Source: Candidatus Giovannonibacteria bacterium RIFCSPLOWO2_12_FULL_43_11c (GTDB taxonomy: Bacteria; Patescibacteriota; Minisyncoccia; JACPKW01; UBA11713). Taken from it: a DNA stretch of 39,489 nucleotides. The DNA lies in assembly GCA_001780775.1 (NCBI GenBank), contig MFIO01000007.1, positions 1-39,489 of the forward strand, in the 5' to 3' direction. Position 1 is the first letter of the stretch; each line of letters opens with the position of its first letter. A program made the translations under genes and the position numbers. Below, piece by piece: positions 1 through 39,489 of this stretch. Below the pieces are notes generated by a model. It saw only the letters and a program-made list of their open reading frames with translations. It was not told the DNA's origin and did no database searches.

Positions 1-87
1 AGCCTGGGAAGATGAGGATTTGTTGTATATGACATATACGTCATTCTACTGCTAGGTGGTCACAAGCTATTGAACCATTACGATAGC

Positions 88-116
88 TTGACACACGAAC
101 ACTAATTCTGTATTAT
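88..116 (+). promoter_or_regulatory. sigma70-like promoter TTGACA-17-TATTAT upstream of the HIT/GalT-like gene
   Basis: TTGACA at 88-93, TATTAT at 111-116, 17-nt spacer; SD AAAGGAG at 153-159 before ATG 167. Confidence 0.75.
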
Positions 117-166
117 GTCATAAAGTTTATTTGACATAGCAAAACAGATATGAAAGGAGAAAGCAA

Positions 167-991
167 ATGAATGACATAATTTTTCAGCCACTTCCCGGAG
201 AGTTCGCATTGATAACAGGAGGAGGCACGAGAACTGCAATTAAGCTATCTAGACCATGGCAGCCATCTCTGCCGCCTATCGCACCGGAGAAGTGCCCATT
301 CTGCAAAGAGTCGCAGCTGGAGGAAATTTCCCTCCCAAACCTTCCAGCAGGATGGTGTCTACGTAGCGCTCTATACACGCCACACCGCCGGCATCGCCTC
401 GTTATTCCCAAGAAGTGCTGGGATGCGGAGACGCTCCAGAAACTCGGCGGCTACGCTAGAATCAGCGAGGCGCTTGAAATCGTGCGCCTTGCGACTAAAG
501 ATGATCAGGTGGAGATGTCGACATTCATCCATGTCGGTTATAGCGCTGGACAGAATCTCGCCCACGCTCACTGGCATCTCATGGAGGTTCGGGTGCGAGA
601 ACCGCTCATGCTTGCCGGCTTTTCTCAGGAACTATTGGTTCTCCAAGGCGAGAAATTCAACATTTTCGCCCAAGGGGCACGCGCTGGCGAATGTCTCGTT
701 GTGTCGCGAGAAAAGCAATTGAAGTTCAACGAAGACATGGCTAAGAAACTAGCCGATGTACTCGAGTGGATTGTTGCTCGAGGCAATGAAAAATTCCGCA
801 GCACCGAGGGGCGACCACCAGAGTTCAGTATCTCAGTTCGCATTTCCGCGGACGGGTACTTCCGCTATGCGGACTATTGCCCAATTCTCAACGCATGGGG
901 CGCAACGGAGTATGTGTTTGCTCATCTCGAAGGAAGTCCCATTACGCTTCCTTGGCCGCATGAACTGACAGCCGCCTATCTACGCGAATAG
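167..991 (+). CDS. HIT-superfamily / galactose-1-phosphate uridylyltransferase-like protein
   Basis: 274 aa; CPFC motif and HAHWH histidine motif (NLAHAHWHLMEV); SD AAAGGAG; own promoter and terminator. Confidence 0.6.
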   Translation: MNDIIFQPLPGEFALITGGGTRTAIKLSRPWQPSLPPIAPEKCPFCKESQLEEISLPNLPAGWCLRSALYTPHRRHRLVIPKKCWDAETLQKLGGYARISEALEIVRLATKDDQVEMSTFIHVGYSAGQNLAHAHWHLMEVRVREPLMLAGFSQELLVLQGEKFNIFAQGARAGECLVVSREKQLKFNEDMAKKLADVLEWIVARGNEKFRSTEGRPPEFSISVRISADGYFRYADYCPILNAWGATEYVFAHLEGSPITLPWPHELTAAYLRE

Positions 992-1020
992 CGGCTCGGA
1001 AGCAGTTTTTTGTTCAATCA

Positions 1021-1060
1021 AGCCCGCCATATGTCTCACAACATCTGGCGGGCTTTTTTC
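1021..1060 (+). terminator. intrinsic terminator
   Basis: AGCCCGCCA(1021-1029)/TGGCGGGCT(1046-1054) stem followed by T-run. Confidence 0.9.
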
Positions 1061-1084
1061 TTAAAAATTTCAAAGAACAGCAGG

Positions 1085-1113
1085 TTGCAAGCCGTTCTTT
1101 TATGATTTATAAT
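1085..1113 (+). promoter_or_regulatory. promoter of probable leaderless mRNA
   Basis: TTGCAA (1085-1090), 17 nt, TATAAT (1108-1113), then only 7 nt to ATG 1121. Confidence 0.7.
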
Positions 1114-1120
1114 CTTTAAA

Positions 1121-2356
1121 ATGATGAACGGTGACATGGAAAAAATCTTGGCGTGCCGATCATGTGGAAGTTCCGACCTCAAAAGCTTTTTTGACTTAGG
1201 CGAGCATCCTCTCGCGAATTCGCTCTTGAAAGATCCCAACGAAGCTGAGCAATTCTATCCACTGTCTCTCTCCTGGTGCGGGAACTGCGAGCTGGTTCAA
1301 CTTAACGAAACAATTCGGCCAAGTATAATGTTTAGAAATTACCCTTGGGTTACCGGAACTTCGAAAACAGTAAGAGACTTCTCCCAAGTTTTTTCGGAAC
1401 TTGCTCTCAAAAAATCAAAGAAAGACAATCCCTTTGTCCTTGAGGTGGCGAGCAATGATGGGACCTTTTTAATGCCTTTTATAAAAAAAGGCTGCCGTGT
1501 TCTTGGGGTTGATCCAGCAGAGAACATAGTGGAAATTGCCGTCAAGAACGGGGTTCCAACGCTCCCGGAATTTTTTAATGCCGAAATCTCAAAAAAAATT
1601 CTTGAAGAATACGGGCCAGCGGATATAGTCGTTGCGAGAAATGTTCTCTATCATTTGGCGAATTTGCAGGATGTTATGAATGGAATTGAGCACGTCTTAG
1701 CAGATGACGGAGTGTTGATAGTCGAATTTCATTATGCGGGGGAGATGTTAAAAGATCTACATTACGATTCTATATATCATGAACACGTTTGCTATTACAC
1801 CCTGAAGACGTTCGAAGGATTGCTAAAGCGATTTGGATTATACGCTTTTGATCTAGATATAAGTCCTATCAATAGCGGAGGATTAATCGTGTACGTGAGT
1901 AAAATCAAAAGTGAAGAAAGTGAAGCTCTTAAGCTTTTGCACAAAAAAGAGGAAGTTCAGGGCGTTAATGAATTTAAAAATTGGGAAAAGTTCGCGAAGA
2001 GAGCTCTCGAGCATAAAGAAAAATTGCTTGAGATGCTAAAAGGCATAGAAAAAGGCAGCACTATCATAGGTTGGGGAGCTTCCACAAGAAGTTCCACGCT
2101 ACTCAATTTTTGCGGTGTTGATTCTACATTTTTGCCAGCTATTATAGATATGAATCCATTGAGGCAAGGACTGTATACCGCAGGGACGCATATTTTGATC
2201 ACGAGTGCCGAAGAAGGGATGGCTCGGAATCCAAATATAATTTTTATTCTTGCCTGGAATTTTGCCGATGAAATTTCGGGAATGCTCAAGGACACATATA
2301 ATTTTAAAGGCAGCCGCATTATTCCGCTCCCTAATGAGCCGCGGATTATTAAATAA
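1121..2356 (+). CDS. class I SAM-dependent (NDP-sugar C-)methyltransferase with N-terminal zinc-binding and C-terminal domain
   Basis: 411 aa; CRSCGSSD...CGNCELVQL zinc motif, VLEVASNDGTFL SAM motif, C-terminal GWGASTRSSTLL. Confidence 0.8.
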   Translation: MMNGDMEKILACRSCGSSDLKSFFDLGEHPLANSLLKDPNEAEQFYPLSLSWCGNCELVQLNETIRPSIMFRNYPWVTGTSKTVRDFSQVFSELALKKSKKDNPFVLEVASNDGTFLMPFIKKGCRVLGVDPAENIVEIAVKNGVPTLPEFFNAEISKKILEEYGPADIVVARNVLYHLANLQDVMNGIEHVLADDGVLIVEFHYAGEMLKDLHYDSIYHEHVCYYTLKTFEGLLKRFGLYAFDLDISPINSGGLIVYVSKIKSEESEALKLLHKKEEVQGVNEFKNWEKFAKRALEHKEKLLEMLKGIEKGSTIIGWGASTRSSTLLNFCGVDSTFLPAIIDMNPLRQGLYTAGTHILITSAEEGMARNPNIIFILAWNFADEISGMLKDTYNFKGSRIIPLPNEPRIIK

Positions 2357-2362
2357 CAAAAA

Positions 2363-2932
2363 ATGCTTTTCAAAAAAACAAAACTGGAAGGTGTTTGGAT
2401 CATCGAGCTTGAGCCGAATGCGGACACGCGGGGGTTTTTCGCGAGGACGTATGATAAAAAATTGTTTGAGGAGCACGGTATAGCTCGTGATTGGGTGGAG
2501 GAAAGCGAATCATTTTCCAAACACAAAGGAACAGTTCGCGGACTCCATTTTCAGTACCCGCCCCATTGGGAAGGAAAGCTTATGCGCATATCATCCGGTG
2601 AGGCATTTTTGGTTTGGGTTGATTTGCGAAAGAATTCTCTAACGTTTGGGCAGTGGGATTCCTTAGTGCTCACGCCCGAGAAACGCAGTATGATTTATAC
2701 TCCGCGAGGGTTTGCGAACGGTCTTTGCACGCTAAGCGATAACTGCACCCTGCTGTATAAAATTGATAATCAATATCATCCGGAGAAGCAGGATACGGTG
2801 TTGTGGAATGATGTGGATTTGGGTATTGAGTGGCCGGTAAAAGAGGCGAAAGAATTGTCAGAGAGGGATACGAACGCAAAGAGTTTCAAAGAGTTTTTAA
2901 GCGCGTGCGGCGGACTTTCTGGATATGAATAA
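2363..2932 (+). CDS. dTDP-4-dehydrorhamnose 3,5-epimerase family protein
   Basis: 189 aa; DTRGFFARTYD, GTVRGLHFQYPP, PRGFANGLCTL RmlC-family motifs. Confidence 0.85.
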   Translation: MLFKKTKLEGVWIIELEPNADTRGFFARTYDKKLFEEHGIARDWVEESESFSKHKGTVRGLHFQYPPHWEGKLMRISSGEAFLVWVDLRKNSLTFGQWDSLVLTPEKRSMIYTPRGFANGLCTLSDNCTLLYKIDNQYHPEKQDTVLWNDVDLGIEWPVKEAKELSERDTNAKSFKEFLSACGGLSGYE

Positions 2933-3644
2933 AAAAATAACACAAGCAGTTATTTTGGCTGGAGGGCGCGGGGAGCGCCTGCGGCCGTTCACTGATAATT
3001 TGCCGAAGCAGATGGTTAGTGTAAATGGCAGGCCATTTCTTGAATATCTCCTGGCCTCACTCAAAAAAAGTGGCATAGAGGAAGCAGTATTGCTCGTAGG
3101 TTATCTGAAGGAGAAAATAATAGAACATTTCGGAAACGGAGAGCGTTTTAACCTCCGCATTAAATATAGCATCGGCGTTGTCGAAGATGACACCGGTACT
3201 CGCTTGAGAAACGCGAAAGATCTTCTCGCTCCGGAGTTTCTTTTGCTCTACGGCGATGTTTATTGGCCAGCACTTGACTTGAAAAAAATGAATGATTTTT
3301 ATTACTCCGTCGGAAAATTGGGGCTTGCTATAGTTTGCGATAAAGGCGAAAACAACCCAAATTTCGAGGTAAATGATAAAAATGACGTTTTAAGTTATAT
3401 TTATGGCCGCGAAGCTAATGACAACAAATTTAATTGGACAGAAGTCGGCTACTTTATTCTGAATAAGAAAATAACTGATTTTATGCCAGCGGGTATTAAC
3501 TTTAATTTTAATAAAGTAACTCTTCCAGATCTTGTAAAAAGAGACCAGTTAGTGGCGTGGAAAACGACTCAAGCTCCGGAGACCATTACGACACCGGAAC
3601 ACTTATCTGATTTTGCGAATAAAATGAAGAGTCTCGGACTTTAA
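2925..3644 (+). CDS. sugar-1-phosphate nucleotidyltransferase
   Basis: 239 aa; AVILAGGRGERLRPFTDNLPKQMVSVNGRPFLEY. Confidence 0.85.
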   Translation: MNKKITQAVILAGGRGERLRPFTDNLPKQMVSVNGRPFLEYLLASLKKSGIEEAVLLVGYLKEKIIEHFGNGERFNLRIKYSIGVVEDDTGTRLRNAKDLLAPEFLLLYGDVYWPALDLKKMNDFYYSVGKLGLAIVCDKGENNPNFEVNDKNDVLSYIYGREANDNKFNWTEVGYFILNKKITDFMPAGINFNFNKVTLPDLVKRDQLVAWKTTQAPETITTPEHLSDFANKMKSLGL

Positions 3645-4304
3645 TTTTTTCAATGCGAGTAGGGTGGCCGCCATAGAACAGTCATCCACAATGCCAAGTT
3701 TCATAAGCGCGAGCCAGTGGTCGATATGAATTAGGAATCTTGCGGCAAACTCTGATTTTTCTAGTCTTTGTTTTTTTACTTTGAGGGGCAGTGCGGGCAT
3801 TCCTAAGAAAAAGAAGTTTTTTCTGGTTGAGACTCTCGCATCTATGGGAACACCGCCGGAATTCAAAGGTATAAGCTTTTTAAGCGTTATGCCGATCTCC
3901 TCTCTGAACTCTCTTTTTGCGGCCACTTTCGGATTCGCATCAGTCGGTTCTATTAGTCCAGCTGGTAAGTTGAGCACAACCTTCTCGCTTCCATGCCGAA
4001 ATTCCGCGCAGATCGGTAGTAAATTTCCTGGTAATAAAGCAAAGATCAGCACGCCACTTTTGTGAGCACTGCGAAAGCCAGTGAATGTATTTCCATTCGG
4101 GTCTCTGAATTTTACAACTTCTGTTTTTGGCGCGAATCTTAATTCTTTCTTTTCATCCTGTGTGAGTTCGTTTTTTAAATATTCTTCGAAAGATATCGTT
4201 TTTGTAAGTTTGCGGAAGCTGGCCACTTTTCGTGCCCGCATCAAGCCGGAAAAGTTTTGAAGATTCATCACCGGCAATCCATATATTTTTTTTAGGGCGC
4301 CCAT
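3603..4304 (-). CDS. NUDIX hydrolase
   Basis: 233 aa; LPAGLIEPTDANPKVAAKREFREEIGI Nudix-like box; 3' end overlaps the preceding + strand gene by 42 bp. Confidence 0.75.
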   Translation of the reverse strand: MGALKKIYGLPVMNLQNFSGLMRARKVASFRKLTKTISFEEYLKNELTQDEKKELRFAPKTEVVKFRDPNGNTFTGFRSAHKSGVLIFALLPGNLLPICAEFRHGSEKVVLNLPAGLIEPTDANPKVAAKREFREEIGITLKKLIPLNSGGVPIDARVSTRKNFFFLGMPALPLKVKKQRLEKSEFAARFLIHIDHWLALMKLGIVDDCSMAATLLALKKLKSETLHFIRKIR

Positions 4305-4352
4305 GGACAGATCATAAAATGTTTAATATACTGAGGTCAACTATTTTTTATT

Positions 4353-5300
4353 ATGAAAGAGCAAATTTCATCCATTCTCGTTACCGGCGGTGCCGGCTAC
4401 ATCGGTTCTATTCTTGTTCCTGAGCTTTTGCGCGCCGGGTATGAGGTTACAGTTATCGATAATTTTCTTTATAACCAGGCATCGCTTTTGGATGTGTGCA
4501 ACTTTAAAACCCTTACGGTTGTGCGAGGCGATGCCCGCAGTGAAAATCTCATAAAAAAACATATTTTGGGCAAAGATTTCATTATTCCTTTGGCTTGTCT
4601 TGTTGGCGCGCCTTTATGTGATAAGGATCCAGTTAACGCTCGAACTACAAACTTGGAAGCAGTGGAGCTTTTGTTAAAACTTCGAAAGCCCGGACAGAAG
4701 ATAATTTTTCCAAACACAAACAGCGGTTATGGAACGGGTCATGGTGTGTCATTTTGCACGGAGGAATCTACACTGAATCCCGTCTCGCTGTATGGGCAAC
4801 TTAAGGTGGAAGCGGAAAAGAGGCTTCTCGATGCGGGGGATGCAATTACACTGCGCCTTGCCACTGTCTGCGGCATTAGCCCGCGTATGCGCTTAGACCT
4901 TCTTGTGAACGATTTCGTTTACCGGGCCGTAAACGACAGATTCATCGTTATTTTTGAGGCTAATTTCAAGAGAAATTATATTCACATTCGAGATGTTGCG
5001 CGAGCTTTTATGCACGCGATGGCAAATTTCGAGATTATGAAAAACAGTGCTTTTAACGTAGGCCTTTCCGATGCAAACCTAAGCAAGCTCGAACTTTGCG
5101 AAGAAATTAAGCGCCAGCTTCCTGATTTTGTGTTTATGGAGGCTTCGGTAGGAGAAGATCCAGATAAGCGAAACTATATTATTTCAAATGAAAAAATCGA
5201 ACGAACAGGATTCAAGCCCATCGTTTCAATACAGGATGCTATTCGCGAATTGATTAACGGATATCAAATTATAAAGAGGAATACGTACTCGAATATTTAA
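4353..5300 (+). CDS. NAD-dependent epimerase/dehydratase (SDR)
   Basis: 315 aa; [19 protein letters not shown] Rossmann motif; [12 protein letters not shown]. Confidence 0.85.
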
Positions 5301-6304
5301 TGATTTTTACCAAAACGCCCTTCAGAATATCCTTTTTTGGTGGGGGAACTGATTATCCTGCCTGGTACGAGAAGAACGGGGGAGCAGTGCTTAGCACGAC
5401 CATAGACAAGTATTGTTATATTATGACTCGGTATTTGCCCCCATTTTTTGATTTTAAATATCGTATTCGTTATACAGAGCGGGAGGAAGTGAAAAACATT
5501 GACGATATAAAACATCCGAAAGTGAGAGAATGTTTGAAATTTTTCAATTTAGATAATGGCATCGAGATGGTTCATTCGAGCGATATTCCCGCCATGTCGG
5601 GCATGGGTTCAAGCTCCGCCTTTACTGTTGGATTTCTGAACGCTCTCTACACTATTCAAAGCCTGCCGGCTTCGAAAATGCAGCTGGCACTTGATGCAAT
5701 CAAAATGGAGCAAGAAATCACCAAGGAAAATGTTGGATCGCAGGATCAGGTTGCGGCAGCATTTGGCGGGTTTAATAAAATCGAGTTTGGCGGACCGGAA
5801 AAAATACGTGTAATGCCAATCAGCGTCGATCCGGCTACGATTGCGGCACTTCAAGATCGGCTCATGATTTTTTTTACTGGTTATTCGAGGAATGCGTCAG
5901 AGATTGCGGCTGACCAGATTAGGAATATCGGTACGAAGGAGAGTGAATTGCGGGCAATGGGCGCCATGGTTCCCGAAGCGGTAAAGATATTAAGCGGCGG
6001 CCCAGCGCGGCTCCACGAATTTGGCAAGCTCCTTGATGAGTCATGGAAATTGAAGCGCGGCTTATCGCCCCTTATCAGCAATGAACACACCGATGATATG
6101 TATAATGCTGCGCGCGATGCAGGCGCACTCGGGGGAAAACTCCTGGGTGCTGGCGGTGGCGGGTTTATGTTGGTATTTGCGGAGCCCGAAAATCACGCCA
6201 CGATAGAAGAAAAACTGGGGAAATTTCTCCGCGTGCCGTTTCATTTTGAAAACGCGGGCAGCCAGGTCATTTTTAAAGCCGATAATGAAGCAGTACTTGC
6301 ATAA
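5300..6304 (+). CDS. GHMP kinase, D-glycero-D-manno-heptose 7-phosphate kinase-like (HddA-like)
   Basis: 334 aa; TPFRISFFGGGTDYPAW, SGMGSSSAFTVGFLNAL, LGAGGGGFMLVF. Confidence 0.8.
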   Translation: MIFTKTPFRISFFGGGTDYPAWYEKNGGAVLSTTIDKYCYIMTRYLPPFFDFKYRIRYTEREEVKNIDDIKHPKVRECLKFFNLDNGIEMVHSSDIPAMSGMGSSSAFTVGFLNALYTIQSLPASKMQLALDAIKMEQEITKENVGSQDQVAAAFGGFNKIEFGGPEKIRVMPISVDPATIAALQDRLMIFFTGYSRNASEIAADQIRNIGTKESELRAMGAMVPEAVKILSGGPARLHEFGKLLDESWKLKRGLSPLISNEHTDDMYNAARDAGALGGKLLGAGGGGFMLVFAEPENHATIEEKLGKFLRVPFHFENAGSQVIFKADNEAVLA

Positions 6305-7022
6305 GAAAACCACATTTTCAGGTATCGATGTAATCATCTTAGCCGGTGGATTGGGCACGAGATTGCGGCCTATAATTTCCGATAGGCCAAAAGTGCTCGC
6401 GGAGGTCGGGGGTCGCCCGTTTCTAGATATGGTGATCGAAGATCTTTTTGAGATGGGATTCGGGCGAATAATTCTCTCCGTAGGCCATTTAAAAGACCAA
6501 ATTAAAAACCATTATGCCGAGAAGGGGATTCTTTTTGCGGAGGAAGAAAACCCAATGGGTACAGGCGGCGGAGTAAAAAATGCGGAGTCGCTTGTGCAAA
6601 GTGACCATCTCTTGGTCATAAATGGAGATTCCTGGATAGTTGGCGGAGCCGACTTAAGTACATTTCACGATTTTCACGAGGAAAAAAATTCCTTAGTTAC
6701 CGTTGCGCTTTCCCGTCCGCGGAGTGAGAAAGATTACGGGGCGATATTTTTAGATGAAAACAACAAAATTGTAAAGTTTACTGAAAAAAACGGTGGTGGG
6801 AAGGGCCATTTTTTAAGCGCGGGCATATATCTTATGAAAAAAAATGTTTTTTCGCGCATGCCAAACGGCCCGTTTTCGCTCGAGGTTGATTTTTTCCCCA
6901 GTTTGATCGGAGACCCGTTTTACGGGTTTATGATAGGCGGAGAAGTTATAGATATCGGAACGCCAGAACGCTATTTATCGGCACAAAAAATTTTCAAAAA
7001 AGATTATTTAGGCCCGGCATAG
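6285..7022 (+). CDS. nucleotidyltransferase, D-glycero-D-manno-heptose 1-phosphate guanylyltransferase-like (HddC-like)
   Basis: IDVIILAGGLGTRLRPIISDRPKVLAEVGGRPFLD; start chosen at internal Met (ORF opens at 6246), overlapping the kinase end. Confidence 0.8.
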   Translation: MKQYLHKKTTFSGIDVIILAGGLGTRLRPIISDRPKVLAEVGGRPFLDMVIEDLFEMGFGRIILSVGHLKDQIKNHYAEKGILFAEEENPMGTGGGVKNAESLVQSDHLLVINGDSWIVGGADLSTFHDFHEEKNSLVTVALSRPRSEKDYGAIFLDENNKIVKFTEKNGGGKGHFLSAGIYLMKKNVFSRMPNGPFSLEVDFFPSLIGDPFYGFMIGGEVIDIGTPERYLSAQKIFKKDYLGPA

Positions 7023-7456
7023 TTGGGATCGCCATGATCACCCGCGCCCATGCCCATGTCTTCATGGACGATAGGATTCTTGCAATCGTCCCATTTTTTG
7101 GTCAAAAAGCTGACTATGGTGCAATCCGTAATTGCATAAACGACGTGTGGCGCGCCTTTGGGGATGTATATGCAATCTCCTTTTCCCATATATATAAATT
7201 CTTCTTTTTTGCCATTTTCTGACTTGGTGACCACTACTCCGTTCCCCGAAGTCATTAAATAGTATTCATCAAATTCCGGATGGTAATGGTTACCACGAAT
7301 CTTGCCACTAGTGATATACACGAAATTGAATTCAACTATCGGTTTTTTGGGGTAGAAGGTAAAAATACCTCCCCTGCCGTCTCTGACCGTCGTAAGATTA
7401 CAAGATGGGTCTATTTTTTCAATCTTCATAGTATGGATTATTATAACTTTTTTCAC
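7004..7456 (-). CDS. cupin-domain protein (possible sugar isomerase/epimerase, WxcM/FdtA-like)
   Basis: 150 aa; GNHYHPEFDEYYLMTSGNGVVV ... IPKGAPHVVYA cupin motifs. Confidence 0.7.
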   Translation of the reverse strand: MKKVIIIHTMKIEKIDPSCNLTTVRDGRGGIFTFYPKKPIVEFNFVYITSGKIRGNHYHPEFDEYYLMTSGNGVVVTKSENGKKEEFIYMGKGDCIYIPKGAPHVVYAITDCTIVSFLTKKWDDCKNPIVHEDMGMGAGDHGDPNYAGPK

Positions 7457-8466
7457 AGTTCGCGCAAATATACAATGCGTTTTTCTTTATGCGAAATTCT
7501 TCCGGCTTCGAGAATACGCGCCTGCGCTAGCAAATCACCCTCATAGTCTTTCGTGCTTGCACTACCATTCAATATCTCTGCGCAAAAATCATCTATCATT
7601 AATTTGAAATGGTTGGCGGGTTTTATTATTATTTCGGTCGTTTTGTCATCGGCTTCGATATAGATTTTTGTGTCCATGTCTTTCGGAACGGCATATGCTC
7701 GGGTGGCCTTTATATAAGCCTTGCTTCCAAGCACGCTATACGTGGATTGAAAGTAGCTTCCGATCGCCGTGGATATGAAGGCGGATTTTCCCTCGGGAAA
7801 TTCCAACAGCATATCTGATTTCGTGTCGATGTTTTTTTGAAGATTCATTTTCAAATGACAGACAACGCTCAACGGCTCCTCTCCAAAGATCATCCGGCTT
7901 GCCGAGATTGGATAGGGAGCCGCATCATTGTAATAACCGCCACCGAGAGCACTATTTAAAATATTGTTATTCTTGTCCGGCATCGGGACGGCAAGGCAGC
8001 CATCGAATTTAAGCAATTTCCCAAGGACACCCCTTTTTATTAACTCTTTTATCTTTGCGTGTTGCGGGTGGTAGCGAAACATCAATCCTTCCATCAACCT
8101 CACTTTATTTTTTTTCGCCGCCGCTATCATTTTTTTTGCGGACGCCAAAGTAGTGGCGGCAGGTTTCTCGCAAAGAACATGTTTCTTTGCTTTCGCGGCT
8201 TTTATTGCCCACTCCTCGTGTAGGGCGATAGGCAGCGATATATAGACGGCATCGATATTCTTATTGCCTAAAACATCCTCGTAGCTTCCATAGGAATTGC
8301 AGTGGAATTCCTTTGCAAAAGCGATGGCTTTTACCTTCGAGCGGCTTCCTATCATTGCAAGTCGGGCGAGATTCGAATCAAGTATCGCGGGAAGCACCGA
8401 TTTTCTGGCAATTCGCGAGCATCCAATTACTCCAAATCTTATATATTTTTTGTTTTTAGTGCCCAT
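7453..8466 (-). CDS. Gfo/Idh/MocA family oxidoreductase
   Basis: 337 aa; RFGVIGCSRIARKSVLPAI; HVLCEKPAATTLASAKKM. Confidence 0.88.
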   Translation of the reverse strand: MGTKNKKYIRFGVIGCSRIARKSVLPAILDSNLARLAMIGSRSKVKAIAFAKEFHCNSYGSYEDVLGNKNIDAVYISLPIALHEEWAIKAAKAKKHVLCEKPAATTLASAKKMIAAAKKNKVRLMEGLMFRYHPQHAKIKELIKRGVLGKLLKFDGCLAVPMPDKNNNILNSALGGGYYNDAAPYPISASRMIFGEEPLSVVCHLKMNLQKNIDTKSDMLLEFPEGKSAFISTAIGSYFQSTYSVLGSKAYIKATRAYAVPKDMDTKIYIEADDKTTEIIIKPANHFKLMIDDFCAEILNGSASTKDYEGDLLAQARILEAGRISHKEKRIVYLREL

Positions 8467-8513
8467 GAAAGATTAGGTAGATATTTCTCATAATTGTAGC
8501 ACAAAACATGCTA

Positions 8514-8542
8514 TTGACTTATTTTTACCCCTATGTTACAAT
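8514..8542 (+). promoter_or_regulatory. sigma70-like promoter TTGACT-17-TACAAT
   Basis: TTGACT 8514-8519, TACAAT 8537-8542; SD GGAGGTGA before ATG 8590. Confidence 0.75.
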
Positions 8543-8589
8543 GTATAAAATTGTTTTTTGGATAAATCCTTAAACCATGGAGGTGATGA

Positions 8590-9249
8590 ATGGAAGCAAA
8601 AGCTCGGGTTTTTTGCCCGACGTTGGAAGAGGTGCGGGCGATCGACGCGAGAGCTCTAAGCGATGTTCAGCCGCATACAGCAGATCTGATCTACATTCAT
8701 GGCCACGTGATATGTAATCAGTATGTCGTTCACAAAATGGGCGCGGAGCTTGCGGCAAGATATCCTGATGCCTGGTTGGGTATCGTCGGCATTGATGTGG
8801 ATGATCCTGAGCTCCCGGGATATACTCGCGAGCTCGAAAATATGATCAAGCTTGGCGTTGACAAAAATAGGATCGTCGGACTCGTGGCTAAAACAAAGAT
8901 CCCGCCTTCAACGGATTGGGAAAGTTACGCCATTGTGCAGAATGCGAAAAAGCTCGAGTACGAGAATGTGGTAATTGTGTCGGCCGCATTTCATCAAGTA
9001 AGAGCTTTGCTTTCCGACGTCTCGGCTGTTTTAAAGACTGCGAGCAAATTACGGATTTTCAGCGCCGTGGCGCGGACCGACAGCTGGACCGAGAGGCGCC
9101 GCAATTTGCAAAACACTCCACCCGCCTCATGGCTAGAGGAGCTCAATAGTACCGAATGGGAAAAACTCAAGAGGTACTACGAGAAGGGCGATCACTGCTC
9201 ATTCGCGGAGGTGCTCGAGTACCTCAATCTGCGTGATAGACACAGTTGA
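8590..9249 (+). CDS. YdcF/ElyC/SanA (DUF218)-like protein
   Basis: 219 aa; TDWESYAIVQNAKKLEYENVVIVSAAFHQVRALL resembles DUF218 motifs; strong SD, own promoter and terminator. Confidence 0.45.
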   Translation: MEAKARVFCPTLEEVRAIDARALSDVQPHTADLIYIHGHVICNQYVVHKMGAELAARYPDAWLGIVGIDVDDPELPGYTRELENMIKLGVDKNRIVGLVAKTKIPPSTDWESYAIVQNAKKLEYENVVIVSAAFHQVRALLSDVSAVLKTASKLRIFSAVARTDSWTERRRNLQNTPPASWLEELNSTEWEKLKRYYEKGDHCSFAEVLEYLNLRDRHS

Positions 9250-9274
9250 TGCATCGCGCTACTCCATGCGAACT

Positions 9275-9310
9275 AAAGGGCGTCGGGAAACCGATGCCCT
9301 TTCTTTTTTG
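9275..9310 (+). terminator. intrinsic terminator with GAAA tetraloop
   Basis: AAAGGGCGTCGG-GAAA-CCGATGCCCTTT followed by CTTTTTT. Confidence 0.92.
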
Positions 9311-9333
9311 TTGTAGAAATTATATAAAACATT

Positions 9334-9843
9334 ATGCCAAGAAAAATTATTTTTTTGGATCGCGACGGGACAATTAACGAGCGCCCCGAAAAGACCAGGT
9401 ATGTCACAAAGTGGGAGGATTTTAAATTTTTGCCAGGCGCTATCGAGGCGATGAAAATGCTTTATAATTCCGGCTATGAAATATATTTGATTACAAACCA
9501 AGCCGGCGTAGGAAGGGGATTTATGTCGCTCGAGGACCTGGAAAAAATCCACCTAAACCTTAAAAACGAACTTTCCAAATCCAGTGTTGTAATAAGAGGC
9601 GTATATTTTTGTCCGCATGGCTGGAATGACGGATGCGTATGCAGAAAACCTAACATAGGGCTTTTCCTTCAAGCTGCGCGTGAAAACAGTTTTGATTTAT
9701 CTAAAGCCGTATTTATCGGTGATGACGAGCGTGATTTGCAGGCGGGGCAAAACGCGGGTATAATGACTTATTTAATCGATCATGAAAATAATCTTTTTGA
9801 CATTGCATGCAAATTGACGAATCAGTTTCCAGATACCTTGTAA
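9334..9843 (+). CDS. gmhB: HAD-family D-glycero-D-manno-heptose-1,7-bisphosphate 7-phosphatase-like
   Basis: 169 aa; IIFLDRDGTINERPEK, YLITNQAGVGRG, CxxH...CVCRKPN zinc loop, FIGDDERDLQAGQNAG. Confidence 0.85.
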   Translation: MPRKIIFLDRDGTINERPEKTRYVTKWEDFKFLPGAIEAMKMLYNSGYEIYLITNQAGVGRGFMSLEDLEKIHLNLKNELSKSSVVIRGVYFCPHGWNDGCVCRKPNIGLFLQAARENSFDLSKAVFIGDDERDLQAGQNAGIMTYLIDHENNLFDIACKLTNQFPDTL

Positions 9844-11480
9844 GACGCATTGAGGAGCTTGGTGTTGGTTTCGTTCCGTTCATTACCGGCGGGGCAATTA
9901 TGAAAATTGTGGACGAGATTGGCCAAAGCAAAAAAATAGCGTGGATATCTCCGAATCATGAGCAGGCATTGTCTATGATGGTGGATGCCTATGCTAGACT
10001 TACAGGCTTTGGAGTTGGGGTGGTTACCTCTGGTCCTGGAGGGACAAACTTAATTACCGGTATAGCTTGCGCGTATTATGATTCTGTCCCGTGCCTTTTT
10101 ATTACAGGACAAGTTGGAATGTTTCACGTTAAAGGAAAAAGAAGTGTACGTCAGAGAGGCTTTCAGGAAACCGACATTTTTAATCTGGTCAAACCGATAA
10201 CTAAATATTCGGTTCTTCTGGAGAATCCTGAAGACGTGCGGTATGAATTTGAAAAAGCCGTTTATTTGGCCAAATCCGGAAGGCCGGGCCCGGTTTTGAT
10301 TGATGTGCCGTATAATGTCCAGCGGGAAAAAATTAATCCAGACAAGCTTCGGAGGTTCAGTCCTCCAGAAAAAGAGACTCCGAGCAATTTAGATAAAATA
10401 GTCTCGGAAGTTTTATACGAATTGAAAAAAGCGAAAAAGCCGTTGATTCTCGCGGGGGGAGGTGTGAAGACATCTTTCCAGGATGAAAATTTACGAAAAC
10501 TTACAGCTAAATTGAATATCCCGATTGCAACAACATGGTCTGCGACAGATATCTTCCCTCCGAGTTACCGTTTATATCTCGGTAATGTCGGACGAGGCGG
10601 AAATCACTCCGCAGTAAAGGCGATCCAGGAAAGTGATTTGATTTTGGGCCTGGGTACAAGGTTTACGACCAAAGTGATAATAGATGAGAAAAAATTTGCG
10701 AAAGGCACAAAAATTATTTCTGTGGACGCGGATGATGGCGAAATGAACGAAAGCCTAGTCAATATTTCCAAAAAAATTAATATAGATTTAAAGGATTTCC
10801 TGCCAGCTTTGCTGAAGAAAGCGGAGAAACTCTCAGTAAAATCTTGGCTTGATGAGACGGCTTTGATGAAAAAGAACTTCAAAATAGATGCGACAAGACA
10901 ATATAGTCAGAAATATCTGAGCCCATATGAACTGATAAATACTTTATCAGACTTGTTACCGGATGACGCAGTGATAATTCCAGACTGCGGCTGCAACCTT
11001 ATTTGGACTGTTCAGGCGTACAAAGCTAAGGTGGGGCAGAGTTTTTTCTCTGCTTGGGGACATTCTCCAATGGGGTATTCGTTTGCAGCATCGATAGGAG
11101 CCTGGTTTGCTAGAAAAAAATCACCGATAATAGCAATTATAGGAGACGGAGGGATGCAGATGAATATTCAGGAATTGCAAACGGCCGTATTAAATAAAAT
11201 TCCAGTTAAAGTTTTTGTCCTTAATAACCGTTCTTATGGCAATACGAAATTCGCGGCCCGGGATCAATTTGAGGGAAGATCTTTCGGAAACGAAATTGGC
11301 TGGGGGTACGAACCGCCGGATTATAAAAAAATAGCGCACGCATACGGCATCAAATACATGCAGATCAAGAATAATAAAGGGTTAAAAGATAAACTTAAAG
11401 CGATATTAAAAAGCCGCGGGCCGATTTTGGCGGATTTCAATATTGATCCGGAACAGTACATTTTCGAAAATACTCTCTAG
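9807..11480 (+). CDS. thiamine diphosphate-dependent enzyme (acetolactate synthase / IlvB-like)
   Basis: 557 aa; SPNHEQALSMMVDAYARLTG, GPGGTNLITGIACAYYDSVP, GDGGMQMNIQELQTAVLNKIPVKVFVLNN canonical ThDP motif. Confidence 0.85.
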   Translation: MQIDESVSRYLVRRIEELGVGFVPFITGGAIMKIVDEIGQSKKIAWISPNHEQALSMMVDAYARLTGFGVGVVTSGPGGTNLITGIACAYYDSVPCLFITGQVGMFHVKGKRSVRQRGFQETDIFNLVKPITKYSVLLENPEDVRYEFEKAVYLAKSGRPGPVLIDVPYNVQREKINPDKLRRFSPPEKETPSNLDKIVSEVLYELKKAKKPLILAGGGVKTSFQDENLRKLTAKLNIPIATTWSATDIFPPSYRLYLGNVGRGGNHSAVKAIQESDLILGLGTRFTTKVIIDEKKFAKGTKIISVDADDGEMNESLVNISKKINIDLKDFLPALLKKAEKLSVKSWLDETALMKKNFKIDATRQYSQKYLSPYELINTLSDLLPDDAVIIPDCGCNLIWTVQAYKAKVGQSFFSAWGHSPMGYSFAASIGAWFARKKSPIIAIIGDGGMQMNIQELQTAVLNKIPVKVFVLNNRSYGNTKFAARDQFEGRSFGNEIGWGYEPPDYKKIAHAYGIKYMQIKNNKGLKDKLKAILKSRGPILADFNIDPEQYIFENTL

Positions 11481-11482
11481 GC

Positions 11483-12640
11483 ATGAAACGCTTTTCTTTT
11501 GCAGGGCAAAATGTATCTGGGCAGCCAATGTTTGCCTTTTTGGACAGGATGAAAGAAGCAGAGAGGGCGGGCAGAAAAATTATACATTTCGAAATAGGGG
11601 ATTTGAACATGCAAATTCCGCAAGAGGCCGCATCGGCCTTAAAAAATTCAATTGATAAGGGCGAACACCGCTATACAGAATCGAAAGGACTTTGGGATTT
11701 CAGAAAAAAAATTGCTGAACATTTTTCAGAGAATTATGGATTTGAAGCTTCAATAGACCAAATTTTGGTCGCGCCGGCCAATTCCATGATAGATTTTATG
11801 ATTAGATCAGTTGCAGACCATGGAGACGAAGTAATATGCCCGGATCCAGGATTTCCTACCTATTATTCTGTTATGAAATATTCCGGCGTTGTGCCGGTTC
11901 CGTACCCGCTTTTAGAAGAGAACGGGTTTCAGATTAATCCCAAAGATATTGAAAAGCGGATTACAGAGAAAACCAGGCTGATAATTTTGAATTCGCCGTC
12001 AAATCCGACTGGGGCGATAATGGATGAAAATGTCGTCAGAAAAGTTGCCGAGATTGCCAGGGAAAATGATATCTATGTTTTTAGTGATGAAGTTTATGGC
12101 CCTTTAGCGTATACTAAGAAACATTTTTCGCCGAGTTTTCTTGATCAATGCCGAGAGCAGACAGTCATATTGGGAAGCCTTTCGAAAGTTTACGGAATGT
12201 CCGGTTGGCGCTTGGGCTATGCCATCGGCCCTACGGAAGTAATTAAGAAAATGGGGTTGATGATGGAAACTATTTTTTCCTGCCTGCCGATTTTTACACA
12301 GCGTGGTGGGATAGCGGCAATAAACGTAAGCGAACGGATAATTTCAGAAAGAAAAAAAGAGCTTCAGGAAAGAATGAAAATATTAATTGGTGGACTTAAT
12401 TCGTTTCCAGGCGTGAAATGCAGATATCCAGAAGGAGCTTTTTACGCGTTTCCAAATATAGAAGGCACTGGAATGAGCGGCACAGAATTCAGGGATTACC
12501 TTTTTGATAAAGCTGATATCGGCGTTTTGGAAGGAGAGGCTTTTGGCGTGCGCGGGAAGGGACATGCTCGCATGGCATTTGGCGCATCAACGCAGGAACA
12601 AATCATGGAAGCAATAGACAGGATGAAAAAAATTTTATGA
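11483..12640 (+). CDS. pyridoxal-phosphate aminotransferase class I/II
   Basis: 385 aa; NSPSNPTGAIMDE, FSDEVYGPLAY, LGSLSKVYGMSGWRLGYAIGP. Confidence 0.9.
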   Translation: MKRFSFAGQNVSGQPMFAFLDRMKEAERAGRKIIHFEIGDLNMQIPQEAASALKNSIDKGEHRYTESKGLWDFRKKIAEHFSENYGFEASIDQILVAPANSMIDFMIRSVADHGDEVICPDPGFPTYYSVMKYSGVVPVPYPLLEENGFQINPKDIEKRITEKTRLIILNSPSNPTGAIMDENVVRKVAEIARENDIYVFSDEVYGPLAYTKKHFSPSFLDQCREQTVILGSLSKVYGMSGWRLGYAIGPTEVIKKMGLMMETIFSCLPIFTQRGGIAAINVSERIISERKKELQERMKILIGGLNSFPGVKCRYPEGAFYAFPNIEGTGMSGTEFRDYLFDKADIGVLEGEAFGVRGKGHARMAFGASTQEQIMEAIDRMKKIL

Positions 12641-13794
12641 AAATAGAAACCGTATTAAAGAATAGAGATTGCCCTGTTTGCGGTGCAAAGTACGGTAAGG
12701 CAAAGTTTAGAGAGCTTTTCAAGCAGAGATATGAGGTGATGTCACGCGATTATTATATTTCCGAATGTCTCAATTGCGGGTTTATTCATCAGAATCCTTC
12801 CTGGAGTGAAAGTTTTTATGACGAGTTATATTCAAATCTTATCTACGATCCTACTGGCCACAAATTTTATCCTGCCCAGCAGGAAAGATATCGCCTGGTA
12901 TTGGAGAGAATTTCTGAGTTGGCAAACAAATTTGAGGAAAAGCACATCAAAATATTAGACTATGGATGCTATGATGGATCATTTATAGAATGGGCTGAAA
13001 AAAATTTTTTATTACCAAAAAATATCGATTTTTACGGTTATGATATTTACCTCAAAGGTATTCCAATTGGAACAAAATTTTATAACTCTCTTGATAAATT
13101 GAAAAAGGATCACCCAGAGTTCGATATTATTGTTTTTAATCACGTCATCGAACATATTTTTTATCCGAGCCGTCTACTTTCTAATGTCCGCGAGACATTC
13201 TTAAAAAACGGTGGGTATATGGTTATAGAACTGCCCGACATTTCTTTTATTCGCGAGAATGATTTCTCGCCATTTCATGTACAGCATTTAAATTATTTCA
13301 GTCCAAAAACAATGTCCTGGTTACTCGAGAGGAGTAGTTTGGCTACTTATTCGATAACAACTTTTAAAAATTACGACATAGCGCGCGATCCCCATATGCC
13401 AACACTCTTAGCTGTTGCAAAAAAAGATTCGCGGTTTCTTTCTGACGGAGAAAAATTGAGGAGAGAAGTGTTGCAAATTCGAGACTTCCATAGAAAGAGA
13501 ATTCAAGCTCGCACAGATTCGAAAACGAAAATAGGAATAGTTGGATGTGGCGATGCACTTTATCCAGTACGCGAATTACTTGGCGACCTTAAGATTTCGG
13601 CGGTTTTTGACAATAATTCAAAGCTTTGGGGCAAAGAAGTTTTCGGAATAAGAATACAGTCTGTCGAAGAAATCGGGAGAAGTAATCTGGATCTGGTCAT
13701 TATCGCAACGATCCTTAAGTACAATACAGATCAAATCAAAAAGCAAATAGTTCCATCAATTCCCGAAGATAAAATATTTACTCTTTTTGATTGA
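12637..13794 (+). CDS. class I SAM-dependent methyltransferase with N-terminal zinc motif and C-terminal Rossmann-like domain
   Basis: 385 aa; CPVCGAKY...CLNCGFIHQNPSW; ILDYGCYDGSFIEWA; FNHVIEHI; C-terminal IGIVGCGDALYPVRELL. Confidence 0.75.
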   Translation: MKIETVLKNRDCPVCGAKYGKAKFRELFKQRYEVMSRDYYISECLNCGFIHQNPSWSESFYDELYSNLIYDPTGHKFYPAQQERYRLVLERISELANKFEEKHIKILDYGCYDGSFIEWAEKNFLLPKNIDFYGYDIYLKGIPIGTKFYNSLDKLKKDHPEFDIIVFNHVIEHIFYPSRLLSNVRETFLKNGGYMVIELPDISFIRENDFSPFHVQHLNYFSPKTMSWLLERSSLATYSITTFKNYDIARDPHMPTLLAVAKKDSRFLSDGEKLRREVLQIRDFHRKRIQARTDSKTKIGIVGCGDALYPVRELLGDLKISAVFDNNSKLWGKEVFGIRIQSVEEIGRSNLDLVIIATILKYNTDQIKKQIVPSIPEDKIFTLFD

Positions 13795-14678
13795 ATATGG
13801 AGAATGAAAAATTAATATCGGTTGGAATGCCTGTCTATAATTCGCTAAGAAATGATGAGTCATTTCTTAGGCGATCGCTCGAGTCTATTCTCACACAAAC
13901 TTATAAGAATCTTGAGGTAATAATTTCTGATAACGCTTCCCAGGATAAGACTGGCGATATTTTGAAAAAATATGCGTTGATTGACAGCAGAATTAAATAT
14001 TTTAGGCAGGAAAATAATGTTGGGGCAGTTAAAAATTTCAGTTTTGTTATAAACGAGGCCAAAGGAGAATATTTTATGCTGGCATCGGACGATGATTTTT
14101 GGGAGAGAGATTTCATTAAAAAACTTTCCGAAGTTCTTGACGCAAACTCTTCGTATAGCGTTGCCATGAGTCATTATTATTCTTTTAGTAAGACCGATCT
14201 TAACGATAAGGAGCTTCGGACGCATGATTACACCCATATGTCATACATAGAGAATTATAGAAAGACTATTCTAGGAAAGACAAACCCAATTTTTATGTAT
14301 GGACTTTACCGCACGCTATATTTTAAAAAATTATATGCGAGGCTTATGCCGAACTGTAGAGAAGAGACCGTAATATTAATGTGCGAATCAGCTTTAGCCA
14401 CACGCTGGTATTCGTATCCGGAGCCTCTATATTGGCGCTATAGGAACCCACTCCCGAATGCTGTGAGGCATGCTGGCGACCCGGCTATCGAAAACTATTC
14501 TACTAAGTACACCTATACCAAATATTTCTTAACCCTTCTTTTCTGGCCGTTGAGTTCAAGAGTTATACCTTTTTCTCGCAAATTTTTAATTTTTGGGCCA
14601 TGGTTTGAGAGAGCGTGGTATGCAAAAAGAAAGATCTTCAATGAAATCTTGGGTACTTTCAGTTTTTTCTATAAATAA
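13791..14678 (+). CDS. glycosyltransferase family 2
   Basis: 295 aa; VGMPVYNSLRNDESFLRRSLESILTQTYKNLEVIISDNASQDKT; LASDDDFW. Confidence 0.9.
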   Translation: MNMENEKLISVGMPVYNSLRNDESFLRRSLESILTQTYKNLEVIISDNASQDKTGDILKKYALIDSRIKYFRQENNVGAVKNFSFVINEAKGEYFMLASDDDFWERDFIKKLSEVLDANSSYSVAMSHYYSFSKTDLNDKELRTHDYTHMSYIENYRKTILGKTNPIFMYGLYRTLYFKKLYARLMPNCREETVILMCESALATRWYSYPEPLYWRYRNPLPNAVRHAGDPAIENYSTKYTYTKYFLTLLFWPLSSRVIPFSRKFLIFGPWFERAWYAKRKIFNEILGTFSFFYK

Positions 14679-15300
14679 ACGCGCCCTGCGCGGACCAGCG
14701 CTCGCTCTTTGGAAAAATAGCCGGTATCTTCTTGCCCAAGATTTTTATATTTTTGCGCTTTTGGAAAAAACTGAATTCTGGAGCGAATCCGGAAAGAGCG
14801 TTATTTAAAATATTTTTTGGCAAGAATGAGATATGCGCCGTAGGCCCGCTTTTATTTTTGTGATTATGATAGCCCTCCACGAGCCCCGTTCGAAGAAATC
14901 GAAGGCGGGAAATCCAGTTCCAGCCGATATACATTGTTAGAAATAATTTGCCTCCGGGTTTGAGTGCTTTCCCGCACTCCCGGATAAAGTGATGAGGATT
15001 TTCAAGATGTTCTATCAAATTTGTCGCGAAAATAATATCCAAATTTTCGGAAGGGATCTTATCTACATTCAGATCCGCTTTAAAAAAAGGCAGTCCCATA
15101 ATTTCGGGGTGAGATCTTTGATCTTCAATGTCGGATAAAATAATATTCCTAAATCCCTTTTCCTGTAGTTTTGCGGCCAAAATGCCCGACCCGCAGCCGA
15201 GATCCAAAAGTTTAGAATTTTTATCAACACAGTCGAGCCATTTTCCCAATTCGGGATACGAAAGCCACCAATAGCCTTTGTGCAAATTATATGTGCCCAT
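14659..15300 (-). CDS. class I SAM-dependent methyltransferase
   Basis: 213 aa; LLDLGCGSGILAAKLQEKGFRNIILSDI; FATNLIEHLENPHHFIRECGKALKPGGKLFLT. Confidence 0.88.
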   Translation of the reverse strand: MGTYNLHKGYWWLSYPELGKWLDCVDKNSKLLDLGCGSGILAAKLQEKGFRNIILSDIEDQRSHPEIMGLPFFKADLNVDKIPSENLDIIFATNLIEHLENPHHFIRECGKALKPGGKLFLTMYIGWNWISRLRFLRTGLVEGYHNHKNKSGPTAHISFLPKNILNNALSGFAPEFSFFQKRKNIKILGKKIPAIFPKSERWSAQGAFIYRKN

Positions 15301-15327
15301 GCTATATTAGTATACATTAAAATAAAA

Positions 15328-16701
15328 ATGACAAAAACAATTTTCATCACAAGTTTCGAGGGGGTTGAGACAAAAAATGTGCTCCGTACGTCTATTTTCT
15401 CGACGCTTTTATCGCGCCAAGATATTCGGATCGTGATTTTTACCAAAGACCAGGCGCGGGCAGATTATCACAAAAGAGAATTCGGCGATACGCGGATTTC
15501 GTATGAAGTAGCCGAATCTTTTCCAATTAAAGGGATTGACCGCTTTTTCCAATGGCTAAAATTCGCGATGCTCAATACCGAGACCACGCGGCTCCGACGT
15601 AAAATGGTCTTTGAGATTAATCGGAATGTTTTGCAGTACTACATAGGGCTTTCTATAAGCTGGCTTTTGGCGAGAAAAAGGTTAATAAAATTGGCGCGCT
15701 TTTTGGATTTGCGGCTTGTTAAAGTAAATAAGTATGATAAATATTTTGAAAAGTATAAACCCAATTTGGTTTTCCTCGCCAACATTTTCTACGAGCCGGA
15801 GATCCATTTTTTACGGTCGGCGAAAAAATTCGGGGTGTGCTCGATCGGATTCATAAATTCCTGGGACAAAGTTACGGGGCGCTGCGTCCTGCGATTGCTC
15901 GCAGACAAATTTGTCGTTTTCAACGATACAGTTAAAGAGGAATTTATATCTGTCAACCACATTCCAGAGAAAGATATTTTTGTCGGCGGAGTTCCGCAAT
16001 ACGATCTATACTTCGAAAAAGATTTTGAGTCGCGCGATGAATTTTTCAGAAAAATAAAAGCGGACCCTGCCAAAAAATTAATCGTATATGCTCCAATGGG
16101 CTCGACGTATTCCAATTCCGATTGGGATATCATAGACCTTCTTTGGAAGTTTAAAACGGATAAAAAATTGGATCAAGATCCGGAATTATTCGCGCGCTTT
16201 CCTCCAAACGACCCCTTGAACCAAGAAGAAATAAAGAAACGCCCCTGGCTCAAATACGAACAGCCGGGAATAATGTTTTCCGAAGAACGTGGGATTGACT
16301 GGGATTTAAATTTTGATGACCTTCGTCATTTGAAAAATACGCTTTACCATATGTCGTTAATCGTATGCTATGCTTCTTCAATTAGCGTGGACGCGGCTAT
16401 TTTCGATAAGCCCGTCATAAATATAAATTTTGAAATTCGTCCGAATGAATTGATGGTGAAGTCCCCAACGCAGTTTTATCGAATGACTCATTATAAAAAA
16501 GCGCTCGAAACCGGCGGAATAAAGATGGCCGAGAGCTCGGAGAAACTACTTGAATGGATTAACCGTTATATTAATAACCCGGAGGTGGATCGCGAAGGGA
16601 GAGGAAGATTAGTTCGCGAACAATGCCAATTTACGGACGGAAAATCCGGCGAGAGGATAGGAAACTTTATTTTAGAAAATATTAAGAATGAGAAAAAATA
16701 A
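15328..16701 (+). CDS. GT-B-like predicted glycosyl/glycerophospho-transferase (paralog of 26110-27519)
   Basis: Aligns by eye along its length with the 26110 product: shared SWD..(V/S)..G.VL.(L/P)..K..V(F/Y), EKDI.V.G.P.YD..Y, S.DAA.FDKPVIN..FE; start set at internal Met. Confidence 0.5.
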   Translation: MTKTIFITSFEGVETKNVLRTSIFSTLLSRQDIRIVIFTKDQARADYHKREFGDTRISYEVAESFPIKGIDRFFQWLKFAMLNTETTRLRRKMVFEINRNVLQYYIGLSISWLLARKRLIKLARFLDLRLVKVNKYDKYFEKYKPNLVFLANIFYEPEIHFLRSAKKFGVCSIGFINSWDKVTGRCVLRLLADKFVVFNDTVKEEFISVNHIPEKDIFVGGVPQYDLYFEKDFESRDEFFRKIKADPAKKLIVYAPMGSTYSNSDWDIIDLLWKFKTDKKLDQDPELFARFPPNDPLNQEEIKKRPWLKYEQPGIMFSEERGIDWDLNFDDLRHLKNTLYHMSLIVCYASSISVDAAIFDKPVININFEIRPNELMVKSPTQFYRMTHYKKALETGGIKMAESSEKLLEWINRYINNPEVDREGRGRLVREQCQFTDGKSGERIGNFILENIKNEKK

Positions 16702-17860
16702 AATTAAAATTTGCTTCCCGATAACGAGCCGTATTCATTATGCGCGGCAAAAGCATCTTCTGGAGCTTTTGAAAAAAAATCCTAAAATCGACTTGCAGTT
16801 GATTGTGGCGGGGTCGATACTTCTAGAGAAATACGGGGAAAAATTTTTGCCCGCAATGCGCGATAACGGATTTGAAATTCACGATGCGTTGTATAACGTA
16901 ATCGAGGGAGGAAATCATATCACTATGGCAAGAACCGCTGGGCTTACTGCGCTTGAATTCGCGAACTCTCTCCATAAATTAAATCCGGACGTCGTCTTGA
17001 TACGCGGAGATCGCTTTGAGATGTTGCCGATCGCGATGGTCTCAGCGTATTTGAACAAACCAATTGCTCACATCGAAGGCGGCGATTTATCCGGGACCAT
17101 CGATGAATCTGTGCGCCACGCCATTTCAAAACTCGCGCACATCCATTTTGCGACCAATGAGGACTCGAGAAAACGCTTGATAAAAATGGGAGAGGATCCG
17201 AAGTTCGTTTTTAATGTTGGTTCTCCCGATGTCGAGATGGCGGCTAAGATTAATAAAAAAATAGATCCCGAAGTACTCCATAAAATCGGAGTTGGCTACG
17301 ATTTGGATATAAAGAAACCATTTATGATGACGATGTTGCATCCAGTGACGACAGAAGGCGATAACCGGGCGCATATGGAGACAGCTTTGAAGGCAGTGGA
17401 CAGTATTAATATGCAGACGGTCTGGTTTTGGCCGAATAGCGATGCCGGCACCGCGGAGATGGCGAAAGCGATTCGTGTGTACCGCGAGCTCGGGGTTTTA
17501 AAAAATAATAAAATTCACTTTGTAACTGACTTGCTCCCGGAAGATTTTATAGCTCTTCTCAAGCAAACCAAGATAATGATCGGTAATTCCTCGACGGGAA
17601 TTAAAGAATGCTCATATTTAGGTGTTCCTGTGGTTAACATAGGCACGCGTCAGCAAGGAAGGCTTCGCGGTCCAAGTGTTATGGATGTCGGGTATGATAA
17701 AGGAGCGATAGAAAAAGCTATCCGGAAGCAATTGGCTCACGGAATGTATAAATCTTCGGGACTATATTTCAAACCGAATACCTCAAAGCAAATTGTTGAT
17801 ATTTTGACTAAAATCAGCGTCCCCGCGCAGAAAAAATTCTACGAAATCAAGGAAGCGTAG
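16688..17860 (+). CDS. neuC: UDP-N-acetylglucosamine 2-epimerase (hydrolysing), NeuC/LegG-like
   Basis: 390 aa; RGDRFEMLPIAMVSAYLNKPIAHIEGGDLSGTIDESVRHAISKLAHIHF; IGNSSTGIKE; VNIGTRQQGR. Confidence 0.88.
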   Translation: MRKNKIKICFPITSRIHYARQKHLLELLKKNPKIDLQLIVAGSILLEKYGEKFLPAMRDNGFEIHDALYNVIEGGNHITMARTAGLTALEFANSLHKLNPDVVLIRGDRFEMLPIAMVSAYLNKPIAHIEGGDLSGTIDESVRHAISKLAHIHFATNEDSRKRLIKMGEDPKFVFNVGSPDVEMAAKINKKIDPEVLHKIGVGYDLDIKKPFMMTMLHPVTTEGDNRAHMETALKAVDSINMQTVWFWPNSDAGTAEMAKAIRVYRELGVLKNNKIHFVTDLLPEDFIALLKQTKIMIGNSSTGIKECSYLGVPVVNIGTRQQGRLRGPSVMDVGYDKGAIEKAIRKQLAHGMYKSSGLYFKPNTSKQIVDILTKISVPAQKKFYEIKEA

Positions 17861-17979
17861 CACCCCTTGATTTTTTTGGCCATATATTCTAAGCTATATC
17901 TGAAATCCGCACATAGAGAACTTAATAAATGGCTGAGGGATAAGCCCTCCAAAAACAAATCCAAAAGGAGGATAAGCAG

Positions 17980-18957
17980 ATGATTGAACTCAAAAGCAAG
18001 AGTCCTGAAGAGCTGGCAGCGGAAATCGTTCTGTTGCCGGATGGACACAGTTTCGCTTTGAAGTCCGAGAAGGAGTTGGCAGGACTTCTCACGGTGGTAA
18101 GGGATCCGCTGAGGTACGCGGCGATTTTCAAAGCTGTCGCAGAGCGCCAGGATGCGTCCGATTGGATGCGTTTTGCGGCGCGGTCCGAAGACATTAACGG
18201 CAGAAGACGCGCAAAGGGAGCGATTCACAGCGATGTCGTTCAAGAGTTGACGTGGTTAGCCCGCGATGCCGAGCAAAAGCTCAAGAACTCGATGGAGAAA
18301 TACGCTCTGCTCGGGGGCGTTTATTGGAATACCACGATTCTGAATCGGAACCTTCGCCGCTATGCGGAGGCTGCGGTAAGCGCGCGGTTATCGGCATCTT
18401 GGTTTGGTCTCGCGGGCGATACCGAGAACCATTTCGTCAGTCTTTTCGAGGCGCAAGTCGAGGAAGTCACCGTTTCTTTCGGCAAGAGCGACAATGATGC
18501 AGTGAGAGACGCTGTGGTGGCTCTGGCGATATTCAGGGACTACATCAAACTCATGGTCGGCCCATACCCGCTTTGGATGGTTCAAAACGCTCAAGTGCAT
18601 ATCGCGTCGGCGGCAATGATGGCCTATCTGCGCGGCGTGCGCATCGATCTCGATGCATACGCGGATGATTTTCGCGATTCTGCTACCCAAACCGTAATGC
18701 CGCACTGGGCGAATGTGTTTGTAGCTTGTGAACATTACCGTGCGGGACGCTACCAAGAAGTGGTCGGAATTGGCCCTGTGGATGTTTCGAGCTCTTCTGC
18801 GGACAACGCCGAATTAGCCCGCCAGATTGTTATCGCGTATGCCGAAAGGGAACTGCAACGGGCCGAAAAATCGCGGGAACGATTCGAGGCCGTGGCGCAT
18901 CACCGAGGACCCAACGGAGGTATGCTGATCGCGGTTGCGGAGGCGGCCCTTCAGTAA
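17980..18957 (+). CDS. hypothetical, predicted alpha-helical protein
   Basis: 325 aa; SD AAAAGGAGG upstream and own terminator downstream; no recognised family. Confidence 0.65.
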   Translation: MIELKSKSPEELAAEIVLLPDGHSFALKSEKELAGLLTVVRDPLRYAAIFKAVAERQDASDWMRFAARSEDINGRRRAKGAIHSDVVQELTWLARDAEQKLKNSMEKYALLGGVYWNTTILNRNLRRYAEAAVSARLSASWFGLAGDTENHFVSLFEAQVEEVTVSFGKSDNDAVRDAVVALAIFRDYIKLMVGPYPLWMVQNAQVHIASAAMMAYLRGVRIDLDAYADDFRDSATQTVMPHWANVFVACEHYRAGRYQEVVGIGPVDVSSSSADNAELARQIVIAYAERELQRAEKSRERFEAVAHHRGPNGGMLIAVAEAALQ

Positions 18958-18986
18958 GGACTTCTCTCGGTAGAGGATAGTTAAAC

Positions 18987-19026
18987 GAGGCGGCACGGAA
19001 CATTCTGTGACCGCCTCTTCTTTTTA
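18987..19026 (+). terminator. intrinsic terminator
   Basis: GAGGCGG(18987-18993)/CCGCCTC(19011-19017) with inner CACGG/CTGTG, then TTCTTTTT. Confidence 0.88.
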
Positions 19027-19051
19027 TGTGTTAATATTGTATATAGAAAAA

Positions 19052-19765
19052 ATGGCAAAAGTATTAGGAATTATGGTCGCGCGTGGTGGATCAAAATCTA
19101 TCCCGCGAAAAAATATGAAGGAACTTGGAGGGAAGCCGTTGATTGCGTGGACGATTGAAGCTGCGAAAAAATCCGGAATTTTCGACCGGATTATTTTAAG
19201 CACGGACGATAATGAAATCGCCGAGATATCAAAAGAGCTCGGGATAGAAGTCCCCTTCATGCGCCCGGAGAAATTGGCCGAGGATACAACGCCGACCTTG
19301 CCCGTAATCGAGCACGCGGTTTCGTGGATGCGCGAGCACGAAAATTACGAACCCAACTTTGTCGCTATTCTTCAGCCGACCGCTCCTCTCCGCCAAGATC
19401 GGCACTTAAAAGAGGCTTTTGCGCTTTTAGAGAAGACTGGAGCAGATTCCGTAGTCAGCGTGTCCCCGATCCCGGGAGAACATAATCCCCACTGGCAATT
19501 TTCTATCGAACCGGACGGAGCGTTAAAACTTTTCACGGACGAGCCGATTTCAAAAATAATAAAAAGGCGCCAGGAATTGCCCGTGACATATACCAGGAAC
19601 GGAGCCATCTATATTTTTAAAAAAGAACTTTTGGATTTGCCCGAACCTAATTTTTATGGTAAGAAAACATACGGATACGTAATGGAGCCGAAATATAGCG
19701 TCAATATAGATACGCCAGAAGATTGGTTTCGCGCTGAAATTTATTTACGTGATAAAAATTTATGA
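19052..19765 (+). CDS. neuA: acylneuraminate cytidylyltransferase / CMP-nonulosonate synthetase, copy 1
   Basis: ARGGSKSIPRKNMKELGGKPLIAWTI; LQPTAPLRQDRHL; start at internal Met. Confidence 0.88.
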   Translation: MAKVLGIMVARGGSKSIPRKNMKELGGKPLIAWTIEAAKKSGIFDRIILSTDDNEIAEISKELGIEVPFMRPEKLAEDTTPTLPVIEHAVSWMREHENYEPNFVAILQPTAPLRQDRHLKEAFALLEKTGADSVVSVSPIPGEHNPHWQFSIEPDGALKLFTDEPISKIIKRRQELPVTYTRNGAIYIFKKELLDLPEPNFYGKKTYGYVMEPKYSVNIDTPEDWFRAEIYLRDKNL

Positions 19766-20811
19766 AAATTAAGATTATAGGAGCAGGATCAATGGGACAT
19801 CATTTGGCGTACGCCTCCAGGAGGATGGGTTGGGACGCGACAGTTATTGATAATGATCCAAAAGCGCTTCTGCGGATGAAGAACGAGGTTTACCCTGCGC
19901 GGTACGGTTCCTGGGACGAAAGCATAAAACTTTTCTCTCCGGAGGAAGAACCGAAGGGAGGATTTGATATTATTGCTTTTGGGACTCCGCCCGATGTGAC
20001 TGTTAAATTGGCGGCGAAAGCTTTCGAAGAAAAACCGAAACTTCTCCACCTGGAAAAACCGTTTTGTCCGCCGACGCTCGAGGGAGCGGATGAGTTGATC
20101 GCCCAAATAAATAAAAATCCGGAGACAATAGTTACGGTCGGATATATGTATTCGGTTTCGGAAGGAATTGCGGCGGTAGCCGAAATTTTGACCTCTGGAA
20201 AACTCGGTGAGATACTGAATTTGGATGTTGAATGCCGCGAGCATTGGGGGCAGGGAGTTTTGAAAGCCCATCCGTGGATTTCCGGCCCGTGGGATACGTA
20301 TCTCGGATATTACAAGCGCGGGGGTGGTGCCGCCTGCGAAAATTCCCACGGACTTCATCTTTGGCTCTATTTGGCTGACCGGATGGGATGGAAAGGTATA
20401 ACAGATGTGAAAGCAGCTTTCTCAATGAGAAGTGAAAACGGCTCAAATTACGACGGCACTGCGGCATTTCTGCTTAAAGAAAAAAGCGGGCGAGTTGGCA
20501 GAGTAACGCAGGATACGATAACCTCCCCGACAAAATTCTGGCTTAGGGCGCAGGGAGAAAAAGGATTTTTGGAATGGTATTGCCGCGGCGTTCCGGAGGG
20601 GGATGTTGTCCGGTGGCAGGAAGAGGGAAAGGAAGTCCAAGAGAAAATATTCAAAAAAGAGAGAGCAGACGATTTTTATAGGATGGTTCTTCATTATAAA
20701 GATTTGCTTGACGGCAGCGCATCCGTCGAGAACTCGCCCCTGTCCTTCGATCGGGGATATCGGGTGATGAAAATATTATCAGCAGCATTTAAAGAAGAAA
20801 AATTAATATGA
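19762..20811 (+). CDS. Gfo/Idh/MocA family oxidoreductase
   Basis: 349 aa; KIIGAGSMGHHLAYASRRMGWDATVIDND; LLHLEKPFCPPTLEGADEL. Confidence 0.85.
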   Translation: MKIKIIGAGSMGHHLAYASRRMGWDATVIDNDPKALLRMKNEVYPARYGSWDESIKLFSPEEEPKGGFDIIAFGTPPDVTVKLAAKAFEEKPKLLHLEKPFCPPTLEGADELIAQINKNPETIVTVGYMYSVSEGIAAVAEILTSGKLGEILNLDVECREHWGQGVLKAHPWISGPWDTYLGYYKRGGGAACENSHGLHLWLYLADRMGWKGITDVKAAFSMRSENGSNYDGTAAFLLKEKSGRVGRVTQDTITSPTKFWLRAQGEKGFLEWYCRGVPEGDVVRWQEEGKEVQEKIFKKERADDFYRMVLHYKDLLDGSASVENSPLSFDRGYRVMKILSAAFKEEKLI

Positions 20812-21758
20812 AAAAGAAAGTTTTATATACCGGGCCTGTTGAATTTACTGGAGCTCTCCAGGAAGTTATTGGCCCTGATTTCGAAGTAGAACGAACGGAG
20901 CCGGACGATTCGCTTTTGGCAAAATTCGAGAAAGCGGATGTTTTTATGGACGCTTCGATGAAAGTACGCGTTCCAGCGAGCACGATTGAGAAAGCGGCCA
21001 ATTTAAAACTAATCGTGACGGCGACAACTGGTGCGGATCATATTGACCAGAAAGCCCTCGCCGCAAGAAACATTCCTATATTAACTCTCTCCGGGCAGAA
21101 GGAATTTCTAAAGGGTCTTTCTGCCGCCGCCGAACATTCTTGGCTGCTCCTCTTGGCTGTATCGCGTAAATTAAGAAGCGCTATTCATCATGTTGAAGGC
21201 GGAGGATGGGATCGAGTGCAATTTCCGGGAATTATGATGCGTAATAGAACTCTCGGCGTTATCGGAATGGGCCGGATCGGCTCTTTGATGGCGAGATACG
21301 CGAGAGCCTTTGAAATGAACGTTCTCGGATATGATTCAGAGATTAAAGAATTTTCTCAAGACGCAACGCCAACTGAACTTGACCTGCTTTTGGCCACGTC
21401 GGATATCGTGACAATTCATATTCCACGAAACGACGCAACAAAAAACTTTTTTGACGCCAAGAAAATAAATATGATGAAAAAGGGAGCAATATTAATAAAC
21501 ACTTCCGGGGGGAGTATTATTGACGAGGAGGCGCTTGTGAAAGCTTTGGAAGAGGGCAGGGTTGCGGGAGTTGGCACGGACGTTTTGGATACAGAGCCGA
21601 AAAACGAAGATAGCCCGCTATGGAGACACGCGAAAAATAATGAAAACGTTATCATAACGCCTCACATCGGAGGTTTTTGTCCAGAGGCGGTCGGCTTATC
21701 GATCCGATTTTCCGGCGAGCGAATTTTAAAATACTATAAAGAAAATAATTTGCTATGA
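20808..21758 (+). CDS. D-isomer specific 2-hydroxyacid dehydrogenase
   Basis: 316 aa; GVIGMGRIGSLMARYARAFEMNVLGYDSE; INTSGGSIIDEEALVKALEEGRVAGVGTDVLDTEP; NVIITPHIGG. Confidence 0.92.
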   Translation: MKKKVLYTGPVEFTGALQEVIGPDFEVERTEPDDSLLAKFEKADVFMDASMKVRVPASTIEKAANLKLIVTATTGADHIDQKALAARNIPILTLSGQKEFLKGLSAAAEHSWLLLLAVSRKLRSAIHHVEGGGWDRVQFPGIMMRNRTLGVIGMGRIGSLMARYARAFEMNVLGYDSEIKEFSQDATPTELDLLLATSDIVTIHIPRNDATKNFFDAKKINMMKKGAILINTSGGSIIDEEALVKALEEGRVAGVGTDVLDTEPKNEDSPLWRHAKNNENVIITPHIGGFCPEAVGLSIRFSGERILKYYKENNLL

Positions 21759-23308
21759 TCTCGGAGAATATTGCCAAGCTTGCGGATACTTTGGTTAAAA
21801 AAGGAATTAAATATGCGTTCGGAATTGCCGGGAGCGGTTCAAGTTTGGAATTAATTACGGCGCTCGAGGAGCGCGGCGTTCCTTACCAGCCTGTTTCGCA
21901 CGAAGCGGCCGCTGTTTTTATGGCTGGCGCTTGTTCAAGAGATGGGAAAACGAATGCGGTTGCAATTACTATCAAAGGTCCGGGATTTGCAAACACTGTT
22001 CCAGGAACTCTTTCGAATTTTTATGAAAATCGCCCGGCGCTTACCGCGAGTGAAGCGTATGGGCCTGGCGTTCCTCTTTTTCGCGCGCATAAAAGAATGG
22101 ATCACAAATCCGTAATAAGCACTATTGTGAAAGGTTTTTATTCCGGCAGCGAACCCGAGGGCGTAGAGGCGCTTTTGGATTCGGCATCTTCGGAAGTTCC
22201 AAAGCCGGTGCATATAGATTTGCATAACGAGCCAGGCAAGTCGGAACTATTTATAAAAGAGGAAAAATATTCGGATGAGAGTGATCTCGCAAAAATAAAA
22301 GAATTGATCAATGCTTCGAAAAATCCAGCAATAGTCTTGGGATCTCTGGCTGTCCGGAAACTTCGCAACGTAGATTGGGGAAAGATCGGCGTCCCGGTTT
22401 TTACAACTGCGGCGGGTAAAGGATCTATAGACGAAAACGGCCCAAATGCCGGAGGAATTATAACGGGAGAGATAAAAGACCTTTCGCCTGAAGCGACCAT
22501 TCTCACGAATGCGGATTTAATCGTTTCTTTCGGGTTAAGATACGCGGAAGTAATCGTGGCAGCTCCTTTTAAGGCTCCATTGGTCAATATTGACGCAGCT
22601 GGCGGACTTGCGGATGGTTTTTCTCCCACAATAAATTTCGTCACGAGCGATCCAGACAGCGCGGCATCCGAATTAATCCCCATTCTTTTCAAAAAAAAAT
22701 GGGGAGAAGATGCTATAACGTCCGCACGAGTGGAATTAGAGAAAGAACTTTTCTCCGATCCGTGGCTTCCCGCGACTTTATTCCGAAATTTTCAGAAAAT
22801 GTTTCCCGATGCGGCTCTTGTCTTGGATACGGGATTTTTCTGCACGGTAGGGGAAACGGTTTGGCGTGCTAGGAGTCCCGAATTTTTTCTGGGTTCCTCT
22901 GTCGGGAGGTTTATGGGCTCTTCAATCCCAACGGCTATCGGGTTCGCGATTTCATCCGATAAAAGAATTCTGTCTGTATCGGGAGACGGCGGCATCGTTC
23001 CATACTTCCCCGAGATTAAAATCGCTGTTGAGAAAAAACTCCCGATTTTATTTTTATTCATGTCCGACGGAGGCTACGGATCGGTGGGGCTATCTGGACG
23101 CGCAAAAGGATTGTCGCCCCGCGCTTTCGAATTTGAATCAAGCTGGTGGCGTGCGGCGGAAACTTTGGGGTGCAAGGGTGCGGCAATCGGAAGCGAGAAA
23201 GAATTCAATGACGTGATTGCCTCTTGGAGAAAAGAAGCCGGCCCTTTGTTTTTGGAAACAAAGTTTGATCCCAAAAAATACGGAGACATGGCAAAGCGAT
23301 TGCGCTAA
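21755..23308 (+). CDS. thiamine diphosphate-dependent enzyme (acetolactate synthase-like), divergent
   Basis: 517 aa; SHEAAAVFMAGACSRDG; GDGGIVPYFPEIKIAVEKKLPILFLFMSDGGYG (SD replaces the usual NN). Confidence 0.8.
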   Translation: MISENIAKLADTLVKKGIKYAFGIAGSGSSLELITALEERGVPYQPVSHEAAAVFMAGACSRDGKTNAVAITIKGPGFANTVPGTLSNFYENRPALTASEAYGPGVPLFRAHKRMDHKSVISTIVKGFYSGSEPEGVEALLDSASSEVPKPVHIDLHNEPGKSELFIKEEKYSDESDLAKIKELINASKNPAIVLGSLAVRKLRNVDWGKIGVPVFTTAAGKGSIDENGPNAGGIITGEIKDLSPEATILTNADLIVSFGLRYAEVIVAAPFKAPLVNIDAAGGLADGFSPTINFVTSDPDSAASELIPILFKKKWGEDAITSARVELEKELFSDPWLPATLFRNFQKMFPDAALVLDTGFFCTVGETVWRARSPEFFLGSSVGRFMGSSIPTAIGFAISSDKRILSVSGDGGIVPYFPEIKIAVEKKLPILFLFMSDGGYGSVGLSGRAKGLSPRAFEFESSWWRAAETLGCKGAAIGSEKEFNDVIASWRKEAGPLFLETKFDPKKYGDMAKRLR

Positions 23309-23316
23309 AATAATAT

Positions 23317-24033
23317 ATGGAGAAAATCTTGGGAGTAGTTACGGCTAGAGGAGGTTCAAAAAGCATTCCCGGCAAGAATATTAAATCGCTGGGCGGAAAG
23401 CCTTTAATCTCCTACATTATTGATTCCGCAAAAAATTCCGGAATTTTCGATCGGATTATAATTTCCACCGATGATGAAAAAATTGCAGAAGTTGCAAAAA
23501 AATACGGAGCGGAGGTCTTGTTTATGCGCCCGCCCGAACTCGCAGAAGACACAACTCCACATCTCCCAGTAATCGAGCACGCGGTTAAATGGATGGCCGA
23601 GAAAGAAAATTATAACCCAGAATATACCTCGATTCTTTCCCCAACGTCGCCCATGGTTCGGCCGGAGCATTTCAGGGAAGCATTCGAGATTCTGAAAAAT
23701 AAAAAAGCCGATTCTATAATCGGTGTTGTCCAAATCCCGCCGCATTATAATCCAATACGTTCGTTCTCGTACGATGATGAAGGCTTTTTGAAACTATTTG
23801 TAACGGGGGAGCCTGTACGAAAAAGAATTCCGCGGAGGCAAGATTTGCCTGTTTTCTATACCCTCAATAGCGCGATATATATTTTTAGAACGGATCTGCT
23901 TTTTGATCCGACGGAGCCCAGTTTTTACGGCAACAAAGTCGCGGCCTATGTCATGGACGAAAAACACAGCATTAATATAGATGAGCCGAACGATTGGGAG
24001 GAGGCTGAAAAAATAATCAAAGAAGCAAACTAG
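23317..24033 (+). CDS. acylneuraminate cytidylyltransferase / CMP-nonulosonate synthetase, copy 2
   Basis: 238 aa; ARGGSKSIPGKNIKSLGGKPLISYII; LSPTSPMVRPEHF; closely similar to the 19052 product. Confidence 0.88.
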   Translation: MEKILGVVTARGGSKSIPGKNIKSLGGKPLISYIIDSAKNSGIFDRIIISTDDEKIAEVAKKYGAEVLFMRPPELAEDTTPHLPVIEHAVKWMAEKENYNPEYTSILSPTSPMVRPEHFREAFEILKNKKADSIIGVVQIPPHYNPIRSFSYDDEGFLKLFVTGEPVRKRIPRRQDLPVFYTLNSAIYIFRTDLLFDPTEPSFYGNKVAAYVMDEKHSINIDEPNDWEEAEKIIKEAN

Positions 24034-24035
24034 CG

Positions 24036-24947
24036 ATGTGGATTTTTGCCCTCCCAATAATATCAGGTGTATTTGAAGCGGCCAACCGAAATATAATGAA
24101 GCTTTCAAAGGCGCACACCCTTGTACTGCTTTCGCTCGGGTATTTATTTACCGTGCCGTTTTATGTGGTCTGGCTTTGGGTTGAGGGGATACCAAAGATT
24201 GGGCCAAATTTTTGGTGGGCTGTTTTCTTTCATGTCCCGCTTTGGAGTATTGCAATGATACTTACCATAGAAGCACACAGGAGATCTCCGTTTATTTTAA
24301 CGGCCCCTTATTTGGCGCTTACCCCTGCTTTTTTACTGGTATCTTCGCCTTTGATGGGAGGGGGATATCCAACGCGTCTCGGTGTCCTCGGAGTTTTATT
24401 TGTAACGTTCGGAGTGTATTTTTTAAACGTCAAAGAAGGACAGAATGGAATTTTAGATCCGTTTATTCAGATTGGAAAGGAAAAGGGTTCTCTTTTTATG
24501 CTTTTCGTCGCGTTGATAGGCGCGGTTGTCACAAATCTCGATTTCATAGCGCTCAAAAATGCAAACGGCCCATTCTATGTTCTGATTGACGGTATGCTTA
24601 TGGCTTTGGTTTCAGTAATTTTAATCCTGATTTATTGGCAACGCGGGAAAATAGAGACGAGCGAATTTTCGATAAAATCTTTTTGGCCGTTCTTTTTATT
24701 CGGATTTTTTCTTTTTGGAGCCGTATTTTTTCATATGACAGCGCTGAAATTCATTCAGAATGTTCCCTATGAGATTGCGGGAAAACGCACTGGCGTTATC
24801 TTGGCAACTGTCGGCTCGGGACTGATTCTCGCAAGCTTGAAGCGCTTCCAAGGCAAGTTTAAGGAAGAGAAAGAACAATTGGGATACCGCCTTTTTGGCG
24901 TAGGTTTGATTGTGGCAGGCATGCTCATTATAATCCTTCGCGGGTAA
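24036..24947 (+). CDS. DMT/EamA-like multi-spanning membrane protein
   Basis: 303 aa; many hydrophobic helices in two-half organisation; located inside the nonulosonate operon. Confidence 0.65.
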   Translation: MWIFALPIISGVFEAANRNIMKLSKAHTLVLLSLGYLFTVPFYVVWLWVEGIPKIGPNFWWAVFFHVPLWSIAMILTIEAHRRSPFILTAPYLALTPAFLLVSSPLMGGGYPTRLGVLGVLFVTFGVYFLNVKEGQNGILDPFIQIGKEKGSLFMLFVALIGAVVTNLDFIALKNANGPFYVLIDGMLMALVSVILILIYWQRGKIETSEFSIKSFWPFFLFGFFLFGAVFFHMTALKFIQNVPYEIAGKRTGVILATVGSGLILASLKRFQGKFKEEKEQLGYRLFGVGLIVAGMLIIILRG

Positions 24948-25004
24948 TAAATCGGCGAAACAAATCTTGTCTTCAGAGGGTTTTAATTTTATAGTATAAA
25001 CCAT

Positions 25005-26123
25005 ATGAATTCCGACCAAATTTGGGAAAAAATACAGAAGGGCGTTTTGATTATAGCCGATGCTGGCAAGAATTTTATTCAGACAGAAGAAGAAAAATCT
25101 ACCGAGGAATATCTAGAAAATGCGAAAGAGATAGTTGATAAAGCGATTTGGGCGGGCGCAGATGTTATAAAATGGCAAACGCATAACGTTGAGGACGAAC
25201 AGGTTGATATGACGATTGATTCCCCGCACGCCAAGGACTTAGATCGTTATAAGTGGACGACAAGAAATACAAATTCGACTCCTGTAGAAACTTTTTGGAA
25301 GCCTCTGCGCGAATATTGCGACCAAAAAGGAATCGCGTTTCTTTCGACCCCGATGTCGCGAGGAGCAGCGGAAAGATTGACTAGCGCCGGGAGCACTTTT
25401 TGGAAAATCGGCTCAGGAGATATTTTGGATTTTGTTATGATGGACTACCTTAGAAATTCCGGGAAGCCGGTTATCATGTCTTCCGGAATGAGTACTTTTG
25501 AGGAGGTGAAGAAAGGAATTAATTTTCTTAAAGCAAAAAATAATCGAGTAGCTTTAATGCATTGTTTATCAAAGTATCCTGGAGCGCCCGAGGAAGCCAA
25601 CCTTTCCGTTTCGGAATTATATAGGGAAACTTTTCCCGGAACGCCGATTGGGTTTTCAGAAAATTCTCTGGGGATCGAACCTTCATGCATCGCGGTCGCG
25701 TTTGGCGCAACTATCGTCGAGAAACACTTTACCCTAGACAGAGCTTTTTGGGGGCCGGATCATAAAGTAGCGTCAACCCCCGAGGAATTCAAGACAATGG
25801 TGGGTAGTATAAGGGCAATGGAGAATAGCGACGAGGAAAAAAGAAAATGGCTTTCACTTCCGAACATTAAGGCTGTTTTGGGTGATAAAGAAAAAAAACT
25901 AAATCCTGATGAAGAGCCTCTGCGCCCAATTTGGCGTAAGGCGCTTGTCGCTGGCGCGGATGTTCCCGCGGGGACAGTGGTAACGGCTTCTATGATTTAC
26001 GCCCTGCGGCCTCAGGCTTATGTAAGCGGGCTTGCGTCGGAGCGATATGAAGAAGTTTTGGGTAGAAAAACAAAGAAGGACTTAAAAAAATTTGATCCGA
26101 TAACGGAAGATGTCCTCGAATAA
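25005..26123 (+). CDS. neuB: N-acetylneuraminate synthase family (NeuB-like) with C-terminal SAF domain
   Basis: 372 aa; GADVIKWQT, FLSTPMSRGAAERL, KIGSGD, PVIMSSGMST, HFTLDRAFWGPDHKVASTPEEF, C-terminal RKALVAGADVPAGTVVTASMI. Confidence 0.88.
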   Translation: MNSDQIWEKIQKGVLIIADAGKNFIQTEEEKSTEEYLENAKEIVDKAIWAGADVIKWQTHNVEDEQVDMTIDSPHAKDLDRYKWTTRNTNSTPVETFWKPLREYCDQKGIAFLSTPMSRGAAERLTSAGSTFWKIGSGDILDFVMMDYLRNSGKPVIMSSGMSTFEEVKKGINFLKAKNNRVALMHCLSKYPGAPEEANLSVSELYRETFPGTPIGFSENSLGIEPSCIAVAFGATIVEKHFTLDRAFWGPDHKVASTPEEFKTMVGSIRAMENSDEEKRKWLSLPNIKAVLGDKEKKLNPDEEPLRPIWRKALVAGADVPAGTVVTASMIYALRPQAYVSGLASERYEEVLGRKTKKDLKKFDPITEDVLE

Positions 26124-27519
26124 GACTATATTACTGCCCGTATATAATGGAATTCGGGCGAAGAATTTTTTTAGGAATGATTCATATAGGGAGCTTGTTT
26201 CCATTCCCGGCATACGCTTGATTATTTTGATCCCTTCTTCGAAACTCGATTACTACCAAAAAGAATTCCCGGAAAAAAATGTCATCTTCGAACCTCTCGA
26301 TATAATTTCCGAATCCGCATTCGGAGTCAGGCTTTATGACTTTTGCATAAATCTCCTTTTTACAAAAACTACCCGAACCAAGCAGTATCGGGACTATTTG
26401 AAATATAGGAATACGAGCGCGTTTGCGAAATTAATGGCGAAACGTGCTATAAACTTTTTTCTGGGGCCGTTTGGATTTATAATGCTGCCAATTGTGCATT
26501 TTCTCGACAATAAGTTTGTAAGTTTGGATGAAGGCGTTTCCGGTCTTTTAAAAAAATATAATCCAGATTTGGTTTTGGCGCCGGATATTGTTTTTCCTCC
26601 GGATCGAGTTGTATTACGCGCCGCGAAACGCCTTGGTTTCTACACGGTCGGAATGATCCGTTCTTGGGACAATCTTACTTCGAAGGGGGTTGTTCAGGTG
26701 CTTCCGCGCAAATTGATTGTGTACACGACGGTTATGAAAATTGAGGCGATAAAATATGCTGGAATGCCGGAAAAAGATATTGTGGTAACAGGCATCCCTC
26801 ATTATGACGCGTTTTATCGGCCTCTTAAAATAAGCCGCGAGGCGTTTCTGAAATCACTTGGCATTCCTCTGGATAGAAAAATTATCCTGACCGCGCCTTT
26901 TATGTATAGCCACACGGGTTCTGCGGAAATAATCATCAAGGAGCTTTTGGCGGCAATTGATTCCGGGAAGTTGTCTTCAAGTACCCATCTTTTGGTGCGT
27001 TACCGTCCGGCAACTCCGGAGATCGCGGAGAGCAGGCTTCCTAAGTCGGATCACATGACGATCACCTCGCCTTGCGAACGCTGCTTTCAGGTAAAAAATT
27101 TGCAATCGCCCACCGAAGACTGGGAATGGTCAGATAAAGACGTTGAGCTGCTTTTGAATTCTCTGGCATATAGCGACGTCGTAATAAATTATATGTCCAC
27201 ACTATCAATTGACGCCGCCGTTTTTGATAAACCCGTCATTAATATTCGCTTTGAAGCGGACCCGACTACCCCGCCACATAAGCATGTCAATGCATATGTA
27301 GGGATGCTTCACTACGAAGCTATGGAAGATTCCGGAGGAGTAAGGCGAGTCTGGAATATGAACGAGCTGATTGACGCGACACGCGATTACCTTTTGCATC
27401 CAGAGAAGGAACGCGAGGGCCGGGCGCGAATGGTTGCAGAACAAATTGAGTTTACTGATGGCTTGGCAGGAAAACGTACCGCAGAATACATAAGAACGCT
27501 TTTATATTCGCGGTCTTAG
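26110..27519 (+). CDS. GT-B-like predicted glycosyl/glycerophospho-transferase (paralog of 15328-16701)
   Basis: 469 aa; see paralog; adjacent to neuB. Confidence 0.5.
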   Translation: MSSNKTILLPVYNGIRAKNFFRNDSYRELVSIPGIRLIILIPSSKLDYYQKEFPEKNVIFEPLDIISESAFGVRLYDFCINLLFTKTTRTKQYRDYLKYRNTSAFAKLMAKRAINFFLGPFGFIMLPIVHFLDNKFVSLDEGVSGLLKKYNPDLVLAPDIVFPPDRVVLRAAKRLGFYTVGMIRSWDNLTSKGVVQVLPRKLIVYTTVMKIEAIKYAGMPEKDIVVTGIPHYDAFYRPLKISREAFLKSLGIPLDRKIILTAPFMYSHTGSAEIIIKELLAAIDSGKLSSSTHLLVRYRPATPEIAESRLPKSDHMTITSPCERCFQVKNLQSPTEDWEWSDKDVELLLNSLAYSDVVINYMSTLSIDAAVFDKPVINIRFEADPTTPPHKHVNAYVGMLHYEAMEDSGGVRRVWNMNELIDATRDYLLHPEKEREGRARMVAEQIEFTDGLAGKRTAEYIRTLLYSRS

Positions 27520-27543
27520 CCGGAATCTGGTATCCTTATATCT

Positions 27544-29736
27544 ATGCAATTAAACCGTTTTTTGACTGTCGCAATCAAGACGGGAACTTATATCATTTTG
27601 TTTTTGCCTCTCGTTGTGTTTCAGGGGATGTATTTTCCGTTTATAACCGGCAAGAATTTCATATTCAGAATAATAGTCGAAATAATTTTCGCATTTTGGG
27701 TTGTTTTGGTTTTGCGGGATAAAAACTATTTGCCGAAGCGATCCTGGATTTTTTATTTTGTTTTAGCGTCTGTGGCGGTATTAGCGCTCGCGACGGTTTT
27801 TGGCGTGGACGCTTCGCGTTCGTTTTGGTCAAACTTCGAGCGTATGGAAGGGCTTTTAGGACATCTGCATCTATTGATGTATTTTCTAATTTTGGTTGGG
27901 GTTAACCGGACAGAAAAAGATTGGTGGAGATTTTTTCATGTTTCATTTATCGCAAGCCTCGCTGTCGGCGGATACGCCCTTTTTCAACTCGCCGGAATAA
28001 ATGAAATTCATCAGGGAGGCGCCCGTATAGACGCGACTCTTGGAAACGCAACGTATCTCGCGGTATATATGTTCTTCCATGTGTTTCTGGCCTTATATTA
28101 TTTTCTTAAATCGCAAAAAAATACATGGCGCGTTTTTTACGCAATTTTGTTTTTATTCGACGCCTTTTTGGTTTATCAAACAGCGACTAGGGGCGCAGTC
28201 TTAGGTTTGTTCGGAGGTTTATTTCTTTCCGCTCTGATCTTCAGTTTTTCCTCAGGCGACAAAAAGTGGCGCAATTTTTCATACGGTGCCATAGCGCTTA
28301 TGGTCGCATTAGGTTTTATTTTTTATTTTGCCAAAGATACTAAATTTATAAAGGAAAGCCCGACTCTCGCAAGGGTTCGGAATATATCGGTAGCGAGCGA
28401 TGATGCGCAGGCGCGGTTTCATATATGGAGCATGTCTTTTAAGGCGTTTAAAGAGCGCCCTATTTTAGGATGGGGTCCGGAAAATTTCTCCGTAGTTTTC
28501 GCCAAATATTTTGATCCAAGACTATGGTCTCGCGAGCCGTGGTTTGATCGCGCGCATAACGCCGTTTTGGACTGGCTTATCCAGGGGGGCGTTCTCGGCC
28601 TTATCGCGTATCTGGGAATTTTCGCAAGCTCCGTCTGGCTTCTTTTTAAACGATTTTTTGCGGGTAAAATATCAAATATCGAATTGAGCGTTTTTAGCGG
28701 ATTTCTTGCTGGATACTTTTTCCAAAATCTTTTCGTTTTTGATCAGATGGCTTCATATATATTGATCCTGGCCTTTTTTGCATATATAAATTTTCTCTCT
28801 GTTAAAGACGATAAAGAGACTAACCAATCGATTAACGTGTCCGAAGGCGCGCAGTATGTCTGGTCCTCCGCAATATTTATCGCCCTTTTCATCTCGCTTT
28901 ATATATTTAGCATAAAACCTATTCTTGCGAATACATCTCTCTTGTCGGCTTTAAGTAGCGCCAATAGTGGAAATTTTCAAAGGGCTCAAGATGAATTCAA
29001 GCGCTCGATAAACCTTTCTCCTTTAGGCAGACGAGAAGCCAGAGAACAATATTCATATTTCGCGTCGCTAATCGCTTCCAATCAGGAAATCCCCGAAGCG
29101 ATTAGAAAATCCAACCTTGAAGATGCAATAAAAGAAGCTACACTTCAAGCAGAGGATTCGCCGCAGGACGCAAGAACCGTGCTTTTTCTAGGCTCGCTTT
29201 ACGAAGCGGCCGGCAAGGGTCCAGAGGCTTTCGAAGCGTTTAAAAAAGCCCTCGAACTTTCCCCAAAAAAACAGCAGATTATTTTTCTTGTGGCCCAATA
29301 TTATTTGCAACAGCAAAATTTCGATAAGGCCATCGAGTTAGCGCAGATGGCTGTTGATCTCGACCCCACATATTTTGACGCGGTTAAAAATTTGATTTCT
29401 CTCGAAGTTTATGCCGGGAAAAATGATATGGCGCGCGAAGCAATTAAAAGCAGAATAGACTCCGGCAGCACATCTTCCGAGGAGCTGAAAAATTGGGCCA
29501 GCATCGCCGTTGGCCGAAAAAATTTTGCCCTAGCCGAGGAATTATATGTGGCGGCGATTAAGCTTGCTCCGAATGACATCCAATTAGTGGTAAATTTGGC
29601 CGCGACTTATTACGAATCCGGCAAGCCGAATTTGGCCATAGCCGAGCTTCGGAAAGCAATTGTCCAAGATCCTAAGTTTAAGGATCAGGGAGAAGCTTTT
29701 ATACGGGAGATAATGTCTGGCAGGAAACCGCGCTAA
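27544..29736 (+). CDS. O-antigen ligase/polymerase (Wzy_C) family membrane protein with C-terminal TPRs
   Basis: 730 aa; polytopic N-terminal part, GWGPENFSVVFAKYFDP...WFDRAHNAVLDWLIQGGVLGLIAYL motif; TPR-like repeats at C-terminus. Confidence 0.88.
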   Translation: MQLNRFLTVAIKTGTYIILFLPLVVFQGMYFPFITGKNFIFRIIVEIIFAFWVVLVLRDKNYLPKRSWIFYFVLASVAVLALATVFGVDASRSFWSNFERMEGLLGHLHLLMYFLILVGVNRTEKDWWRFFHVSFIASLAVGGYALFQLAGINEIHQGGARIDATLGNATYLAVYMFFHVFLALYYFLKSQKNTWRVFYAILFLFDAFLVYQTATRGAVLGLFGGLFLSALIFSFSSGDKKWRNFSYGAIALMVALGFIFYFAKDTKFIKESPTLARVRNISVASDDAQARFHIWSMSFKAFKERPILGWGPENFSVVFAKYFDPRLWSREPWFDRAHNAVLDWLIQGGVLGLIAYLGIFASSVWLLFKRFFAGKISNIELSVFSGFLAGYFFQNLFVFDQMASYILILAFFAYINFLSVKDDKETNQSINVSEGAQYVWSSAIFIALFISLYIFSIKPILANTSLLSALSSANSGNFQRAQDEFKRSINLSPLGRREAREQYSYFASLIASNQEIPEAIRKSNLEDAIKEATLQAEDSPQDARTVLFLGSLYEAAGKGPEAFEAFKKALELSPKKQQIIFLVAQYYLQQQNFDKAIELAQMAVDLDPTYFDAVKNLISLEVYAGKNDMAREAIKSRIDSGSTSSEELKNWASIAVGRKNFALAEELYVAAIKLAPNDIQLVVNLAATYYESGKPNLAIAELRKAIVQDPKFKDQGEAFIREIMSGRKPR

Positions 29737-29778
29737 AACGAAACCATAGCAAGCGCGGAATTGTTTTAATATGTATAC

Positions 29779-30435
29779 ATGACAAGCATAGTCTTGAGTT
29801 CTGTAGAGGAGGCAAGGGTTTTAAGGGAATGCGCCGCCAATCCCAATAAGGTTTTATTTGCCGCTACCAAACGGATAGGCGATATCGCATTGTCTTTTTG
29901 TCTTGCCGCGCTCACGCTTTTATTACTACCGTTTATTGCGCTGGCCATAAAAATTGAATCATCGGGCCCGATATTTTTCAAGCAAAAAAGAGTTGGGAAA
30001 GACGGAAAGCATTTTATGTTATGGAAGTTTCGCTCCACGCACCGCACTTCAGTAGACGAAACAATCGGATGGGGGGCGGAGGGGGATCATATCTATACGA
30101 AAGTTGGGAGATTTCTGCGCAAAAGTTATCTTGACGAATTGCCGCAAATTAAAAATGTTTTGAAGGGGGAGATGAGTCTTATCGGGCCTAGGCCAGAACG
30201 GCCTGAATTCGTGGAGATTTTTAAAAAAGAGATTCCGTTTTATGAATTGCGCATGCTCGTTCGCCCGGGGCTTACCGGTTGGGCGCAGGTTAATATGGGA
30301 AACCGCGCGTTTGCTAACGAAGCCAAGGAAAAACTGCGATATGACCTCTACTATATTAAGCACCGGACATTTTTAATGGAACTGAAAATTATCTTAAAAA
30401 CTCTTGCTATGTTGTCCCGAAGAACAGGAAGATAA
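29779..30435 (+). CDS. undecaprenyl-phosphate sugar phosphotransferase (bacterial sugar transferase family)
   Basis: 218 aa; KRIGDIALSF, FFKQKRVGKDGKHFMLWKFRS, LDELPQIKNVLKGEMSLIGPRPERPEF, RPGLTGWAQVN. Confidence 0.93.
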   Translation: MTSIVLSSVEEARVLRECAANPNKVLFAATKRIGDIALSFCLAALTLLLLPFIALAIKIESSGPIFFKQKRVGKDGKHFMLWKFRSTHRTSVDETIGWGAEGDHIYTKVGRFLRKSYLDELPQIKNVLKGEMSLIGPRPERPEFVEIFKKEIPFYELRMLVRPGLTGWAQVNMGNRAFANEAKEKLRYDLYYIKHRTFLMELKIILKTLAMLSRRTGR

Positions 30436-30437
30436 CG

Positions 30438-30465
30438 TTGACTTTTTATGCAGGTTTGCTATAAT
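30438..30465 (+). promoter_or_regulatory. promoter TTGACT-16-TATAAT driving a short terminated transcript
   Basis: TTGACT 30438-30443, TATAAT 30460-30465, starting 2 nt after the upstream stop codon. Confidence 0.8.
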
Positions 30466-30471
30466 GCAAAC

Positions 30472-30546
30472 AGTGAGTGTTCCGAAAGGAACTCTCAACT
30501 ACGTCTCACAATGCCCCGCAATTTGCGGGGTTTTGTGTTTTTTGTT
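30472..30546 (+). ncRNA. candidate small RNA: GAAA-capped hairpin inside an outer stem, then an intrinsic terminator
   Basis: GTGAG(30473-30477)/CTCAC(30505-30509) enclosing GTTCC-GAAA-GGAAC (30479-30492); terminator CCCCGCA-ATT-TGCGGGG (30514-30530) + TTTTGTGTTTTTTG. Confidence 0.6.
30514..30546 (+). terminator. intrinsic terminator of the small RNA unit
   Basis: CCCCGCA/TGCGGGG stem plus T-rich tract. Confidence 0.88.
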
Positions 30547-30573
30547 ACAACTCTTCTTTCTTTAAGTTATAAT
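30545..30573 (+). promoter_or_regulatory. promoter TTACAA-17-TATAAT for raiA
   Basis: TTACAA 30545-30550, TATAAT 30568-30573. Confidence 0.7.
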
Positions 30574-30578
30574 AAGTA

Positions 30579-30639
30579 TGGCCTGGGATACTGGCACTCA
30601 CTAAATGACGTAGTCACGGAGTTAGCCTATCCTAGGCCA
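30579..30639 (+). promoter_or_regulatory. structured 5' leader of raiA (candidate cis-regulatory RNA)
   Basis: 12-bp stem TGGCCTGGGATA(30579-30590)/TATCCTAGGCCA(30628-30639), inner GGC/GCC + ACTC/GAGT and TGAC-GTA-GTCA hairpin; begins about 6 nt after the -10 box. Confidence 0.65.
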
Positions 30640-30655
30640 TTAAAAATAGAATCAT

Positions 30656-31096
30656 ATGCAAATAAAAATAAAATCAACTGGCTTTAAATTAACAGAAGGG
30701 CTAAGAATATTGGCTGAGGAAAAATTGTTGGCTCCGGTGGAAAAGAGGCTAGGATCTGAATTACCAGCGGATCATTTCTTGGAAGTTGAGCTTGCGAAAG
30801 TTACAAATCATCATGAAGAGGGAAGAATTTGGAAATGCGAAGCAAATTTAGCTCTACCGCATATAAAGAGAACGCTTTACGCCAAAGCGATGGCGGAGAG
30901 TTTAGAAGTCGCGATTGACGAAGCGAAAGACGAAATTCTTCGCGAAATTGGCGATTATAAAAATAAACGCTCTTCGCAATTTTTGCGAGTCGCGCGCAAA
31001 TTAAAAGATTATATGCATGTAACTCGTTTGGCGCAAAGCGCCCGCTTTGCAACGAAGCACGCCGGGAATTTGTATCGATGGATTAGGAGAAAATAG
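30656..31096 (+). CDS. raiA: ribosome hibernation/translation-inhibitor factor RaiA/HPF
   Basis: 146 aa; MQIKIKSTGFKLTEGLRILAEEKL..., IWKCEANLALPHIKRTLYAKAMAESLEVAIDEAKDEILREI. Confidence 0.82.
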   Translation: MQIKIKSTGFKLTEGLRILAEEKLLAPVEKRLGSELPADHFLEVELAKVTNHHEEGRIWKCEANLALPHIKRTLYAKAMAESLEVAIDEAKDEILREIGDYKNKRSSQFLRVARKLKDYMHVTRLAQSARFATKHAGNLYRWIRRK

Positions 31097-31166
31097 TTTT
31101 CCACATCTCGACAAGACTTTTTTAAAATGCTATTTTTATAGTGAAAGTTTGAGAGGAGGAAAAAAA

Positions 31167-31340
31167 TTGAAAAGAAAAAGTAAAACAGATGAGGAGGATC
31201 AAAAAAAAGCGTCGACTGATAACCACCAGTTCACTGCGACAGAACTGATGGAGGTGGCGCGTATTTCAACGCGATTTGCTCAAAAAGGCTACCACAAATT
31301 CGGCGATCAGCGAAAAAAGGGAGGTTATCACGATGAATAA
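31167..31340 (+). CDS. short hypothetical protein (57 aa, TTG start)
   Basis: SD GAGGAGG (31153-31159) 7 nt before TTG; KRKSKTDEEDQKKASTDNHQFTATELMEVARISTRFAQKGYHKFGDQRKKGGYHDE. Confidence 0.5.
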   Translation: MKRKSKTDEEDQKKASTDNHQFTATELMEVARISTRFAQKGYHKFGDQRKKGGYHDE

Positions 31341-31395
31341 CTCGGATTCAAACTCCCTATCGACAACGGCTACCGTAGAACATTTACTACGGTAG
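31333..31395 (+). CDS. candidate 20-aa leader ORF reading through the terminator stem
   Basis: GGGAGG SD, ATG 31333, MNNSDSNSLSTTATVEHLLR, stop TAG 31393-31395 in the 3' arm of the terminator. Confidence 0.35.
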   Translation: MNNSDSNSLSTTATVEHLLR

Positions 31396-31402
31396 CTTTT
31401 TG
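31369..31402 (+). terminator. intrinsic terminator/attenuator upstream of secA
   Basis: GCTACCGTAG(31369-31378)/CTACGGTAGC(31387-31396) + TTTTTG. Confidence 0.88.
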
Positions 31403-31420
31403 TATTATCATTAGCGAATT

Positions 31421-33883
31421 ATGGGCATTTTGACCAAACTTTTCGGGATTTCGGGTGAGGCTGATTTAAAGAAATTATTGCCGATTGCAGAAGAGATAAA
31501 TTCTCTCGAGCCTGATTTTGAAAAGCTTTCTCGAGAAGATCTAAAAAATAAAACAAAGGAATTCAGAAAACGCATCACGGACGGGGAAAGCTTGGACGAT
31601 CTCATGCCGGAAGCATTCGCGGCCGCGCGGGAAGCGTCTAAAAGGACGCTTGGCCAGCGCCATTACGACGTCCAGCTGATGGGCGGAATTGTGCTCCACC
31701 AGGGGAAAATTTCCGAAATGAAGACCGGTGAAGGAAAGACTTTAGTCGCGACTCTGCCGGCGTACCTGAACGCGATTTCAGGCGAAGGGGTGCACGTCGT
31801 GACGGTAAACGATTATCTCTCTCGGCGCGATGCCGTATGGATGGGGGAGATTTATAACGCGCTTGGGCTCCAGACTGGCGTTTTAAACCATGAAGCGAGT
31901 TTTCTATACGATCCAACTCATGAAGCAAATAAAGAAGAAGACCGGGAACGCGATCAGCTCGGATCGTTCAAAGTTGTTCATGAATTTCTAAGGCCTGTTT
32001 CGAGGCGGGAGGCGTATCTCGCGGACATAACATATGGAACTAATAACGAATACGGCTTCGACTTTCTCCGCGATAATATGGCATATGCCGAAAGCCAAGT
32101 AGTGCAACGCGGCCATAATTTTGCAATCGTTGACGAAGTCGATTCAATTTTAATAGACGAAGCCAGAACCCCTCTTATTATATCAATGCCGGACGCGGAG
32201 TCTGGAGAACTTTATAAAATATTCTCGAAAATAGTTCCGCGTCTAAAAAAAGAGGAAGACTATAATGTTGACGAAAAACAAAAAGCTTCAACTTTGACAG
32301 AGGCGGGCATTGAAAAAATCGAAAGCATTCTTGGAATAAAAGATCTTTATACGGAGCGCGGCATGCGCTATGTTCACCACCTGGAGCAGGCGCTCCGGGC
32401 GCAGGCGCTTTTCGAGAGAGATCGCGATTATGTTGTAAAAAGCGGCGAAGTAATAATTGTCGACGAGTTTACTGGGCGATTAATGCCGGGGCGGCGCTGG
32501 TCGGACGGGCTTCATCAGGCGATTGAGGCCAAGGAGGGGGTGCGTGTTCAGCAGGAATCTCGCACTCTGGCAACCATTACTTTTCAAAATTATTTTAGGC
32601 TCTATAAAAAATTGTCTGGAATGACGGGGACGGCTTCGACATCTGCCGAAGAATTTCACAAGGTATATAATCTGGAAGCGGCCGAAATCCCGACGAATCG
32701 GCCGATGGTGCGCCTCGACAGGGGGGATAAAGTTTTTCAAAACGAATCCGGGAAGTTTAAAGCTGTCGCGAGAGAAGTAAAAGAAAGGCACGAAAAGGGT
32801 CAGCCAGTTTTGATAGGGACAGTTTCGATTGAAAAAAATGAGCGCCTTTCTGCAATATTGAAACGCGAGGGCGTTCCACATGAACTTTTAAACGCGAAAA
32901 ATCATGAACAAGAGGCGGAGATAATCGCGCAGGCCGGAGGGATCGGCCGGGTTACCCTTGCTACTAATATAGCAGGGCGGGGTGTGGATATAATTCTTGG
33001 AGGTAATCCACCCGATCCCGAAGGAGCTGAGCGAGTGCGAAGCTCAGGTGGTCTTTATGTCCTTGGCACGGAGAGGCACGAAGCGCGAAGAATTGATAAC
33101 CAGCTCCGCGGGCGTTCGGGAAGGCAAGGTGACCCGGGCGAGAGTCAGTTTTTTGTCTCACTCGAAGACGATTTGATGAGGATTTTCGGCTCGGAGAAAA
33201 TCAAAAATATGATGGGCTCGTTCGGGATTCCGGAGGATGAGCCCCTGGAGCATAAATTGGTTTCAAACGCCATCGAATCGGCGCAGGGGAAAATCGAGGG
33301 GCTCAATTTTGACGCGAGAAAACACCTTCTTGAATACGATGATGTTATGAACAAGCAAAGAAAATCAGTTTATGAAAGACGTAAAAAAGTTTTATACGGC
33401 TCGGACGATGAATTCAAGGAAATTTATAAGACTTATTTAAGCGAAGAAGTCACAGACGAAATTCTTGCGAAAAAAGAGGAGGAGCTTAAAGATTCTTTTT
33501 TGCCGACTTTAAGGACATATCTTCTACGCACGATTGATCTTTTGTGGATGGAGCACCTAGAACTCATGGAATATACACGCTCATCGGTGCGCCTGCGTGC
33601 GTACGGCCAGCGCGATCCATTGGTTGAATATAAAAATGAAGCAATCCGCCTTTTCAGAGAGCTCGAAGGGACAATGAGCACTAACTTTTCAAACTCGATA
33701 TTGCACCTCGGCGAACACACGCATCCTGGCGAGCGAAAACACGAAATCCAAATAATCGCTTCGTCCGCCAATAAAAACGAACCAGGCCGAAACGATCCCT
33801 GCCCGTGCGGATCCGGCAAAAAATATAAAAAATGCGGGATGTTGAATACAGAGGAGCACAAGAAAAATTTGGAAAGGAAATAA
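31421..33883 (+). CDS. secA: preprotein translocase subunit SecA
   Basis: 820 aa; [62 protein letters not shown]-terminal zinc motif [14 protein letters not shown]. Confidence 0.98.
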
Positions 33884-33890
33884 ATTGACA
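33839..33890 (+). repeat. secA 3' tail, copy 1 of diverged direct repeat
   Basis: atgttgaatacagaggagcacaagaaaaatttggaaaggaaataaattga; 41/50 matches by eye with 34637-34687. Confidence 0.75.
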
Positions 33891-33921
33891 CTTATCCCGC
33901 GATCGCATAAGAAGTACCACA

Positions 33922-34491
33922 TTATTTTAAACGGAAATGTCTTTTAAGCTCCTCTCCATTGTCAATATGCTCGCCGACAATCATACGGACATAAGGCCTA
34001 AGGGAGAAGAATTCTATTATATAATCAATTTCATTCCAGCACTCAAACGGATGAACAAAAACGCTCTTTTGGAACTGGTAAAATCCAAGTCTTTTCAGGC
34101 TTTTCGAAAGTGCATCTCGAGCCTTCTTTTGGCGCTCTGGTATATCAAATAGAACAATCCGCCACTTTTTATCCCACTTTTGCATCGCCGGAATCTTCAT
34201 TTCATCGATTTGATAAGTAAGCGCGCGTGTCTCACCCTTTTCGGTAAGAAGAATTGTCGAAGAGCCGTCCGGATTGTCTTTCGCTTCGACTAAACGAGCC
34301 TGATAGAGTCGAATTATTGATTTACGCAAAGCCCTACGATTAATCGCCTCCCAATTTTTTCTGATACCTTTTAGGATTTGAAAGTATTGGCGCGGTGAGT
34401 GTGTGAGACCAAGCGCGAGACCGCCCATAAGCAGTAGTAACACTTTTTGAGTTACTGGACCTATTTTTATGTCCAATTTCTTAGTCTCCAT
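33922..34491 (-). CDS. wHTH + Cas2-like (PaaX middle-domain-like) protein
   Basis: WRIVLFDIPERQKKARDALSKSLKRLGFYQFQKSVFVHPF...RMIVGEHIDNGEELKRHF is Cas2/PaaX_M-like; N-terminal winged-helix-like region; start at METKK with TATATT 8 nt upstream (ORF opens at 34518). Confidence 0.7.
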   Translation of the reverse strand: METKKLDIKIGPVTQKVLLLLMGGLALGLTHSPRQYFQILKGIRKNWEAINRRALRKSIIRLYQARLVEAKDNPDGSSTILLTEKGETRALTYQIDEMKIPAMQKWDKKWRIVLFDIPERQKKARDALSKSLKRLGFYQFQKSVFVHPFECWNEIDYIIEFFSLRPYVRMIVGEHIDNGEELKRHFRLK

Positions 34492-34627
34492 ATATTCATA
34501 ATATATCTCGTAACACAATAATGCTACTTTTCATGCTATCGCAGGGAAAGTATCAGATTAGTTCTTTTTACGTTGATTGTGAGAGTTGGATGTTCTAGAA
34601 TATTGGAATCAACTTAAGAAATATTAA

Positions 34628-34687
34628 AAGTGTAGAATGTTGAATACGGAGGAGCATCAAAAAAATATTGGAAAGAAATAGATTGAT
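34628..34687 (+). pseudogene. remnant second copy of the secA C-terminal tail
   Basis: aagtgtagaatgttgaatacggaggagcatcaaaaaaatattggaaagaaatag = KCRMLNTEEHQKNIGKK*, versus true tail [17 protein letters not shown]. Confidence 0.75.
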
Positions 34688-34702
34688 TTTATCACTGTAA
34701 TT

Positions 34703-34846
34703 ATGGGATATGAAGCTAAAAAAACAGAACATGCTGGAGCGAAGCACGGTAGCGGTGCTTATTGGGGCCGAAAGAAGAATGCTAAGAAGGAGAGCAATAA
34801 AATCCGACGTCGCAATTCAAAAAACGAAGTTCAACAGACTGTTTGA
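34703..34846 (+). CDS. small basic conserved-type hypothetical protein (47 aa), below the ORF-track cutoff
   Basis: MGYEAKKTEHAGAKHGSGAYWGRKKNAKKESNKIRRRNSKNEVQQTV*; composition and KTEHAGAKHGxGAYWGRKxxAKKESNKxRR pattern look protein-coding. Confidence 0.65.
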   Translation: MGYEAKKTEHAGAKHGSGAYWGRKKNAKKESNKIRRRNSKNEVQQTV

Positions 34847-34890
34847 CACTCGGTGTCGAACACGACGAACACGAACACATCTAAAACACT

Positions 34891-35325
34891 ATGACCTGTC
34901 CATTCTGTGATGACATAAAAAGGCAACCCATAATTATCTATAAGGATGATCTAGTCATATCATTTCCGACTAATATGCCGATTGTTACCGGTCACGTATT
35001 GGTTTGTCCAACGAGGCACGTTGAAAAAATTGATCAATTGTCGAACGGTGAATTGAAAGCGATTAAGGATTTGATTGTTAAGTTAAAAAAGGGCTTGGCA
35101 AGTTCATTGCTTGCCGAGGGGTTTAATATTGCTTGGAATGAAGGTAAAATGGCTGGGCAAGCGATAGATCATCTGCATATTCATGTAGTACCGAGAAAGA
35201 CTGGCGACAGCGGAATTCATGAGTATGATCCAAGAAAATTCCTTTACAGGCCAGGATCTAGGATTGAATCGCCAGAGCGGGAGCTGAAAGAGGTCGCTGC
35301 TCTTATTAAAACAAATCTTGGATAG
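34891..35325 (+). CDS. HIT family hydrolase
   Basis: 144 aa; CPFCDDI, HVLVCPTRHVEKI, HLHIHVVPR. Confidence 0.93.
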   Translation: MTCPFCDDIKRQPIIIYKDDLVISFPTNMPIVTGHVLVCPTRHVEKIDQLSNGELKAIKDLIVKLKKGLASSLLAEGFNIAWNEGKMAGQAIDHLHIHVVPRKTGDSGIHEYDPRKFLYRPGSRIESPERELKEVAALIKTNLG

Positions 35326-35468
35326 TTTAATGACAAAACAAATTATATTGCAAGTCGGCGTAAAAATACTTTTAAAAAATCATATCCGACACCGAGTGTT
35401 GACCAATGTGACACTAATTCATTTAGAGCAATTTGATTTTTAATGGTTTGTAAATGGTAAACTAAATC

Positions 35469-36065
35469 ATGAGCATTGCTAGGGATATCGAGTTGCTTTA
35501 CGAGGTTAGTGCGTTTCGGAATGTGGAACGCGTATGGAAGCAATTCCTAATCACGGATGTTGCGAATAACACCGAGCACACATTTCGAGTGATTTGGATA
35601 GCTTTGACGCTGGGTAAATATGAGGGTAAGGTGAATCTGGAGAAAATAATTAAGATCGCATTGATCCATGATTTCGCGGAAAGCAGATGCGGGGACGTGC
35701 ATTATTTATCTCGGCAGTATGCGAAGCGGAACGAAAAAATGGCAATCGAAGATATTCTCGAGGGAACTATGCTTCACGATGAATTCATTAAAATTTTTGA
35801 CGAATACGAAAAGAGAAAAACGAAAGAATCCAAAATTGTAAAAGACGCTGATAATTTGGATGTTCAAATAGAGCTATCAGAAATTGCGTACAAGGGGAAT
35901 AAGCTTAGTGCAACATGGAAGGCGCATCGAGATAGATACGTCTATCCGAAGTTATTTACCAAATCCGCAAAAGCATTTTGGAAAGCATTTTATAAAGCAA
36001 ACCCGCACGATTGGCACTTGAAATCTCCCCGCAACCGTTTTAGGGCAGGAGATTGGAAAAAATAA
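35469..36065 (+). CDS. HD-domain protein (YfbR/HDDC2-like)
   Basis: 198 aa; NNTEHTFRVIWIALTLG...IALIHDFAESRCGDVHYLSRQYA...DADNLDVQIEL. Confidence 0.85.
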   Translation: MSIARDIELLYEVSAFRNVERVWKQFLITDVANNTEHTFRVIWIALTLGKYEGKVNLEKIIKIALIHDFAESRCGDVHYLSRQYAKRNEKMAIEDILEGTMLHDEFIKIFDEYEKRKTKESKIVKDADNLDVQIELSEIAYKGNKLSATWKAHRDRYVYPKLFTKSAKAFWKAFYKANPHDWHLKSPRNRFRAGDWKK

Positions 36066-36066
36066 C

Positions 36067-36447
36067 ATGAGTAAGGATAAAATTCCAGAACCATATAAAC
36101 CCGAGCGACACCCGAAGGGATGGGGATTTGAGGATTGGGTCGCGAACAATAAAGAATATTGCGGGAAATTGTTATTTATGAAAAAAGGAAAGCGGTGCAG
36201 TTTTCATTATCATGAGAAAAAACACGAAACGTTTTTTCTATTTTCTGGAAAGATAGAAGTCTTGGTCGGCTGGGAAGATAACCCGGCTGATCCAAAAGTA
36301 AAACATTACATTTTAAATCCTGGGGATTGCCTTGAAATCGAACGCGGGCTCCGGCACCAGATGATCGCCCTTGAGGATTCGAATCTTTTTGAATTTTCCA
36401 CGACGCATTTTGAGGACGATTCCAAACGCATAGTTAGAGGCGACTAG
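36067..36447 (+). CDS. cupin-domain protein
   Basis: 126 aa; CSFHYHEKKHETFFLFSGKIEVLV...LNPGDCLEIERGLRHQMIAL. Confidence 0.85.
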   Translation: MSKDKIPEPYKPERHPKGWGFEDWVANNKEYCGKLLFMKKGKRCSFHYHEKKHETFFLFSGKIEVLVGWEDNPADPKVKHYILNPGDCLEIERGLRHQMIALEDSNLFEFSTTHFEDDSKRIVRGD

Positions 36448-36455
36448 AGTTCGGC

Positions 36456-36938
36456 ATGAAAAAGATTTTAACCCTTTCGATAGTTCACGAGCGCTCAAAT
36501 ATTCTTTTGGGGATGAAGAAGCGCGGGTTTGGGGAGGGCAGATGGAACGGTTTCGGGGGAAAGGTTAAAGAAGGGGAGAGTATTGAAGAAGCGGCAAAGA
36601 GGGAGATCAGGGAGGAGGCGAGAATCGAGGCGGAAGAGATGACAAAAAGAGGAGTAATTAATTTTGAATTCAAGGGCGATCCGGACACGCTCGAAGTTCA
36701 TATTTTTGAAGTAATCAAATTTGACGGCGAGCCTACGGAAAGCGAAGAGATGCGTCCAAAATGGTTCGGCGCAGACGAAATCCCATTCGACCAAATGTGG
36801 CCTGATGACAGATATTGGATGCCCCTATTTTTGGCGGGCAAAAAATTCAGCGGAAGATTTTTATTTGATAAGCCTTCAGACAAAGAATATACGAGCCAAA
36901 TTTTAGAGAAGGAATTATATGAAATTGAGGTTTCCTAA
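36456..36938 (+). CDS. NUDIX hydrolase, 8-oxo-dGTPase (MTH1/MutT)-like
   Basis: 160 aa; GRWNGFGGKVKEGESIEEAAKREIREEARI. Confidence 0.9.
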   Translation: MKKILTLSIVHERSNILLGMKKRGFGEGRWNGFGGKVKEGESIEEAAKREIREEARIEAEEMTKRGVINFEFKGDPDTLEVHIFEVIKFDGEPTESEEMRPKWFGADEIPFDQMWPDDRYWMPLFLAGKKFSGRFLFDKPSDKEYTSQILEKELYEIEVS

Positions 36939-37063
36939 TGCATTGTAAGTATTTAACACGCTCGTGGTGTATACTTTCAAGCTTACTTTCTCTGAAATAA
37001 AAAAACTCGGCGGTGTAAGATCAGTTTTGCGGATATTAATATCTTTGATGCATAATATCAAGG

Positions 37064-37282
37064 ATGCGAGAAAATAATCACGACAATCCGAAGCCGCCAT
37101 CGAAAAGCGAAATTAAGCCAGGGTCGGCCGTTTGGGTAATCGAGAAAGAAAATTACGGTACGGATAAATATAAGCAGGGGATTGTGAAAGACGTTTTGAG
37201 TCCTGGGGGATTGCATCCGAGGGGAATTAAGGTCCGCCTTATGGACGGCACTATCGGCCGCGTGCAGTGGCTGGCGGAATAA
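37064..37282 (+). CDS. YwbE family protein
   Basis: 72 aa; IKPGSAVWVIEKENYGTDKYKQGIVKDVLSPGGLHPRGIKVRLMDGTIGRVQ. Confidence 0.85.
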   Translation: MRENNHDNPKPPSKSEIKPGSAVWVIEKENYGTDKYKQGIVKDVLSPGGLHPRGIKVRLMDGTIGRVQWLAE

Positions 37283-37286
37283 AAAA

Positions 37287-37319
37287 AGCGGGGAGCTTGC
37301 GCTCGCCCGCCTTTTCTTT
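37287..37319 (+). terminator. intrinsic terminator
   Basis: GCGGG-GAGC-TTGC-GCTC-g-CCCGC then CTTTTCTTT. Confidence 0.75.
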
Positions 37320-37333
37320 GATGAGACAACCTT

Positions 37334-37597
37334 TCAGTCGTCAATTGAATTCATCTCGCTCCAATGGCAAGTCTTGAAGAAGAACCGATTATTTTCTGGT
37401 TCCTCCGCGACAGATTCTTTCATTGAAATGAGACAAGCCTCGCTTTTGCTCGTCGAAAGAATTCTCCATGTTCCGTCGACAGGATCCTGAAAAAGAAGCG
37501 CAAATTCGTCGGACTGCTGCCGCGCGAATCTGACCCAAGTTTTCAGATCTGGATTCCCCCGGACAACTTTCCCATGAATCAAGACACCTTGGCTCAT
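37334..37597 (-). CDS. hypothetical protein (87 aa)
   Basis: SD AAAGGAGG upstream of ATG on the minus strand; MSQGVLIHGKVVRGNPDLKTWVRFARQQSDEFALLFQDPVDGTWRIL... Confidence 0.65.
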   Translation of the reverse strand: MSQGVLIHGKVVRGNPDLKTWVRFARQQSDEFALLFQDPVDGTWRILSTSKSEACLISMKESVAEEPENNRFFFKTCHWSEMNSIDD

Positions 37598-37631
37598 AAA
37601 TTCCCCTCCTTTAAATTGTTAATAATACAAA

Positions 37632-37660
37632 CAAAAAAATCGGCTCTATTTAGCCGATTC
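37632..37660 (-). terminator. intrinsic terminator/attenuator in the leader of the 87-aa gene
   Basis: minus strand AATCGGCT-aaatag-AGCCGATT followed by TTTTTTG. Confidence 0.8.
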
Positions 37661-37685
37661 TAGTCCCTCCTTTATGCTTTATTTT

Positions 37686-37763
37686 TCAGCAAAAACTAAA
37701 ATCAGCTTCATCCTCAAGGAAAAGTCCTAGCATAATCGCCGATGTTAATTTCTTCTGACTCAT
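37686..37763 (-). CDS. candidate 25-aa leader peptide
   Basis: MSQKKLTSAIMLGLFLEDEADFSFC*, between the promoter and terminator on the minus strand. Confidence 0.3.
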   Translation of the reverse strand: MSQKKLTSAIMLGLFLEDEADFSFC

Positions 37764-37771
37764 TATCTCTA

Positions 37772-37800
37772 AGGATAGTCCGTAAAGATATGCTTGTCAA
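37772..37800 (-). promoter_or_regulatory. promoter TTGACA-17-TATCCT (minus strand)
   Basis: plus-strand TGTCAA 37795-37800 and AGGATA 37772-37777. Confidence 0.65.
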
Positions 37801-37827
37801 ACGCGGTGTGTATAGTAAAATTGAGCT

Positions 37828-38217
37828 ATGAAAAAGTTTGAGATTATCGGAGCAATTATATTTGTAATTTTGGCGGCTGGGCTATTCTATTACGCTTCGC
37901 ATAAAACCGCGGAAGCGCCGGTAATAAATAAAAATGAGGGTGCCAAAAACGGGGACAAGGTTACCGTTCATTACGTCGGCACTTTGACGGACGGGAAGAA
38001 ATTTGATTCCTCGCGCGATCTGGGAATTCCGTTTGAATTTACTCTCGGGGCGGGATATGTGATCAAGGGATGGGACCAAGGAGTTTTGGGAATGAAAGTT
38101 GGCGAGACGCGCAAACTTACGATTCCTCCTGAATTGGGATACGGAGAACGCGGGCAAGGCCCAATTCCCCCAAATTCAACCTTGATCTTCGAGGTCGAGC
38201 TTTTGAAGATTAATTAG
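37828..38217 (+). CDS. FKBP-type peptidyl-prolyl cis-trans isomerase, membrane-anchored
   Basis: 129 aa; N-terminal hydrophobic segment; [65 protein letters not shown]. Confidence 0.95.
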
Positions 38218-38218
38218 T

Positions 38219-39415
38219 TTATTGCGAAGCCGCGAGAGCGTTTACGAGTCCGAAGCCAAAGAGATTATCGAAGCCCCCTATTCCGAGATCGGTTGCCGTG
38301 CTCTCGAGCGCCGCTATAACCTGATCCGGAGTCCAGCTCGGGTTTTTGAACAAAACGAGCGCGGCAGATCCGGCCACATGAGGAGAGGCCATCGAAGTTC
38401 CGGAAAGGGTCGCGTATCCCGTGCCTTTGTATGTTGAGTAGATGCTCACGCCCGGCGCTGAGAGATCAACTTCGGGGCCTCTGGCGGACCAGCTCGCGAG
38501 CTGGTCGGAAGAATCAGTCGCGGAGACGGCGATTGCTTCGGGATAGGCCGCCGGATAAATTACGGGGTCGGTGGCAGAATTTCCTGCCGCGGCAACGACA
38601 ATGATGCCCGCGTTTTTGGCGCGGATAACCGCGGCGTGCATGGATTGCACGTCGCAAGCGCATCCCAAGCTCATGTTGATGACTTTAATATTTTTGGAAA
38701 TTGCCCAATCAATTCCTTCTATGATATCAGAAATATATCCTGAACCTGCCGCGTTAAGGACTTTAATCGCGTAAATGTCCGCTTTCGGGGCGACTCCGAC
38801 GGAGCCGGTTGTATTATTCAGCGCGGCAATAATTCCAGCGACGTGAGAGCCGTGGCCGTTATCGTCGTTGGCACTCTTGCGGCCGTTAATCGCGTTATAG
38901 CTTCCTTTTATATTTAATGCGAGATCGGGATGCGAAAGGGAAATTCCAGTATCAATTATGCCGACTTTAATGGGATCGGCGGTGTTTCCGGAAAGCCAGA
39001 CTTGATTGGCTTGAATTTTGGAAATTCCCCAAGGGAGAGTCTGTGCCTGAATAGTCACACCACCTCCGCCCTTCGCGGTTTCTCGAGCATCGCGAACTTG
39101 AATCGTTGCGATCGCATCGGTCTCAACGCGGAGAACATTTGGATTTGTTTTAAGATCGGCGATTTCAGTGTCAGAAACATTTTCGAGAACGTCAGCCCTG
39201 GAATTTTCGAGACGTTTAATTTTTCTTGAAGCGAACCGGACGCCTAAAACTTTATCGCGCGTTTCATCAGAAGTTCCTTGTTTAAAAACAACAATTTTCC
39301 GAGATGTTTCGGAATTTAAATCATCATTTGACCTGGCGTTCACTGCCGTAAGTCCAACACTTGAATAAGAGAGAGCAATAATCGAAATACTCGCGAGAAC
39401 TTTTTTGATATTCAT
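38219..39415 (-). CDS. S8 family serine peptidase (subtilase) with signal peptide and I9-like propeptide
   Basis: 398 aa; GIIDTGIS, NGHGSHVAGIIAA, SGTSMASPHVAGSAAL catalytic triad motifs; hydrophobic N-terminus. Confidence 0.96.
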   Translation of the reverse strand: MNIKKVLASISIIALSYSSVGLTAVNARSNDDLNSETSRKIVVFKQGTSDETRDKVLGVRFASRKIKRLENSRADVLENVSDTEIADLKTNPNVLRVETDAIATIQVRDARETAKGGGGVTIQAQTLPWGISKIQANQVWLSGNTADPIKVGIIDTGISLSHPDLALNIKGSYNAINGRKSANDDNGHGSHVAGIIAALNNTTGSVGVAPKADIYAIKVLNAAGSGYISDIIEGIDWAISKNIKVINMSLGCACDVQSMHAAVIRAKNAGIIVVAAAGNSATDPVIYPAAYPEAIAVSATDSSDQLASWSARGPEVDLSAPGVSIYSTYKGTGYATLSGTSMASPHVAGSAALVLFKNPSWTPDQVIAALESTATDLGIGGFDNLFGFGLVNALAASQ

Positions 39416-39423
39416 ATGTTCGG

Positions 39424-39452
39424 AGCATACTCCAGATAGATATTTTTGTCAA
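39424..39452 (-). promoter_or_regulatory. promoter TTGACA-17-TATGCT of probable leaderless subtilase mRNA
   Basis: -10 ends 8 nt before the ATG; plus-strand TGTCAA 39447-39452, AGCATA 39424-39429. Confidence 0.75.
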
Positions 39453-39489
39453 GCCAAATTTGTATACAAAAAACCCCACAAAATATGGA

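Follow-up and report, generated by a model that had tools for sequence, protein, structure and literature searches.

The window, the whole stretch of 39,489 nucleotides analyzed here, is contig 7 of the genome of Candidatus Giovannonibacteria bacterium RIFCSPLOWO2_12_FULL_43_11c (G000; 0.8 Mb, 99% complete). Judged by its RaiA protein, its nearest named relatives are Candidatus Giovannonibacteria (Parcubacteria). Downstream of a sugar transferase gene (PF02397) and ahead of a raiA/HPF-like gene (PF02482; 30656-31096, plus strand), which happens to come next in this lineage, lie two predicted RNA genes, both on the plus strand. One specifies a small RNA (sRNA) and the other a hairpin RNA. An earlier note on this DNA had claimed two promoters before raiA, and both are present. 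The sRNA promoter (30438-30465, plus strand) reads TTGACT-16-TATAAT (11/12, with an extended TG), and that of the hairpin transcript (30544-30573, plus strand) reads GTTACA-18-TATAAT (10/12). A promoter scan, which alone is weak evidence, found 6 promoter-like sites in 1.65 kb versus 2.9±1.5 in shuffled sequences. Among relatives, a near-consensus promoter recurs ahead of the sRNA, and a -10-like box lies no more than 10 nt from the start of the hairpin stem P1 in about half. On the far side of raiA, the 320 bp that lead to secA (31097-31420) contain purine-rich stretches resembling ribosome-binding sites, a possible small open reading frame (ORF), and a strong terminator (31368-31397).

The sRNA is ~72 nt long (30472-30543, plus strand), with its 5′ end placed from the promoter. 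It begins with strand 1, GTGAGTG (30473-30479), followed by a hairpin, GTTCC-GAAA-GGAAC (30479-30492), whose stem and loop vary among relatives; by strand 3, ACTACGTC (30498-30505), which covaries between families; and by an intrinsic terminator (30507-30543) made up of a stem (30507-30537) and a T-run (30538-30543). RNA folding supported the earlier claim of a terminator-ended small RNA, giving both a strong terminator and a stable fold (-33.8 kcal/mol, z -6.2, 0/200 shuffles). The GTGAG/CTCAC stem drawn in the earlier note did not hold up, being neither the predicted nor a conserved fold. In the predicted structure, GAG and CUC form a helix next to the GAAA hairpin, CAC is part of the terminator stem, and ACGUC is unpaired. 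Several relatives have lost CTCAC while keeping GTGAG(T).

The hairpin RNA, delimited by structure prediction and covariance, spans 63 nt (30578-30640, plus strand). Stem P1 pairs 30578-30590 with 30628-30640, and the inner helix consists of GGC/GCC and of ACTC (30596-30599) paired with GAGT (30619-30622), with the apical loop between. Strand 1′, CACTCAC, occupies 30595-30601; strand 3′, GACGTAGT (30607-30614), is the putative kissing site in the loop. The raiA leader had been described as strongly structured, and it is: its predicted fold reaches -29.6 kcal/mol (z -4.5, 0/200 shuffles), with a 13-bp basal stem that closes 15 nt ahead of the raiA ATG. We rejected the possibility that the hairpin is an intrinsic terminator, as U-runs follow P1 in 18% of cases versus a background of 12%, a slight excess, although some families do have such a run, and the possibility that it is a short ORF, as the reading frame is not conserved.

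The defining feature of the two RNAs, absent from the first reading, is their mutual complementarity. The sRNA segment ACUACGUC (30498-30505 in the DNA) is exactly reverse-complementary to the hairpin loop GACGUAGU (30607-30614), and GUGAGUG at the 5′ end of the sRNA (30473-30479) is the exact complement of CACUCAC in the hairpin (30595-30601). Since a single match in one genome could be due to chance, we tested the complementarity in relatives.

Plain DNA similarity searches in the class returned mostly chance matches, so we used covariance models. A first hairpin model, built from 7 sequences, detected the hairpin in 109 of 384 sampled class genomes (E up to 0.5). With a second model, rebuilt from 87 matches, the count for the Parcubacteria class was 135 of the 384 genomes (E up to 0.001), in 111 of 294 genera and with exactly one hairpin in each genome; given the sensitivity of the search, this is a minimum for the prevalence, and most or all of the genomes are metagenome-assembled. 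The RNA pair is kept, in single copy, across about 55 families. A phylum sample of 380 genomes yielded 16 matches, all in the same class, and a covariance-model search of about 348 genomes from the phylum's other classes found no hairpin. At this sensitivity, no hairpin match was obtained in roughly two thirds of the class genomes sampled, G001 of the same genus among them. The G001 locus (L004) has a promoter-like site before raiA and neither RNA there, and its assembly has no hairpin elsewhere; a recent loss of the RNA pair is possible in that genome. A search for a phage origin, which used two exact patterns and was insensitive, found no match in viral contigs.

Compared with the sister species (G002), 63/63 hairpin positions and 94% of sRNA positions are identical, against 60% for the promoter spacer between the two RNAs; both RNAs also precede raiA in G003 and G006. 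Across relatives, 92% of cells in the hairpin stem are standard pairs versus 69.6% in shuffles (0/500 shuffles), 365 cells carry double changes, and sliding the partner lowers pairing to 51% or less, in an alignment that was fitted to the structure and so leans towards it. In loci of family f27 (such as L144, L168, and L113), a second, split hairpin copy seems to flank the inner one, its 5′ half GGCAGGCACTTTCACC upstream and its 3′ half GGAGTTAAACCC downstream. A weak second copy (E 0.4) also lies upstream of the main hairpin in G076 (L134, 2863-2912), where it contains GCTGGCACTCACAAAAGACC and is followed by a long inverted repeat.

To find candidate sRNAs, we looked up to 3 kb from each hairpin, on either strand, for a promoter, GTGRG, and a terminator; complementarity was never used. 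Loop and sRNA occur in compensating versions (loop/sRNA): GACGUAGU/ACUACGUC, GACGUUG/CAACGUC, GACUUAG/CUAAGUC, GGACAC/GUGUCC, GACAAAUAGUU/AACUAUUUGUC, GGACAUAUUU/AAAUAUGUCC, GACAUUAGA/UCUAAUGUC, and, from a genome found afterwards, GGCACUUAU/AUAAGUGCC. For example, G005 combines loop GACGTTG with sRNA CAACGTC, and in G082 and G347 (GACTTAG and CTAAGTC) both sides are altered and pairing is retained. G246, a genome found by the second model only, has GGCACTTAT/ATAAGTGCC.

The fit between cognate sRNAs and loops, summed over 64 non-redundant pairs from 32 families, was 1237, compared with 901±22 for permuted partners; the maximum among 20,000 permutations was 990, so that none reached the cognate value. 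At the level of families, the fit was 608.8 versus 443.2±14.3 (permutation maximum 502). Runs of at least 7 Watson-Crick pairs were present in 70 of 80 pairs (55 distinct versions), a figure that takes the best run per pair and includes 9 sRNAs added by hand, the permutation test on 64 pairs being the controlled test. A few assigned sRNAs fit poorly (G318, G286, G138, and G342), and for part of the hairpins (for example, those of G299, G180, G308, G201, and G249) no sRNA was found within 3 kb. Intermolecular pairing of strands 1 and 1′ rests on few changes because these strands are almost invariant in the 64 pairs; the compensated changes include GTGGGT/ACCCAC in G037 and G372 and GTGAGGA/TCCTCAC in G293. 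On this comparative evidence, we are highly confident in the conservation of both RNA genes, in the covariation of the hairpin stem, and in selection on the intermolecular complementarity. It is very probable that sRNA and hairpin function together as a pair.

In most genomes, the sRNA gene is co-oriented with the hairpin and lies upstream of it, about 90-190 nt away. It is convergent and downstream in members of f36 (G162, G186, G146, and G197) and f27 (G226, G241, G190, and G177), as well as in G362 (f52), G184, and G076; divergent in G306, G311, and G139; and 0.6 to 2.2 kb from the hairpin in G153, G099, G021, G293, and G062. Orientation is mixed even within families: co-oriented in G089 and G173 and convergent in G162 and G186 (f36), co-oriented in G082 and convergent in G362 (f52), and co-oriented in G122 and divergent in G139 (f64). 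Since the orientation varies and the genes can be up to 2.2 kb apart, pairing must be in trans, provided that promoter and terminator correctly mark the transcribed strand of each RNA gene. The convergent arrangement also turns the DNA inverted repeat into a direct repeat, which argues for selection on RNA complementarity.

The special association with raiA and ribosome hibernation that had been suggested for this locus is not supported by its relatives: in most of them, what follows the hairpin is murB, some other gene, or no gene at all. Both RNAs precede murB in G004, G005, G082, and G347, with raiA and/or secA further down. We likewise rejected a raiA-specific element, as G001, G004, G005, and others have no element directly upstream of raiA; it stands elsewhere or is absent. 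An automatic scan of 105 genomes, surely wrong in single cases, found a same-strand ORF less than 200 nt after the hairpin and without a terminator, most often murB, in 63; a terminator after the hairpin in 17; no same-strand ORF within 700 nt in 14; and an ORF at 200-700 nt in 11. Some hairpins stand alone with their own terminator (G014, G027, G050, and G362), and those of G162 and G186 have no same-strand gene nearby. Elsewhere, murB comes before the hairpin (part of f36) or stands next to it in divergent orientation (f27). Taken as a whole, these arrangements suggest that the hairpin usually sits at a transcript's 5′ end, but with a following gene that varies and may be missing.

For the window and 20 related loci, Rfam gave no match at the gathering score, and relaxing E to 5 added nothing above chance level. 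The structures are conserved and covarying and, as the earlier note had thought possible, distinct from the raiA motif. The raiA motif, or ModT (RF03072), is a larger single RNA of Bacillota and Actinomycetota with 8 paired regions and 2 pseudoknots (PMC11706538). It resembles the present pair as a structured RNA near raiA, but here both RNAs consist of one or two simple hairpins each, raiA is an incidental neighbor, and RF03072 was unmatched. LOOT RNA, a candidate-phyla motif, is a conserved structured RNA that also occurs in OD1/Parcubacteria. It differs in being one RNA, of about 43 base pairs and six helices (PMC7657543), and had no Rfam match here. 6S RNA (RF00013) had no match in the window or the whole genome of G000, and SRP RNA (RF00169, RF01854) had none in that genome; on these negatives, we rejected an SRP or 6S RNA in disguise. 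The M domain of Ffh (PF02978), present in all 14 control genomes, was not found in G000 either. Because neither it nor SRP RNA was found in a genome that is 99% complete, the signal recognition particle seems to be lost or unrecognizable in this lineage. No description of the RNA pair turned up in the part of the literature that we covered, and an earlier one may exist.

Type I toxin-antitoxin modules include locus-linked sRNA pairs, in which two small RNA genes lie side by side, in many cases with opposite orientations, and share a short complementary stretch. The present pair is similar in being two adjacent small RNA genes with short complementarity and differs in being a class-wide, single-copy pair beside housekeeping genes. 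By eye, neither the sRNA nor the hairpin contains a toxin ORF of note; the window hairpin does have an ATG..TAA of 8 codons, whose frame is not kept in G082. In CopA-CopT of plasmid R1, loop kissing with an mRNA leader is the first contact on the way to a four-way complex (PMC10798244). The likeness lies in two RNAs with loop-loop complementarity for first contact (here computed), in a possible extended four-way complex, and in a target hairpin in an mRNA leader. However, CopA is antisense and almost perfectly complementary to its target, whereas here complementarity is confined to the loop and adjacent strands, the genes are non-overlapping in every arrangement seen, the pair is chromosomal, and the orientation varies.

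We consider it fairly probable, from sequence comparison and folding, that two separately transcribed structured RNAs pair in trans by kissing loops and act as one bipartite noncoding unit in the Parcubacteria class. The first contact would be loop-loop kissing between ACUACGUC and GACGUAGU. Such kissing is predicted to be favorable because ACGUC of the sRNA is unpaired and the hairpin loop is largely open; the net energy over about 8 pairs in the window is -6.4 kcal/mol, and estimates for five examples range from -3 to -8.5 kcal/mol. As in CopA-CopT, the contact may then grow by strand exchange into a four-way complex, which is possible because GUGAGU and ACUC of the sRNA can pair with ACUCAC and GAGU of the hairpin. 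The exchange step gains support from G279: its loop is short, and there the sRNA forms 9-10 pairs directly with GAATTGGAGT.

Simpler origins of the complementarity fit the data poorly. Complementarity over 8 nt is not rare by itself in one genome, and an inverted repeat in the DNA or an artefact of local composition could produce it, but compensating changes in 32 families, far beyond permuted pairs, and the direct repeat of the convergent genomes, which means that no DNA palindrome is conserved, make chance or a DNA-level repeat exceedingly improbable. A cis pseudoknot within one read-through transcript, with the terminator merely an internal hairpin, is very unlikely. The co-orientation and spacing in most genomes, and the order A-B-A′-B′, would permit an H-type pseudoknot; however, between the two parts lie a terminator and a promoter-like site, and convergent and divergent genomes keep a complementarity that a single transcript could not use. 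Equally hard to sustain is a diverged member of a known family (raiA motif/ModT, LOOT, 6S, SRP RNA, or a known riboswitch). The position before raiA, the single-copy, structured nature of the RNAs, and a phylum with some poorly modelled RNAs speak for it; the Rfam negatives speak against it, and to our knowledge a two-RNA anatomy with intermolecular pairing matches none of these families.

Control of the antisense type, by contrast, is a real if doubtful possibility. The hairpin would be the 5′ leader of the downstream mRNA, and the sRNA a dedicated trans regulator of its translation or decay through the kissing complex. The hairpin lies at or near the inferred transcription start, the nearby ORFs in 63 of 105 genomes fit this scheme, and CopA-CopT provides the precedent. 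Against it, the downstream gene varies by family (murB, raiA, and others) and in many is absent or behind a terminator, the hairpins of f27 and part of f36 lie beside or after murB, and the paired bases are well upstream of the start codon. The hairpin would often form the first 60 nt of the following transcript (murB in most, raiA here) and yet is kept without a following gene. Since it outlives any one downstream gene, we lean towards the complex itself as the functional object, and we infer that the pair acts as a bipartite unit and not solely as the switch of a single gene. Tentatively, and with less than even confidence, we suggest that the RNAs are subunits of a bipartite RNA machine of the Parcubacteria class (Paceibacteria) with its own housekeeping role, probably with a protein partner, whose halves are encoded apart and assemble by kissing and strand exchange.

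Covarying intermolecular pairs that persist despite changing gene order and orientation are unusually clean evidence for an RNA-RNA interaction in trans. Parcubacteria are mostly uncultured, and little is known of their RNA biology. If the pair acts as a regulator, its reach would be class-wide, and we know of no class-wide RNA regulator in Parcubacteria; if it is a bipartite RNA, it would represent a new kind of RNA assembly.
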